The notes beneath the pieces were generated by a model, which had not been told where the DNA came from, did not search any database, and saw nothing but the letters and a program-made list of their open reading frames with translations. A program made the position numbers and the translations under genes. DNA of 48,324 nt from a virus, in IMG/VR virus record IMGVR_UViG_3300044619_002106, positions 1-48,324 of that record; one strand, written 5' to 3'. Positions 1-48,324 of the stretch are shown in pieces. Positions within the stretch are counted from its first letter, which is position 1. The number at the start of each line of letters is the position of its first letter.

Positions 1-134
1 TGTGGCGTGGACGCGAGGGCGGCGCGCAGACACTCCACCCGCGAATCCCCCGCGTAGTGGTTGAGCATAAGCGACAGCGCTGCGCGTTGCTCATCCGCCA
101 GCCCCTGCGCCGGCTGCTCTGCCTGCGCAGCGGG
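1..134. repeat. Terminal overlap, left copy
   Basis: Bases 1-134 match 48191-48324. The only differences are at positions 3 and 8 (T here, C at the right end); 9-134 are identical, 126 bp. This length is typical of an overlap left when an assembler closes a circular or circularly permuted genome, so it is probably not a biological repeat. The block lies in the minus-strand gene that ends at 48010. The two variants would change one codon (Ala to Thr) and leave another silent. Confidence 0.9.
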
Positions 135-441
135 TGCGGGTGGGTGGGCGTAGTGAAATCTCCTGATCAATGCCAACGCCGGTCTTCGTGTCGTAGACGA
201 TGCGTTCGATCTTCTCGCGCACGACAGGGATACCGCAGGCCTTCATGCTATCTGCAAGTGTGTGCATGCGGATTTTGACGGAGACAAAGTTATTGCCATG
301 TGTCGTGAGGTAGAAGTGCGAGCCGTCTCCGAGAACGGGATCGCGTTTGATCTCACTTGTCTTCCAGCCCAGAGCCCTGGCGAGCACCTCTGCCGCTTCG
401 GCGTGCGCGACTGTTGTAGTAACGTGGCATTCGTAGCTCAT
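91..441 (-). CDS. Conserved-looking phage protein, unknown function (116 aa)
   Basis: Starts at the second of two adjacent ATG codons (441; the first is at 444), just after GGAGGA. The ATGA at 444-441 overlaps the stop of the upstream 59-aa gene. The protein is soluble: an N-terminal part with ECHVTTTV and a GWKTSEI segment, then FYLTTHG and REKIERIVYDTK. There is no signal peptide or membrane segment. The last ~25 residues are Arg/Ala/Gly-rich and run into the terminal overlap, in a different frame from the next gene. I do not recognise the family. It is the last gene of the early cluster before the circular junction. Confidence 0.7.
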   Translation of the reverse strand: MSYECHVTTTVAHAEAAEVLARALGWKTSEIKRDPVLGDGSHFYLTTHGNNFVSVKIRMHTLADSMKACGIPVVREKIERIVYDTKTGVGIDQEISLRPPTRTRCAGRAAGAGAGG

Positions 442-620
442 CATTCCTCCAAGCGCTTCAGCGCGCGTTGATAGTTGTCCCTGGCCTGCGCGAGCTCTTG
501 CTCGATCGCAGGGATGCGTGCGGGGTCTCCGCCACCCTTGCCGTCGTTCGCGATCTCCGCCTTGATAAGGCGCTCAACCGCGCGGCGGAGAAAGTTGAGG
601 GCGAGGATTGAGGCGCTCAC
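441..620 (-). CDS. Small charged helical protein (59 aa)
   Basis: A GTG-start frame filling the space between the dUTPase and the next gene. The GTG (620-618) overlaps the dUTPase TGA, and its own TGA overlaps the ATG of the downstream gene, so translation is coupled at both ends. AGGA lies just upstream. The protein is predicted largely helical and charged (RRAVERLIKAEI, then IEQELAQARDNYQRALKRLEE), suggesting a short coiled coil. No function is recognised. The exact fit between neighbours is the main evidence that it is real. Confidence 0.65.
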   Translation of the reverse strand: MSASILALNFLRRAVERLIKAEIANDGKGGGDPARIPAIEQELAQARDNYQRALKRLEE

Positions 621-1066
621 GTTCCTGTGCTCCCGAAGCCACCTTCGCCGCGTGCCGTCGGCTCGAGCGATTCAACGACTTCAAAGTCGACGCGCTCGAA
701 GTCCACGATCATCGCCTGCGCAATTCGTGAGCCCTCGACGAAGGTGTGGTAGCCCATGGTGTCCTTCGCCAGCTTGACCTTGACCTCGCCTCGATAGTCG
801 CTGTCGATGACGCCGACGCAGTTTGAAAGCCTGATGTCGTCGTTGAAGCCGTGGCCGGAACGAGAGAAGATCAGCATGACCTTGCCGGGCGGAATCTCGA
901 AGACCAGGCCAGTGCCGTAGATGCGAGGGGAGTCGCGCGTCAACATTCGAGGGGCCCAACCAGTATCTTCGATGCTGTCTGCGACGAGGTCGAAGCAAGC
1001 GCTGCCGGGTGTTGCGTAGTGAGGGACCTGCGCCGTCGGCGTCAGGCGTTTGATCTTGACTTTCAT
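617..1066 (-). CDS. dut: dUTPase (deoxyuridine triphosphatase)
   Basis: Hydrolyses dUTP to dUMP and pyrophosphate, keeping uracil out of new phage DNA and supplying dTMP precursor. All five trimeric dUTPase motifs are present in order: PGSACFDL (20-27), SRSG (68-71), GVIDSDYRGE (85-94), GSRIAQ (112-117) and the C-terminal Gly-rich arm RGEGGFGSTG (139-148). The 149-aa length is normal for the family. ATG 1066 is chosen because it overlaps the upstream TGA (TGATG) and has GGAG upstream; a longer frame to 1084 adds only six residues. It fits functionally with the uracil-glycosylase-like domain on the phage polymerase at 38481-40925. Confidence 0.96.
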   Translation of the reverse strand: MKVKIKRLTPTAQVPHYATPGSACFDLVADSIEDTGWAPRMLTRDSPRIYGTGLVFEIPPGKVMLIFSRSGHGFNDDIRLSNCVGVIDSDYRGEVKVKLAKDTMGYHTFVEGSRIAQAMIVDFERVDFEVVESLEPTARGEGGFGSTGT

Positions 1067-1338
1067 CAGATGTGCTCCGGGCAAAGTGGGCGGGTGTCGT
1101 GGGGTGAAGGAGGGCCGATGAAGTCTTCACGGCACTCGATCGGTGGCTCCTCCCCGCCGCAACCGACGAGGGAGAGGAGGATCAAGACGCAGACACCGGC
1201 GATGAAGCCGGCGATGACGCGCTTCAAGATGCGCTCGGTGCGCTCGAGCTCGGCTTGGTGCGCTTCGAACTCGAAGTTGATGTCCCGGAGGAAGGATTCG
1301 AGTTCCTCCTGCGGGATGTCACTGTCAGGGAGTTTCAT
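1066..1338 (-). CDS. Single-span membrane protein with lipobox-like motif (90 aa)
   Basis: An acidic/charged N-terminal region (about 1-40, probably helical) is followed by one hydrophobic segment (about 42-60, VIAGFIAGVCVLILLSL) ending in LVGC, which resembles a lipoprotein box, then a short tail with two more Cys. The long N-terminal region is unusual for a lipoprotein signal, so a single-pass inner-membrane protein is equally possible. GGAG lies 6-9 bases before the ATG. The gene starts only 14 bases after a strong terminator (1352-1388), so it depends on readthrough or an unseen promoter. A spanin-like or superinfection role is possible but unsupported. Confidence 0.75.
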   Translation of the reverse strand: MKLPDSDIPQEELESFLRDINFEFEAHQAELERTERILKRVIAGFIAGVCVLILLSLVGCGGEEPPIECREDFIGPPSPHDTRPLCPEHI

Positions 1339-1351
1339 TTCCGTTCTCCAA

Positions 1352-1388
1352 GGAAAAAGCCCCCGGACCTGCGAAGGCACCCGGGGGC
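1352..1388 (-). terminator. Rho-independent terminator (minus strand)
   Basis: Eight-pair GC stem (GCCCCCGG at 1381-1388 pairs with 1359-1366 when read on the minus strand) with a 14-base loop, followed by TTTTTCC. It lies 48 bases after the stop of the 1436-2083 gene. The shape is that of a strong intrinsic terminator for the transcript starting near 2.2 kb. Confidence 0.85.
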
Positions 1389-1435
1389 AAAGCTCGAGGC
1401 AAGCGGCTGCCTGCTCGAGAGGAGGACCGTGGAGG

Positions 1436-2083
1436 TTACGCGCCAGTCGCGCCGGCGCCGCCGAGTTCCGCGAGCAGGGCGTTGGAGTCGACCTTGGTGT
1501 CCTTGGCAGCCTTCTCCTGCTCGATGCGCTGGATGACGGCCAGGATCTTCGGGTTGGCGCGGAAGCTGGCGTACAGCTGCTGGCGCGAGAGCTTCTCGCC
1601 GGCGGCCTTGGCCTTCTCGAGCTTGCCTTCCAGGAAGGCCTTGATCTCGTCCATCGTCTTGCCGGTGGTCTCGACCAGCGCCTTGATGATGATCGAGGCG
1701 CCCGCCATCGAGTCGCCGGCCTCGCGCACCGCTTCCCACTCGCCGGCGATCAGGCGCTTGACCATGTCCTCGGCCGACAGGTGCATGTCGTCCACGTCCT
1801 TCGCCGAGGCGTAAGAGTCGCCGACCTTCTGGCTCAGGCCGTGGGCGGCGGCCCGCAGCAACGTCGCGCGGGACAGCTGATCGGCCGAGAGCTTCACGAC
1901 CTTGCCGTTGCGGAAGTCGATCCGCAGCGACACTGCGCCCGATTCGACGTCGAAGGACACGGTCTTCGAGGCTTCGCGCGTGCCGGCGAACTCGACGGTT
2001 GTGCCGTCTTCCATCTGGACAGGGGTGCGGACGACTTCCTTCTTGGCGGCCTTGGTTGCTTCGGCCACTTGGGTTTCGCTCAT
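1436..2083 (-). CDS. Paralog A: early protein family shared with 7857-8483 (215 aa)
   Basis: Soluble protein of unknown function. By eye it follows the same plan as the protein at 7857-8483: an N-terminal beta-rich section with a DFRNGK / QDGKIVF type segment, then LLRAAAHGLSQK matching MIHGFVQRIS, a SAEDMVKRLIAGEWE segment matching PAEKMGFMKRIADHYMSG, a long helical region, and a C-terminal SNALLAELGG matching DADAMLAELGL. It is the only gene between a strong promoter (2221-2248) and a strong terminator (1352-1388), so it may be made in large amount on its own transcript. AAGGAA precedes the ATG. The short Gly/Ala tail follows the MLxELG-like motif. Confidence 0.85.
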   Translation of the reverse strand: MSETQVAEATKAAKKEVVRTPVQMEDGTTVEFAGTREASKTVSFDVESGAVSLRIDFRNGKVVKLSADQLSRATLLRAAAHGLSQKVGDSYASAKDVDDMHLSAEDMVKRLIAGEWEAVREAGDSMAGASIIIKALVETTGKTMDEIKAFLEGKLEKAKAAGEKLSRQQLYASFRANPKILAVIQRIEQEKAAKDTKVDSNALLAELGGAGATGA

Positions 2084-2205
2084 GATGCAAAGTTCCTTGA
2101 GAAAACAGCGCTTTCGATGTTGGGGCGGCTGAGATGCCCGGGGTGCTCGGCACCTTCGACAGGGCGCAAGTAAGGCGCGCGCTGTCGGAGATGTCGGGAG
2201 TGGGA

Positions 2206-2231
2206 GCGCATAATTGGTGGATTATACGCGC
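2206..2231. promoter_or_regulatory. Palindromic control element, copy 1
   Basis: Imperfect palindrome with GCGCATAATT on the left and ATTATACGCGC on the right around a 5-base centre. It contains the TATAAT -10 hexamer of the minus-strand promoter at 2221-2248 and lies 123 bases upstream of the 1436-2083 gene. The 16 bases 2216-2231 are identical to 25825-25840 in copy 4. See the finding on the eight related elements. Confidence 0.75.
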
Positions 2232-2248
2232 CCACACGGGGGAGTCAA
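2221..2248 (-). promoter_or_regulatory. Sigma70-like promoter for paralog A
   Basis: On the minus strand TTGACT (2243-2248) and TATAAT (2221-2226) are separated by 16 bases. This is one of the best housekeeping-type promoters in the window. The -10 lies inside palindromic element copy 1, so a protein binding there would block or modulate initiation. The start would be near 2214, leaving a leader of about 130 bases before the ATG at 2083. Confidence 0.8.
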
Positions 2249-2278
2249 CGCAGTGATGACACCCCTTGGATGGCATCA

Positions 2279-2359
2279 TCAGTCGTCGGAGAGGAACCAA
2301 GCCACGACGACTGCGAGCAGGATGATGCCGAGGAGAACCCACTTGTGCAGCTCGTTCAA
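2279..2359 (-). CDS. Very small membrane protein (26 aa)
   Basis: TTG start (2359-2357) overlapping the TGA of the upstream gene as TTGA, stop at 2281-2279. The product is a short polar head (NELHK), one hydrophobic helix (WVLLGIILLAVVVAWFL) and a charged end (SDD). The overlap with the upstream stop fits the coupled pattern seen through this cluster. There is no independent ribosome site, so the call is moderate. A regulatory or lysis-related microprotein is conceivable but not shown. Confidence 0.45.
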   Translation of the reverse strand: MNELHKWVLLGIILLAVVVAWFLSDD

Positions 2360-2595
2360 GAGGGGATGAGGCGAAGGCGAAGGATCATGTCCGATGACTC
2401 GTAAGAGAAGCGCTTCGTCGTCCTGCTCGTGACGTCGAGGTCGCTCGGCTGCCACGCTGTCTTCGAGGGAGAGAACTCTCGGAGAAGCGTGACGGCAATA
2501 CGAGTTGCGGAGGACGCTGGCATGACCGAGGTGTGTGTCAGCCAGCGTTCGCCTTGGAACATGCGCCAGGTGAGGGAGACCTGGTCGACTGCCAT
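2356..2595 (-). CDS. Hypothetical protein (79 aa)
   Basis: The ATG at 2595 begins just after the stop of the upstream zinc-ribbon gene (2597), with GAG five bases before it. The composition is Ser/Thr/Arg-rich with a few hydrophobic strands and no recognised motif, Cys cluster or membrane helix. The product probably forms a small beta-rich fold. Its position in a chain of start-stop overlaps supports it as a real gene. Confidence 0.6.
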   Translation of the reverse strand: MAVDQVSLTWRMFQGERWLTHTSVMPASSATRIAVTLLREFSPSKTAWQPSDLDVTSRTTKRFSYESSDMILRLRLIPS

Positions 2596-2596
2596 T

Positions 2597-2773
2597 TCAC
2601 TCGGCCTCGATGCGGTCGAGCACGAGGATGGCGAGCGCCGCGTTCACGACGAGGCCGGAACCACACTCGGGGCAGCACCCTTCGTCGCGATCAGCGGTCT
2701 CGAACTCGGCGTCGCAGTCGAAGCAGACATCGCGCTCCCAGAACGCGGCGGATTCGAGCTCGGCACGCTTCAC
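2597..2773 (-). CDS. Small zinc-ribbon-like protein (58 aa)
   Basis: GTG start (2773-2771) overlapping the TGA of the upstream gene as GTGA. The protein has C17-x2-C20 and C34-x2-C37 knuckles (CFDC and CPEC) around a short acidic stretch, then a hydrophobic C-terminal helix (LVVNAALAILVLDRIEAE). Two CxxC pairs about 14 residues apart are the signature of a zinc ribbon. Small phage zinc ribbons often bind nucleic acid or host polymerase, but nothing here proves a target. Confidence 0.7.
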   Translation of the reverse strand: MKRAELESAAFWERDVCFDCDAEFETADRDEGCCPECGSGLVVNAALAILVLDRIEAE

Positions 2774-3102
2774 AGGAAACCTCCGCGGTCGTCATCATCG
2801 TCGGGGAGGTCGTCGGCGTGCGGCTCGTCGTCGTCCTCGAGGGACTCCTCGTGCGCCTCGACCAGCTTGTCGGCCAGCGAGTCGTCGTCGAGGGAGAGCA
2901 GCTCGGAGATGAAGTCGGTGACTTCGGCGCTGGGGCGCCCCGAGGCGTCGAGCAGGTGCGCTACTTCCCACTCGAAGGAGGAGGGCACTCCCGGGTAGCC
3001 GGGGTCTCCGTTTGGCAGCGTGTAGACGTCATCTTCGCCCTCGCTGTAGCGGCCGGAGAAGCGGATGGTGAGTTCGCCGAAGGCGATGTCAACTGTGTCC
3101 AT
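2770..3102 (-). CDS. Acidic hypothetical protein (110 aa)
   Basis: Starts at ATG 3102 with GGAAA upstream, inside the end of the preceding gene (14-base overlap). The first half is beta-like (VDIAFGELTIRFSG, then a Gly/Pro loop). The second half is helical and strongly acidic, ending in a run of Asp (PDDDDDRGG). The acidic tail gives a DNA-mimic-like character, and a role in blocking a DNA-binding host protein is a guess only. A longer frame to 3234 exists, but its extra part overlaps the upstream gene. Confidence 0.7.
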   Translation of the reverse strand: MDTVDIAFGELTIRFSGRYSEGEDDVYTLPNGDPGYPGVPSSFEWEVAHLLDASGRPSAEVTDFISELLSLDDDSLADKLVEAHEESLEDDDEPHADDLPDDDDDRGGFL

Positions 3103-3358
3103 TGCGGTTTCCTTGGTAGATGCGGGATGCGGAGGTGATGGCTCGGCCGGCCTCGATGCGGGACCAGAAGGAGTGCTTCTCCTCGATGATCGGGTGCTTG
3201 CGGAAGCGCTTGGCGAGGCGGAAGGCCGAGGCAAGGTCCTGTGCCTCGAACTCGCTCGCCACGACGAAGTAGGCGGCGAAGAGGTCCGCGTTGTCGGGGT
3301 TCCGCGCAGGCTTGAAACGAACGTCGAGCAGCAGGTAGGTGCGTTGAGGGCTCTTCAC
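3089..3358 (-). CDS. Hypothetical protein (89 aa)
   Basis: ATG 3358 overlaps the stop of the upstream gene by four bases (ATGA). A beta-type start (TYLLLDVRFKP) is followed by an alternating helical part with many Ala, Lys and Arg. No motif, Cys pair or membrane segment is recognised. It belongs to the coupled early cluster and its role is unknown. Confidence 0.65.
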   Translation of the reverse strand: MKSPQRTYLLLDVRFKPARNPDNADLFAAYFVVASEFEAQDLASAFRLAKRFRKHPIIEEKHSFWSRIEAGRAITSASRIYQGNRNGHS

Positions 3359-3570
3359 GGGGGAGGTTCCTTCGAAAGTTCCCCGATCATAGCGCGGAGA
3401 GCCTTCTCGCGCTTGTCGAGCATGGAGAGGTAGGCGGCCAGTTCCTCCTGCACACGGGAGGATTCGTACCGCTTGCGCAGGGTCTCCTCGAGGTCGGAGG
3501 CTGCGCGCTGCAGGGGCGACATCTTGCCGAAGGAGGAGAGGCGGCGCCAGAGGTCCTTGGGGTGGATCAT
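3355..3570 (-). CDS. Small helical, charged protein (71 aa)
   Basis: Starts at ATG 3570, four bases inside the end of the upstream gene, and ends in ATGA with the next. It is almost fully helical with heptad-like Leu spacing (LQRAASDLEETLRKRYES, then VQEELAAYLSMLDKREKALRAMI), so a coiled-coil dimer is likely. Function unknown. Confidence 0.7.
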   Translation of the reverse strand: MIHPKDLWRRLSSFGKMSPLQRAASDLEETLRKRYESSRVQEELAAYLSMLDKREKALRAMIGELSKEPPP

Positions 3571-3803
3571 GCGCTGGACTCCTTGTGCGGCGAGCGCAGC
3601 ATCACGATGACGGGCGACCAGTTTGACGTCAGCTGCACCGCTGCGAGCTCGAGTTCCTCGGTCGAGCACTGGTTCCGGTCGAGGACCTTGCGCAGCGTCT
3701 CCATGATCGCGCACTTGATCTCGTGGCGGTGCGCCTCGTCGCGGGAGGAGAAGATCGCGCCGTCTTTCGTGCGATAGTGCGTGAGTCGGACAGCTTGAAT
3801 CAT
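3567..3803 (-). CDS. Hypothetical protein (78 aa)
   Basis: ATG 3803 lies four bases inside the end of the upstream gene. The protein begins with a short beta segment and a KDGAIFSSRDEAHRHEI stretch, the kind of pattern seen in small proteins that use the phrase 'dG..F.sr.eA..he', followed by helices and a C-terminal beta strand (SPVIVMLRS). Many phages carry a small protein of this look with no assigned function. No catalytic residues can be named. Confidence 0.65.
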   Translation of the reverse strand: MIQAVRLTHYRTKDGAIFSSRDEAHRHEIKCAIMETLRKVLDRNQCSTEELELAAVQLTSNWSPVIVMLRSPHKESSA

Positions 3804-4069
3804 CGGGCACCTCGCGCAATGTAAGCCTGCGCCACGCCGTTGAGCGTTGCGTCGAGCTTGCTCACAACGTAGACGTTGTGGCGCTCGAAGTAGTTGTCGT
3901 GGTTCGAGTCGTGGACCTCGAGCACCTTGTCCGAGGTCGTCCCGCCGCCGTAGTCGGGTTCGCCGCAGGCGTTGAAGATGAAGACCTCGCCGAGCTCCCA
4001 GAGGTCGCCGTGCTGTGTGAAGCCAGGGGCGGTGAGCTGGCAGCCGGTGATGATGCAGCGCGGGGTCAT
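3800..4069 (-). CDS. Hypothetical protein (89 aa)
   Basis: Starts at ATG 4069, four bases before the end of the upstream gene. The N-terminus is beta-rich with two Cys (CIITGC) and a third Cys in FNACGEPDYGGG; this could be a small metal site but does not fit a standard finger. The C-terminal half is mixed. Function unknown. Confidence 0.6.
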   Translation of the reverse strand: MTPRCIITGCQLTAPGFTQHGDLWELGEVFIFNACGEPDYGGGTTSDKVLEVHDSNHDNYFERHNVYVVSKLDATLNGVAQAYIARGAR

Positions 4070-4317
4070 GCCACCACCTCGACTTCGTAGCCGTACACCA
4101 GGAGGAACGACGAGCCGTCTTCTGTGGCCCAGTAAATGTCGATCTTGTCGCCGCCTTCCTCAAAACAGGCGGGCTCGACGAAGAGGTCGCTGTCCTCGGG
4201 CCATTCTCGCGCACCTTCAATTCGATCTTCGCTGCGCATACCTAAGAAGCTATGCGAGCCGACGTACCTCGTCGTACGGGCTTTGACCCAGCCCTCGGGG
4301 ATGCTCGGTGCGCTCAT
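4066..4317 (-). CDS. Hypothetical protein (83 aa)
   Basis: ATG 4317 overlaps the stop of the upstream gene (ATGA). The protein is beta-rich and acidic, ending in an alternating hydrophobic strand region (SSFLLVYGYEVEVVA). No recognised motif. It is retained because it fits exactly between its neighbours. Confidence 0.6.
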   Translation of the reverse strand: MSAPSIPEGWVKARTTRYVGSHSFLGMRSEDRIEGAREWPEDSDLFVEPACFEEGGDKIDIYWATEDGSSFLLVYGYEVEVVA

Positions 4318-4607
4318 GCGAGCACCCCCTTCACGATCGCGCTGCCGGTCGCGTGGATTGCGCGACCTTCGCGCCAGACACGAGCGATGACCGTGCCGGT
4401 CTCGTCGTGGACGACAGCCTTGTCTGCGCGGCGCTCAATCACCCGCATGAAGGCGGCGCGGCAAGCGCCCCGCGTACTCGCGGCCCGACCCTTGGCTGCC
4501 CATTCCTGGGGCTTTGGGTCGGCGCTGCTGTAGTACAGGGTCTCGAACGGCCTCGGGTGAGGCATGGGGTTGCTCGATGTAACGAGCGAAAGGTTGGTCC
4601 GGGGCAT
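4314..4607 (-). CDS. Hypothetical protein (97 aa)
   Basis: ATG 4607 is preceded by GGAGG at good spacing, which decides this start over an upstream TTG at 4643. The N-terminal ~35 residues are Pro/Ser-rich and probably disordered. The second half (ADKAVVHDETGTVIARVWREG) is a likely beta hairpin. No family is recognised. The clear ribosome site marks it as the head of a translational group inside the cluster. Confidence 0.65.
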   Translation of the reverse strand: MPRTNLSLVTSSNPMPHPRPFETLYYSSADPKPQEWAAKGRAASTRGACRAAFMRVIERRADKAVVHDETGTVIARVWREGRAIHATGSAIVKGVLA

Positions 4608-4673
4608 GTCAGCCTCCGTTGCACAGCGAAAGCGCTGCAGCAAGCACCGACTCGCGATGCTTGCGGGCAGAGT

Positions 4674-4919
4674 TCACGCGGGGAGCCACTCCCGCTCCAC
4701 CTGCATGATTGCGGTGAAGTCGAGCAGTTCGAGCAGGACCTCGTCACTCGGGACGAGAACCTCGCGACAGTAGAACAGGATGACGCCGGCTGCCCTGATG
4801 CGAGCGGCAGTCGGCGCCTGCACTGCGAGGCCGATGATCGAGCGGATCTTCAAGCGCTTCCGCCCGAAACCTGCGTCGCGGAGCAGGCGCTGGTAGTAGC
4901 CCTGCTTCGTGTCAGCCAC
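4674..4919 (-). CDS. Hypothetical protein (81 aa)
   Basis: The GTG start at 4919 overlaps the end of the upstream gene by eight bases. It begins with a basic region (RLLRDAGFGRKRLKIRSI), followed by a helical region with one Cys and an acidic C-terminal helix (DEVLLELLDFTAIMQVEREW). It may be a small DNA- or RNA-binding helical protein, but that is a guess from charge only. Confidence 0.55.
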   Translation of the reverse strand: MADTKQGYYQRLLRDAGFGRKRLKIRSIIGLAVQAPTAARIRAAGVILFYCREVLVPSDEVLLELLDFTAIMQVEREWLPA

Positions 4920-5181
4920 GGCGCATCCTCGCGATCTCGATGGCCGCTTCCCGGGAGAAGACAGGCACCGTGTTGCTCTTATGCATCGTCGCGAGACCCA
5001 GTGCCTCGCCGGTGTAGCGAGGTGATTCGACTCTCGGTGCGGGCGCTTCGCCCGTCGAGACACTGTGCCGTGTGTCGTCGCCACGAGGGCGCTCGAAACG
5101 CGGCGAAAGGACAGGGGAAGCGACGTCAGCCGGGACGAACCCGGCCGACTTCCACTTGCCTGCGAAGCGCTGGGGCTTCAC
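4912..5181 (-). CDS. Hypothetical protein (89 aa)
   Basis: Starts at ATG 5181, overlapping the upstream gene by four bases. The middle (about 20-60) is Pro/Arg/Ser-rich and probably unfolded; the ends are short helices. No motif is recognised. The low complexity makes the call weaker, but the coupled overlaps on both sides support it. Confidence 0.5.
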   Translation of the reverse strand: MKPQRFAGKWKSAGFVPADVASPVLSPRFERPRGDDTRHSVSTGEAPAPRVESPRYTGEALGLATMHKSNTVPVFSREAAIEIARMRRG

Positions 5182-5417
5182 GCGAGACCGAGCTCGCGGT
5201 CAATGCGAGCGAGCCGGCGCAAGGCCTTGGTGCGCAGCTTGTACTGGCGGTGGCCGATCTCGCGCAGGCGACGGCGCTCGGCGTTGCGAGTCGGGTTGGT
5301 GTGCTGGCCGAGGAAGAGACTCGGCTTCGGCCCGTCGACAACAGTCGGCACAAGGGCTTGCTTGAAGCGGCCGACGACGCGCTTGACGCCGGCGGCGATG
5401 GAACTAAGCTTGAACAT
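5178..5417 (-). CDS. Basic small protein, first gene after promoter 2 (79 aa)
   Basis: ATG 5417 has GGAG upstream and is the first gene after the promoter/palindrome at 5461-5510. The C-terminal half is very basic (NAERRRLREIGHRQYKLRTKALRRLARI) and helical, so it could bind nucleic acid or a host protein. A longer reading to 5462 runs into the palindrome and is not favoured. It is followed without a gap by at least ten coupled genes. Confidence 0.65.
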   Translation of the reverse strand: MFKLSSIAAGVKRVVGRFKQALVPTVVDGPKPSLFLGQHTNPTRNAERRRLREIGHRQYKLRTKALRRLARIDRELGLA

Positions 5418-5460
5418 GAAACGCTCCGAAAGATAGCTGTGGCCGACAGCAAGCGGGCGC

Positions 5461-5496
5461 ATACGCGCGAATTATTCGTGCATTATCCGCGCGTAT
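5461..5496. promoter_or_regulatory. Palindromic control element, copy 2
   Basis: The longest copy: perfect 9-bp arms ATACGCGCG (5461-5469) and CGCGCGTAT (5488-5496) enclose AATTAT and ATTATC around a 6-base centre. It lies 44 bases upstream of the 5178-5417 gene and contains the -10 of the minus-strand promoter at 5482-5510. Confidence 0.75.
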
Positions 5497-5510
5497 GCAC
5501 GCGGACGCAA
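5482..5510 (-). promoter_or_regulatory. Sigma70-like promoter inside palindrome 2
   Basis: On the minus strand TTGCGT (5505-5510) and GATAAT (5482-5487) are 17 bases apart. It would start transcription near 5475 and drive the genes from 5417 leftwards. The -10 sits in the right half of palindrome copy 2. Confidence 0.65.
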
Positions 5511-5520
5511 CACAGTCATC

Positions 5521-5880
5521 TCACCCCTTGTTCCCGTCCCGGCGGATGCCGAGGAAGGCTTGCACGGGGTCGCTCTCGGGCGCAGGCTCGGGCAACCCCT
5601 CCGCAAGCATCCGGTTGAGCGCCTCGATCGCTTCGGCCTCGACCGGCCCAGGCACGCGTGTGGCGGGTGCTTCCCCTTCGAGGCTCCCCGCAACGCGAGG
5701 GCGCTCAAGCTCCCGCGCCACCTCCCCGATCTCGCGATACGTCTCCCTCCTGATGATGCGCCGAAGCGTCTCGAGGCCGACTTCGGGGAAGAGGCGGGCG
5801 ATGATGGGCGCTGGTGTGCCGCCATCAGCCATCCGTCTGATTGTGAGGATCTCCGCCCTCGTGAAGATGCGGGCAGCCAT
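5521..5880 (-). CDS. HTH DNA-binding protein candidate (119 aa)
   Basis: The N-terminal ~45 residues form a clear helix-turn-helix pattern (AEILTIRRMADGGTPAPI, then FPEVGLETLRRII), like the HTH of resolvases and small phage regulators. The rest is acidic and Pro-rich (ERPRVAGSLEGEAPATRV) with a short final helix. ATG 5880 overlaps the upstream stop as TGATG. It may be a transcription factor for the palindromic elements or a small terminase-like adaptor; the sequence does not decide. It ends just before promoter 2. Confidence 0.65.
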   Translation of the reverse strand: MAARIFTRAEILTIRRMADGGTPAPIIARLFPEVGLETLRRIIRRETYREIGEVARELERPRVAGSLEGEAPATRVPGPVEAEAIEALNRMLAEGLPEPAPESDPVQAFLGIRRDGNKG

Positions 5881-6245
5881 CAGTTGAGCCTCGCGCCCTC
5901 GTCGGGCCTTGCGTGGAGCATCAGAGCGCGCCAGAGAAGCCGGCCCGTCGCGATGAAGTCCTCGTGGCGAATGCCCAGCGACGACAGGCCCTTCACGAGG
6001 GCCGACTGGCACGCGAGCATCTGCTCCGAGATGTCGCCCTGCGCCGGGCCCGCCACTTCCGTGAGCGCATACGCCCGAACGTCGCTGACCATGAGCGACG
6101 CACTTGTGAAGTGCAGCACCGCATAGCCACGCCCCGGATACCGCTTCTCGAGCTCCCCGTGCCAAGCCATCAGCTCGGGGAAGTCCTTGAAGTTGAAGGT
6201 GGATTGCGCGAGGATGCCTGCGCTTTCGCTTTCGCCCCCGCTCAT
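5880..6245 (-). CDS. Hypothetical protein (121 aa)
   Basis: Starts at ATG 6245, four bases inside the upstream gene. Mixed alpha/beta protein: FPELMAWHGELEKRYPGRGYAV, then a small-residue strand region and a C-terminal helix with HEDFIATGRLLWRALML. No catalytic motif or membrane segment is recognised. It couples through TGATG to the HTH gene downstream, so the two may act together. Confidence 0.65.
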   Translation of the reverse strand: MSGGESESAGILAQSTFNFKDFPELMAWHGELEKRYPGRGYAVLHFTSASLMVSDVRAYALTEVAGPAQGDISEQMLACQSALVKGLSSLGIRHEDFIATGRLLWRALMLHARPDEGARLN

Positions 6246-6433
6246 TGCGTCACCCCGGGCAGGTTTTCGAGGGCGATGATCGCGTCTTGTTCGAGCGCGT
6301 GCAGCAGATGCACCACGCCCCTCGCCAGATTCGCCTCATTCAGATCGAGGAGGCTCTCTTCCCGCGCTGCGCGCACCGTTTTAAGCGCCGTCACGATGAG
6401 GGCGAGAATTGCTGCTTGCTGGTCGTTGTCCAT
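6242..6433 (-). CDS. Small helical protein (63 aa)
   Basis: Begins at ATG 6433 after GGAGC. It is helical throughout, with AILALIVTALKTVRAARE and ARGVVHLLHALEQDAIIALENL. The hydrophobicity is amphipathic rather than membrane-spanning. The upstream frame that extends to 6505 crosses a terminator-like hairpin and is rejected. Function unknown. Confidence 0.65.
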   Translation of the reverse strand: MDNDQQAAILALIVTALKTVRAAREESLLDLNEANLARGVVHLLHALEQDAIIALENLPGVTQ

Positions 6434-6455
6434 GATAGCTCCGTTGAAGCGGGAA

Positions 6456-6502
6456 AGCCCCGCGGCAGGCGTCCATTGTGGCGGGCGCCTGCGCGCGAGG
6501 CT
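6456..6502 (-). terminator. Terminator-like hairpin (minus strand)
   Basis: Arms of about 16 bases (6456-6471 with 6486-6502; one bulged base and a mismatch) form a GC-rich stem. Only a short T stretch (CTTTCCC) follows on the minus strand. It begins at the stop codon of the 6502-6735 gene, so it may attenuate that transcript before the 6433 gene. Confidence 0.45.
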
Positions 6503-6735
6503 CACAGCGCGATGTGCTTCTCGTAGAACTCGTTGGCCTCGTCGTCCCCCATCGAGCTGACGTCAACGATCAGCTCGGGGCTTCCGAACAGCGCTGCCTG
6601 CTGATGCGCCATCATGGCTACGCCCATGCGCCTCCACATGATCGCGCTTGGGTTTGCGACAAAGGTGACTGTCGTCTCTTCCAGCACCATCTCGGTGTTG
6701 AAGGACGGCTTCCCTTCGGAATGATAGATTGGCAT
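6502..6735 (-). CDS. Hypothetical protein (77 aa)
   Basis: ATG 6735 has an excellent AAGGAG five bases upstream. The N-terminus is beta-rich (PIYHSEGKPSFNTEMVLEETTVTF) and the C-terminus helical, with a Met-rich stretch (MWRRMGVAMMAHQQ). No recognised domain. It is a stand-alone gene with hairpins on both sides. Confidence 0.7.
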   Translation of the reverse strand: MPIYHSEGKPSFNTEMVLEETTVTFVANPSAIMWRRMGVAMMAHQQAALFGSPELIVDVSSMGDDEANEFYEKHIAL

Positions 6736-6821
6736 AGCACTCCTTCGTTGCGGTGGAGCGGCGCTCCAAGACCCCGCCGCAACGGCTGACTCGCAACCGT
6801 TGCTGGCGATGCCCAAGCCCG

Positions 6822-7031
6822 TTACGGCCGTGCCTCCCACTTCCAGTCATCTCTCCGCACGATCCTGAATGTCTTGCAGTGCTCGAAGAACTCTGGGAAG
6901 TCCTTTTGCTCGATTGTGTCTGCGATCTCATCAGGCACGTTGAACGCGAACCCTGGATTCCCTCGAACTATCTCGGCGAACTTCCGAGCTTTCGCCCGAA
7001 GCAGCGCGCTCCGCTTTGTCGCTTCGTCCAT
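6822..7031 (-). CDS. Hypothetical protein, first gene after promoter at 7.1 kb (69 aa)
   Basis: ATG 7031 is preceded by AGGAAGGAA; an upstream TTG at 7064 gives a longer but less likely reading. The product is a basic helix (ATKRSALLRAKARKFAEIV), an FNVPDEIADTI turn, an aromatic/acidic part and a C-terminal RRDDWKWE. It lies 60 bases from the predicted start of the promoter at 7098-7126. Function unknown. Confidence 0.7.
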   Translation of the reverse strand: MDEATKRSALLRAKARKFAEIVRGNPGFAFNVPDEIADTIEQKDFPEFFEHCKTFRIVRRDDWKWEARP

Positions 7032-7097
7032 AGCTTCCTTCCTGGCGCCTTGCGCCGTTGCCAAACCCTAACGCGACACGCCCGTGACGCACGCGTG

Positions 7098-7126
7098 AGT
7101 ATCCCTCAGCGCACGTCCCGTGTCAA
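7098..7126 (-). promoter_or_regulatory. Sigma70-like promoter for the early cluster
   Basis: On the minus strand a consensus TTGACA (7121-7126) is 17 bases from GATACT (7098-7103). The start would be near 7091, 60 bases before the ATG at 7031. It lies right beside the ACN-rich tract at 7139-7182 and has no palindromic element, so it could be the constitutive immediate-early promoter. Confidence 0.7.
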
Positions 7127-7138
7127 CAAAGTGGTATG

Positions 7139-7182
7139 ACCACTACCACCACAACCACAACAACAACCACTACTACCACCCA
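7139..7182. repeat. ACN-triplet tract, left arm of large inverted repeat
   Basis: 44 bases made almost only of ACC, ACA and ACT triplets on the plus strand. It can pair imperfectly with 7336-7376, which is the same kind of tract inverted (GTN triplets). There is no gene here. The tract has no G on the plus strand for over 40 bases, which is striking in this GC-balanced genome. Confidence 0.8.
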
Positions 7183-7335
7183 CTCCGGTTTCTTGCCCCT
7201 TGTGCCCAGGCTTCGTCGGATGTCCGTTACGTTCTGTTACAGTTATTTTTTTTTTATACTATAGAAAAGAGAACTGGGGAATAGTGGGCGCGTAAAATAG
7301 AACCTTAACCAGGGGGGGAAGAAACCCGACCCAAT
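7183..7335. other. AT-rich spacer between inverted triplet tracts
   Basis: Non-coding interval with a run of T at about 7246-7255, TATACTATAG next to it, the nearby repeated GTTAC (CCGTTACGTTCTGTTACAG), and GGGCGCGTAAAATAG near 7286, which looks like a half-copy of the palindromic element. Low stability and lack of genes suit a replication or control site; nothing more can be claimed from the sequence. Confidence 0.45.
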
Positions 7336-7376
7336 GGTAGTAGTCGTTGTTGTAGTGGTGGTGGTTGTCGTTGTTT
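7336..7376. repeat. GTN-triplet tract, right arm of large inverted repeat
   Basis: Made of GTA, GTC, GTG and GTT triplets on the plus strand. It is the imperfect inverse complement of 7139-7182, about 155 bases away. Read as protein it gives only a Val run, which argues against coding. Confidence 0.8.
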
Positions 7377-7429
7377 CCACACAACACTCACAGAACCCTC
7401 TCCCGAACAGCCCCGAAGGGCCGCTCGAG

Positions 7430-7747
7430 TCATGCGCGCTTGATGCGCTCCGCCAAGATCTCGCGGATGTCGTGATCCCAGACAGCGTTGCTAATCGCGT
7501 CGGCGAGCGCGTCGGGCACTGCCGGCTTGCCGGTGACTTCATCGCCGTAGCCGAGGCCTTCCGCGATCTTCCACCACGCGATGTTGCGCGGCTTAACGTT
7601 TTCGACCTCGAACACACCATTGCCGAGCGACACGAGGCCTTCGATCTTGACGAGCATCTTCGGCGTCCCGCTTGCGCTCCAGGGGTCCGGCGAGAGCGGG
7701 GTGCTGTCGTCGAAGTCCTCACGTGGTGCGTTGTTCCTGATAGCCAT
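7430..7747 (-). CDS. Hypothetical protein (105 aa)
   Basis: ATG 7747 is preceded by AGGAG. An Asp/Pro/Ser-rich, probably loose N-terminus is followed by a beta-rich central part (MLVKIEGLVSLGNGVFEVENV) and helices ending in a basic tail (REILAERIKRA). No family is recognised. It lies between the triplet-tract region downstream and the inverted repeat that flanks the 7857-8483 gene upstream. Confidence 0.75.
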   Translation of the reverse strand: MAIRNNAPREDFDDSTPLSPDPWSASGTPKMLVKIEGLVSLGNGVFEVENVKPRNIAWWKIAEGLGYGDEVTGKPAVPDALADAISNAVWDHDIREILAERIKRA

Positions 7748-7819
7748 AGCTTTCTCCTATCCGAACCTGACACGCGCTGCGTATGCCCGCATTGTGTCCT
7801 GCTCGGGAGAGGGTTCCGT

Positions 7820-7849
7820 GATACATCCCTTCGCTGTAGGCGCCATCCG
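7820..7849. repeat. 30-bp inverted repeat, left copy, flanking 7857-8483
   Basis: Matches the reverse complement of 8711-8740 at 27 of 30 positions, including 17 perfect bases (ATACATCCCTTCGCTGT at 7821-7837). It ends eight bases before the stop codon of the 7857-8483 gene. The two copies bracket this gene and its upstream region. Confidence 0.85.
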
Positions 7850-7856
7850 AAGCCCG

Positions 7857-8483
7857 TCACTCGGGCTGCGTGTCGTCGTCGCCGGTTTCGTCCTCGCCGG
7901 TTTCGTCGTCGTCGTCGCTTTCGTCGTCCAGCCCCAGTTCCGCGAGCATGGCATCCGCGTCGAGATTCGCTGCCGCAGCAGCCCGCTCCGCGAGGATGAC
8001 CTTGATCGCATCGGCGACTTGACGCGATTCGGCCCACGCCTTGATCGCGGCATCGCGGTCAGCGAACTTCTTCAACGTGACCTGCTGCGCGAAGATGCGC
8101 TCGGCCGCGTCGACGTCTTTCACCCCCGCCAAGGCACGGATCATCGCCATGATGACGAGGCCCGCGTCGACGCTGCGCTTGCCGGTCGACGTCTCGGTCA
8201 ACCGCCACTCGGTCGCGCCACTCATGTAGTGGTCCGCGATGCGCTTCATGAACCCCATCTTCTCAGCCGGGGTCGCGCTGGCGCCGTTCTTCGTGTCTTT
8301 CAACCGGGCCGCGCCGTCGCTGATCCGCTGCACAAACCCGTGGATCATCGCACGAGCGCGGTTCTCGGCACTCGCCTTGTCCGGGTCGAATGCGAAGCTG
8401 CCCGCGCCGAGCACGTTGAACACGATCTTGCCATCCTGCATGGAATGCGTGATGACACTGTTGGCTTTCGGTTTCGTTTGCAT
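7857..8483 (-). CDS. Paralog B: early protein family shared with 1436-2083 (208 aa)
   Basis: ATG 8483 is preceded by AAGGGG. It shares domain order and scattered identities with the protein at 1436-2083 (see there), so the two are probably ancient duplicates. The C-terminal DADAMLAELGL (about residues 179-189) is followed by a long acidic tail (DDESDDDDETGEDETGDDD). A closely similar C-terminal motif ends the 70-aa protein at 46499-46711. It is the first minus-strand gene left of the divergent control region. Function unknown; high expression and an interaction role are inference. Confidence 0.88.
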   Translation of the reverse strand: MQTKPKANSVITHSMQDGKIVFNVLGAGSFAFDPDKASAENRARAMIHGFVQRISDGAARLKDTKNGASATPAEKMGFMKRIADHYMSGATEWRLTETSTGKRSVDAGLVIMAMIRALAGVKDVDAAERIFAQQVTLKKFADRDAAIKAWAESRQVADAIKVILAERAAAAANLDADAMLAELGLDDESDDDDETGEDETGDDDTQPE

Positions 8484-8524
8484 GAAATTCCCCTTCGTTT
8501 GCGGCGGCGCGGCATGCGCCTGTA

Positions 8525-8540
8525 TCATCCGCCCCGAGCG
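8525..8540. repeat. 16-bp perfect inverted repeat, left copy
   Basis: TCATCCGCCCCGAGCG is the exact reverse complement of 8702-8717. The pair encloses about 160 bases of non-coding DNA just upstream of the 7857-8483 gene; the right copy overlaps the right copy of the 30-bp repeat, so 8702-8740 is a composite site. Confidence 0.85.
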
Positions 8541-8701
8541 CCCCGGGAAGGGGCACGCGGGCTCGTCATTGTTCGGCCCATTCACCTATTGCCATCATCC
8601 ACGCGACACGCGGGGAATAGCCGAATGACCGATACTTGAAATAACGCTTCACAATCCACTGCATGACATCGCCCCTTGTTCGGCGGCCGCAACACGCGGC
8701 A

Positions 8702-8740
8702 CGCTCGGGGCGGATGACACCCACAGCGAAGGGATGTATC
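8702..8740. repeat. Composite right copies of 16-bp and 30-bp inverted repeats
   Basis: 8702-8717 is the perfect inverse of 8525-8540; 8711-8740 is the 27/30 inverse of 7820-7849. The two overlap by seven bases. Such nested repeats can form alternative cruciform or hairpin structures in the leader of the 7857-8483 gene. Confidence 0.8.
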
Positions 8741-8960
8741 GTTTCTCGATTGTTAAAGAATCGCCGCGCCAGCCCAGCTGTGCCGCGTGAACCCGCTGCG
8801 TATCGATCGCGGGATTATCGCCAGTGTCGTCGGATCATGACGCACTCACAATAGGTGCAAACCCGGGGGTTTGCGTATCGTGGGTGTTTTGCGTGTCTGG
8901 TGTCCGTCGGGTGTTGCGATGCCTGGTATATTGCACCGAGCGTGCCTGGTCCGGGTTTGC

Positions 8961-8983
8961 TCAATGGAATCAACGAGTTACGC
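8961..8983 (+). repeat. Iteron-like repeat 1
   Basis: TCAATGGAATCAAC followed by GAGTTACGC. First of three related repeats starting at 8961, 9048 and 9137, spaced 87 and 89 bases (about eight helical turns) in the same orientation. Confidence 0.7.
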
Positions 8984-9047
8984 GATTGCAACGGAATGTA
9001 ACTGGCCCATCTGTCAAGCCGTCCGACATGGGGTTTACCCTCGAAAC

Positions 9048-9071
9048 CCAATGGAATCAACACGTTAGCGC
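9048..9071 (+). repeat. Iteron-like repeat 2
   Basis: CCAATGGAATCAAC followed by ACGTTAGCGC. It shares CAATGGAATCAAC with repeat 1 and GTTA plus GCGC-type ends with the others. Confidence 0.7.
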
Positions 9072-9136
9072 CGCGCCTCGGGTGTCGGGATACCTTACGA
9101 ATACCCGAGCGCCGTGCGGGGTCATCCCGGGAAACC

Positions 9137-9159
9137 TCAATCAAATCAACAGGTTACGC
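9137..9159 (+). repeat. Iteron-like repeat 3
   Basis: TCAATCAAATCAAC followed by AGGTTACGC. It differs from repeat 1 at a few positions but keeps the ATCAAC core and GTTACGC end. Confidence 0.65.
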
Positions 9160-9207
9160 ACGATTCGACGTGTCAAGAATCCCGACACCATCACCATCCC
9201 CTTAGTC

Positions 9208-9265
9208 TGACGCGCCTGCGTGACGCGCGCTCGCATGATGCGCCTGCGCATGACGCGCGCCTGTG
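9208..9265 (+). repeat. Tandem 13-15-bp repeats, four units
   Basis: Units begin TGAYGCGC at 9208, 9221, 9236 and 9251. Units 1 and 3 read TGACGCGCCTGCG / TGATGCGCCTGCGCA, units 2 and 4 TGACGCGCGCTCGCA / TGACGCGCGCCTGTG. They directly follow the iteron-like repeats and could be protein-binding sites. Confidence 0.7.
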
Positions 9266-9378
9266 CCCGGGTGCCTGGGGGTGCCACCTGACGGCCGTTT
9301 TGAGGGGTGGGTGGGGGCAACTCTCGCGCGTGTGCGTTATATCTTATGCCACCCCTACAAAATGCGTCAGTTTTTTAA

Positions 9379-9406
9379 TTGCACGCGCGTAAAAATGACG
9401 TATTAT
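9379..9406 (+). promoter_or_regulatory. Sigma70-like promoter with palindromic element copy 8
   Basis: TTGCAC (9379-9384) and TATTAT (9401-9406) are 16 bases apart. The spacer holds GCGCGTAAAAAT, so the element resembles the other palindromes (GCGCG plus AT half-site, then TATTATGC). It would transcribe rightwards into the virion operon beginning at 9531. Confidence 0.65.
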
Positions 9407-9448
9407 GCCCTCCCAAAATCCAACTTCCACATCCCGCCTTTTAGCCCA

Positions 9449-9477
9449 TTGACAACCCCCTCAAAGCGCGCGACAAT
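9449..9477 (+). promoter_or_regulatory. Sigma70-like promoter for the virion operon
   Basis: A consensus TTGACA (9449-9454) is 17 bases from GACAAT (9472-9477). The start would be near 9484, 47 bases before the ATG at 9531. Unlike the promoter just upstream it carries no palindromic element, so the two may serve different times of infection. Confidence 0.7.
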
Positions 9478-9530
9478 CGACACCATGCCCCGGGTGCTCA
9501 TCGAGCGCACCTCAACGAGACGAGGCAACC

Positions 9531-10247
9531 ATGCTCCAAGCCAACCCCTTCGCACCTCCGCCCCGACTCCCGCCCGCCGTGACGCTCGCTCCCGAGCCTG
9601 CGGCGATCGACGTCGAGGCCGCGCTCATGACCGACGCTCCGCCTTCCGCGGAAGAGCTCCTCGAGGCGCTGCTCAAGGGCGACCCGACGCTCCAAGTCGA
9701 CGAGGCTGACGACGAAGGTGTCGAAGCCACTCCCTCCCAGCCCCGCGGCCCCGGCCGCCCTCTTGGCTCGAAGGGCAAGCGCAAGGTGCTCAAGTACTCG
9801 CACAAGGCCCTGGCCGACGCGATGCTCCTCAACCCGAGTATCCAAGGCCGCCAGCTCGCTACTCTGTTCGGCCGGACCCCGCAGTGGGTCTACCTCGTGC
9901 AGAGCACCGACGCCTTCCAAGCGTACCTCTCGCGCCGGCAGGAAGACCTCGTCGACCCTTCGATCCGCGCCACACTCAACGAACGCGCGAAGGCCCTCAC
10001 GCTCCGGTCGCTCGAGGTGATGCAAGAGAAGCTCAACCGCCCAGTCGATGCCATTCCAGATCAGTTCGCCCTTCGCGCCTTCGAGCTTGCGGCGAAAGCA
10101 ACTGCGCTTGGCGGCAACGCACCCCCACCTCCGGCGCCCAACCCCGGCGAGTTCCTGCCCGAGCTCGCCCGCAGGCTCGAGGCCCTTCGTTCCCCAGCGC
10201 CGCAGATCGTCGACGTCACTTCGCGCGAAGTCGCGCGCCAGGAGTAA
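9531..10247 (+). CDS. Probable terminase small subunit (238 aa)
   Basis: First gene of the rightward operon, with GAGG before the ATG. An Ala/Pro-rich start is followed by an AT-hook-like RGPGRPLGSKGK (about residues 72-83), then a helical region with an HTH pattern (MLLNPSIQGRQLATLFGRTPQWVYLV), a long helix and a Pro-rich tail. Small terminases have an N-terminal HTH and a helical oligomerisation core and recognise the packaging site; position at the head of the virion genes fits. The family is not certain and a DNA-binding regulator is the alternative. The large subunit is 6.8 kb away, which is unusual. Confidence 0.6.
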   Translation: MLQANPFAPPPRLPPAVTLAPEPAAIDVEAALMTDAPPSAEELLEALLKGDPTLQVDEADDEGVEATPSQPRGPGRPLGSKGKRKVLKYSHKALADAMLLNPSIQGRQLATLFGRTPQWVYLVQSTDAFQAYLSRRQEDLVDPSIRATLNERAKALTLRSLEVMQEKLNRPVDAIPDQFALRAFELAAKATALGGNAPPPPAPNPGEFLPELARRLEALRSPAPQIVDVTSREVARQE

Positions 10248-10249
10248 TC

Positions 10250-10552
10250 ATGGGTCAGTCAACCCCGTCTCGTTCACGCTCGTACACAGTCGTCGTCGGC
10301 ACACCTCGTGTCGTCGACATGCAGCCTTTCGGCTACCCGGCGACCGTTACGGCCTGCCCAGGTGCCACAGGCTCGCTCGCCGTCGAGTACTCGACGACGC
10401 CGCGCGCCGCAGGCAATCCGGCCGGGGCCCGTTGGCTGAACTGGCCTGGCGGCACTGTCACTGGCAACACGTCGGACACCCTCGACTCGCCAATCACGGC
10501 AGTCCGAGCCACTGCCACAACCGCTGACGGCACCCTCGAGGTGATTGGCTAA
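10250..10552 (+). CDS. Small virion-associated protein candidate (100 aa)
   Basis: Starts at ATG 10250 right after the previous stop; a GGAG lies just before it. The protein is beta-rich with many Thr, Gly and Val (YTVVVGTPRVVDMQ, then ATVTACPGATGSLAVEYST and SPITAVRATATTADGTLEVIG). This looks like a small beta-sandwich, as in head or fibre decoration proteins that start adhesin operons. No function is assigned. Confidence 0.65.
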   Translation: MGQSTPSRSRSYTVVVGTPRVVDMQPFGYPATVTACPGATGSLAVEYSTTPRAAGNPAGARWLNWPGGTVTGNTSDTLDSPITAVRATATTADGTLEVIG

Positions 10553-10810
10553 GTGGGCTTCTCGCCATGGCGTGGCGCCGAACTCTCGCGCGAGCAGTTC
10601 AACGCACTCACGGCGCCAGGCAACGTCACTAACGTCATCCGAGACGGCGGAACGCCTAAGAAAGTCATTGCCCTCACAATCGACGGCGTTGACTACACCA
10701 TCGATTACGCCCCGACGCTCATCACCATCGAAGGCTCTGACGGCTCCAGCAAGCTAGTTACCCTTAATGGCGACGGAGAAATCATCCAGATTCTTGTGGA
10801 GAGTGCCTGA
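10553..10810 (+). CDS. Hypothetical beta-rich protein (85 aa)
   Basis: The GTG start directly follows the previous stop, so translation is likely coupled. The N-terminal part has a GAELSREQFNALTAPGNVT segment; the second half is repeated strands (VIALTIDGVDYTIDYAPTLITIEGSDG). It probably forms a small virion beta domain. Function unknown. Confidence 0.6.
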   Translation: MGFSPWRGAELSREQFNALTAPGNVTNVIRDGGTPKKVIALTIDGVDYTIDYAPTLITIEGSDGSSKLVTLNGDGEIIQILVESA

Positions 10811-10811
10811 A

Positions 10812-10997
10812 ATGAACTTCAAAAACCTTTTCGCGCCCCGCAAGGACGCAGCGGAGATTGCAATCGACGTGATGCAAGCCTCCATCGAGGAACTTCGCGC
10901 CGAGTCGCAGCGCCTCGCCGAGATCCAAGATGCCTGCAAGCAGCGTCGGCGCGCCCTCAACGACATCATCGAAGCGCGCCTTCGCAACCGGAGCTGA
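10812..10997 (+). CDS. Small coiled-coil protein (61 aa)
   Basis: ATG 10812 is preceded by GGAG. Helical almost end to end with heptad-like spacing (AAEIAIDVMQASIEELRAES, then RLAEIQDACKQRRRALNDII). It may be an oligomerising chaperone or spacer for the following fibre-like proteins. No recognised family. Confidence 0.6.
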   Translation: MNFKNLFAPRKDAAEIAIDVMQASIEELRAESQRLAEIQDACKQRRRALNDIIEARLRNRS

Positions 10998-10999
10998 TC

Positions 11000-11410
11000 A
11001 TGGCAAACGGTCTCTACGACAAAGGCCGCGAAGCCTTTCTCCTCGCCGACATCGACTGGGCTGCCGACACCATCCAGGCGATTCTGGTCGACACCGCTCT
11101 CTACACTGTCAACCTCGCAGCGCACGACTTCCTCGACGACATTCCAGGCGGCGCTCGTGTAGGCTCGGCTGTGACGCTGGGCACCAAGACAGCGACAAAC
11201 GGCGTCGCCGACGCGGCTGATATCTCGTTCACCAGCCTCTCGAGCGCCCCGACGATCGAAGCGTTGGTGATCTACAAGTCGACCGGCACGGAAAGCACCT
11301 CTGCTTTGATCGCCTACATCGACACGGCCACCGGCCTCCCCGTTTCCGCAGGCGCGACGCAAGTCGATGTCACTTGGGACAACGGCAGTAACCGTATCTT
11401 CAAGCTCTAA
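11000..11410 (+). CDS. Phage structural protein, unknown role (136 aa)
   Basis: ATG two bases after the previous stop. The sequence MANGLYDKGREAFLLADIDW, followed by a beta-rich Ala/Thr body (TIEALVIYKSTGTESTSALI) and a final VTWDNGSNRIFKL, resembles proteins found beside tail fibre or capsid-decoration genes in many phages. A jelly-roll or Ig-like fold is likely. Exact location in the particle unknown. Confidence 0.7.
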   Translation: MANGLYDKGREAFLLADIDWAADTIQAILVDTALYTVNLAAHDFLDDIPGGARVGSAVTLGTKTATNGVADAADISFTSLSSAPTIEALVIYKSTGTESTSALIAYIDTATGLPVSAGATQVDVTWDNGSNRIFKL

Positions 11411-11418
11411 CACGCGTC

Positions 11419-13644
11419 ATGCCGAAGGGTGTTGAGGTCCAGCTGTTTGATAGCGCCGGCACGGCGCTGTCCTCGCTTACGAACCTCCAAGTCGCGTGGC
11501 TCGACGTGCCGGAGGTCAAGGACTTCATCGAGTTCAGAGGCATCGCCGCCGCAATGACGACGAACGGCTCGGGATGGCTGCGTATTGACCTAGACAACTT
11601 CTCCGGGCTGGCTGTCGGGGAAGACGGGTTCCTGATCGTCTACCAGAAGGACGTCAGCGACTACAAGGACTCGCTCGTCTTCGCCTCGAAGATGACAGTG
11701 GCGACGATCTCCAGCGGCCAGAGCCTGTCGATACCAAACTCTTGGGTGCGCAACCCTGCGTGGTTGACGATGCCCACCATCCTCAGCACGGATGAAAAGT
11801 TTGCCGGACTGCACGCTGTCTATCCGGAAGGCAACTTCTGCGCGCTGTCTGCTGTTGGCAATTACACGGTGAACTGGGGTGACGGCTCTGGTGACATCAA
11901 CGTAGCCAGCGGGGTTGTGGCCGAGCGGAACATAGCCTGGGCTGACGCGCCGGCCACCTCCGACGTAGGCATTGCCGACGCGCGTGCCTGCACGTTCACG
12001 GACACTGGAGACACCGTCAACCTGACTGCGCACGGCTACTTGAACGGCGCGATCGTGGCTTTCAATACCATCGTCACCACGACAGGTATTAGCACGTACA
12101 CGAGCTACTACGTTGTGGGCCGTACGGCCGATACCTTCCAAGTAGCCGACACCGCCGGGGGCTCCGCCAGAGCGCTGACTACCAACGGCAGCGGCTCGGT
12201 CTACACGCCTCAGTATCGACAGGTGATCGTTACGGTCGTTCCAAACGCATCGACGATCACCGAGTTGAACCTGCACCGCAGGCACTCAAGTTTGTCGATT
12301 GTCTATGCGTCCTTATTTCTCGACATCACGGTCTCTTTCTCACAAATGTGGGGGCTGCGCGTAGCAGTAGAAAACCCGGGCGCAATCGGCACGCTCATAA
12401 ACTTTAATTTGCTGGAACGGTTTTCACTGCTCAACAGCGCAAGCAGGCAATTTCAGCATCTGTTTTATAACTGCCGTAGCTTAGGCTCCGTCGAAAAAAT
12501 CGTGCCGCGATCTGGGGCACTAACTTCAAGCGCGGTCACATTCACCGACGCAGGGGACTTGGTTAATCTCGTCGCTCACGGCCTCAACAACGGGGACCCT
12601 GTACAGTTCTCGTCCATAGTGAGTACGACGGGCCTTATGACAAACGTCCAGTACTACGTACGTAATGCGACGGCAGATACCTTTCAGGTCTCAGCCGCTC
12701 CTATTGGTTCGGTTGTGGCCTTGACTACGGATGGCTCAGGGACAGCACTGATAGGCACCAGTTTCAGTAATTTGTTTGATGGCAGCATATCCTTAGCCAC
12801 AATTCCGTTGTTCGACACATCCGCTGGGTACAACTTCTCTTTCATGGCTCGTGGCTGCGCTTCATTAGCAGTAGTCCCCCTATACGACACATCGGCGGGC
12901 GTTACTTTCAGCAGTATGTTTCAAGGCTGTCGTTCCCTACGGACGATACCCCTACTCAACACGGCAGCAGGGATTTTTTTCGCCAGCATGCTCAACCAAA
13001 GTGATGCTCTTGTGGCGGTGCCGCTACTAAACCTGTCGGCGGGCACTGCTTTAAGTCAGATGTTCACTAACTGCGGTGCCCTGCAGAAGATCCCGGCCTT
13101 TAACTTGGCCGCAGCCACCGACATTAGCTCCATGTTTTCTGGCTGCACTACCTTAGAGGAGGTAGGACTATTCAGCGCACCGTTAGCCACTAATTGGTCG
13201 TCTACACTTAGCAGTTGCTCTGTCTTGAAAGAGATACCACTACTCGACACGGCAGCAGCTACGAACCTTTCTTTCATGTTCAGCGGTTGCTCTTCATTGC
13301 AGCAGATCCCGCTGCTCAACACAGCGGCGTGTACGAATTTCTCTTTTTTGTTTAATAACTGCCTAACCCTAGCGCAAGCCCCCTTACTAAACACGGCAGC
13401 GGGCACGACTTTCACCAACATGTTTTCTACCTCCACCGCGTCGCTAACGGAAGGCGCACTCAGCGGAACTACTAGAGGCATCAGTTACGCCAATCAAAAG
13501 TTATCCGCAGCAGCTCTTGACCGCATCTACACAGCTCTTGGTACTGCCGCAGGGGCTCAGACGATCACGGTCACCGGTAACTACGGAGTCACCGGTGACG
13601 ACCCAACCATCGCAACAGCCAAGGGCTGGACAGTCACGGGGTAA
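11419..13644 (+). CDS. Adhesin-like tail protein with BspA-type leucine-rich repeats (741 aa)
   Basis: Probable receptor-binding or surface protein. The N-terminal ~150 residues are beta-rich and carry NYTVNWGDGSG (PKD-like). Two ~70-residue modules follow (GDTVNLTAHG...NGSGS near 195-260 and GDLVNLVAHG...DGSGT near 378-450). From about 460 to 676 there are nine 24-residue repeats of the type IPLLNTAAGTNFSxMFxGC, matching BspA/DUF285 leucine-rich repeats. The C-terminus ends with the usual cap (LDRIYTALGTAAGAQTITVT ... GWTVTG). From about 12.3 to 13.5 kb the codons are clearly more AT-rich (TTA, ATA, CTA common) than in neighbours, suggesting acquisition. Its position before the large terminase is unusual. 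Confidence 0.8.
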   Translation: MPKGVEVQLFDSAGTALSSLTNLQVAWLDVPEVKDFIEFRGIAAAMTTNGSGWLRIDLDNFSGLAVGEDGFLIVYQKDVSDYKDSLVFASKMTVATISSGQSLSIPNSWVRNPAWLTMPTILSTDEKFAGLHAVYPEGNFCALSAVGNYTVNWGDGSGDINVASGVVAERNIAWADAPATSDVGIADARACTFTDTGDTVNLTAHGYLNGAIVAFNTIVTTTGISTYTSYYVVGRTADTFQVADTAGGSARALTTNGSGSVYTPQYRQVIVTVVPNASTITELNLHRRHSSLSIVYASLFLDITVSFSQMWGLRVAVENPGAIGTLINFNLLERFSLLNSASRQFQHLFYNCRSLGSVEKIVPRSGALTSSAVTFTDAGDLVNLVAHGLNNGDPVQFSSIVSTTGLMTNVQYYVRNATADTFQVSAAPIGSVVALTTDGSGTALIGTSFSNLFDGSISLATIPLFDTSAGYNFSFMARGCASLAVVPLYDTSAGVTFSSMFQGCRSLRTIPLLNTAAGIFFASMLNQSDALVAVPLLNLSAGTALSQMFTNCGALQKIPAFNLAAATDISSMFSGCTTLEEVGLFSAPLATNWSSTLSSCSVLKEIPLLDTAAATNLSFMFSGCSSLQQIPLLNTAACTNFSFLFNNCLTLAQAPLLNTAAGTTFTNMFSTSTASLTEGALSGTTRGISYANQKLSAAALDRIYTALGTAAGAQTITVTGNYGVTGDDPTIATAKGWTVTG

Positions 13645-13646
13645 TC

Positions 13647-14261
13647 ATGGGTAGGCTTGTCAAGATGATCGGTGGTGAAGTCGCGGTGGCGTACACCCGC
13701 GTGGCCGCGCCTGGATACACGATCTACGTCGCCGACTACGCGGGCGGCGCGACCCCGCCGGATGGCTGGGCGTACTTCGAGGACGACGTGGAGCAGACGG
13801 ACTTCGCGCCTCTGTGGGTGCAGCCGACAGGCTCGACCAACGCCTACGTTCTGGGCGACATCGTACTGTACGAGGGCACGCGCTGGCGCTCACTGATCGA
13901 CGGCAACGTCTGGGAGCCGGGTGTGAGCAACTGGCGCGCAGCGGACGATGACGTGCCGCTGTGGATTCAGCCGCTCGGCGCAACGGACGCCTACGCCAAG
14001 GACGCCATCGTGCGGTTCAACGGCGACCTCTGGCGCTCACTGGTGGACGCGAACGTCTGGCAGCCCGGAGTGACCAACTGGCGCAAGTTCGCCTTGGTCG
14101 CCCCAGACGGCACGGTCACGATCCCCGACTGGGTGCAACCGCTTGGCGCTGGCGATGCCTACCCCCTCGGCGCGCGCGTGCGCCACAACGGCCAGATCTG
14201 GGTCAGCAATTTCGCGGCCAACGTCTGGGAGCCGGGCGTCTTTGGCTGGACTGCGGAGTGA
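13647..14261 (+). CDS. Carbohydrate-binding tail protein, three CBM5/12-like modules (204 aa)
   Basis: After a short N-terminal part there are three copies of a ~40-residue module: WVQPTGSTNAY...GDIVLY...RWRSLI...VWEPGVSNW (about 52-94), WIQPLGATDAY... (about 106-148) and WVQPLGAGDAY... (about 160-202). The spaced Trp residues and the PGV-x-x-W ending are typical of chitin-binding CBM5/12 folds. Such modules bind surface polysaccharide, so the protein may help adsorption. The modules are close copies, so internal duplication is recent. Confidence 0.8.
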   Translation: MGRLVKMIGGEVAVAYTRVAAPGYTIYVADYAGGATPPDGWAYFEDDVEQTDFAPLWVQPTGSTNAYVLGDIVLYEGTRWRSLIDGNVWEPGVSNWRAADDDVPLWIQPLGATDAYAKDAIVRFNGDLWRSLVDANVWQPGVTNWRKFALVAPDGTVTIPDWVQPLGAGDAYPLGARVRHNGQIWVSNFAANVWEPGVFGWTAE

Positions 14262-14293
14262 AGGAACACACATGACTTACCGGAGACGAATCC

Positions 14294-14686
14294 ATGTCTA
14301 ACATTCCAGCTAGGGACGGCAACAATGCGCTGGTCGATCTCGCTACGCACCTGATCGGTAGCGAGCATCACGGGGCTTTTCTGCCCTCAGACCCGGGCAC
14401 GGGTGAGCCGTTCAAGGCGGCCGACGATGCCACGCTGGGCAACATCCTGCAGGCGCTGGCGCCGCTGATGTCGGCCCGCGGCGTCGATGGCTCGCTGCGC
14501 ATCCAGTCGCAAGGCGGCACGATCACCACGATCACCACGGTGGGCACTGTCACCACCGTGACGACCGTTACAACGGTCGGCAACGTGGCCAACCAGACCG
14601 CGATCGGCGGCCTGCAGGCTGCTCCTCAGATCCCGTCGCTGATGAACCTCGCGGCGGCTTCCAACATCGACCGCATGGTGGGCTAA
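14294..14686 (+). CDS. Virion-associated hypothetical with Thr/Val repeat (130 aa)
   Basis: The ATG follows a CCGGAG ribosome site. The N-terminal half is helical. Residues ~75-97 are a low-complexity TITTITTVGTVTTVTTVTTV stretch, which would form stacked beta turns or a fibre shaft segment, then a short helical end. Many phages have this type of protein beside tail fibre genes. Function unknown. Confidence 0.65.
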   Translation: MSNIPARDGNNALVDLATHLIGSEHHGAFLPSDPGTGEPFKAADDATLGNILQALAPLMSARGVDGSLRIQSQGGTITTITTVGTVTTVTTVTTVGNVANQTAIGGLQAAPQIPSLMNLAAASNIDRMVG

Positions 14687-14689
14687 GAC

Positions 14690-16102
14690 ATGGCAACGCA
14701 GAACAACAAACCCCTGCTGCACCGCAAAGAGTGGCAGTTCATGACGCCCGCTCCAGCCGCAACGGTGGCCGCAGCCTTCATCGCCTACGACCCCAACGAC
14801 GTGGACAACCTAGCGCTGTACGTCGTCAGCAACACCCTGGCCTACCTGTACCACCACGACGAAGACGCCTGGGTGCAGATCGCCAGCCCGGCGCTGGCCG
14901 GCACCTTCGGCGCTGGCGCTTGCGGCACGGCTTATCGGTGGAGCAACACGGTCACGGCCAACGGCGGCAGCACCACGACGGCCACGACCACGGCCACCAT
15001 CACCGGCCTGTGCATCGGCCGCACCGTGCGGTTCCTGACCGGCGCCAATGCCGGCGTGGAAGCCACGATCACGGGCGCCATCATCGTGCCGGGCGGCACC
15101 AGCACCATCCAGTTCGCGGCGCTGGGCTCCGCGGTGGTGAACACCGACACCTTCATCGTGGACACCGGCCTGTTCATCGTGCTCGGCGCCGGCACCCTGG
15201 CGGCGGGCAGCTTCCGCAGCTACGACCCGCTGACCGCGACATGGACATCGCTCACCATCACTGGTTTACCAGCAACTTGGGGCACCGATGGCGCGATGGT
15301 TGCTAGTTCAGGCATCAGCCAGTTCGCTACCGGCACGGCAACGTCGGGCACGGCGACGACGCTGGTCAACAGCGGCAAGGCCTGGACGGCGAACCAGTGG
15401 ACGAACTTCCAAGTTCGCATCACCGCAGGCACGGGCCGGGGCCAAATCCGCAACATCTCCAGCAACACCGGCACCACGCTGACCGTGCCGACGTGGACGA
15501 CGAACCCCGACGCCACCAGCGTCTACGCCATCGAGGCCAACCAGGACTTTGTGTATCTCGTCGGCAACAACGCGGTGACGATGTACCGCTACAGCCGAAG
15601 CGCGAACACCTGGACGACGATGGCCCCGACCACGGCGCGAGCGGCTGCGCCCGGCACGGGTGCAAGCCTCAACTGGGTGGGCAAGACGGGCGACGCGAAC
15701 TGGGCCAACGAGAACGCCATCCTCGACGGCCGCTACCTCTACAGCCTGCGCGGTGGCGCTTCGGCCGTGATCGACCGCTTCGACATTGCAGGGGGTACTG
15801 CTGGCGCTGGCGCTTGGCTGGCGCTCACCTACCCTGGAGCTACCGAAACATTCACCACCGGCTCGTCGGCCGACTGGAGCGGGCGATACCTCTACATCCG
15901 CAAGGACGCCACCAACCGCTTCTTCAAGTTTGCCCTGCGCGGCAACTACATGGAAGCGCTGAGCACCAACCTCTACCCCGACGGCGCCGCGCTGCTGGGC
16001 AAGAAGGTATGGGTGCGGGACTACGACGGCACCGACACGCTGAAGTGGCTGTACGTGCTGCGCAACACGGGCACCGAGCTGCACCGCCTGCCGCTGTTCT
16101 GA
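14690..16102 (+). CDS. Beta-propeller-like tail/virion protein (470 aa)
   Basis: ATG four bases after the previous stop. Repeated units with YDP...W or Y.Y...NTWTTM patterns (VSNTLAYLYHHDEDAWVQIA, then FRSYDPLTATWTSLTI, YRYSRSANTWTTMAPT, IDRFDIAGG) are typical of Kelch/propeller blades. Two Thr/Gly-rich loops with GTGRGQIRNISSNTGTTLTV-like insertions separate them. It ends with a LKWLYVLRNTGTELHRLPLF strand. Probably a receptor-facing virion protein. No enzymatic motif is visible. Confidence 0.7.
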   Translation: MATQNNKPLLHRKEWQFMTPAPAATVAAAFIAYDPNDVDNLALYVVSNTLAYLYHHDEDAWVQIASPALAGTFGAGACGTAYRWSNTVTANGGSTTTATTTATITGLCIGRTVRFLTGANAGVEATITGAIIVPGGTSTIQFAALGSAVVNTDTFIVDTGLFIVLGAGTLAAGSFRSYDPLTATWTSLTITGLPATWGTDGAMVASSGISQFATGTATSGTATTLVNSGKAWTANQWTNFQVRITAGTGRGQIRNISSNTGTTLTVPTWTTNPDATSVYAIEANQDFVYLVGNNAVTMYRYSRSANTWTTMAPTTARAAAPGTGASLNWVGKTGDANWANENAILDGRYLYSLRGGASAVIDRFDIAGGTAGAGAWLALTYPGATETFTTGSSADWSGRYLYIRKDATNRFFKFALRGNYMEALSTNLYPDGAALLGKKVWVRDYDGTDTLKWLYVLRNTGTELHRLPLF

Positions 16103-16113
16103 GCCTGTAAACC

Positions 16114-17046
16114 GTGCTGCCTCTGTACTACCTGCTGCTGCTGCAGCCCGTACGCAAAGCGCGGCTCATCCCCGCGTACCGCAGCAGTGACGACAAGGCA
16201 GTTCTGCGCGTCCGCTGGGACTACGATGTCTTCGTGCCGGCGGCTGTCCTGCCCGACGGGATCGTCAGTGGGGAGGCTTTCGGCTCGACCACGCTTGTTC
16301 GACAGCGTGTTGTGTCAGTCAGCGCGACTGGCATTGCAAGCGACGAAGCTTTCGGCGCGGCGACTTTCAGCAGCGCCGGCGTCACCACAATCTCTCCGAC
16401 GTCGATCGGCAGCGGCGAGGCTTTTGGGGCGGCTACTTTCGCGCGCATCCGTGTTGTCCAAGTCACGGCTACCGGGATTACCTCCGCCGAGGCTTTTGGC
16501 GCCCACACTTTTGCACGCTTCAGCGTTGCGGGTGTCTCCGCAACTGGGGTCCCCACCGGAGAAACCTTCGGTGCGCAGACATTCACGCGTAGACAGGTCG
16601 TTGCGGTCACAGCAAGCGGAATCGCCTCTGGGGAAGCCTTCGGAACGCAGGTCTTCACGCCTACGTTTGCATTTGCTGTCGAGCCGACTGGCATCGCTTC
16701 GACCCTTGCCTTCGGTACAGCGACCTTCGCGCGGACCTCCCTCGCCACAATTGCCCCGACAGGCCTCGCTTCGGAAGAAGCTTTTGGCACAGCCACTTTC
16801 GCACGAGACTTTCTCAACCAGATCTCTCCCGTCGGCATCGACTCCGAAGAAGCCTTCGGCGACATTGTGGTCTCGCCGCAAGTCACGCTTCTCCTCGCCG
16901 GCATTGCAAGTGGCGAGGCTTTCGGCATTCACGCAGTCACGCGGCCGGACGCTCCGACGACGCCTGCGCGCAATCGCTTCATCGCCCCTCGCATCGGCCT
17001 CCGTGTCAACGGAGAAATCGTCAACGAGCTGGTCATCCTGATCTAG
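16114..17046 (+). CDS. Repeat protein with ten GEAFG motifs, tail or head fibre (310 aa)
   Basis: GTG start 11 bases after the previous stop, with a weak ribosome site. A hydrophobic N-terminus (LPLYYLLLLQP) is followed by ten ~22-25-residue repeats centred on G(I/V)xSGEAFGxxTF, the pattern seen in phage tail fibre and decoration proteins. The repeats probably form a beta-solenoid or shaft. It ends shortly before the large terminase. The hydrophobic start could be an attachment segment or an incorrectly chosen start. Confidence 0.75.
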   Translation: MLPLYYLLLLQPVRKARLIPAYRSSDDKAVLRVRWDYDVFVPAAVLPDGIVSGEAFGSTTLVRQRVVSVSATGIASDEAFGAATFSSAGVTTISPTSIGSGEAFGAATFARIRVVQVTATGITSAEAFGAHTFARFSVAGVSATGVPTGETFGAQTFTRRQVVAVTASGIASGEAFGTQVFTPTFAFAVEPTGIASTLAFGTATFARTSLATIAPTGLASEEAFGTATFARDFLNQISPVGIDSEEAFGDIVVSPQVTLLLAGIASGEAFGIHAVTRPDAPTTPARNRFIAPRIGLRVNGEIVNELVILI

Positions 17047-17047
17047 T

Positions 17048-18508
17048 ATGTCCAAAGTCCAGCTTTCCGCAGGCCTGATCGAGTCGTTCGCCGGGGTGTA
17101 CCTCTCCCCGATGTACGACTCGCCGGTCCCGACGCCAGCCTTCCACCGGGAGTGCTGGGAGCTGTACTGCACTTTCGCAACGTACTGCGCCGTGGCAGCC
17201 CCGCGCGGGCACGCAAAGTCAACCGCTTTGACCCACGACTACGGGCTCGCCACGGCCCTCTTCCGTGTTGAAGACTACATCATTGTTGTCTCCGCGACGG
17301 AGGACCTCGCCATCCAGCACTTGGGTGACATCGCAAAGGAACTCCGCGAGAACGAAGACATCATCCGGGACTTCCAGATCGACAAGCTGACGACGGACGC
17401 CAAGACGGACATCATCGTCCGCTTCAAGGACGGCCACGAATGCCGCTTCCTGGCGAAGGGCTCCGGCCAGAAGATGCGTGGCGTGAAGTGGAACGGCAAG
17501 CGTCCCGGCCTCATCCTGTGCGATGACCTCGAGGAAGACGAGCAGGTCGAGAACCGCGATCGGCGGAAGAAGTTCTCTCGCTGGTTCTATCGCGCCCTCG
17601 TGCCCTGCCTGCGCAAGGGCGGGAAGATCCGCCTCCACGGCACGATTCTGCACGAGGATTCGCTCCTGTCCCGTGTCATGAAGGCGAAAGGTTGGGCCAC
17701 GAAGTTCTACCGCGCTCACCGCGCCTACGACGACTTCACCGAGATCCTCTGGCCCGAGCAATTCTCCGAAGACCGCCTCCGTGAGATCCAGCTCGCCTTC
17801 ATCGAAGACGGCGACCCTGGTGGCTACTCCCAGGAATACCTCAACGATCCGCTCGATCTCGCCGAGGCGTACCTCCGCAAGGACGACTTCCTCCCGATGG
17901 AGGAGCAGCATCACCGAGCCGACAAGCGTTTCTATGTCGGCTGCGACTTCGCCGTCTCCAAAGCCGACAGCGCGAACCGCACCTCCTTCACCATCGGCGG
18001 TCAGATGACGAGTAATCTCGTCGCCATCGTTGACCAGCACGTCGGTCGCTGGGACGCCGAGGAGTGGGTCGAGCGGATGTTCGAGATCAATAAGCGCTGG
18101 GCGCCCGAAGCATTCTTCGTGGAAGACGGCGTCATCTGGAAAGCCGTCTCCCCGACACTCTATCGCGAGATGCGCCTGCGCGACGAGTGGTTCACCTGCT
18201 TCCCGATTCTGCCGGTCAAGGACAAGGCAACTCGTGGCCGCCCCTACCAGAAGCGTCAGCGCGCTGGCGGCGTCGTCTACGACACGGAAGCCTCGTGGTA
18301 CCCCGGCTACCAGGCGGAGAACCTCGCCTTCACCGGTCTCTCCGACGCAAAGCTCGACGACCAGTTCGACTCGACCGCAACCCTCTTCCTCGGCCTCGAC
18401 AACGTCGCGGAGCTTGACGAAGAAGACCTCGAGCCGGAGGACGAAGTCGACATGCGCCGCAACGACCCGAGGCGGGTTGGCGGGCGTTCCTCAGTCACGG
18501 GCTATTAG
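17048..18508 (+). CDS. terL: Terminase large subunit (486 aa)
   Basis: ATP-driven DNA packaging motor and nuclease. The N-terminal ATPase has a Walker A-type AAPRGHAKST (about 50-59) and Walker B LILCDDLEEDE (about 154-164). The C-terminal RNase H-like nuclease has VGCDFAVSKAD (about 297-307) with the first catalytic Asp, and later VEDGVIW. The length is normal. It starts one base after the previous gene's TAG, so translation is coupled. It works with the portal (18542) and the likely small subunit at 9531. The headful or cos mode cannot be read from the protein alone. Confidence 0.93.
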   Translation: MSKVQLSAGLIESFAGVYLSPMYDSPVPTPAFHRECWELYCTFATYCAVAAPRGHAKSTALTHDYGLATALFRVEDYIIVVSATEDLAIQHLGDIAKELRENEDIIRDFQIDKLTTDAKTDIIVRFKDGHECRFLAKGSGQKMRGVKWNGKRPGLILCDDLEEDEQVENRDRRKKFSRWFYRALVPCLRKGGKIRLHGTILHEDSLLSRVMKAKGWATKFYRAHRAYDDFTEILWPEQFSEDRLREIQLAFIEDGDPGGYSQEYLNDPLDLAEAYLRKDDFLPMEEQHHRADKRFYVGCDFAVSKADSANRTSFTIGGQMTSNLVAIVDQHVGRWDAEEWVERMFEINKRWAPEAFFVEDGVIWKAVSPTLYREMRLRDEWFTCFPILPVKDKATRGRPYQKRQRAGGVVYDTEASWYPGYQAENLAFTGLSDAKLDDQFDSTATLFLGLDNVAELDEEDLEPEDEVDMRRNDPRRVGGRSSVTGY

Positions 18509-18538
18509 GCGCCCATAATTCGTCAATAATCCGCGCGC
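18509..18538. promoter_or_regulatory. Palindromic control element, copy 3
   Basis: GCGCCC-ATAATT, a four-base centre, AATAAT and CCGCGCGC. It lies between the terminase stop (18508) and the portal ATG (18542), three bases from it, and fills the only intergenic gap there. No good -35 is visible, so it may be an activator-dependent promoter, an operator, or a hairpin over the portal start, which has no ribosome site. Confidence 0.7.
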
Positions 18539-18541
18539 AAA

Positions 18542-20617
18542 ATGCTCAAACTCGACAGTTACCTGCAGCTGACCCCTGGGACCGAGAAGGCCGTCAACTT
18601 GACGGATCGTTTCTCTCCTGACGACCTCGACCGCATCGGCGCCTACTGCCTCGATGGCTACAAGTCGGACCTCAAGTCCCGCCACAAGTGGATCGAGCGC
18701 AACAAGGCGGGCCTCGACCTCGCGATGCAGATCACGCAGACGAAGACGTTCCCGTGGGCAAACTGCGCCAACGTCGCTTTCCCGCTCGTCACGATCGCTG
18801 CGCTGCAGTTCCACGCACGCGCCTACCCCGCGATCATCAACGGCAAGGATCTCGTCAAGTGCACCTACCCGTTTGACGCGACGCCGGAGGAGAAGGCAGC
18901 CTGCGAGATCACCTCGAAGCTGATGTCCCACCAGCTCCTGCAGGAGGACACGGCCTGGGAAGAGCAGCACGATCGGCTGCTACTTAACTACTCGATTGTC
19001 GGTTGCGCGTTCAAGAAGTCCTACTTCTCCGGCGAGCAGCGGCACAACGTCTCGGAGCTCGTCCTGGCGCAGGACCTCGTCCTCGACTACTACGCCACGA
19101 GCGTCGAGACCTGCCGCCGCAAGACCCACGTCTACCCGATCTCGAAGAACAAGCTTCTGTCGGGCATCCGTCGTCCCAAGCCAATCTACCGCGACGTCAC
19201 GAAGGAATCGTGGTTCGAGTGCGGCGGCACGAGCTTCGACCTCGAGCGGAATGACGGCACGGCTCCGCCGCAGCGCGTCGAGGACCTTCCCTTTGTCGGT
19301 CTCGAGATGCACGCCTGGCTCGACCTCGACAACGACGGTTTCGAAGAGCCTTACGTCATCACGATCGAGCGTGACTCGGGCGCCGTCCTCCGCATCGTTG
19401 CGCGCTGGGAACGCGAGCTCGACGTCGCGAGGAACGCAGTTGGCGAGATCTTCCAGATCAGTGCAACCGAGCACTTCACCAAGTACGGCTTCATCCCCGC
19501 GCCGGACGGCTCGATCTACGACCTCGGCTTCGGTGTCCTCCTCGGGCCGCTCAACGAAACCGTCAGCTCGGCGATCAACCAGCTCCTCGATGCGGGAACG
19601 ATGGCAGTCAGCGCAGGCGGCTTCCTCGGCCGCGGTGCGAAGATCCGCTCCGGCAACATGTCCTTCGAGCCATTCGAGTGGAAGCGCGTCGACGCGATGG
19701 GCGACGACCTGGCAAAGTCCATCTACCCCCTCCCGGTGCGCGAGCCTTCCGCCGTCCTGTTCAACCTGATCTCCCTCCTGATCGAGTACACGAACCGGAT
19801 CTCCGGCGCAACGGACACCCTCGTCGGGGAGAGCCCGGGCCAGAACACGCCCGCCGAGACGTCCCGCTCCATGGTCGAGCAGGGCATGAAGATCTACTCG
19901 GCCCTCTTCAAGCGCCACTGGCGTGCGATGAAGGAGGAGCTCAAGAAGCTCTACGTCCTGAACGCGACCTACGCGCCGCAGCGGTACGCCAAGTTCTTCA
20001 TGGGCGACCCGAACCGCGTTGCGCCTGCGGCCGACCCGTCCATCACGAGCGAGGGTGAGCGCCTGCGCAAAGCCGTCGTCGTCGCGGAACGTGCCGCAAT
20101 GGTCCCAGGCTACGATCAAGCGAAGGTCGAGGAGAACCTCCTCCGCGCTGTCGGAGTCGACAACTGGCAAGAGTTCTACGTCGGCGTCGATCCGGCCAGT
20201 GTTCCCAAGGACCCGCGCATCGTCGTCGCGGAACTCAAGTTCCAGCAGTTCCAGATGGATCTGCAGTCCCGTCAGCAGGAGTTCGCTATCACGCTCATGG
20301 AAGAGCGGAGAATGAACAACGCAGAAATCTTGCGTATGCAAGCTGAAGTCGTGAAGCTCATGGCCGAGGCGGAAGATGCGCGAGACAACCGTGAGATCGT
20401 CCGTCTCCAGACGGCGCTCGCGGCTCTCAAGTCCCGCGACGAGTCCATCCGGGCTCGCGTGGATCAGCTAATCAAAGTCATGGAGATCGAAAGTGAGCCA
20501 GAACGACGAGGCGTCGATACGCGAGCAGTTCGCAGCATGGTTGGAGCACCCGACGACGGAGCTGTTTCGGCAGCACCTCAAGCGGGTGTTGGAGGAGCTG
20601 AAGGAGGCCTGGTCTGA
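18542..20617 (+). CDS. Portal protein (691 aa)
   Basis: Forms the dodecameric channel at the capsid vertex through which DNA is packaged and ejected. The length and the sequence style are those of large podovirus portals: a helical N-terminus with W and FPWANCANVAFP, a central wing (YISK..., HAWLDLDNDGFEEPYVITI), a conserved core (YDLGFGVLLGPLNETVSSAI), and a C-terminal helical barrel with Gln/Ala/Glu-rich heptads (about 570-650). ATG 18542 has no Shine-Dalgarno and lies right behind palindrome 3. It is followed by the usual chaperone-like, scaffold and capsid genes. Confidence 0.88.
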   Translation: MLKLDSYLQLTPGTEKAVNLTDRFSPDDLDRIGAYCLDGYKSDLKSRHKWIERNKAGLDLAMQITQTKTFPWANCANVAFPLVTIAALQFHARAYPAIINGKDLVKCTYPFDATPEEKAACEITSKLMSHQLLQEDTAWEEQHDRLLLNYSIVGCAFKKSYFSGEQRHNVSELVLAQDLVLDYYATSVETCRRKTHVYPISKNKLLSGIRRPKPIYRDVTKESWFECGGTSFDLERNDGTAPPQRVEDLPFVGLEMHAWLDLDNDGFEEPYVITIERDSGAVLRIVARWERELDVARNAVGEIFQISATEHFTKYGFIPAPDGSIYDLGFGVLLGPLNETVSSAINQLLDAGTMAVSAGGFLGRGAKIRSGNMSFEPFEWKRVDAMGDDLAKSIYPLPVREPSAVLFNLISLLIEYTNRISGATDTLVGESPGQNTPAETSRSMVEQGMKIYSALFKRHWRAMKEELKKLYVLNATYAPQRYAKFFMGDPNRVAPAADPSITSEGERLRKAVVVAERAAMVPGYDQAKVEENLLRAVGVDNWQEFYVGVDPASVPKDPRIVVAELKFQQFQMDLQSRQQEFAITLMEERRMNNAEILRMQAEVVKLMAEAEDARDNREIVRLQTALAALKSRDESIRARVDQLIKVMEIESEPERRGVDTRAVRSMVGAPDDGAVSAAPQAGVGGAEGGLV

Positions 20618-20756
20618 GGCCGCTTTCACCCTCGAACGGGGCGAGGGTACGTCCCAGCTGAACGCGAAAGCGATTGGCAAGGCACAGGCCCTCAAGGAAG
20701 TCCTCGCGCTCGACGCCGATGACCTGATCAACTACAGCAAAGAAAGCAAGAAATGA
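20493..20756 (+). CDS. Small helical protein overlapping portal end (87 aa)
   Basis: The GTG start at 20493 has GGAG seven bases upstream and lies 125 bases inside the portal gene in another frame. It is helical: REQFAAWLEHPTTELFRQHL, then KRVLEELKEAWSEAAF and LNAKAIGKAQALKEVLAL. Small genes of this kind sit between portal and scaffold in several podoviruses. Function unknown. It ends in ATGA with the next gene, which supports this frame. Confidence 0.75.
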   Translation: MSQNDEASIREQFAAWLEHPTTELFRQHLKRVLEELKEAWSEAAFTLERGEGTSQLNAKAIGKAQALKEVLALDADDLINYSKESKK

Positions 20757-21082
20757 ACCCGAACGAAGTCAAGAACACGAGTGGCATCGCCCCGCTGGGC
20801 CGCGCTGTCCTCGTCCGCTACTACGAGCCCGAGGCCAAGACCGCATCCCTCATCATCCTCCCGCAGGAAGTGAAGGACCGCGAGATCCTGATCGAGCAAC
20901 GCGCAGTCGTCATCGAAGCCGGTCCGCTGGCTTGGGTGCACGAGCCGACGCCGCGCGCGAAGCCGGGCGACAAGGTCCTGATCGCCAAGTTCTCCGGCCA
21001 CATGCTTGTCGGTCCCGCCGACGGCCAGCAGTACCGGATCGTCAACGACCAGGACATCTTCGCAGCCATCACCCAGGAGTAA
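20753..21082 (+). CDS. GroES-like co-chaperonin (Cpn10 fold), 109 aa
   Basis: ATG overlaps the previous stop (ATGA). The sequence reads as Cpn10: PLGRAVLVRYYE (first strand), KTASLIILPQEVK (the mobile-loop area, usually KTxGGIxLP), RAVVIEAGPLAWV, PGDKVLIAKFSG (usually GDkVLfxkYsG), YRIVNDQDIFAAI (usually eEYlIvrEdDIlAvI). Phage GroES homologues such as T4 gp31 replace or modify the host co-chaperonin for capsid folding; its place between portal and scaffold/capsid fits. No GroEL partner is seen, so it would act with host GroEL. Confidence 0.82.
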   Translation: MNPNEVKNTSGIAPLGRAVLVRYYEPEAKTASLIILPQEVKDREILIEQRAVVIEAGPLAWVHEPTPRAKPGDKVLIAKFSGHMLVGPADGQQYRIVNDQDIFAAITQE

Positions 21083-21085
21083 GCA

Positions 21086-21937
21086 ATGAGCCAAGACATC
21101 GAAGTCGCCGCCCGTGAGATGGGCTGGCGCCCGAAGGAAGAGTTCCGCGGAGACGCGGAGAAGTGGGTCGACGCCTCGACGTGGGTCTCCCGCGGCGAGA
21201 ATTTCATTCCGATCCTGCGCGCCGACCGGGATGCTGCGAAGCGTCGAGCCGACGAGCTCGAGACCAAGCTCGGCGAGACGACGAAACTCCTCGAGGCCTC
21301 GCAAGAAGCCATCCAGGGTCTCAAGGAGTTCCAGACCGAGCTGACCCGGGACAAGGTCAAGCAAGCCAAGCGCGAAGTCCTCACACGGCTTCGGGAGGCC
21401 CGCGAGGCCGGCGAAACCAACGTGGAACTGCGCCTGATGGAAGAGCTTGACGAGCTGCGCGAAGCCGAGCGCGAGGCCAAGACGCCCACGCCTGCTCCGA
21501 AGCCGCCGGCCGCTCCCGCAGCCGCCCCCACTGCCCCTGCTCTCGATCCGGACCTCAAGGCCTGGATCGGCGACAACCCCTGGTTCGAGTCGAGCCACCG
21601 CAAGCGCGGCCTGGCCATGGGCATCGCCGACGAGATCCGCGCCGACCCGAAGACGAAGGGCCTGAAAGGCAAGGCCTTCTTCGAAGAGCTCGATCGGCAA
21701 CTCGCCCTCGAGCCCAGCTTCGGCGGGGAACGCCGCGAGAGCAAGGTCGATGGCGGCCGCCCCTCCGGCGGTTCCGGGGCAGGCTCGGGAGGCAAGTCCT
21801 TCGCCGACCTCCCGCCCGAAGCGAAGGCTGCTTGTGAGAAGCAGTCCCGCTACCTCGTCGGCCCTGGCCGTGCCTACAAGGACGCCAAGGACTGGCAAGC
21901 CGCCTACGCCAAAACCTACTTCGATATGGAAGCCTGA
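21086..21937 (+). CDS. Scaffolding protein (283 aa)
   Basis: Strongly charged and helical. The N-terminus has MGWRPKEEFRGD and NFIPIL, which is common in this family. A coiled coil spans about 50-135 (RRADELETKLGETTKLLEAS, then ELREAEREAK), followed by a Pro/Ala linker (about 136-155) and a C-terminal helical part. Position directly before decoration and capsid genes, low aromatic content and Ala/Glu/Lys richness fit an internal scaffold that is lost after assembly. Three bases separate it from the GroES-like gene. Confidence 0.85.
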   Translation: MSQDIEVAAREMGWRPKEEFRGDAEKWVDASTWVSRGENFIPILRADRDAAKRRADELETKLGETTKLLEASQEAIQGLKEFQTELTRDKVKQAKREVLTRLREAREAGETNVELRLMEELDELREAEREAKTPTPAPKPPAAPAAAPTAPALDPDLKAWIGDNPWFESSHRKRGLAMGIADEIRADPKTKGLKGKAFFEELDRQLALEPSFGGERRESKVDGGRPSGGSGAGSGGKSFADLPPEAKAACEKQSRYLVGPGRAYKDAKDWQAAYAKTYFDMEA

Positions 21938-21940
21938 GCC

Positions 21941-22480
21941 ATGACCTCCCCCTTCGCACCAGCCACCCCCTCTTCCGCCCTGGCCGAGACCGTTCGCCAG
22001 ATGGAGACAGCCAATCCCTCGAACGAGGCTCCCCGAGCGCCCTCTCGGCGCGTTCCGCTCGGCCTTCCCACGCTCAAGCTCGAGGTGCCGGAGATCCCCG
22101 GCTACCTCTGCCACTGGTTCCGCAACAACGCAGGCCGCGTTGGCCAAGCGCTCCAAGGCGGCTACGAGTTCGTGAAGCGTGGGGAGGTCGAGCTCAACAG
22201 TTACGGCTTGGCCAACAGCTATGAGAACGACGGCAACTCCGACCTGGGGACGAACGTCACCCGGGCAGCGGAAGCCGGCGAGGGCCTGATCCTCATGAAG
22301 ATCCGCAAGGAACTCGCCCTCGAAGACAAGCAGCTCTACCTCGATCAGCAAGAAGCACTGGCGTCGCAGATCCGCGGCGAGCAGGGCCTCCCCGCACCCG
22401 TCGGCGACTCGCGAAACCGCTATTCCAAGCAGGACGCGTCGCAGTCGAACTTCCTCATTCCCCGCAATCGGAGAACGTAA
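21941..22480 (+). CDS. Virion protein between scaffold and decoration (179 aa)
   Basis: A disordered Pro/Ala start (about 1-45), then LPTLKLEVPEIPGYLCHWFRNN, a GGYEFVKRGEVELN segment, and a C-terminal Gln/Lys/Arg-rich helix. In related podoviruses a protein with the PGY..HWFRN pattern sits at this position; it is usually called structural, with role unknown. It ends one base before the next ATG. Confidence 0.75.
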   Translation: MTSPFAPATPSSALAETVRQMETANPSNEAPRAPSRRVPLGLPTLKLEVPEIPGYLCHWFRNNAGRVGQALQGGYEFVKRGEVELNSYGLANSYENDGNSDLGTNVTRAAEAGEGLILMKIRKELALEDKQLYLDQQEALASQIRGEQGLPAPVGDSRNRYSKQDASQSNFLIPRNRRT

Positions 22481-23077
22481 ATGCCCAACGTGAACACCCC
22501 CTTCGGCCTGCGCCCGAGGCGCTACCTCAGCGGTGCGCCCTGGAACGGTCAGGCCACCCTCTACCACATCACCTCGGCGAACTCCAACGCCTTCGCCATC
22601 GGCGACCCCGTCGTCCACGCAGGCGGCGCCGACGCCAACGGTGTCCCGACCTGCACGCTCGCCACCCCCGGCAGCGGCATCACCGGCGTCATCGTCTCGG
22701 CTGGCGGTGTCGTCCCCGGCGGCATGATGGCTGACCCGAACAACCTGAACACGACGGTGATCCCGGCGACCAAGACGCGGGGCTACTACGTCCTCGTCTG
22801 CGACGACCCGAGCGTCATCTTCGAGGTCCAGGAGATCGGCACCGGCACGCATCTGGCCGCGGCGGATGTCGGCCTCAACGCCAACCTCGTGGCCGGCACC
22901 AACAACGGCTTCATGAGCGGCTGGCTGCTGACCAACACGACCGAAGCGACGACGGCGACCCTCGACGTCCGCCTGCTCGGCCTGTGCCGCTTGCCGGACA
23001 ACAACTACGGTGCCTTCGCCAAGTGGGAAGTCATGATCAACAACCACAGCTATCGCTCGGCACCGGCCGGCGTCTGA
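22481..23077 (+). CDS. Capsid decoration-like protein (198 aa)
   Basis: N-terminal MPNVNTPFGLRPRRYLSGAPWNG is a hallmark of a phage head decoration/stabilising family that precedes the capsid gene. The body is beta-rich with Gly/Ala/Thr (NAFAIGDPVVHAGG, GITGVIVSAGGVVPGG) and ends with WEVMINNHSYRS. It probably sits on or in the capsid shell. Length is usual for the group. Confidence 0.82.
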   Translation: MPNVNTPFGLRPRRYLSGAPWNGQATLYHITSANSNAFAIGDPVVHAGGADANGVPTCTLATPGSGITGVIVSAGGVVPGGMMADPNNLNTTVIPATKTRGYYVLVCDDPSVIFEVQEIGTGTHLAAADVGLNANLVAGTNNGFMSGWLLTNTTEATTATLDVRLLGLCRLPDNNYGAFAKWEVMINNHSYRSAPAGV

Positions 23078-23092
23078 CCAGGAGCAACGACA

Positions 23093-24010
23093 ATGAGCGT
23101 CATCAACACCGGCACCCACCCCAAGCTGCTCTGGCCGGGCATCCTCGCGATCTGGGGCCAGACCTACGCGGAGCACGCGAAGGAGTACCCCGACCTCTTT
23201 TCCATCATGACGTCGGAGAAGGCGTACGAAGAGATGCTGCAGCTGACCGGCTTCGGTCTGGCGAGCATCAAGCCGGAATCCCAGGCCGGCTCGTACGACA
23301 CCGAGGTCCAGGGCTACGTGACCCGCGCCATCCACCTGGCCTACAGCCTGGGCTACAAGGTCACGTACGAAGAGCTGAAGGACAACCTGTACGAAGAGGT
23401 CTCGCGGAACCGCGCGACTGCGAACGCGTTCTCGATGCGTCAGACCATCGAGACCGTGGCCGCGTTCATCTACAACAACGCCTTCAACTCGACGTTCTTC
23501 ACCACCGGCGACGGCGTCGCGCTCCTGAGCGCCTCGCACGTCCGCACCACGGGCGGCACGTACTCGAACCTCCTGACCCCCGGCGCCGACCTCTCGGAAC
23601 CCGCGCTCGAAGACCTGCTGATCCAGATCATGCAGGCCGAGAACGACCGCGGCCTGAAGATCGCGCTGATGGCCCGGTCGCTCCACGTCTCGCCGTCGGA
23701 GCACTTCAACGCGTACCGCATCCTCAAGTCGGCGGGTCAGCCCGACACCCAGAGCAACAACGTGAACGTGCTCAAGGCCACGGGAGCCTTCCCCGAAGGC
23801 GTCAAGCTGAACCACTACTTCAGCGCGCCGAACTCCTGGTTCGTGCGGACGAACTGCCCCCAGGGCATGACGATGTTCATGCGCGAGGAACCCAACCTCA
23901 GCATGGACAACGACTTCGACACGAAGAACGCCAAGGCGCTGGCCTACATGCGTTTCTCCCTGACCTGCGGTGACCCGCGCGGCATCTACGGCAGCCCGGG
24001 CAACGCCTGA
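23093..24010 (+). CDS. Major capsid protein (305 aa)
   Basis: HK97-type major head protein by position and sequence style: N-terminal LLWPGILAIWGQTYAEHAKEY, the QAGSYDTEVQGYVTRAIHLA segment, the long helix (SRNRATANAFSMRQTIETVA), and the P-domain-like LKIALMARSLHVSPSEHFNA and MTMFMREEPNLSMDNDFDTK. AGGAGC lies upstream. Two stable hairpins follow the stop, as expected for the most abundant virion protein. Confidence 0.88.
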   Translation: MSVINTGTHPKLLWPGILAIWGQTYAEHAKEYPDLFSIMTSEKAYEEMLQLTGFGLASIKPESQAGSYDTEVQGYVTRAIHLAYSLGYKVTYEELKDNLYEEVSRNRATANAFSMRQTIETVAAFIYNNAFNSTFFTTGDGVALLSASHVRTTGGTYSNLLTPGADLSEPALEDLLIQIMQAENDRGLKIALMARSLHVSPSEHFNAYRILKSAGQPDTQSNNVNVLKATGAFPEGVKLNHYFSAPNSWFVRTNCPQGMTMFMREEPNLSMDNDFDTKNAKALAYMRFSLTCGDPRGIYGSPGNA

Positions 24011-24016
24011 TCTCCC

Positions 24017-24060
24017 GGGGGCTTCGGCCCCCACTTTTAACCCTCACGCCTTCGGGCGTG
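24017..24060 (+). terminator. Two tandem UUCG hairpins after the capsid gene
   Basis: GGGGGC-TTCG-GCCCCC (24017-24032) followed by ACTTTTAA, then CACGCC-TTCG-GGCGTG (24045-24060). The first is an intrinsic terminator or mRNA-stabilising end just after the capsid stop. The second ends 20 bases before the next ATG. Downstream genes continue on the same strand with no promoter seen, so it is probably partial termination or mRNA processing. Confidence 0.8.
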
Positions 24061-24079
24061 GCAACACGTGAGGTTTTCC

Positions 24080-24826
24080 ATGTCGACTCCTGTCCGCTTC
24101 CCCTTCGGCGTCTCCACCGCCGCCAAAGGTACCAACCTCGCCAACTTCGGTCTGCTCGATCCGACCAAGTGGCACGTCTTCTTCGACGACTTCACCCAGT
24201 GGGTGACGGATACGTCATCGCAGGCCCGCTACACCATCACGACCGTCGAGCTCGGCGCAGGCTCCGCAAGCGAGGCCATCGGTGATGCCGCCTTCGGTAC
24301 CCTCGTCCTGACCAACGACGCTGCCGACAACGACTCGAACTTCCTGCAGAAGATCGGCGAGTCGTTCCTGCCTGCTGCCGGGAAGGAGCTCTTCTTCAAG
24401 GTCCGCTTCAAGATCTCCGAGGCCACCCAGGTCGACTGGATCCTCGGCCTCCTGGTCACGGATACGACGCCCCTGGCAGCCGACGGTGACGGTGCGACGG
24501 ACGGCATCTTCTTCCAGAAGGACGACGGCGACCTCAACGTCGACTTCTACATCCAGAAGGACACGACCACCGGCCAGCTCACGACGGCGGCTGTGACGAC
24601 TGCGGCAGCCGACGACACGTTCATGACCCTCGGCTTCTGGTTCGACGGCCGCAGGACGATGCGCGTCTACAAGAACGATGCGCTCGTCAAGGTGATCGAC
24701 ACCACCGGCACCTTCTCGACGTACATGCCTGACACCGAGCTGACGCCTTCGTTCGGCATCCAGAACGGCGAAGCCGTCGCGAAGATCATGACCATCGACT
24801 ACATCTTCGCGGCCATCGAGCGCTGA
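24080..24826 (+). CDS. Lectin-like virion protein (248 aa)
   Basis: ATG 24080 has GAGG six bases upstream (a longer GTG start at 24068 is rejected). The sequence resembles a concanavalin-like beta-sandwich: KWHVFFDDFTQW, RYTITTVELGAGSAS, FFKVRFKISEATQVDWILGL, TLGFWFDGRRTMRVYKNDAL and a closing PSFGIQNGEAVAKIMTIDYI. Such proteins decorate heads or tails, sometimes binding sugars. It directly follows the capsid and precedes the tail adaptor. Confidence 0.75.
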   Translation: MSTPVRFPFGVSTAAKGTNLANFGLLDPTKWHVFFDDFTQWVTDTSSQARYTITTVELGAGSASEAIGDAAFGTLVLTNDAADNDSNFLQKIGESFLPAAGKELFFKVRFKISEATQVDWILGLLVTDTTPLAADGDGATDGIFFQKDDGDLNVDFYIQKDTTTGQLTTAAVTTAAADDTFMTLGFWFDGRRTMRVYKNDALVKVIDTTGTFSTYMPDTELTPSFGIQNGEAVAKIMTIDYIFAAIER

Positions 24827-24838
24827 GCGGGGTCAACC

Positions 24839-25567
24839 ATGACCCAGCCTGCCACGTTCTTCCAGGCGGACAGGCTGATCAAGCAATCGTTGTTCGACGC
24901 GGGTCGCCTCAATGCCGGGGCGACCCCTTCGGATACGCTGTTCGACGATTGCCTTCAGCGGCTGACCGATCTCGTTGCGTACTACCAGACGAAAGGCTGC
25001 AAGCTCTGGCTGAACGCGCTCCAGTCCATCACGCTTGTCGCCGGGACTAAGAGCTACTCGCTCGGCCCCTCCGGTGCCATCATCGCGGAGAAGCCCCTCC
25101 GTGTTCTCGAGGGTTGGTACGTCATCACCTCGAACGGCTCGCGCCGCCCTCTCGATCCGCTGTCGTGGAACACGTACTATGGACTCGGCAACGTCACGGC
25201 ACAGGGCGAGGTGACTGGCTACTTCGTCGACAAGCAGCGCGAAGACCTCATCGTTCACCTCTGGTCAAATCCCTCGACGTCCGCAGCGGCGAACGGAACG
25301 GTTGAGCTGCTGATCCAGCGATTCTATTCCGGCCCGACGGAGATCACGGAACAAGTTCTGTTTCCGCCGGAGTGGTACCTTGCCCTCCGCTGGGGCCTGG
25401 CCGACGAGCTGGCTACGACGGCGCCACCCGCCCTCGCCCAGCGCGCCGCCATCCGGGCTCGAGAGCTGCTTGCCGAGCTCGAGGCCTGGGACGTCGAAGA
25501 CGCGCCTGTCCGCTTCACCGTCGGCCACAACTCGCAGGCCGGCTTTCCTTCGAGGTTCAACCGATGA
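24839..25567 (+). CDS. Tail accessory/head-tail adaptor, P22 gp4-like (242 aa)
   Basis: Connects the portal to the tail. N-terminal QADRLIKQSLFDAGRLNAG, then DTLFDDCLQRLTDLVAYYQT, a beta section with LVAGTKSYSLG and RVLEGWYVI, LDPLSWNTYYGL, then a helical C-terminus (LPPEWYLALRWGLADELATT-like). This order is typical of the gp4/gp10-adaptor group of short-tailed phages. The assignment rests on pattern and position between capsid and tail hub. Confidence 0.75.
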   Translation: MTQPATFFQADRLIKQSLFDAGRLNAGATPSDTLFDDCLQRLTDLVAYYQTKGCKLWLNALQSITLVAGTKSYSLGPSGAIIAEKPLRVLEGWYVITSNGSRRPLDPLSWNTYYGLGNVTAQGEVTGYFVDKQREDLIVHLWSNPSTSAAANGTVELLIQRFYSGPTEITEQVLFPPEWYLALRWGLADELATTAPPALAQRAAIRARELLAELEAWDVEDAPVRFTVGHNSQAGFPSRFNR

Positions 25568-25806
25568 CAACGAGCAGCAAACTCACGCCAGAGGAAGTCG
25601 AACTCCTGGCCGACAAGTTCGTCGAGCGGCTGTTCGAACGTCTCAAGGACGAGCGGGTTGTCGAGGAGGTCACCCTTGTCTGGGGCAGGCACTTCGATCG
25701 CCACCTCGGACGGACGGTTCGTCGAGGCTTCTACCTCGTACTCGTCGCCGTCTTCGCCTTCATCGGCATCAAGCTTGACGCGTTCACCGCGTTCTTCAGG
25801 CCTTGA
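25564..25806 (+). CDS. Small single-span membrane protein (80 aa)
   Basis: ATG overlaps the previous stop (ATGA). An amphipathic charged helix (EVELLADKFVERLFERLKDE) is followed by one membrane segment (about 56-70, FYLVLVAVFAFIGIKL) and a short aromatic tail. Such proteins lie beside P22-like tail genes. A pinholin/holin role is possible but there is no endolysin next to it, and a virion membrane-fusion role is equally open. Confidence 0.7.
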   Translation: MTTSSKLTPEEVELLADKFVERLFERLKDERVVEEVTLVWGRHFDRHLGRTVRRGFYLVLVAVFAFIGIKLDAFTAFFRP

Positions 25807-25814
25807 TTTAGGGA

Positions 25815-25840
25815 GCGCAAAAATGGTGGATTATACGCGC
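25815..25840. promoter_or_regulatory. Palindromic control element, copy 4
   Basis: GCGCAAAAAT on the left and ATTATACGCGC on the right; 25825-25840 is identical to 2216-2231 in copy 1. It overlaps the ATG of the tail hub gene (25823), whose GGGAG ribosome site lies in its left end. No good -35 is seen on either strand, so a pure operator or RNA-level site is more likely than a promoter. Confidence 0.7.
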
Positions 25841-27535
25841 GAACAACCCAAGGAGGTGTCACTCCCTCCTCGCCTCCCTCTCATCGGTGTGATCGACGAG
25901 CGGCCGGGGGAACTCGACCGCGACTCGAAGCTGGTCAACGGCTACATCGAGAGGACGGATGATGGCGAGCTCCATGTCGTCAAGAGGCCGGGCATGGAGC
26001 TGCGGTACGCCTTCGGCGCCAATCGCTACGGCGCGGGCATGTTCGAGAACCTCTTCTTCTTCCAACAGCCTGTTGAAGGTGGGACAACGTTTTCCCTCTA
26101 CAACACGGAGACCTTGATCTCTAGCACGATCGGTCAGACAACAGCACCGTTTGATCCCGGCCGGCTTGTATACGCGACCAACATTGCCTGGTCGCCGTTT
26201 GGTCTCGGCGTAGCGTTTCATACAAGATCGCAGCTCAACCTGTATTTGGTTGGCGGGTCTGCTGTGACCAACATCCCCTTCAACGGGAAGGTCATCGGCC
26301 CAGCTGACTTCAGTACCACCTCGGGCAGCAACTTAGTTGTATCTGAATTGCAAGAAGTCGTTCCGATCTACAGCGGCATCGAGGGTGCCGGCATCCCAGC
26401 CAACACGTCCGTGCAGCTTTCGTTGTTTCTCCCCGGACCGCTTCCGCTCGACCAACAACTCACGCTATCGCAGAACGCCACCGCAACTGCGTCAGCAGCG
26501 TCACTGACCATTGCCGCCGCAGGTCCAAACGCCAGAACCAGCTATACGTTCTCACCCTCCAAGCAGCTTGTCCCCGGCATCGTCGGGCTGAACGCAGCGC
26601 TGTTTGTCTGCAACCCGCTGGCGGAGATCAGCAACTCTGACCGCGGCGCGCTCCTCGCTTGGAATCCGCTGTCCTCGATCCAGGCATACCTGAGTGAATC
26701 GCAGCCGCTGTACATCATTCGCCAGCTTGGTTACATCTTCTTGTTCAAGTCCGAGATCATCGAGGTCTTCCGCGATGCTGGCCTCTCCCCAGGCTCTCCC
26801 CTCAACCGGCAAGAAGGGATGACGATTGAGGTAGGTATCTCGAACTCGAACACCCTCGCTTCCATCGACGGCATGATCTTCTGGTGCAGTCAAACGGAAA
26901 GCGGGAAGCGCTCAGTTTGGATGCTGCAGGGAGGGCGAGCTCGGGAGATTGCTTCGCCGGCGGTTTCCCGCGTCGTCAGCCGCTCCAACCCGGACAACGG
27001 CCACGCGTTTTCAGCCTCTGGCCACACGTTTTACGCACTGACTGATCCGAGTGCTCCGTACACCCTCGTCTACGATGCGACGTCGAACTTCTGGTCGTAC
27101 TGGACGGCACTCGACGAGGAGTACTGGCCGTTCGTCGCCGCCACTCGCTGGGCAGGCGAGACCCTCCTCCAGCACCGCACCAACGGGAATATCTATCAGC
27201 TCGATCCCCTCGTCTTCGCGGACGATCACAGCGAGTTCACAATGGACATCTACCCGCCTGAGTTTGACTCGAACATCAAGACGCACAAGTTCCTCTCCAA
27301 GCTCTACGTCGTCGGGGACCAGCAAGATGGGAGCGTGCTCGAGCTCCGCTTCAACGACAACAACCGCGAGGAAGATGCGTGGTCCGACTGGTACGAAGCG
27401 AGGCTCGACGAGGAGCGTCCCCGCATCGATGACCTGGGCTCGTTCGTCAAGCGCGCCTTCCACATCCGGCACACAAGGCCGACGCCCTGCCGCCTACGGG
27501 CGATCGAGCTCGATCTCATGCTGGGGATGTCATGA
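25823..27535 (+). CDS. Tail hub/DNA stabilisation protein, P22 gp10-like (570 aa)
   Basis: A beta-rich protein at the place of P22 gp10, which plugs the portal and holds tailspikes. N-terminal PLIGVIDERPGELDRDSKLVNGYIE and RPGMELRYAF are typical, followed by propeller-like repeats (SIDGMIFWCSQTESGKRSVWML, then FYALTDPSAPYTLVYDATSN, FWSYWTALDEEYWPF). ATG 25823 is chosen for the GGGAG; a longer frame starting at 25658 overlaps the membrane protein. The start codon lies inside palindrome 4. Length normal. Confidence 0.82.
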   Translation: MVDYTREQPKEVSLPPRLPLIGVIDERPGELDRDSKLVNGYIERTDDGELHVVKRPGMELRYAFGANRYGAGMFENLFFFQQPVEGGTTFSLYNTETLISSTIGQTTAPFDPGRLVYATNIAWSPFGLGVAFHTRSQLNLYLVGGSAVTNIPFNGKVIGPADFSTTSGSNLVVSELQEVVPIYSGIEGAGIPANTSVQLSLFLPGPLPLDQQLTLSQNATATASAASLTIAAAGPNARTSYTFSPSKQLVPGIVGLNAALFVCNPLAEISNSDRGALLAWNPLSSIQAYLSESQPLYIIRQLGYIFLFKSEIIEVFRDAGLSPGSPLNRQEGMTIEVGISNSNTLASIDGMIFWCSQTESGKRSVWMLQGGRAREIASPAVSRVVSRSNPDNGHAFSASGHTFYALTDPSAPYTLVYDATSNFWSYWTALDEEYWPFVAATRWAGETLLQHRTNGNIYQLDPLVFADDHSEFTMDIYPPEFDSNIKTHKFLSKLYVVGDQQDGSVLELRFNDNNREEDAWSDWYEARLDEERPRIDDLGSFVKRAFHIRHTRPTPCRLRAIELDLMLGMS

Positions 27536-27756
27536 GCTTCGCACAACCTCCCGTCCACCGCGACGTCTTCCTCGAGCTCCCTGACGGCCGCTACACGGTC
27601 GACGAGCAGTGGCTTGACTTCTTCCGTTCTCTGGTCGATGCCCTCAACTCCGGCGCGACCGCAACAGTCCCACTAGCCAAGATCACGGGGGGCGGCAGCG
27701 ACGGCTCCCTGACCATCATCAACGGGCTGATCACGAGCGTGACGGCCCCGACATAG
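27532..27756 (+). CDS. Small tail-associated protein (74 aa)
   Basis: ATGA overlap with the previous gene. Has VHRDVFLELPDGRYTVDEQW and a Gly/Ser-rich LAKITGGGSDGSLTIINGLI end, as seen in small proteins coded after the tail hub in podoviruses. It may bridge hub and ejection proteins. No function is known. Confidence 0.75.
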   Translation: MSFAQPPVHRDVFLELPDGRYTVDEQWLDFFRSLVDALNSGATATVPLAKITGGGSDGSLTIINGLITSVTAPT

Positions 27757-27766
27757 GAGAACGCTA

Positions 27767-28840
27767 ATGGCGCTCATCGATGACATTCTGGCTGCGGGGG
27801 GCTACCGAGTCGACCCGCGGACAAGCCCTTTCTTCGGACCACAAGACATGGGGAGTGGCTCTGGCACGGTCGGCTCCGGCTCGCCACTTGGGTGGATGAC
27901 GGGTCTCGAGAACCTCCCCGGTTCGTCTTCTTGGTACACACCGGGCTACGGCGAGCAAGACCCGACCGCTAACCGTGAAGCGTTCATGCAGTACCTCGAC
28001 CAGAACGGGTACCAGCTTCTCGAGCGCCCGCTCCCAGGCGGGGACGTCGAGCGGACTGTGGTCGGTCGAGATGGCCAACCAGTCTTGGCCCCCCAACGCG
28101 TCAGTTCGGAAGACAAGGCGTTCTGGGGAGCGGCCTTGGCAGCGATGGCGATCACGACGGGCAATGTAGGCCTGGCGAACGGCCTGTTCAGCGGAGGTAC
28201 GGCTGCAGCTGCCGGCGCTCCGGCCAGCGTTCCTGGCGCAACAGTCGGCGCGACGGCGGGTGGCGGGGGTGCTGTCGCAGGCGCCGGCGGTGTCGCTGGC
28301 AGTGGCATGACCGTCCCCGCAGGCTTCACGATGGCGCCGAGTCTTGGGCCGGGCGCAGCACTACCTGCGGTAGGCGGGCCTGCGGCAGCTGCGCCGGGCA
28401 TGGGCGTCGGCGGCTGGATGAACGCTATCGGCGGCGGCTTGTCGATCGCGGGCGGCTTGTACGGGATGAAGACCGCCAAGGACGCCGCGGGGGCGATGGA
28501 CCCGTTTGGACCTTACCGGGGGCAGTATGCGCAACGACTTCAAGCTCTCGAAGCGAACCCCGGCATGGTGGCGCAACTTCCTGGATTCCAGGCTGGCATC
28601 AAGGCGCTTGAAAGCTCGACGGCTGCTGGCGGCTATTTTGGCTCAGGCAACGCGGCGGCGGCGCTTACTGAGTTCGGTGGGAACTTCTACGAGCGGGAAC
28701 TTGCTCGTCTCGCCCAGCTCGCCGGCGCCGGACAATCCCCCGGGGCAGGCGCCCTCGGAGCGGCTCAAATCACAGGCCAGTCCCTCGCAGGGATTGGATA
28801 CGGTATCGGGCAACTGAGCCGTCTCTTCCCGGGAGGCTGA
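27767..28840 (+). CDS. DNA ejection/internal virion protein (357 aa), P22 gp7-like
   Basis: Highly Gly/Ala-rich: about residues 120-230 are small-residue, transmembrane-prone (AVAGAGGVAGSGMTVPAGFT). The C-terminal third has the ejection-protein signature RLQALEANPGMVAQLPGFQA, then AAGGYFGSGNAAAALTEFGG and NFYERELARLAQLAGAG. Such proteins are packaged in the head and form part of the DNA-transfer conduit across the cell envelope. It heads a set of three consecutive ejection genes. Confidence 0.82.
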   Translation: MALIDDILAAGGYRVDPRTSPFFGPQDMGSGSGTVGSGSPLGWMTGLENLPGSSSWYTPGYGEQDPTANREAFMQYLDQNGYQLLERPLPGGDVERTVVGRDGQPVLAPQRVSSEDKAFWGAALAAMAITTGNVGLANGLFSGGTAAAAGAPASVPGATVGATAGGGGAVAGAGGVAGSGMTVPAGFTMAPSLGPGAALPAVGGPAAAAPGMGVGGWMNAIGGGLSIAGGLYGMKTAKDAAGAMDPFGPYRGQYAQRLQALEANPGMVAQLPGFQAGIKALESSTAAGGYFGSGNAAAALTEFGGNFYERELARLAQLAGAGQSPGAGALGAAQITGQSLAGIGYGIGQLSRLFPGG

Positions 28841-28841
28841 C

Positions 28842-30119
28842 ATGGCTGAAATGTGGGGACTTGCAGGCGGGATTCGGAACTTCAACCAGGACCAGTTGCA
28901 GCTGCAAAAGCTTGCGCTGGACCAGCAAGAGGCGAAGAATCTCGAGGTCCATCGGAGAGAACTCCGTTCGCAGGCGAATGCAGAGATGATGCTGCGCGAG
29001 AGGAAACTCTCGGCCGAGGAAGCAGCTGCGAAGGCGGCGGAAGACAAGCGCGCGTTGCTGGCGCAGCCGGGGGAAGGAGAAGACCTCTCGACCCCGGCCG
29101 GGATGATCAAAGCATTCCGGGAGCGCAGCACTCGACTGCTAGCCCTCGGTGATGTTGACGAGGCGGCAAAGCTCTCCAACGTCGCGGCGCAGACTCTGGG
29201 TCGGCTCGAAGCGGCGGCGAACTCCGAGTCGCTGCAACGGACGCGTGACTTCGAACTCGCCGAGAAGAAGACGCGGCGGATGCAGGAGTTGCTCACGGGC
29301 GTGCGCTCGCAAGCGGATCTCGACCGCGCCAGGCTTGTCATGATGAATGACGAGACGCTGGTGGAGGAGGCGATGCACCCTTCGCTGCAGAAGTTCGACC
29401 CCAAGACCATTAGCGCAATGCTAGCCGGCTCGCCTGCGCTGATGGAGCGCCTCAAGCTGCAACGCCAGCAGGCCGACGACGCCTCGAAGAAGGCTTTGCG
29501 CGACGCTCGCATCGCCTACATGGGCGAGCAGAAGAAGATCAACGAGAGACAAATCGAGGTTGCCGAGGCGCGGGAAGCGAGGCTCGAGAAGGCGGGGGTG
29601 GCCGGGACTGGCGCTGGGGGAGGTGGCCCAGCACCGACAGCCGCAAAGCCGGCCAGTCCGACGATGCGCACAGACGTGCTGGAAGCCCTTAAGTCCAAAG
29701 GCCTCGCGTCAACCGACGCAGGGATGCGGCGCCTTCAGATCACCTCGCTTGCCGAGGACGCCTACACACTCGCGCAGAACAACCGAGCGATTCGTTCATT
29801 TCCTGAGGCAATCGAGATGGCTATTGCCGGGGCGCAGCAACGCGGAGAACTATCCGCCGCGACCGGCATCCTGGGCAAGCCTTACGGCATGTTCAAGCAA
29901 CAACCCGGCTCCCCCGCCCGTCCGATCAACGTCAAGCAAGGCGACAAGATCGAGTTCAAGGAGGGCAACCACTACCGCGATCCGAAGGGAACGGTTGTCC
30001 GCTTCGAGAACGGAGCGTTCATCCCGGTCTTCTCGGCGAACCCGAAGGAGCGTGTGCAACCGACGACTCCGATCGTCCCGAACAATCCTTTGCTTGACGA
30101 CGAGGAGGATGACGAATGA
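28842..30119 (+). CDS. DNA ejection/internal virion protein with coiled coils (425 aa)
   Basis: ATG two bases after the previous stop. Long charged helices (LQKLALDQQEAKNLEVHRRE, then MMLRERKLSAEEAAAKAAED), a Gly/Pro linker (about 248-265) and a C-terminal acidic tail (NNPLLDDEEDDE). Second of three ejection-type genes; P22 gp20 has the same position and style. It overlaps the next gene by four bases. Confidence 0.78.
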   Translation: MAEMWGLAGGIRNFNQDQLQLQKLALDQQEAKNLEVHRRELRSQANAEMMLRERKLSAEEAAAKAAEDKRALLAQPGEGEDLSTPAGMIKAFRERSTRLLALGDVDEAAKLSNVAAQTLGRLEAAANSESLQRTRDFELAEKKTRRMQELLTGVRSQADLDRARLVMMNDETLVEEAMHPSLQKFDPKTISAMLAGSPALMERLKLQRQQADDASKKALRDARIAYMGEQKKINERQIEVAEAREARLEKAGVAGTGAGGGGPAPTAAKPASPTMRTDVLEALKSKGLASTDAGMRRLQITSLAEDAYTLAQNNRAIRSFPEAIEMAIAGAQQRGELSAATGILGKPYGMFKQQPGSPARPINVKQGDKIEFKEGNHYRDPKGTVVRFENGAFIPVFSANPKERVQPTTPIVPNNPLLDDEEDDE

Positions 30120-33100
30120 CTGATCTCTCAATCTTCGAGGCGGCGAGGAAGGCCCCCGCCGGCGGCGCTCCGGCACCCGCGCCTGCAGGTGACCCAGGCG
30201 TCGACTTGTCGTTCTTCGAGTCTGCCCGCGCACCGGCACCTCCCGCCGGAGCCCGCCCTCCCGCACCGGCGCCTGAGCCCAAGCAGGGCGACACGTTCCT
30301 CAACCGCCTTGCCCCTTCGACGGTCGGCAACGTCGCCTCGGCAGTCGACATGGCCTGGGGCCTGCTCCCGCAGATCGCAGGCGTTGTCGTCGAGGCTGGC
30401 TCCCGGATCGCCTACTCCGGCGAGACGAAGAAGATTCGCGACTCTGCTGCCGCGATGGACAAGCAGAAGTTCGTCGAGACCTTCGACCGGCCAGTCGGCA
30501 AGCTGATGAAGATGTTCGGCTTTGGCGAGGTGTACGAAGAAGCTGACATCGAGCGTGTGATGCGCGCGATCGGCAAGGCTGTGGAGAAGGGTGGCGACAA
30601 GATTGAAACCTCGACTGGCGGAAGCGTCAGCAAGGAAGATGTCCTCGCAACGATCGATGCTGTGACGGCAGGCCTCGGCGCAGCTGGTGCGAAGTTCACG
30701 CTCGGCAAGTTCGAGAAGAAAATGGCGCCAACTGCGCAGTTCGAAGCTCGCCCGCCTGCCCCGATCCTCGACAGGCTCAACGCGCTCGAGGCGCGACTCG
30801 GCCGCAAGATCTCGACGCCGGCGGACCTCCGCAAGGCAGAGGCGGAACTCGCGGCCGATGCCTTCCGCGACGAGATCGTCGGGATTCCGAAAGCGCTCAG
30901 TACGGGCGAGGGGAAACGAAGCGTTGCTGATCCCCGTCGCCGGCAGGGGAGGGCAATCGAGACCGACGCCCTTGGGAATCCGATCCCGCCGGAGGCTCCG
31001 CGAATCGACCCCGCGCTCGGAGTGGGCGAAGGCGCTCGCAGTGTTCGCGACCCCCGCAGGCAAGCTGTCGGCGGCTCGGGTGTGATGGGGTCGGAGACGC
31101 CCGCGGCTCGTGTCGATCCCGCACTCGCCCTGGGCGAGAACGCGCGTAGCGTGGGCGATCCCAAGCGCCGCGTTGTGACGGACTCTGGCCTTGAAGGCCT
31201 TCCGCCGAAAGAGCGAAAGACCATGCTCTACGGCCTCGCGGCGGGCGGTGCTGCAGCTGCGTTCGCGGCGGCCTACGGAGAGTTCGACAACGAGAATGCG
31301 GCGGCACTCGCGTCGGCTGGCGGTCTCATCGCGCTCGGTGCGGGGCGGAAGCTTCCGATGGAGACGCTGCAGGCCCTCCCCGACGCGACGCCGCTCGGCG
31401 CGATCCTCGACCGTTCGCCGTATACGCTGTCGACGCTCGAGATGCTGCCGAAGAATCGGTTTGAGTTCACACGCAAGGAGATCAACGAGCTGCTGACCCG
31501 CTCGGAGGTGACCGACGTCGAGCGAGACATCTTGTCGAACGCCTTCAAGGCGGGGCGCTCTGCCTTCTCGAAGGACGGGCCGGTTGTGCCACGCTCAGAA
31601 ATGCCGGAAGGCTTCCGCGCGCCAAGCGACGCCGATCGGATCACGGCGAAGGATCTGATGCTCGCCATCAAGGAGGCGACGGGTGACTTCGAGCTGAAGC
31701 GGGCCGACTTCACTAACGAGAATCCGCCACCTACCTTCGAGCGCCGCGAGTTTTCTACGCTCAACGAGTGGGGCCTCCCTGCCATCGACCGTGCTGACAG
31801 GTTTAATGGAGCCTTCGAAGACATCAGAGATCCAGCAGAATTCGAGGGCGCTACTGCTCGTCTTTCCTCCGATGGCCGTCTTTGGGAGGTCTACGACGCT
31901 GACGGAGAGTACGTCACGAACCTCATGCGTGACCGCACCGTTGCTGACGAGGCCTCTGCGGTCGAGCGGGCGCGCCAAGAAAACCAGGACAGGATTGACG
32001 GTCCTGCAAGCGCGACGACAACGATCTACCAGTCTCCCGTGGAGCTCGGGACCGGCAATCACTTTAGCGACCCTAACTACTTCGCGCATACGCGGAGCTT
32101 CATTGAGGGCGGCGTGCGACACGTCGTCGAGCTGCAGAGCGACGTAGCGCAGAGGGCAGGAAGAGCTTTGGCTCCGGAGGAGCGCACACGCCTCGTCGAG
32201 AGTCGCGACAATGCGAAAGCGACACTTGAGACAATCAAAAAAGTTGAAAACTCTCTTTACGGTGTAGGCGTCACCTACGACAAGGTTTCAAGCGCCGTGC
32301 GCGGGTATCTTGCAACTTACCCAGACATTGAGCTTGACATCAAGCTCCGAATGGGGAATCGCCTGCAGGAGATGATCAGGAATCACCCCTCGCGGTCGTT
32401 CCGAGAATCAGGACTCGGCAAGAGCATCACCTCTGTCCCAGAAGAGCGTGTCGACGAAGCGTTTGACGTTCTCCTCAAAGCTGTCGATGACTACAAAGAC
32501 GTCACCCCAGAGAACACCCCTGACAGCGCTACTCGTCGGAATCTAAGGGATGACGCAGGCTCCGCTGAAGAGCTGATTCGAGCTCTCTTCGACACCGAAC
32601 GCAACAAAACGGAGGTTTGGCTTGCCGAAGCTGAGTCAAAGCTTGAATCGTCTGTTGTCGATCCCGTCCGCCCCATGCTCAAGGACTGGTACAAGCGCCT
32701 GATTCGGGAAGAAGTAACGCGGGCTGCCGAGGGCATGCCGAACCCGGCGCACGCGAAGATCAAGGCACAGCTTGACTTGCAGCGCCAAGGCGTTGTGAAC
32801 AACAAGGACTACCCGGAGATTGCACGCCTTCTCGAAGAGGAAGCAGCGCAGACTGAAGCGCAGTTGGCTGCAATCCCCGAGCGTTTGCCGAGCAAGACTG
32901 TGCGTTTTGCTACCGCAGACACGGTTGCAAAGGTAGAGCAGTGGCAAATGGTGGATAGGTACGCTGAGCTTGAGCGTACAGCCGCCGACTTCCGCGATCG
33001 AATTCGTCGCATAGAATCTGTGATAGGCACTCGTCCCCGGACAGGTCTTGTAGAGGACTACAGACAACGGCTGGCGAATACGGAAGCTGAGTTAGCAGCA

Positions 33101-35365
33101 ACTAAACCTGAGGGCCCTCGCTTCCTCCCCGAGCACCAAGGCATTTACGATCGCTACGCCGGCCCGGTCACAAAGTTCCTCAAGTCCCTCGGCGGCAAGG
33201 AAGTTACGGACTCGAAGGGCGTCTCGTGGATCGAAGTCCCACTCGAACCGAAGAAAGGTCAGCCCCCGCTCTCCGGCACCCAGATGTTCGGCATCGGCGC
33301 GGCGACTCTCGGCGCAGGCTTGCTCTCCCTGATGAGCGAGGAAGAGCAAGGCTCCGCCGCCGCACCCATCGCGGCGATGGCTCTGTTCGCGCAGTCCCGT
33401 TCCCCCGCAGTCCGCTCCGCTGCGCGCAGCACGCTCCAAGGCGCCGAGAATGTCTTGGGCAACCTTTCGACTTCCATCCGAGGCATCTCGGAGGCAATGC
33501 TCCGCCCCGTTCGGGCGCATGAGCTGGGGCTCCTCAAGAACACCTATGAGAGGCTCAAGGCTACGACGCCGTTTGTCGAGCGGCTCAAGTCCCTGCCTCG
33601 CGAGAAGCGGGAAGCGATCTCCGCTGCGCTGTTCTCCGGCGCTCCTGGGCAAGCGATCTCTGCGGTCAAGGCGCTCGACCCGCAACTCCTCCCCGAGCTC
33701 GCGAAAGCCCGAAAGGTGCTGGCGGACCTCGGCGCAGGCTTGGTCGACACCGGGAAGCTCAAGGGTCTGCGCCCGGACTACTTCCCCCGCATCGTCATCG
33801 ACTACGAAGGGCTGCTCAAGCACCTCGGGAGCGAAGGCGGCGCAACGGTTCTCGAGAAACGGATCTTCCAGGCCGAACGTCGTGCGCTCGCAGATCGTGG
33901 AGAAGCTCTCTCCCCCTTCGACCGCTCCGTCATCATCTCGGACTGGTTGTCGCAGCAGTTCCGCGGGCCCGGCAAGGCAGGCTTCCTCAAGAATCGCTCC
34001 GTCGAGCAAGTCACGAAGGACATGCTTCCCTTCTACGCTCCGGCAGACGAGGCTCTCATCCTCTACGTTCGCTCCGCGACGGCGGAGATTGAGCGCGCCA
34101 AGTTCTTCGGCCGCCACATCGTGCGCGACCCCGAGACGAACCGCGTCGACATCTCCAAGTCGATTCACAACGTCGTCGAGGAGAAGATGCGCGGCAAGGA
34201 AGTCTCGATCGCGCAGATCGAAGAGCTCAAGGATCTCCTGAATGCTCGCTTCGGCCCGGGCGAGCGCGGTATGTCGGGCGCAGTTGAGGTAGGGAAGAAC
34301 CTCGGCTACGCCGCGCTACTTGCTCATCCGACGTCAGCTCTTGTCCAGCTCGGTGACGTCGCGACGGCTGTCTACGCGCACGGCCTGCTCCCCACGATCA
34401 AGAGCGTCGGAATGACGCTGACCCGCAACGGGAGGATTACGACCGCGGACTTCGGCTTGATCGACAACATCTCGGCGGAGACGGCGAGCATTACCGGGAC
34501 AGCGCGCTTCGTCAACAAAGTGTTCAAGTGGTCAGGCTTCAACCTCGTTGACCGCTTCGGCAAGTCGACGGCGATCAACGCTTCGTTCGAGAAGAACATG
34601 CGCCTTGCAAGGAGCGAGAAGGGTGTGGCGCAGCTGCAGCGGAAGTTCGGCGAGTACTTCGGCGACGACTTTGGCGCTTTGCTCTCCGACCTCCGCGCAG
34701 GCAAGCGCACACCCCTGATTGATGAACTCGTCTTCTCCGAGCTCTCCGACATCCAGCCCGTCTCCCGAGTCGAGATGCCGAAGAAGTACCTCGAGATGCA
34801 GAACGGCCGGGCGCTGTACATGCTCAAGTCGTTCATGCTGAAGCAAGCCGACATCGTGCGGCGGGATGTCTGGTGGGAATGGAAAGCGGGGAATCAAGTC
34901 CAGGCGGCGAAGAACGCGCTGCGCTTTGGCGCCGCCCTCGGCATCGGCGGGGCTTCGACTGAGTTCATCCGCAACTGGCTGCTCGGGCGCGACGATGAGC
35001 TCGAGTGGAGCGACATCCCGGCGAACATGCTGAAGACGTTCATGCTCTCCGAGTACGTGCTGGACCAAGAAGGCTTCGCGGACAAGATGAAAGCGTTCGG
35101 GAAGTCGGTCTTGCCCCCCGTCGGCATCACCTACGACATTGCGAAGAGCGGCGAGCTGACGCTTGACTGGCTTGCGGGCGAAGCCGAACTCGGGGAAGGA
35201 AAGCTCAAGGCTCTCCGCTACGTCCCGATCATCGGAACTGCCGCTTACCACGACGCAATCCCGGGGCAGGTGGAACTTGGCCTCGAGTTCGGCGGAGCTG
35301 AGAAAGCCAACAAAGATCGTGAGCGGCGCGAGCTGCGCAAGGAACGCCGCGAGGCAATGGAGTAA
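30116..35365 (+). CDS. Giant internal virion/polyvalent protein (1749 aa)
   Basis: Third ejection gene, and the longest in the window. The N-terminus is Pro/Ala-rich. Three near-repeats of (G/A)xxxSV-x-DPRR sit at about 265-350. Two hydrophobic Gly/Ala segments lie at about 365-405 and 1060-1095. The middle (about 600-700) has NHFSDPNYFAHTRSF and HVVELQSDVAQRAG, which resembles the H-x-R / EiQSD domain of phage polyvalent proteins. The last ~600 residues resemble large polyvalent-associated domain LPD38 (MLKSFMLKQADIVRRDVWWE). Probably enters the cell with DNA, forming a channel and perhaps delivering activities. From about 32.2 to 33.1 kb base use is more AT-rich. Confidence 0.82.
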   Translation: MTDLSIFEAARKAPAGGAPAPAPAGDPGVDLSFFESARAPAPPAGARPPAPAPEPKQGDTFLNRLAPSTVGNVASAVDMAWGLLPQIAGVVVEAGSRIAYSGETKKIRDSAAAMDKQKFVETFDRPVGKLMKMFGFGEVYEEADIERVMRAIGKAVEKGGDKIETSTGGSVSKEDVLATIDAVTAGLGAAGAKFTLGKFEKKMAPTAQFEARPPAPILDRLNALEARLGRKISTPADLRKAEAELAADAFRDEIVGIPKALSTGEGKRSVADPRRRQGRAIETDALGNPIPPEAPRIDPALGVGEGARSVRDPRRQAVGGSGVMGSETPAARVDPALALGENARSVGDPKRRVVTDSGLEGLPPKERKTMLYGLAAGGAAAAFAAAYGEFDNENAAALASAGGLIALGAGRKLPMETLQALPDATPLGAILDRSPYTLSTLEMLPKNRFEFTRKEINELLTRSEVTDVERDILSNAFKAGRSAFSKDGPVVPRSEMPEGFRAPSDADRITAKDLMLAIKEATGDFELKRADFTNENPPPTFERREFSTLNEWGLPAIDRADRFNGAFEDIRDPAEFEGATARLSSDGRLWEVYDADGEYVTNLMRDRTVADEASAVERARQENQDRIDGPASATTTIYQSPVELGTGNHFSDPNYFAHTRSFIEGGVRHVVELQSDVAQRAGRALAPEERTRLVESRDNAKATLETIKKVENSLYGVGVTYDKVSSAVRGYLATYPDIELDIKLRMGNRLQEMIRNHPSRSFRESGLGKSITSVPEERVDEAFDVLLKAVDDYKDVTPENTPDSATRRNLRDDAGSAEELIRALFDTERNKTEVWLAEAESKLESSVVDPVRPMLKDWYKRLIREEVTRAAEGMPNPAHAKIKAQLDLQRQGVVNNKDYPEIARLLEEEAAQTEAQLAAIPERLPSKTVRFATADTVAKVEQWQMVDRYAELERTAADFRDRIRRIESVIGTRPRTGLVEDYRQRLANTEAELAATKPEGPRFLPEHQGIYDRYAGPVTKFLKSLGGKEVTDSKGVSWIEVPLEPKKGQPPLSGTQMFGIGAATLGAGLLSLMSEEEQGSAAAPIAAMALFAQSRSPAVRSAARSTLQGAENVLGNLSTSIRGISEAMLRPVRAHELGLLKNTYERLKATTPFVERLKSLPREKREAISAALFSGAPGQAISAVKALDPQLLPELAKARKVLADLGAGLVDTGKLKGLRPDYFPRIVIDYEGLLKHLGSEGGATVLEKRIFQAERRALADRGEALSPFDRSVIISDWLSQQFRGPGKAGFLKNRSVEQVTKDMLPFYAPADEALILYVRSATAEIERAKFFGRHIVRDPETNRVDISKSIHNVVEEKMRGKEVSIAQIEELKDLLNARFGPGERGMSGAVEVGKNLGYAALLAHPTSALVQLGDVATAVYAHGLLPTIKSVGMTLTRNGRITTADFGLIDNISAETASITGTARFVNKVFKWSGFNLVDRFGKSTAINASFEKNMRLARSEKGVAQLQRKFGEYFGDDFGALLSDLRAGKRTPLIDELVFSELSDIQPVSRVEMPKKYLEMQNGRALYMLKSFMLKQADIVRRDVWWEWKAGNQVQAAKNALRFGAALGIGGASTEFIRNWLLGRDDELEWSDIPANMLKTFMLSEYVLDQEGFADKMKAFGKSVLPPVGITYDIAKSGELTLDWLAGEAELGEGKLKALRYVPIIGTAAYHDAIPGQVELGLEFGGAEKANKDRERRELRKERREAME

Positions 35366-35368
35366 CCT

Positions 35369-36808
35369 ATGGCACACATCCCGACAGACAGATACGATCC
35401 CGGCGCCTGGAACGCAACCTGCGATCGCTGCGGGCGGAAGCGAAAGTCAACAGAGCTGCGCAAGACCTGGGACAACCTCTACGTTTGCGAGGAGCACTGG
35501 GAGCCTCGGCACCCGCAGGACTTCGTTCGCTCGAGAGTGGACCAGCAAGCGCCGGACTGGATTCGCCCCGCTCCGGACTGCATCATGGTCGCCGATGCTT
35601 GCCCGGGGATTACGCTCGAGGTTGTTGGCTTCCCCATCGCAGGCTTGCCGGTGACGGTTCGTTGGACAGCGTTCGGCGTCCTCAAAGAACGCATCTACAC
35701 TCCGACGAGTACGACTGCGGCGACGTTCTTGCCGACAACAGTTCACATCGCACCCGGCGTAACCAGTGGGACATTCACTGTAACCTGGGCTGCGGGAGGG
35801 CCGACTGAACTAAGCCTGCTCGCGCCCGGTGGGTGTGAGAGCCCAACGGCTGTGCTCGAGGTTGGTGCGGGCTCGTCCCCGGTCGCCAATTTCTTTGGCT
35901 TGGTCAGCAGCGGCTCGGCGAGCTACACAACCTTCAATTGCTTTGAGCCAAACGCCTTTCCCTCCGAGCCCCTGGCGCCCGGCGCGATCTTGAGCGTGTA
36001 TGACGCCCAGCGACAGTTCCAAGTAGCGACCGGGGCTGGCGCACCTTTTACGTTTGAATCGCTGTCGGCAACATCCGATGGCACGCTGCTGACGGACTTC
36101 ACCGACGCGACTTCAGGCGTAGTGGTAACGGTTTCCGCGACGACTGGGAGCATTGCCAATGTGACTCCCGGCGACATTGACGGCGGCGGGCGCTACTCGG
36201 TGCCGTGGACGCCTGACGATGTGCCGACCCCGACGCCCAGCAATGGCGGCTCAAAACTGCTGGTGATCCAGACAAACGGCGCGGTTGTCACGTTCTCGTT
36301 CTCTGAGCCGATGTGCGGCTTTGGGCTGTATCTCACGGATTACCTTGACTTTGGCGGCACTTGCACGTGGCGTTTCTTCTCGGGCCTGACCGAGTTGAAT
36401 TCCATTGACATCGTGCCGCAGGACTTGGACACAAACACGCTCGATCCGGCTGTGCGTGATGCCTCAGTCGGCTTCCTCGGCTTCGTGTCTAACACGACGG
36501 CGGCGCCCTTCGACCGCATGACGATGACCTTTTCGTCGACGGGCGTTGACCGGACTGGCTTCGACAACATCTTTGTTGCCACGTTGGAGGGTCGGCCAAA
36601 CCTGTCAATTACCGCGGGCTCGACAGTCCAGTTCACTGACGCCAGCACCGGCAGCCCGACCTCGTGGCTCTGGAACTTCGGCGACAGCACGACCAGCACG
36701 CTGCAGAATCCGACAAAGACCTACAACACGCCAGGCACGTTCACGGTGACACTGACCGTCAACGGCGGAGACAGCGAGGTCAAGACGGGCTACATCACAG
36801 TGAGTTAG
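35369..36808 (+). CDS. Zinc-finger + PKD fusion virion protein (479 aa)
   Basis: The first ~50 residues form a two-pair zinc finger: CDRCGRKRKSTELRKTWDNL then YVCEEHWEPRHPQDF (C-x2-C and C-x2-H), a module common in small phage proteins. The middle is beta-sandwich-like. The C-terminal ~80 residues are a PKD domain (VQFTDASTGSPTSWLWNFGD, TKTYNTPGTFTVTLTV). This combination suggests a virion surface protein with an unusual intracellular-style finger. Last rightward gene; it overlaps the convergent minus-strand gene by four bases. Confidence 0.8.
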   Translation: MAHIPTDRYDPGAWNATCDRCGRKRKSTELRKTWDNLYVCEEHWEPRHPQDFVRSRVDQQAPDWIRPAPDCIMVADACPGITLEVVGFPIAGLPVTVRWTAFGVLKERIYTPTSTTAATFLPTTVHIAPGVTSGTFTVTWAAGGPTELSLLAPGGCESPTAVLEVGAGSSPVANFFGLVSSGSASYTTFNCFEPNAFPSEPLAPGAILSVYDAQRQFQVATGAGAPFTFESLSATSDGTLLTDFTDATSGVVVTVSATTGSIANVTPGDIDGGGRYSVPWTPDDVPTPTPSNGGSKLLVIQTNGAVVTFSFSEPMCGFGLYLTDYLDFGGTCTWRFFSGLTELNSIDIVPQDLDTNTLDPAVRDASVGFLGFVSNTTAAPFDRMTMTFSSTGVDRTGFDNIFVATLEGRPNLSITAGSTVQFTDASTGSPTSWLWNFGDSTTSTLQNPTKTYNTPGTFTVTLTVNGGDSEVKTGYITVS

Positions 36809-37050
36809 ACCTCACCGCGAGGCTTCTTCACCTCAAGCTCCATCGTCACTCGCTTGTGCAAGCAGCCCTCACACTGCTTGCATTTCTCTTCCCCGCTCCT
36901 CACGCGCTCCCGCACGTAGTTGACGGAGCGGATGTCCACACCGAGGCGGTCAGCGACGACCCGCGAGCGGCGAAACCTCGTCAGGAAGAACCAGAGGCAG
37001 CAATAGCCGAGGTCACCCTCGACCATGCTGCGGATTGTCAGGCGTGGCAT
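36805..37050 (-). CDS. HTH protein with Cys cluster, candidate regulator (81 aa)
   Basis: The centre (VVADRLGVDIRSVNYVRERV) reads as a helix-turn-helix recognition unit; it is followed by CKQCEGCLHK, a tight Cys cluster, and a basic end. Its ATG lies four bases from palindrome 5, without a clear ribosome site, so a leaderless message or a later start (ATG 37026) is possible. A HTH protein coded directly at one of the palindromic elements is the best candidate for the factor that binds them. Its stop overlaps the convergent virion gene. Confidence 0.7.
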   Translation of the reverse strand: MPRLTIRSMVEGDLGYCCLWFFLTRFRRSRVVADRLGVDIRSVNYVRERVRSGEEKCKQCEGCLHKRVTMELEVKKPRGEV

Positions 37051-37053
37051 AAT

Positions 37054-37083
37054 GCGCGCGGATAATTCATGAATTTTACGCGC
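37054..37083. promoter_or_regulatory. Palindromic control element, copy 5
   Basis: GCGCGCG-GATAATTC, centre, GAATTTTACGCGC. It lies between the stop of the helicase-like gene (37076) and the start of the HTH gene (37050), overlapping the former. On the minus strand TAAAAT follows GCGCG, but no good -35 is seen, so activation or repression by a factor is likely if it is a promoter. Confidence 0.7.
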
Positions 37084-38281
37084 CCGTATATACCAGCCAG
37101 CAGTACTCAGGCGTAGTCCCGTTGCCCTCGTAAGCCATCCGGAGCTGACCCGCCGCGATGAGGCCCCTGATCATCCCATCCCACTCGCGGAAGTCTGGGA
37201 AGTACTGGTGGATGTGGAGGTAGGCGTCGGTGTACTTGACCTTCTTCTGCGCCTTCATGAAGTGGACGAAGCGCTCGACTTGCAGCGATTCCTCGCTCCG
37301 GCCGATGCGAGAGAAGACTTTGTCGAGGTGCTTCTCCGTCTCGGTCAGCATAGCGTCAGCTGCCATGAGGTCGACGGCGGAGATCTTCGGTTCGTCGCTC
37401 CGCGAGACGGCGAGGACAAGGGCAAGCTTGTGCATGTGGGTCTGCTTGCGCGCGAGGTAGCCGTCGACCCGGTCGTTGTCTCCGCCATCATTGTGCTGCG
37501 CCCACATCTGGCGATACCACTCGCGGCCCCATTCGCGTGCCTTCGAGTCGATCTCATACGGCCCGACGAGCATGGTTGACATGTGCTCGAGGTCGGCGAC
37601 GAGCTTGTCCGCAAAGATGGCGTGATCCTCGCGCGTGTGCTCGTCGGGGTAGGCGATGAAGTTCTCCTTCCGATCAGCATAGACGAAGACGCAGCGCGAG
37701 GTAAAGCCGCCCCCGACGGTCGCCGCAGGCATGTTGTCTGCGATCCAGTGTGGGGTAGTGCAAGCGATCATGTTGATCCACGGCGCCGAGACGACGTCGT
37801 TGCCCGAGCCTTTCGTGATCTTCTCGAAGCTCTTCCGGCCGTCCCAGAGGGCGATCAGGAGGTTGACCATCTCACGGTCCTGCGGGTTGAGCAGGTTCCC
37901 GAGTTCGCCGCTCGCGAGGGTGAGGGGCGACATCGGCCAGAAGCCTCCGTCGTACTCGAAGTCTTCTTGCGCCTCGGTGAAGCGGGTGACGAGCGCTTGC
38001 CAGGTCACGACATCCGGGCCGAACTTGACGCCGGGGACGCGCTTCACCAGCTCCATCCCCATGTCCATCGTCGTGGTCTTCGAGATGATCCCCGGCTTCG
38101 CAACGAAGATGATGTAGAAGTTCGGATACCACTGGAAGCGCTTCATGTCGACCCAGACTTTACGGCGGAGACACGCGGCGAGGCAGGACACGCCTGCCCA
38201 GAAGTGCATGATGCGGGGCGCCTCGGTGCCGGCGGTGTATTCGAGGTAGGCGGGAATCCAGTCCGCGAAGTTACGGGTCAT
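37076..38281 (-). CDS. DUF3987/primase-helicase-like ATPase (401 aa)
   Basis: Start at ATG 38281 is preceded by GGGAG and overlaps the previous TGA (ATGA); a longer frame to 38416 is rejected. The order WIPAYLEYTAGTEAPRIMHF, then ACLRRKVWVDM, a Walker A-like AKPGIISKTTT (about 80-90), SPLTLASGELGNLLN, DGRKSFEKIT and DRKENFIAY matches DUF3987-type phage and plasmid replication proteins, which are probably primase-helicases. It follows the polymerase and is the only helicase-like gene here. A separate primase was not seen. Confidence 0.75.
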   Translation of the reverse strand: MTRNFADWIPAYLEYTAGTEAPRIMHFWAGVSCLAACLRRKVWVDMKRFQWYPNFYIIFVAKPGIISKTTTMDMGMELVKRVPGVKFGPDVVTWQALVTRFTEAQEDFEYDGGFWPMSPLTLASGELGNLLNPQDREMVNLLIALWDGRKSFEKITKGSGNDVVSAPWINMIACTTPHWIADNMPAATVGGGFTSRCVFVYADRKENFIAYPDEHTREDHAIFADKLVADLEHMSTMLVGPYEIDSKAREWGREWYRQMWAQHNDGGDNDRVDGYLARKQTHMHKLALVLAVSRSDEPKISAVDLMAADAMLTETEKHLDKVFSRIGRSEESLQVERFVHFMKAQKKVKYTDAYLHIHQYFPDFREWDGMIRGLIAAGQLRMAYEGNGTTPEYCWLVYTGA

Positions 38282-38481
38282 GGAAACAGCTCCCAACGCA
38301 TACCTACGCGGTCGAGCTGGCGTAGGGTTTCCTGGTAGGTTTCCCAGGCTTTTTGCGGCGTAGCTCCGGTAAAAGTCCTGCCTATACCACGGCCATCTCG
38401 AACGATGCACACCCAATACCTGCCACCAACTTTCTTGAGATGGGGTTTCTTTGGCGTCACTCCGCGCGTAAGCTGGCTCAC
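38278..38481 (-). CDS. Small protein between polymerase and helicase-like gene (67 aa)
   Basis: The GTG start shares the last base of the polymerase TAG, with GGGGAG eight bases upstream. It reads KPHLKKVGGRYWVCIVRDGR, then GIGRTFTGATPQKAWETYQE. Small proteins with a WVC..dGrgiGrtftGaTp.kAW pattern are frequent near phage polymerase genes; the role is unknown. Its ATGA overlap with the helicase-like gene shows coupling. Confidence 0.7.
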   Translation of the reverse strand: MSQLTRGVTPKKPHLKKVGGRYWVCIVRDGRGIGRTFTGATPQKAWETYQETLRQLDRVGMRWELFP

Positions 38482-40925
38482 TAGCAATCTCCCCACGAAA
38501 CAGTACTCGTCTTGCGGCCGCTCGGGATGATCAGGGGATCGTCGTAGGGGAGAACGATCCGCGATGCCTCGTCGAGCTGGCGATGCGCCTCGTCTCGCCG
38601 ATGGATCGGATACTGCCCGACGAGCGAGTCGTGTACCTGCAGCAGTACCCAGATCATTGGGTGGCGCTCGTGCAGGTCCATCCAGATGCGGTTGATGTAG
38701 AGGGCGACCGTGGACTGCGGCACCCACGCGATGGCTTCGCGGAACGTCGCCTCGTCGATGCGGCCGAAGTAGTAGCGGCGGTAGCCGAAGATGTTCTGGA
38801 CGTAGCGGCGGGCCGAGACGCGCTCGCAGAAGTCCTTTTGCCAAGCCTTGATCCGGCGCATCCGGCCGAGGTACCAAGCCTGCGCCCGTTCCGCCTCGTG
38901 GACGGTGAGGCCCAGACGCGCGGACAAGCCGTGCGGAGTGCCGAGGTAATGGGTGCCGTGTGCAAAGCTCTTGAACGTCCGGTACTTCGGATTCTCAGAG
39001 CCATCGCTCTTGAGCTTCGTGATCGTCGGGTCTTTGTAGAACTCCCGGGCGATCTCGATGTAGGGGTCCTTGCCCTCGCGCAGCATCGCTTTCATCTCAG
39101 GCTCGTCCGCCTCCCAAGTCACGATGCGGAGGTCGGCCTTCGAGAGGTCTTGGTCGAACATCTCGAAGCCGTCGTCGGGAATGAAGAGCTTTCGGACGTT
39201 CGGCAGCACGAGACCGGAGTCGTCATCCTCACCACCCTTCGGGACGTTCTGCAGGTTCGTGCCGGAGCCAAACGCGTTCTCGGAGGACGAGAAGCGGAAC
39301 GTCTCGGTGCCACAGATGTTGTAGCTCGTCCGCATCCTGCCGTCGACGTCGAGAGGTGCGTTGACGAAGGTCGCGAGGAAGACGCCGAGGCTCCGGTACT
39401 CTGCAATGCGACGGATCAGGGGAGCGAGGATCGGCTCACGCAGGGCGATCTTGCGGAGTGCCTCATCGTCGCAGGTGAGGTGCCCCGGGACACCCTTCTT
39501 CGCGCGGGTGTAGTTCGCGGGTTGCTTCAGGTCTTCGTAGAAGAGCTTCGACATCTGGAGCGGCGACTTCGGATTCAGCGAGTGGCCGAGGACGCGGTGG
39601 AAGAACGCCTCGCGTTCAGCGATCTCGTTCATCAGCTCGACTTGCATCGTGCTCCGCAGCTTCTTGTCGATCCGCACGCCGCGCTGCATGCACTGGAGCA
39701 CGGCCCAGAAGAACTTCTGCTGGAACGCATCGACCTCGGTGAGCCCGAGCTTGTCGAGGGTTTGCGCGGAGACCTCGCCTACCTCGCGCGTCCGCACGCA
39801 GTCTTCGCAGTTATACTTCCAGCGCCGTTCCTCGGGGACTTTCTCATCCGCGACCTTGCCGTCGTCCTTCCAGTAGACGTAGTGATCGCAGTACATCGAG
39901 GCTTGGTATGCAAGGGACTTGGGGAGGCCGCACCAAGCGGAGTGGTGCGAGATCATCGTGTCCTGGGCGACGCGAGGAACGAAGTGCCAGTAGCGATACG
40001 TGTACTGGCAGTCGTACAAGAGGTTCTGGCCGCGGATCTTCACACGCGGGTGAGTCATTACGCGGTACAGGCGCCAGACGATCGCCGCTTCCTCGCTCGC
40101 GAGCCAGTAGCCCGACGAGTCCGAGCGGCACATGATCGGGATGCAGATTGCTTCGTCGCGGGACCACGAGAGGCCGACGGTCTCGATGTGGAACGCCTTG
40201 GTCTCGAGGTCGAAGTCGATCCACTCGAGTTCGCCTGCGTCGAGCCTGCGTAGGAGTTCCCCGAGCACGCCGAGCACGGTGTCGATATTCGGCTTGACGA
40301 TGAACTCCCAGTTCGGGAGATTCGAGTACGTCTTGCTGCCGCGTTCGCGCGCGACTCGCTTGAGGTCGTTGACGACGATCGCCCGCTGTGTCATGTCGCG
40401 CAGCACGAAGGCGGGGTGGAGCGTCGGGATGAGCTTGATGCGCGGAGGCGTCCAGCCCGGCGTGATGAGGTCGACGGGCCAGAGCTCGGCTGGAACGTCC
40501 ATGTAGAGCTGCGACCCGCGCCACTTCGTGATGCCGAGCAGGCCGGTGAGGGCCCACATTGCGTAGTTGCCCGCGGCGCAGATCACATCCGGCTGGACGG
40601 CGGCGATGTCACGCAGGAGGGCGTTGAACCCTGCCTTGATGATGGGGTCAACCCAGACGCCGCGGATGTTGACATAGCTTGGCTTGATGTCCTTCTTCTT
40701 CTCGGCGATCCATGCGCCGAGGTTGTTGTAGAGGGGCTGCGCGTTGACGAGGTTCGTCACGAAGCACTCGGAGCGCATGATCCCTGCGTCGTGGAGCATT
40801 CGGTTCAGCTCCTGGCCTGACGCGCCCTGGAAGGGAGCGCCCGTCGCGGCTTCAGTCTGACCGAATGCCTCGCCGACGAGCATTACCTTCGCAGGGACCG
40901 GGCCGTCACCGGGGTAGAGGTGCAT
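38481..40925 (-). CDS. Family A DNA polymerase with N-terminal uracil-glycosylase-like domain (814 aa)
   Basis: Residues 1-~200 resemble family 4/5 uracil-DNA glycosylase: VMLVGEAFGQTEAATGAPFQ, CAAGNYAMWALTG and LIPTLHPAFVLR. Next is an intact 3'-5' exonuclease (DFDLE, about 240; GQNLLYDCQYT; YNCED). The polymerase part has FRFSSS...NLQNVPKG, motif A QDLSKADLRIV (Asp where most have Glu), an O-helix KSFAHGTHYLG (His at the usual Phe/Tyr place) and motif C VHDSLV (Ser replacing the usual Glu). It copies the phage genome; the glycosylase-like part suggests uracil sensing. Start 40925 has GGGAGG upstream. The motif changes are unusual but the essential Asp residues are kept. Confidence 0.92.
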   Translation of the reverse strand: MHLYPGDGPVPAKVMLVGEAFGQTEAATGAPFQGASGQELNRMLHDAGIMRSECFVTNLVNAQPLYNNLGAWIAEKKKDIKPSYVNIRGVWVDPIIKAGFNALLRDIAAVQPDVICAAGNYAMWALTGLLGITKWRGSQLYMDVPAELWPVDLITPGWTPPRIKLIPTLHPAFVLRDMTQRAIVVNDLKRVARERGSKTYSNLPNWEFIVKPNIDTVLGVLGELLRRLDAGELEWIDFDLETKAFHIETVGLSWSRDEAICIPIMCRSDSSGYWLASEEAAIVWRLYRVMTHPRVKIRGQNLLYDCQYTYRYWHFVPRVAQDTMISHHSAWCGLPKSLAYQASMYCDHYVYWKDDGKVADEKVPEERRWKYNCEDCVRTREVGEVSAQTLDKLGLTEVDAFQQKFFWAVLQCMQRGVRIDKKLRSTMQVELMNEIAEREAFFHRVLGHSLNPKSPLQMSKLFYEDLKQPANYTRAKKGVPGHLTCDDEALRKIALREPILAPLIRRIAEYRSLGVFLATFVNAPLDVDGRMRTSYNICGTETFRFSSSENAFGSGTNLQNVPKGGEDDDSGLVLPNVRKLFIPDDGFEMFDQDLSKADLRIVTWEADEPEMKAMLREGKDPYIEIAREFYKDPTITKLKSDGSENPKYRTFKSFAHGTHYLGTPHGLSARLGLTVHEAERAQAWYLGRMRRIKAWQKDFCERVSARRYVQNIFGYRRYYFGRIDEATFREAIAWVPQSTVALYINRIWMDLHERHPMIWVLLQVHDSLVGQYPIHRRDEAHRQLDEASRIVLPYDDPLIIPSGRKTSTVSWGDC

Positions 40926-40937
40926 GAGCGCCCTCCC

Positions 40938-41636
40938 TCAGATCAGACCGGCACGGCGGAACGCCTCGAGGACGTAGGGGTCCGGCGACTCCTGCTTGCG
41001 ATACCAGTTCGCGTAGCCCCGGTCGACCGCCGAGATCGGCATGTCCTTGAACTTGCCGAAGGTCATGACGCGAGGGACGCGAGCGTACTCGGAAGCCTGC
41101 CACAGTTGGTCGAGGCCCTCGGCGTCGAGCGCGGAGATGTCGAGCTGCTGGCACAAGTGCGAGAGCAACTCGTAGCACAGGTAGCAGTCCGCAAGCGCCG
41201 AGTGAGCATTGCGCAGCTTCTCGCGCGTTGCGGCGTTCGCGCCTTGGACGAAGTACGTCATTGCGCTGAGCGTGTGCGAGTCGAGCTGCGGGTAGAGGCT
41301 GCGCGAGAGGGCGAGCGTGCAGATCCGCTTCACCGGCGGGGCGCCGAGGAGGGTCCAATCGAAGTCGATGTTGTGCCCAATCCAGTACTGACCGGGGATC
41401 AACTTCGGGTCGATCGTCTCGTTCGAGGGCATGTCGAGGAGGTCGTGCGGCAGGATGTGGTGCACTGCCATCGCCCCCCACATTGGAGGGTGCTTGGGCT
41501 TGTAGCGCTGCTCGAACGGGTCAGCTGCGGCCCAGCCGTAGAGGCGGACGAACGCGAGCTCGATCACTTCGTTGAGGCGGTCGGGGCGGTCTTGCTTGTC
41601 GGTCGACTCGGTGTCGAGGATGATGGCGGAGGTCAT
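40938..41636 (-). CDS. ExoX-like DEDDh 3'-5' exonuclease (232 aa)
   Basis: ATG 41636 overlaps the previous TGA (TGATG). DEDDh motifs: AIILDTESTD (about 4-13), YWIGHNIDFDWTLL (about 86-100), and HSALADCYLCYEL (about 140). The C-terminal MTFGKFKDMPISAVDRGYAN motif is typical of E. coli exodeoxyribonuclease X. Acts on single-stranded DNA ends in repair or recombination and may serve the phage polymerase. Length equals ExoX-type enzymes. Confidence 0.85.
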   Translation of the reverse strand: MTSAIILDTESTDKQDRPDRLNEVIELAFVRLYGWAAADPFEQRYKPKHPPMWGAMAVHHILPHDLLDMPSNETIDPKLIPGQYWIGHNIDFDWTLLGAPPVKRICTLALSRSLYPQLDSHTLSAMTYFVQGANAATREKLRNAHSALADCYLCYELLSHLCQQLDISALDAEGLDQLWQASEYARVPRVMTFGKFKDMPISAVDRGYANWYRKQESPDPYVLEAFRRAGLI

Positions 41637-41767
41637 CAGAAGGTTCTCCAGAAGGCTTGAAGCAGGAAGGGGCCGAGCTGCAGAGAGGCGTTGCGCGTCG
41701 TGATGGAGAAGACCAACGCCCAAGAATCCAGCTCCCGGTAGCAGTGGAAGTAGACGCCGTTCTCCAT
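41636..41767 (-). CDS. Very small protein (43 aa)
   Basis: The ATG at 41767 overlaps the TGA of the methyltransferase (TGATG) and its TGA overlaps the ExoX ATG in the same way. The product starts MENGVYFHCYRELDSW and is otherwise hydrophobic/aromatic with a predicted beta-rich body (ALVFSITTRNASLQLG). The perfect double overlap is the evidence for it being a gene; function unknown. Confidence 0.6.
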   Translation of the reverse strand: MENGVYFHCYRELDSWALVFSITTRNASLQLGPFLLQAFWRTF

Positions 41768-43116
41768 CAGAACAAGCCTTGGTCGAATGCCGAGAGCGCC
41801 TTGACGCGCTTCACTGCGATGCCGTAGGCGTTTGCGTCGCCCTCGATCATTGTGCAGGGAAGCTTCAGCTCGTGCGCCGCTTCGACCGTCCCGCCGCTGC
41901 CGCCGAACAAATCGAGCACGGACATGCCGGGGCGAGCGGAACGCTTCAGGAGGTTCGTCAACAGCGCGACAGGCTTCTGTGCGGGGTGGCCGAGTGCCTG
42001 GTCCTTGCGGCACTCGATGACGTCTCCTTGGAGTGTGGTCGTTTTGAGCCCGCCCTTCACGGCGTAGAGGACGAGTTCGTACTTCCGCTGCGGACCTTGC
42101 TCGGGCCACGGAGCGCGGAAGCCGTCGGGGTTGTGCCAGATCAGTGGGGTGCGGTGGACCTTCCACCCGGCCTTGGCCATGCGCTCGCGCAGTTCGGGGA
42201 AGCGGTCGATGTCGCAGAAGACGTAGGCGTGCGCATCGGGCTTGGCGAGGCGGAACGTCGCATCAGGGAAGATCGCCATGATGCGGGACCAGGTGTCGTA
42301 GTCGTCCTTGTAGAAGTGAGCGGCTGCGCCAACGCCTTGGCCGCTGTCCCCGAACTCGTCTGCCCCCATACCGTAAGGCGGATCGGTCAGGATGATGTCG
42401 AACTGCTCGGGCTTCTCGGTCGTGATCCAGGAGAAGAAGTCAGCGTGCTCCAGACGGTGAGACTGCGAGGAGAACGTGGCGCCGACGGTCGCTGCGAGCT
42501 CGACGTTGCGCGCGACCTCCTCGCGCTTCTTGAGGATCTTGTAGGCTTCCTTGGGCGTCTTCGCCGCCTTGACTTCGGGGTCGTCGAGGTGCTTGGCGAG
42601 GATGACGTTGCGGCGGACGGTCGTCTGGTAGTCGCCGAGTGCGCCTGCAGGGACGGAGGCAGGGATGTCGAAGACCTCGCGTGCGATGTCGCCTACTGTC
42701 GGCGCAGGCTCGCCCCGCTGCTCTGCTTGCGCAGTGCGGAGCGTCATCAGGCGGGAGTCCGCTTCGGCGCGTTCCTGCCACGAGAGGTCGACCCGGCGGA
42801 TGTTCTCCTCGAGCTCCGCCTCTTCTGCCGCGAGGGGGTCGAGCTCGCCGATGTCGACGTAGGGGACCATGCCAACAGGGACTTCGACCCCGTCGTAGGT
42901 GAAGGTCCGGCCCAGCTCGTACATGTCGGTGATGGCGCGGAGGCGGCGCTCACCGGCGACCAGCACGAGAAGGTCGTTGTCATTGCGCAGGACTGGTGCG
43001 TGGAACAGCCCGTGCTTCTCGATCGAGTCGCCGAGTTCGACAAGGGCAGCCTCGTCGAAGGTACGCCGCTGCCGGTTCGGCGCGACGGTGATGGTCTTGA
43101 GGGGGATGAACTTCAC
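41767..43116 (-). CDS. ParB-domain / DNA methyltransferase fusion (449 aa)
   Basis: The N-terminal ~130 residues are a ParB/Srx-like domain (NRQRRTFDEAALVELGDSIE, then LVAGERRLRAI). A helical linker precedes a DNA amino-methyltransferase: TDPPYGMG (motif IV, about 245) comes before LDLFGGSGGT (SAM-binding motif I, about 400), the beta-class order. Known ParB-methyltransferase fusions are frequent in phages. It probably protects DNA against restriction or marks it for packaging. It has no restriction partner here. The target sequence cannot be read from the protein. Confidence 0.88.
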   Translation of the reverse strand: MKFIPLKTITVAPNRQRRTFDEAALVELGDSIEKHGLFHAPVLRNDNDLLVLVAGERRLRAITDMYELGRTFTYDGVEVPVGMVPYVDIGELDPLAAEEAELEENIRRVDLSWQERAEADSRLMTLRTAQAEQRGEPAPTVGDIAREVFDIPASVPAGALGDYQTTVRRNVILAKHLDDPEVKAAKTPKEAYKILKKREEVARNVELAATVGATFSSQSHRLEHADFFSWITTEKPEQFDIILTDPPYGMGADEFGDSGQGVGAAAHFYKDDYDTWSRIMAIFPDATFRLAKPDAHAYVFCDIDRFPELRERMAKAGWKVHRTPLIWHNPDGFRAPWPEQGPQRKYELVLYAVKGGLKTTTLQGDVIECRKDQALGHPAQKPVALLTNLLKRSARPGMSVLDLFGGSGGTVEAAHELKLPCTMIEGDANAYGIAVKRVKALSAFDQGLF

Positions 43117-43283
43117 GGGCGCCCCACAACTTCGGACTCTTCGCCGTCAAAGGAATACTTCCCGAGGTGGGTGTCGATAACGAAGGTCTCATCATTGTCG
43201 CCGAAGTCGCGGGCGTTCTCGGCGTCGTCAGTGCCGAAAACGTCGTTCTCCGGCGTCACGATGATGTAGCGAAACTTGGACAT
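43113..43283 (-). CDS. Small acidic protein (56 aa)
   Basis: ATG 43283 has GGAG upstream and the stop overlaps the methyltransferase ATG (ATGA). Reads MSKFRYIIVTPENDVFGTDD followed by an acidic part and a short strand (ETFVIDTHLGKYSFDG). It starts 12 bases after the terminator 43295-43325. Function unknown; coupling suggests a link to the methyltransferase. Confidence 0.65.
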   Translation of the reverse strand: MSKFRYIIVTPENDVFGTDDAENARDFGDNDETFVIDTHLGKYSFDGEESEVVGRP

Positions 43284-43294
43284 GGCTTTCTCCG

Positions 43295-43325
43295 GGTAAA
43301 GAAAACCCCGGGACAAAGCCCGGGG
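43295..43325 (-). terminator. Rho-independent terminator (minus strand)
   Basis: On the minus strand CCCCGGG (43319-43325) pairs with CCCGGGG (43306-43312) around a six-base loop, followed by TTTTCTTTA. It lies eight bases after the stop of the 43333-43539 gene. A strong intrinsic terminator that would isolate the genes 43333-44044 from the methyltransferase group. Confidence 0.85.
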
Positions 43326-43332
43326 TGGAAGG

Positions 43333-43539
43333 TCAGAACGGGGTCGGTTCTTCGATGGTGGACACCCTGTTGTCCGCGCTCGTCCGCGCGACGCCAGTGA
43401 GCGTCATCAGGGCGGTGCGGATCGTGTCCTGGTCGTGGCCGTCAGCTTTCAGCGAACCAGCGATCATGCAGATCGACTCGGCAATCGCCTTGTGCGGGAC
43501 AGCGGAGACTTCGACGGTCTTGGTGGTCTTGCCAGCCAT
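43333..43539 (-). CDS. Small hypothetical protein (68 aa)
   Basis: ATG 43539 has GAGG upstream, seven bases after the stop of the upstream gene. Mixed helix: KAIAESICMIAGSLKADGHD, then TIRTALMTLTGVARTSADN. No family is recognised. It shares a transcript with the 43547-44044 gene, between palindrome 6 and the terminator. Confidence 0.65.
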   Translation of the reverse strand: MAGKTTKTVEVSAVPHKAIAESICMIAGSLKADGHDQDTIRTALMTLTGVARTSADNRVSTIEEPTPF

Positions 43540-43546
43540 AGCCGCC

Positions 43547-44044
43547 TCACGGACGAACAACAGTGTCGATCTTCTCCTGCACGTTGCCGCTGGCGGCCGG
43601 GTACTCCTCGTGGCGGAACTTCACCGACACTTGGCGGCCGACCAGCATCAACGGCTTGAACACCTCGCCCGGGCGGTTGAGGTCGCACGCCTCGCGGTAG
43701 AGGCGGAGGCGGTTGTTCTTGCCCGGGGTGGTGTCGATGCCGCCGGAGGAGTTCCGGTCGATCATCACGCCGTCGGTCAGCGTGAGCTTGTCGTAGGTCA
43801 GGCCGTACTGCTGCTTCGCATCGGCGGGGATCTGGATCTCGACCGTGACATCCAGGCGGATGCCTTCCTTCAGTTGGCCGGTCACCTCGTCCACCTTCTC
43901 CTTCGAACGCCACGGCTCGAACTTGACGGCAGTGATCGAACCGGGGAAGAAGACAGCCGCCGGTGCGGGCGGACGCTTCTCCATCGGAACGTCGATCGAC
44001 ATCTCGAGGTAGGCATTCGGGTCGAAGTTCATCAAGCTGCTCAT
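43547..44044 (-). CDS. Hypothetical replication-region protein (165 aa), SSB-like role possible
   Basis: Beta-rich with a Pro/Ala start and repeated strands (SITAVKFEPW, RLDVTVEIQIPADAKQQYGL, KLTLTDGVMID, RQVSVKFRHEEY). The fold could be an OB or jelly-roll domain. It sits between the Sak4-like ATPase and the methyltransferase, where phages often code single-strand binding proteins, but it has no acidic C-terminal tail. First gene after palindrome 6, so it forms its own short transcription unit with the 43333-43539 gene. Confidence 0.65.
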   Translation of the reverse strand: MSSLMNFDPNAYLEMSIDVPMEKRPPAPAAVFFPGSITAVKFEPWRSKEKVDEVTGQLKEGIRLDVTVEIQIPADAKQQYGLTYDKLTLTDGVMIDRNSSGGIDTTPGKNNRLRLYREACDLNRPGEVFKPLMLVGRQVSVKFRHEEYPAASGNVQEKIDTVVRP

Positions 44045-44116
44045 TGCTTTCTCTCCAAAGGTACGGCGGGCGATTCAGATGTTATCTCGGCTGGCCCGCC
44101 AGCAGCCTCGATACGG

Positions 44117-44145
44117 GCGCGAATAAATCGCGGGTTATACGCGCG
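44117..44145. promoter_or_regulatory. Palindromic control element, copy 6
   Basis: GCGCGAATAAAT, centre, GGGTTATACGCGCG. It lies 73 bases upstream of the 43547-44044 gene and just after the stop of the ATPase gene. On the minus strand GCGCG is followed by TATAAC. No convincing -35, so factor-dependent activity is likely. Confidence 0.7.
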
Positions 44146-44150
44146 GAAAA

Positions 44151-44993
44151 TCAAGCCTTGCCACGCTCCATCCACTTATCCATGATGGGAGCGTAGTTCG
44201 CGTCGATCTTCTGCGAGATCGGAAGGTAACGCGTCTTGGTGTCGACGTTCGTCGCAGCGGTGTCCCACACCCAGTTCGTTCCCTCGCGCTTCGTGTAGAT
44301 GACTTCCGAGAAGAGCTGCGGGACTTCGTCGCTCAGCGCGCGGCCGATGACCTTCGTCATGATCTGCGTGATGCCGGTGAGCTCGTTGGTCTGCCGCTGC
44401 ACGTGGGCGGTAATGACAAAGGTGCAACGCAGCGATTGCGTCATCCAGCGCAGCCAGTTCAGGAAGTTCTGCTGCGCGACTTGGTAGTCCGGCTGCGACG
44501 CGACGGGCTTCTTGCCGACCTGCATCTTGAAGCACAGGTTGGCTGCCTCGGACATCGAGTCGACAACGAGGATGGTGTCCGTACCCCAGGTGCCGACGTT
44601 GCCGTGCTTCGTGTTCGTCCGGTCGTCAGGGACGTCGACGAGGATCGAGAGGAACTTCTCCCAGGGGTTGTTGCGCCCGCGCTCGGTGTCGATCTGCTTC
44701 GTCAGGCCTTCGTACGTCATCGAGCCTGCGTCGCGGGCAGCCCGGATCAGGGACTGCAGGTCCATCGCAGCGACGGGGACGACGTGCCAGCGCAGGCAAG
44801 CCGGAACCGGCAAACCCCGGTCACGCCAGTAGCCGAGCAGGGACTCCAGCCCGTTCTCGGTGAAGAGGACGTGGACCTTGGCGTTGTTCTTCTCCGCCCA
44901 ATCGACAAGCGTGCCGAGGGCGAAGGTCTTGCCGGTGCCGGTTGGTCCCTCGGTGATGATCTTGGGGCCGGCGAGTGTGTTGATGTCGGGCAC
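44151..44993 (-). CDS. Sak4-like RecA-fold ATPase (280 aa)
   Basis: GTG start with AGGA upstream, three bases past the previous stop. Walker A EGPTGTGKT (about 15-23), Walker B TILVVDSMSEAANLC (about 140-154), then a basic segment and CTFVITAHVQRQTNE, matching phage Sak4-type ATP-binding proteins, which help single-strand annealing or replication. The only RecA-like gene in the window. Its position beside a nuclease and a possible SSB forms a recombination module. Confidence 0.85.
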   Translation of the reverse strand: MPDINTLAGPKIITEGPTGTGKTFALGTLVDWAEKNNAKVHVLFTENGLESLLGYWRDRGLPVPACLRWHVVPVAAMDLQSLIRAARDAGSMTYEGLTKQIDTERGRNNPWEKFLSILVDVPDDRTNTKHGNVGTWGTDTILVVDSMSEAANLCFKMQVGKKPVASQPDYQVAQQNFLNWLRWMTQSLRCTFVITAHVQRQTNELTGITQIMTKVIGRALSDEVPQLFSEVIYTKREGTNWVWDTAATNVDTKTRYLPISQKIDANYAPIMDKWMERGKA

Positions 44994-44995
44994 TG

Positions 44996-45202
44996 CTAGT
45001 TCCTGCAGAATGACTTAACCGCATCGAAGGCTGCGGTACTGGCCTTTGTGATCGGCTCGCCTGCGATCTCCACGACCCGTATTACGAACTTGGAGTGGAA
45101 TCTGTGCTCGCCGAGCTTGAGTGAGCGATTGAGCTGCTCCAGGATTGCGTCGGGGTCCCCCTCGTATTCGATGGTGCGGGTGACCTTGATTGTCTTGCTC
45201 AT
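44996..45202 (-). CDS. Hypothetical protein (68 aa)
   Basis: ATG 45202 shares a base with the previous stop. Short beta-alpha protein: IKVTRTIEYEGDPDAILEQL then RFHSKFVIRVVEIAGEP. No recognised family. It ends next to the ATPase gene and may be coupled to it. Confidence 0.6.
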   Translation of the reverse strand: MSKTIKVTRTIEYEGDPDAILEQLNRSLKLGEHRFHSKFVIRVVEIAGEPITKASTAAFDAVKSFCRN

Positions 45203-45534
45203 CAGGTGCTCCAGAGTTTCGTTTGGTACGCAAGCTCGAGTTCAAGCTCACGGACGAGTGCGGGGCGAGGCCAGGCCTCGGTGAGGTAGGTTGCGGGCTC
45301 GGATGGCCAGGCGGATTGCGTCAGGCGGCCATCGCCGTGCTTCTCACATGCGCGGTAGCGGCACTGGGTTGAACCCGCTCCGGGGACGAAGATCCTTCCC
45401 CAGATGTCGCCACACGAGGGGCAGAAGTACACGACGGAGCGCACAGGGACTGCGCCACTGCGGTCGGAATAGAACCGCGGGACTTCGAACGTCCCGAGCG
45501 ACCGGCCGGCGACGAAGACAGCTGCCTGCGGCAC
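45202..45534 (-). CDS. Hypothetical protein with Cys motif (110 aa)
   Basis: GTG start three bases after the nuclease stop. A beta-rich N-terminus is followed by YFCPSCGDIWGRIFVPG and STQCRYRACEKHGDG; CPSCG and CRYRAC could form a zinc ribbon. The C-terminus is helical. A small DNA-binding adaptor is plausible; no function is assigned. Confidence 0.65.
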   Translation of the reverse strand: MPQAAVFVAGRSLGTFEVPRFYSDRSGAVPVRSVVYFCPSCGDIWGRIFVPGAGSTQCRYRACEKHGDGRLTQSAWPSEPATYLTEAWPRPALVRELELELAYQTKLWST

Positions 45535-45537
45535 GGC

Positions 45538-46464
45538 TCAGACATCCCCGAGGTCCGTCTCGACACGGGCGACAGGGTCCCACAGGCGCCGGGTGAAGTA
45601 CGTCCGGAGGACAGCCTGCTGCCGATCGGGTTGCGCGAGGCAGAACGGACGGAACTCGCAGCCGCCGTAGGAATTGCACGCGTCGCCGAGTGCCCACTCC
45701 CAATTCCCGCTCTCCCAGTACTGGATCATGCGCTTGACCTTGGCAAGCATCTGCTCGTACCAGTGGTCGATCATCCAGCGCGGGCGATACGTGATTGCCT
45801 GCTGCGTGTCGTACTTCGTCTTGAGGATCGAGACGCCACGGACAAGGAAGCCTTCGAGGTGGATGCCGTGCCGTGCAGCGCCCCAGCAGTATGCCGTGAA
45901 CTGGCTGCGCAGGTCCCACTGCTTGTGCCACGAGGCGCCGAGCTGGCTCGCCGTCTTGTCGTCCTCGCCGTAGAGGCCGTTTGCGTAGTCCGCGATCATG
46001 TCGAAGCGGCCGGAGTAGAGCAAGGGGTCACCCGTCACGGGGTGCTTAATGTCGATCGGCTCGAGGAAGCCGAACTCAATCCCGAGGCGGTTGTCGGACA
46101 GGCGCGCAGGCTTGGCCGAGTCCGTCGCGAGCGGGTATTGGGAGAAGTAGAACTCGAGGGCGCCGAGCATCCGCTCGAGGGACTTGGCCGAGTCGGAGGG
46201 GCATTCGAAGTCCCCGTACTCAGCGATGAGCTTGGCGAGGCCGCGGCCGATCGAGGTCTCCGTGCCGAGCTGTTCTTCGTAGAATGCTCTGCGCGTGGCT
46301 TCGAGACCCGAGGCGAAGGCCTTCCCCGCGTGGAGATGGACCGACTGCAGCTTCGGCTTGTAGTGGAGGAACGACTTGAGGAAGGTTTTCCCCGGGCACT
46401 CAGTCAGCTCGCCCACAAGGGTCGAGTCGATGACGGCCGGGAAAGGTGGGCGGGAGGATGTCAT
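45538..46464 (-). CDS. PD-(D/E)XK nuclease, RecB/Cas4-like with Cys cluster (308 aa)
   Basis: ATG 46464 is chosen; a longer frame to 46608 is Pro-rich and overlaps the previous gene. The nuclease core is SGRFDMIADYANGLYGEDDK (about 157-176), giving the D...(E)xK pattern. LTECPGKTFL near the start and ACNSYGGCEFRPFC near the end provide four Cys, the arrangement that holds an iron-sulphur cluster in Cas4/AddB-type nucleases. Probably processes DNA ends for recombination or packaging. No cas genes or CRISPR array are present. Confidence 0.8.
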   Translation of the reverse strand: MTSSRPPFPAVIDSTLVGELTECPGKTFLKSFLHYKPKLQSVHLHAGKAFASGLEATRRAFYEEQLGTETSIGRGLAKLIAEYGDFECPSDSAKSLERMLGALEFYFSQYPLATDSAKPARLSDNRLGIEFGFLEPIDIKHPVTGDPLLYSGRFDMIADYANGLYGEDDKTASQLGASWHKQWDLRSQFTAYCWGAARHGIHLEGFLVRGVSILKTKYDTQQAITYRPRWMIDHWYEQMLAKVKRMIQYWESGNWEWALGDACNSYGGCEFRPFCLAQPDRQQAVLRTYFTRRLWDPVARVETDLGDV

Positions 46465-46498
46465 GGCTGGTTTTGGCTTGGTTGGCGACGCTCTCGCG

Positions 46499-46711
46499 TC
46501 AGATGTCGAGGCCGAGTTCCTTGAGCATGGAGTCGGCATCGGGGATAGCGGACTTGGCGGTCTTGCGCCGGGCCGTGTCGGAGGCGATGGCAGCGCCCTT
46601 ACGCTCACCGCGGAGCGCGGCGATGGCCTCGGCCATGTCGGCCTCGGTCAGGTTCCCGTCGCGGAAGCGCTGGCGCCAGATCTGGATCTTGGAAGTGAGC
46701 TCGGGGCTCAT
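46499..46711 (-). CDS. Small protein ending in the MLxELGL motif (70 aa)
   Basis: Helical protein (KIQIWRQRFRDGNLTEADMA then AEAIAALRGERKGAAIASDT) ending in PDADSMLKELGLDI, the same C-terminal motif as the early proteins at 7857-8483 (DADAMLAELGL) and 1436-2083 (SNALLAELGG). ATG overlaps the previous stop (ATGA). Looks like an adaptor that carries the motif and a basic N-terminus. Confidence 0.7.
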   Translation of the reverse strand: MSPELTSKIQIWRQRFRDGNLTEADMAEAIAALRGERKGAAIASDTARRKTAKSAIPDADSMLKELGLDI

Positions 46712-47007
46712 GTAGGGTCTCCTTTCGTGAGACGTTGCAAGACGTTGTCGAGTGCGGCGATGCGCGTCGAGCTCTCTTCGACGAGGTTGGCCTTGTCGGT
46801 GAGGATCTTGGCGCGCATGGCCTCGGCGATGGTGGTGCGAGGCGGCATGACGAAGGCGACGTCGACCTCGGCGAACTTGACGTAGCCGACGAAGGATGAG
46901 CTGGGTTCGCTCACCAGGACGTAGGGCTCGCCTTTCGAGTTCAGCGGGATCGAAGCGTCGTCAGCGACCATGATGAACAGGCCAATCAGCTTGGTGCGTT
47001 GCGTCAT
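46708..47007 (-). CDS. Hypothetical protein (99 aa)
   Basis: ATGA overlap with the upstream gene. Beta-rich first half (LIGLFIMVADDASIPLNSKG, FVGYVKFAEVDVAFVMPPR), helical second half (AEAMRAKILTDKANLVEESS). No recognised motif. Belongs to the coupled set between the two DNA-binding genes. Confidence 0.6.
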   Translation of the reverse strand: MTQRTKLIGLFIMVADDASIPLNSKGEPYVLVSEPSSSFVGYVKFAEVDVAFVMPPRTTIAEAMRAKILTDKANLVEESSTRIAALDNVLQRLTKGDPT

Positions 47008-47288
47008 TCGAGGGCTTCCAGGTGTTGCTTGAGGTGATCGAGGACGTCAGCGCGGCCGCGGATGACAGCGGCGCCGGGCTGCGTGCCGAGGTACGGCGCA
47101 AGGTCGAGGGCCTTCGATGCAAAGTACTCGGCGAGACGCTCGAGGAAGAAACGCTGGTACGCGCCCTTCGGGACGCGGCCTTCGAGGGGGGAGAACAACT
47201 CGAGATCCAGGCGGGTGCGCACGGTCTCCGGGAGATGGAGATTCGTGGCGACCGTTGGCTCGGTCAAGGGAGGGCGACCGCGGGGCAT
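47004..47288 (-). CDS. AT-hook + ribbon-helix-helix-like DNA-binding protein (94 aa)
   Basis: Starts MPRGRPPLTEP, a minimal AT-hook (RGRPP). TNLHLPETVRTRLDLELFSP and VPKGAYQRFFLERLAEYF read as the strand-helix-helix of a ribbon-helix-helix regulator or small DNA-binding protein. The C-terminus is helical. It abuts the 47288-47821 gene and is a second candidate for binding the palindromic elements. ATG overlaps that stop by one base. Confidence 0.72.
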   Translation of the reverse strand: MPRGRPPLTEPTVATNLHLPETVRTRLDLELFSPLEGRVPKGAYQRFFLERLAEYFASKALDLAPYLGTQPGAAVIRGRADVLDHLKQHLEALE

Positions 47289-47821
47289 CAGAGCTTCCTT
47301 GGCAGGTCTTTGAAGTGCGGCCGTGACGACGACATGCGGCCAGTGACAGTGCCGCTGTGCTTGTACTCCACACCGGCCGCAACTGCAAGGATGCGCTCCT
47401 CGAGCTTGGTCAAGTCAGCGCAGGCGAGTTCCGTCTTGTCGGCACTGCTGTTCGAGAAGTTGCCGAAGTTGTCGAACATCCAGGACGAGGCGCGCCGGAG
47501 TTGCTTTTCGTAGTCCGCCGCCATTAAGGCGTAGATCGAGTCGTCCAGCTCATCCATGGTGATGCTGTCGTGGACGCGGCCGCCGTAGAGCTTGGCGAAC
47601 TCTCGATTCTTCGCGAGCTTCCTCGCCGCCGCGTCTTCCGGCGAAACGCCTTTCGGGGTCTCGAGGCTCGTGAAGAACTTCCCGTCTGGGGCGAGGAACA
47701 CGCCGGGGCGCGTCTCGACAGGGGCAGGCGGAGGCGCTGGGACTTCGTCGCGCCGGGGCAAGCGTGCGCCGAGGATGAGTGCGTCGCCGACGATCGGCTG
47801 GTCGTAGCGGAGGTGCTTCAC
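47288..47821 (-). CDS. Small protein with DNA polymerase A-like motifs in reversed order (177 aa)
   Basis: GTG start overlapping the previous stop (GTGA). After a Pro-rich region it carries ARKLAKNREFAKLYGG (66-81), which has the exact O-helix spacing R67-x3-K71-x3-F75-x3-YG; then ACADLTKLEERILA (133-146), which fits motif A (D136-x4-E141-x-R143); and last HSGTVTGRMSSSRPHFKDLP (155-174), like the TGR-x-SSS-x-P region. In a real polymerase the order is TGR, A, O-helix; here it is the reverse. The protein is far too short to be a polymerase. A decoy, an interaction mimic or an unusual recombinant are open possibilities. Confidence 0.75.
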   Translation of the reverse strand: MKHLRYDQPIVGDALILGARLPRRDEVPAPPPAPVETRPGVFLAPDGKFFTSLETPKGVSPEDAAARKLAKNREFAKLYGGRVHDSITMDELDDSIYALMAADYEKQLRRASSWMFDNFGNFSNSSADKTELACADLTKLEERILAVAAGVEYKHSGTVTGRMSSSRPHFKDLPRKL

Positions 47822-47943
47822 GGCTTGGTTCCTTTCTTCGGCGCAGGCTTGGGTGGCTTCGCCAGCTCGCCGAGACGCTTGGTGTCGGCGCGCAGACGCG
47901 CAGGTGGAGGGGGTGGCGGAGGGGGTGAGCGGCGGGATGGCAT
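47818..47943 (-). CDS. Small proline-rich basic protein (41 aa)
   Basis: ATG 47943 has AAGGAG five bases upstream. A run of eight Pro after MPSRRS and a basic Lys/Pro end (PPKPAPKKGTKP) frame a short helix. Too short for a fold; possibly a leader-type or adaptor peptide. First gene after promoter 7; its TGA overlaps the next GTG, so it may set translation of the polymerase-like-motif protein. Confidence 0.65.
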   Translation of the reverse strand: MPSRRSPPPPPPPPARLRADTKRLGELAKPPKPAPKKGTKP

Positions 47944-47964
47944 AAGAACTCCTTGGCTGGTTAC

Positions 47965-47992
47965 GCGCCCATTATTGCCGATTTATGCGCGC
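47965..47992. promoter_or_regulatory. Palindromic control element, copy 7
   Basis: GCGCCC-ATTATT, centre, ATTTATGCGCGC. It lies 22 bases upstream of the 47818-47943 gene and contains the -10 of the promoter at 47971-47999. Confidence 0.72.
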
Positions 47993-47999
47993 GTGTCAA
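47971..47999 (-). promoter_or_regulatory. Sigma70-like promoter for the right replication cluster
   Basis: On the minus strand a perfect TTGACA (47994-47999) is 17 bases from AATAAT (47971-47976). A second TTGACA (48008-48013) lies 14 bases further upstream. It would start near 47964 and drive the genes from 47943 down to 44151. Confidence 0.8.
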
Positions 48000-48009
48000 T
48001 AAAGGGGTG

Positions 48010-48258
48010 TCAAAGGGATTTTTTGTTGCCAGGCTGCGGGGCGGCTGCGAGCATGGCGCGGTATGCGTCGGCGGCACACTCCATTCGGGCCGTGTAATGG
48101 CCGTCTCGAGGCTCTCGGTAGTTGCTGGACGCAGCCATTTGCATGTCCCACGTCGGCTCCACCGGCACCAGCTTCCACCCCTGCGGCACCTGCGGCGCGG
48201 ACGCGAGGGCGGCGCGCAGACACTCCACCCGCGAATCCCCCGCGTAGTGGTTGAGCAT
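48010..48258 (-). CDS. Conserved phage protein with GWKLVPVEPT motif (82 aa, longer across the junction)
   Basis: The frame APQVPQGWKLVPVEPTWDMQ, then an Ala-rich helix (CAADAYRAMLAAAPQPG), is typical of a common small phage protein found in many genomes with no assigned role. The ATG at 48258 is inside a frame that stays open beyond 48324; across the circular junction it could begin at a TTG near 175-177 and would then be about 122 aa. The two SNPs of the terminal overlap lie in this frame. It is the last minus-strand gene before promoter 7. Confidence 0.7.
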   Translation of the reverse strand: MLNHYAGDSRVECLRAALASAPQVPQGWKLVPVEPTWDMQMAASSNYREPRDGHYTARMECAADAYRAMLAAAPQPGNKKSL

Positions 48259-48324
48259 AAGCGACAGCGCTGCGCGTTGCTCATCCGCCAGCCCCTGCGC
48301 CGGCTGCTCTGCCTGCGCAGCGGG
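48191..48324. repeat. Terminal overlap, right copy
   Basis: Counterpart of 1-134 with C at 48193 and 48198 where the left copy has T. The last 126 bases are identical. Supports closing the sequence into a circle of about 48,190 bp. Confidence 0.9.

Follow-up and report, generated by a model that had tools for sequence, protein, structure and literature searches.

The window, by which we mean the whole 48,324-nucleotide IMG/VR virus record that was analysed, contains the small gene P0001, whose modules and neighbours are listed in Table 1. P0001 is a real, coding gene. The plus-strand frame over the same interval was found to be interrupted by stops when we checked its translation, whereas in the P0001 frame an AGGA lies 8 nt upstream of the GTG, and at 47288 the stop codon shares bases with the ATG of the following gene. 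The GC content at codon positions 1, 2 and 3 of P0001 was 0.62, 0.46 and 0.83 (0.61, 0.41 and 0.87 in the phage's real polymerase gene), and the codon score was +0.42 bits per codon in the P0001 frame and negative in all five of the other frames, which together show that P0001 is translated in the minus-strand, 177-aa frame. An AlphaFold model of the protein alone was uninformative (pLDDT 47).

Elsewhere in the window, a 49-bp stretch at 48141-48189, within the gene upstream of P0001, is 84-86% identical to a hypothetical gene of 31 Pseudomonas phages (CF78a, JBD25 and others), and positions 41767-43116 (minus strand) encode a 449-aa protein in which a ParB-like N-terminus (phrog_3264) is fused to a DNA methyltransferase (phrog_67).

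Table 1. Coordinates of P0001, its modules and the genes compared with it in the window.
Feature	Position	Strand	Basis
P0001, mosaic mini-PolA protein, 177 aa, GTG start	47288..47821	minus	open frame, AGGA 8 nt upstream, codon usage, stop/start overlap
O-helix (motif B) module of the PolA fingers, VSPEDAAARKLAKNREFAKLYGG, residues 59-81, with 3 extra residues after VSPE	47579..47647	minus	PSSM p=2.8e-4
VHDS, residues 83-86, motif C-like, probably linker	47564..47575	minus	best motif-C block p=0.012, elsewhere in P0001
Motif A-like ACADLTKLEERILAVAAGVE, residues 133-152 (D136-x4-E141-x-R143)	47366..47425	minus	PSSM p=4.6e-4
PolA TGR motif GTVTGRMSSSRPHFKDLPRK, residues 157-176, extreme C-terminus	47294..47353	minus	PSSM p=4.7e-12
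94-aa neighbour (MPRGRPP...LDLELFSPLEGRVPKGAYQRFF)	47004..47288	minus	homologues in L002, L007, L033, L034 and 65 IMG/VR loci
The phage's real DNA polymerase (UDG + 3'-5' exo + PolA)	38481..40925	minus	Pfam PF00476 E=9.7e-39, PF03167 E=3.2e-20

Polymerase motifs in P0001

The three motifs of P0001 have their source in DNA polymerase family A (PolA; PF00476). When the translation was re-read, R67-x3-K71-x3-F75-x3-Y79-G80 of the O-helix and D136-x4-E141-x-R143 of motif A were at the residues originally claimed, and the TGR segment TGRMSSSRPHFKDLPRK was at residues 160-176, as predicted. The reversed order of the modules was also borne out, as P0001 runs from the O-helix (67-80) through motif A (136-146) to TGR (160-176), whereas the normal PolA order is TGR, A, B (the O-helix) and C. 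We aligned 30 family-A polymerases (from phages, plus one Salmonella Pol I), built block PSSMs from the 28 complete ones, and corrected the block p-values of P0001 for its own composition and length. The joint p-value of the three blocks in one 177-aa protein was ~6e-19. In the scan of 5,365 stop-to-stop frames from the window and the collected loci, P0001 (product 5e-18) ranked first, true and split polymerases aside, and these alone attained comparable scores.

General libraries detected just the TGR piece of P0001, and weakly: Pfam DNA_pol_A matched residues 152-174 only (E=0.23), phrog_17 was the sole match among the PHROGs (E=0.062), and Pol I chains in the PDB matched the TGR piece with E-values of 0.75-1.1. 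Tested against the whole PF00476 domain, P0001 scored 10.8 bits, below the curated cut-off of 34.3. With its motifs in the wrong order, its palm and thumb missing and its score far under the Pfam cut-off, P0001 is, as judged from its sequence, not a polymerase.

A strict motif A signature pattern had four matches in IMG/VR, two of which were gp12 genes of the family described below, and three in GTDB genomes, namely an IleRS, a ThrRS and a surface protein. Because this pattern also occurs in tRNA synthetases, motif A alone is not diagnostic and was not used as proof. Chance resemblance in an unrelated protein could draw on these motif A-like helices of IleRS and ThrRS, and on the chance-like TGRMSQSTPDL of a Ser-rich Arthrobacter phage protein. 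However, the joint p-value of the three blocks, the first rank of P0001 among 5,365 frames, and the family of mini-proteins with PolA modules that shares its slot (see below) make it a highly improbable explanation.

The Arthrobacter protein is gp125 of phage Mimi (L019:2336-2896), a Ser-rich hypothetical protein encoded in a tRNA array and common to two further Arthrobacter phages; its STGRMSQSTPDLKTTPKK matches the TGR block (p 1.4e-7), probably by chance. In a 710-aa frame of another locus (P0009, L070 rc 430-2562), DMDFSKIEERVLAHF resembles motif A (block p 6e-5) and TGRWSGG and LRDYQ are also present; its family matches were weak, and it was not assignable. Motif C (HDE/HDS) carries the second catalytic Asp of PolA. 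VHDS of P0001 was considered as such a motif, a reading that the block score did not support, the motif C block being non-significant at this site (Table 1); in our reading, the VHDS region resembles GGQVPDDLRSIF, the stretch after the O-helix of one of the cassette mini-proteins described below. Block scoring did not support reading ADYEKQLRRASSW of P0001 as O1/O2.

The phage's own polymerase joins a uracil-DNA-glycosylase-like N-terminus to an exonuclease and PolA, a polymerase type that we also observed in MW202489, Microcystis phage Mel-JY34 and several IMG/VR relatives. Its motifs are divergent (TETFRFSSS, DLSKADLR and RTFKSFAHGTHYLG), and since they differ from those of P0001, P0001 was not derived from it. 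The original prediction had described this polymerase as off consensus at the O-helix and at motifs A and C, which is partly right at most: it outscored P0001 in motif A (34.1 against 14.9 bits) and the O-helix (26.4 against 14.7), and scored below P0001 in TGR alone (19.7 against 35.1 bits).

No direct homologue of P0001 was found by 8-mer scans of IMG/VR and GTDB genomes or by tblastn against 50,697 phage records, and with P0001 as the query, whole relatives and 50 syntenic records gave just TGR segments of polymerases and matches without relevance to it. When motif A with TGR behind it was sought as a pattern, the GACCT variant returned nothing and the GACTT variant two matches, both of them out-of-frame coincidences in true PolA genes. 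The pattern V[ST]PE-R-AK-[FL]A-Y retrieved gp12 relatives and true polymerases.

The neighbouring gene and its slot

Pfam found nothing in the 94-aa neighbour, whose sequence has what we read as a ribbon-helix-helix-like layout. Among relatives of the window phage recruited via the polymerase, the gene is kept in the four named in Table 1, and an alignment of the 94-aa protein was used to recruit the 65 IMG/VR loci that have it. At nine of these 65 (L085-L088, L091, L093, L097, L099 and L108), a PolA fingers fragment of ~66 aa, in about six distinct sequences, lies directly upstream of the neighbour gene and adjoins or overlaps it; Pfam E-values for five of these cassette proteins were 1.4e-6 to 2.9e-4. 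As the slot is identical in these nine loci, P0001, which lies beside an LxSxLEGRVP gene with the stop/start overlap at 47288, occupies the position where these phages place a fingers fragment. Like P0001, the 66-aa proteins are encoded directly upstream of this conserved gene (LYSDLEGRVP in their loci) and contain the PolA O-helix module; unlike P0001, they are natural-order fragments (G-x-D-P...AK...Y) and have neither motif A nor TGR. The annotated phage collection contained no close relative of the 66-aa proteins or of the neighbour, polymerases and the Manatee Spring phage excepted.

A further case was found in a relative of the window phage, G003 (IMGVR_UViG_3300005325_000002), where a PolA profile matched a second, small frame (E=1e-4). 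In the product of this frame, which is 100 aa long, motif A (DFSEIEKRVLS) is followed by a pre-O/O-helix segment, and the frame directly adjoins a neighbour gene of the 94-aa type. It thus resembles P0001 in its phage, its neighbour and its possession of motif A and an O-module, but differs in running from A to O, the natural order, in lying on the opposite flank of the neighbour gene and in lacking TGR. Used as a query, the 100-aa protein retrieved phiKMV gp12 and 60-aa proteins of Pectobacterium phages.

Whole-record searches located full-length PolA elsewhere in the same records as the small fingers frames of G016, G019 and G031. The last of these (IMGVR_UViG_3300033232_000039, 75 kb) has two full-length PolA genes (17270-18394 and 5017-6174, minus strand) and a fingers fragment in an 84-aa frame. 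The joint presence of a full-length PolA and a mini-protein in the window, G003, G016, G019 and G031 would be expected if P0001 were a direct inhibitor or a subunit of a polymerase, inserting into host Pol I or the phage's own enzyme as a dominant-negative fragment or accessory domain, and fragment complementation and interference are generic modes of action for such pieces. However, the motifs of P0001 are those of the catalytic cleft and not of the known PolA dimer or subunit interfaces, and with such binding being putative, we consider this explanation improbable.

Small polymerase-derived proteins of other phages

The counterpart most like P0001 in its order of modules is gp12 of phiKMV (phrog_6982, Phikmvvirus, 269 aa), in which Pfam DNA_pol_A matched residues 4-40 (E=4.6e-6) and the O-helix module is followed by the motif A-like YDYADLEARVAASL, the same O-then-A order as in P0001. 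As in P0001, the phage of this small protein has a separate, full-length polymerase. Like P0001, gp12 is encoded towards the close of the early region, and its motif residues are invariant among divergent gp12s: five of them, down to 41% identity, all retain R27, R28, A30 and K31 in the O-helix and D78, E83, V86 and A88 in motif A. In comparisons of phiKMV with MPK7 and Ab05 gp12, pN was 0.16-0.20 in the O-module and 0.52 in the tail, so that by its substitutions the O-module is constrained while the tail diverges. The gp12 O-module was modelled confidently (pLDDT 69-79), and over ~36 residues the model superposed on the Pol I fingers, in most cases to within 0.6-1.2 A, with E-values >0.2 owing to the shortness of the module. 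In contrast to P0001, gp12 proteins are 241-312 aa long, have a long helical tail with a hydrophobic end and no TGR, and were not beside the 94-aa gene in the stretches examined; gp12 and P0001 have no overall alignment outside the modules, and P0001 has no match to the phrog_6982 profile.

Databases label gp12 a "putative DNA-binding protein" or a "DNA polymerase". RLP gp12 is a hybrid, with a head of the Ab05 type joined to a tail of the phiKMV type. Module swapping is typical of conflict genes, and the swapping apparent in gp12 would fit a role in conflict, of which it is no proof. A systematic knock-out study of PpY1, a phiKMV-like phage, lists viable and non-viable deletions, and gp15, its homologue of gp12, appears among neither (PMC11596505).

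Among the gp12 proteins, those of the MPK7/Ab05/RLP type (L050:501-1439, L061:4134-5072, L058:2613-3491) have a second O-helix-like stretch, RKVCKHRALGAAFGM; a segment resembling PolA O1/O2 was scored in the MPK7/Ab05 type (p ~4e-4), and motif A of the MPK7/Ab05/RLP type, DFTKIEEHVLA in RLP and Ab05, has the TK-EE of P0001.

Excised O-helix modules were also found in proteins of 60-284 aa from Acinetobacter, Pectobacterium and Vibrio phages. The 62-aa Friunavirus proteins (phrog_38792-like) consist of the O-module alone in a small early-region gene, and Pectobacterium PPWS2 ORF5 (60 aa), also in the early region, has in addition an A-like start. The 284-aa protein of Vibrio phage KarBoss has, unlike P0001, a Zn-finger-like C-terminus. 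In this KarBoss protein (L052:988-1842) we also observed a zinc-ribbon-like N-terminus before the O-helix module and a further CxxC...CxxC stretch after it. Replacement by Ala of the Gly that follows the O-helix Phe was considered as a mark of mini-proteins, and was dropped when it was seen to occur in real phage PolA as well. P0001 likewise has its O-helix module in a small protein distinct from the phage polymerase, and was the sole carrier of TGR among the mini-proteins examined.

An HMM of six mini-proteins from outside the cassette matched P0001 at residues 57-82 with 10.6 bits, a score equalled by 0 of 20,000 shuffles. One built from the 66-aa cassette proteins alone missed it, as 1,214 of 20,000 shuffles attained the score of P0001; the link between P0001 and the cassette therefore consists of position and the common PolA module. 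The literature searched, mostly without the full texts of subscription journals, contained no description of such a class of mini-proteins.

P0001 might alternatively be debris, made of fragments of a lost second polymerase that were rearranged, fused in frame and kept by inertia without any function. This would agree with the lack of P0001 homologues and with the natural order of some small PolA pieces (P0005, P0007 and the 66-aa proteins), as remnants would show, and in Friunavirus the polymerase gene is frequently interrupted or has HNH endonucleases beside it (PMC5537680). We nevertheless consider debris rather unlikely. P0001 has a strong codon signal and translational coupling, its slot and neighbour are common to other phages, and the gp12 O-module is constrained while the tail diverges; moreover, to arrive at B, A and TGR as separate blocks with their order reversed would have taken several rearrangements without loss of frame. 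The claim of the original prediction that polymerase-derived modules have been reused is well supported, given motifs beyond chance in a non-polymerase order and small O-helix-module proteins in independent phage families, among which phiKMV gp12 even shares the O-then-A order. The roles that it suggested, binding to template-primer, nucleotide or host PolI or competition with the latter, are candidates.

Candidate functions of P0001

The O-helix residues retained in the mini-proteins are those that touch the incoming nucleotide in the Klenow and Taq structures of Pol I. In PolA, motif A contains the Asp that binds metal and the Glu that serves as steric gate, and the primer-template cleft is lined by the TGR segment. 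A protein such as P0001, with these dNTP and primer-template faces kept and the palm and thumb discarded, would be incapable of polymerisation but could offer surfaces for recognition by another factor, and we therefore favoured active-site mimicry in interpreting it. Our tentative proposal, made with a confidence just short of even, is that P0001 is no polymerase but a mosaic mini-protein derived from one, and that it mimics the active-site cleft of PolA. That there is a polymerase-derived class of mini-proteins is very probable; the mechanism, an active-site mimic serving as a decoy or competitor, is possible without being probable. P0001 would display the pieces that contact dNTP and primer-template in a polymerase, minus the catalytic scaffold, and would compete for, or titrate, a partner that docks at the PolA cleft. 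Candidates for such a partner are an anti-polymerase factor of the host or a rival phage, the ligands of host Pol I, or a polymerase itself.

The adjacent 94-aa gene, if it encodes a DNA-binding repressor, may control or accompany P0001. This neighbour, which P0001 both adjoins and overlaps, is also relevant to another reading, that P0001 is a small nucleotide- or DNA-binding regulator whose fingers hairpin binds dNTP or template as in PolA and which acts with the adjacent DNA-binding-like protein, for example in sensing replication or controlling early transcription. The retained O-helix residues (R, K, F/Y and Y) include dNTP-facing residues of PolA, and gp12 is labelled a "putative DNA binding protein". 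However, an isolated O-helix hairpin lacks the palm, the source of most dNTP and DNA contacts, the putative DNA-binding fold of the neighbour has no Pfam match, and the gp12 phages have no 94-aa neighbour in the stretches examined, which leaves the regulator a rather unlikely alternative.

Many inhibitors and anti-defence proteins are encoded by small early genes of phages. Returning to the active-site mimic, we also considered a broader proposal, that phages of several unrelated groups make mimics from excised and reordered PolA active-site modules, and that a cellular or viral factor which recognises the PolA cleft is thereby decoyed or faced with a competitor; we regard it as unlikely. If the decoy reading is true, there would be a defence or exclusion mechanism that hits phage polymerases via their conserved active-site surface.

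In our reading, mini-proteins derived from polymerase form a class that has been overlooked, and P0001 is the most elaborate of its known members. For annotators, mini-PolA genes labelled "DNA polymerase", "DNA-binding protein" or "hypothetical" should be taken as a warning, as they are not polymerases. The related small genes, several of them in one slot, suggest that phages reuse spare polymerase pieces, and a recurrent one-module class, with a fixed slot and on one occasion reordered with two more motifs, indicates that elements of the PolA active site have uses in isolation from the polymerase.
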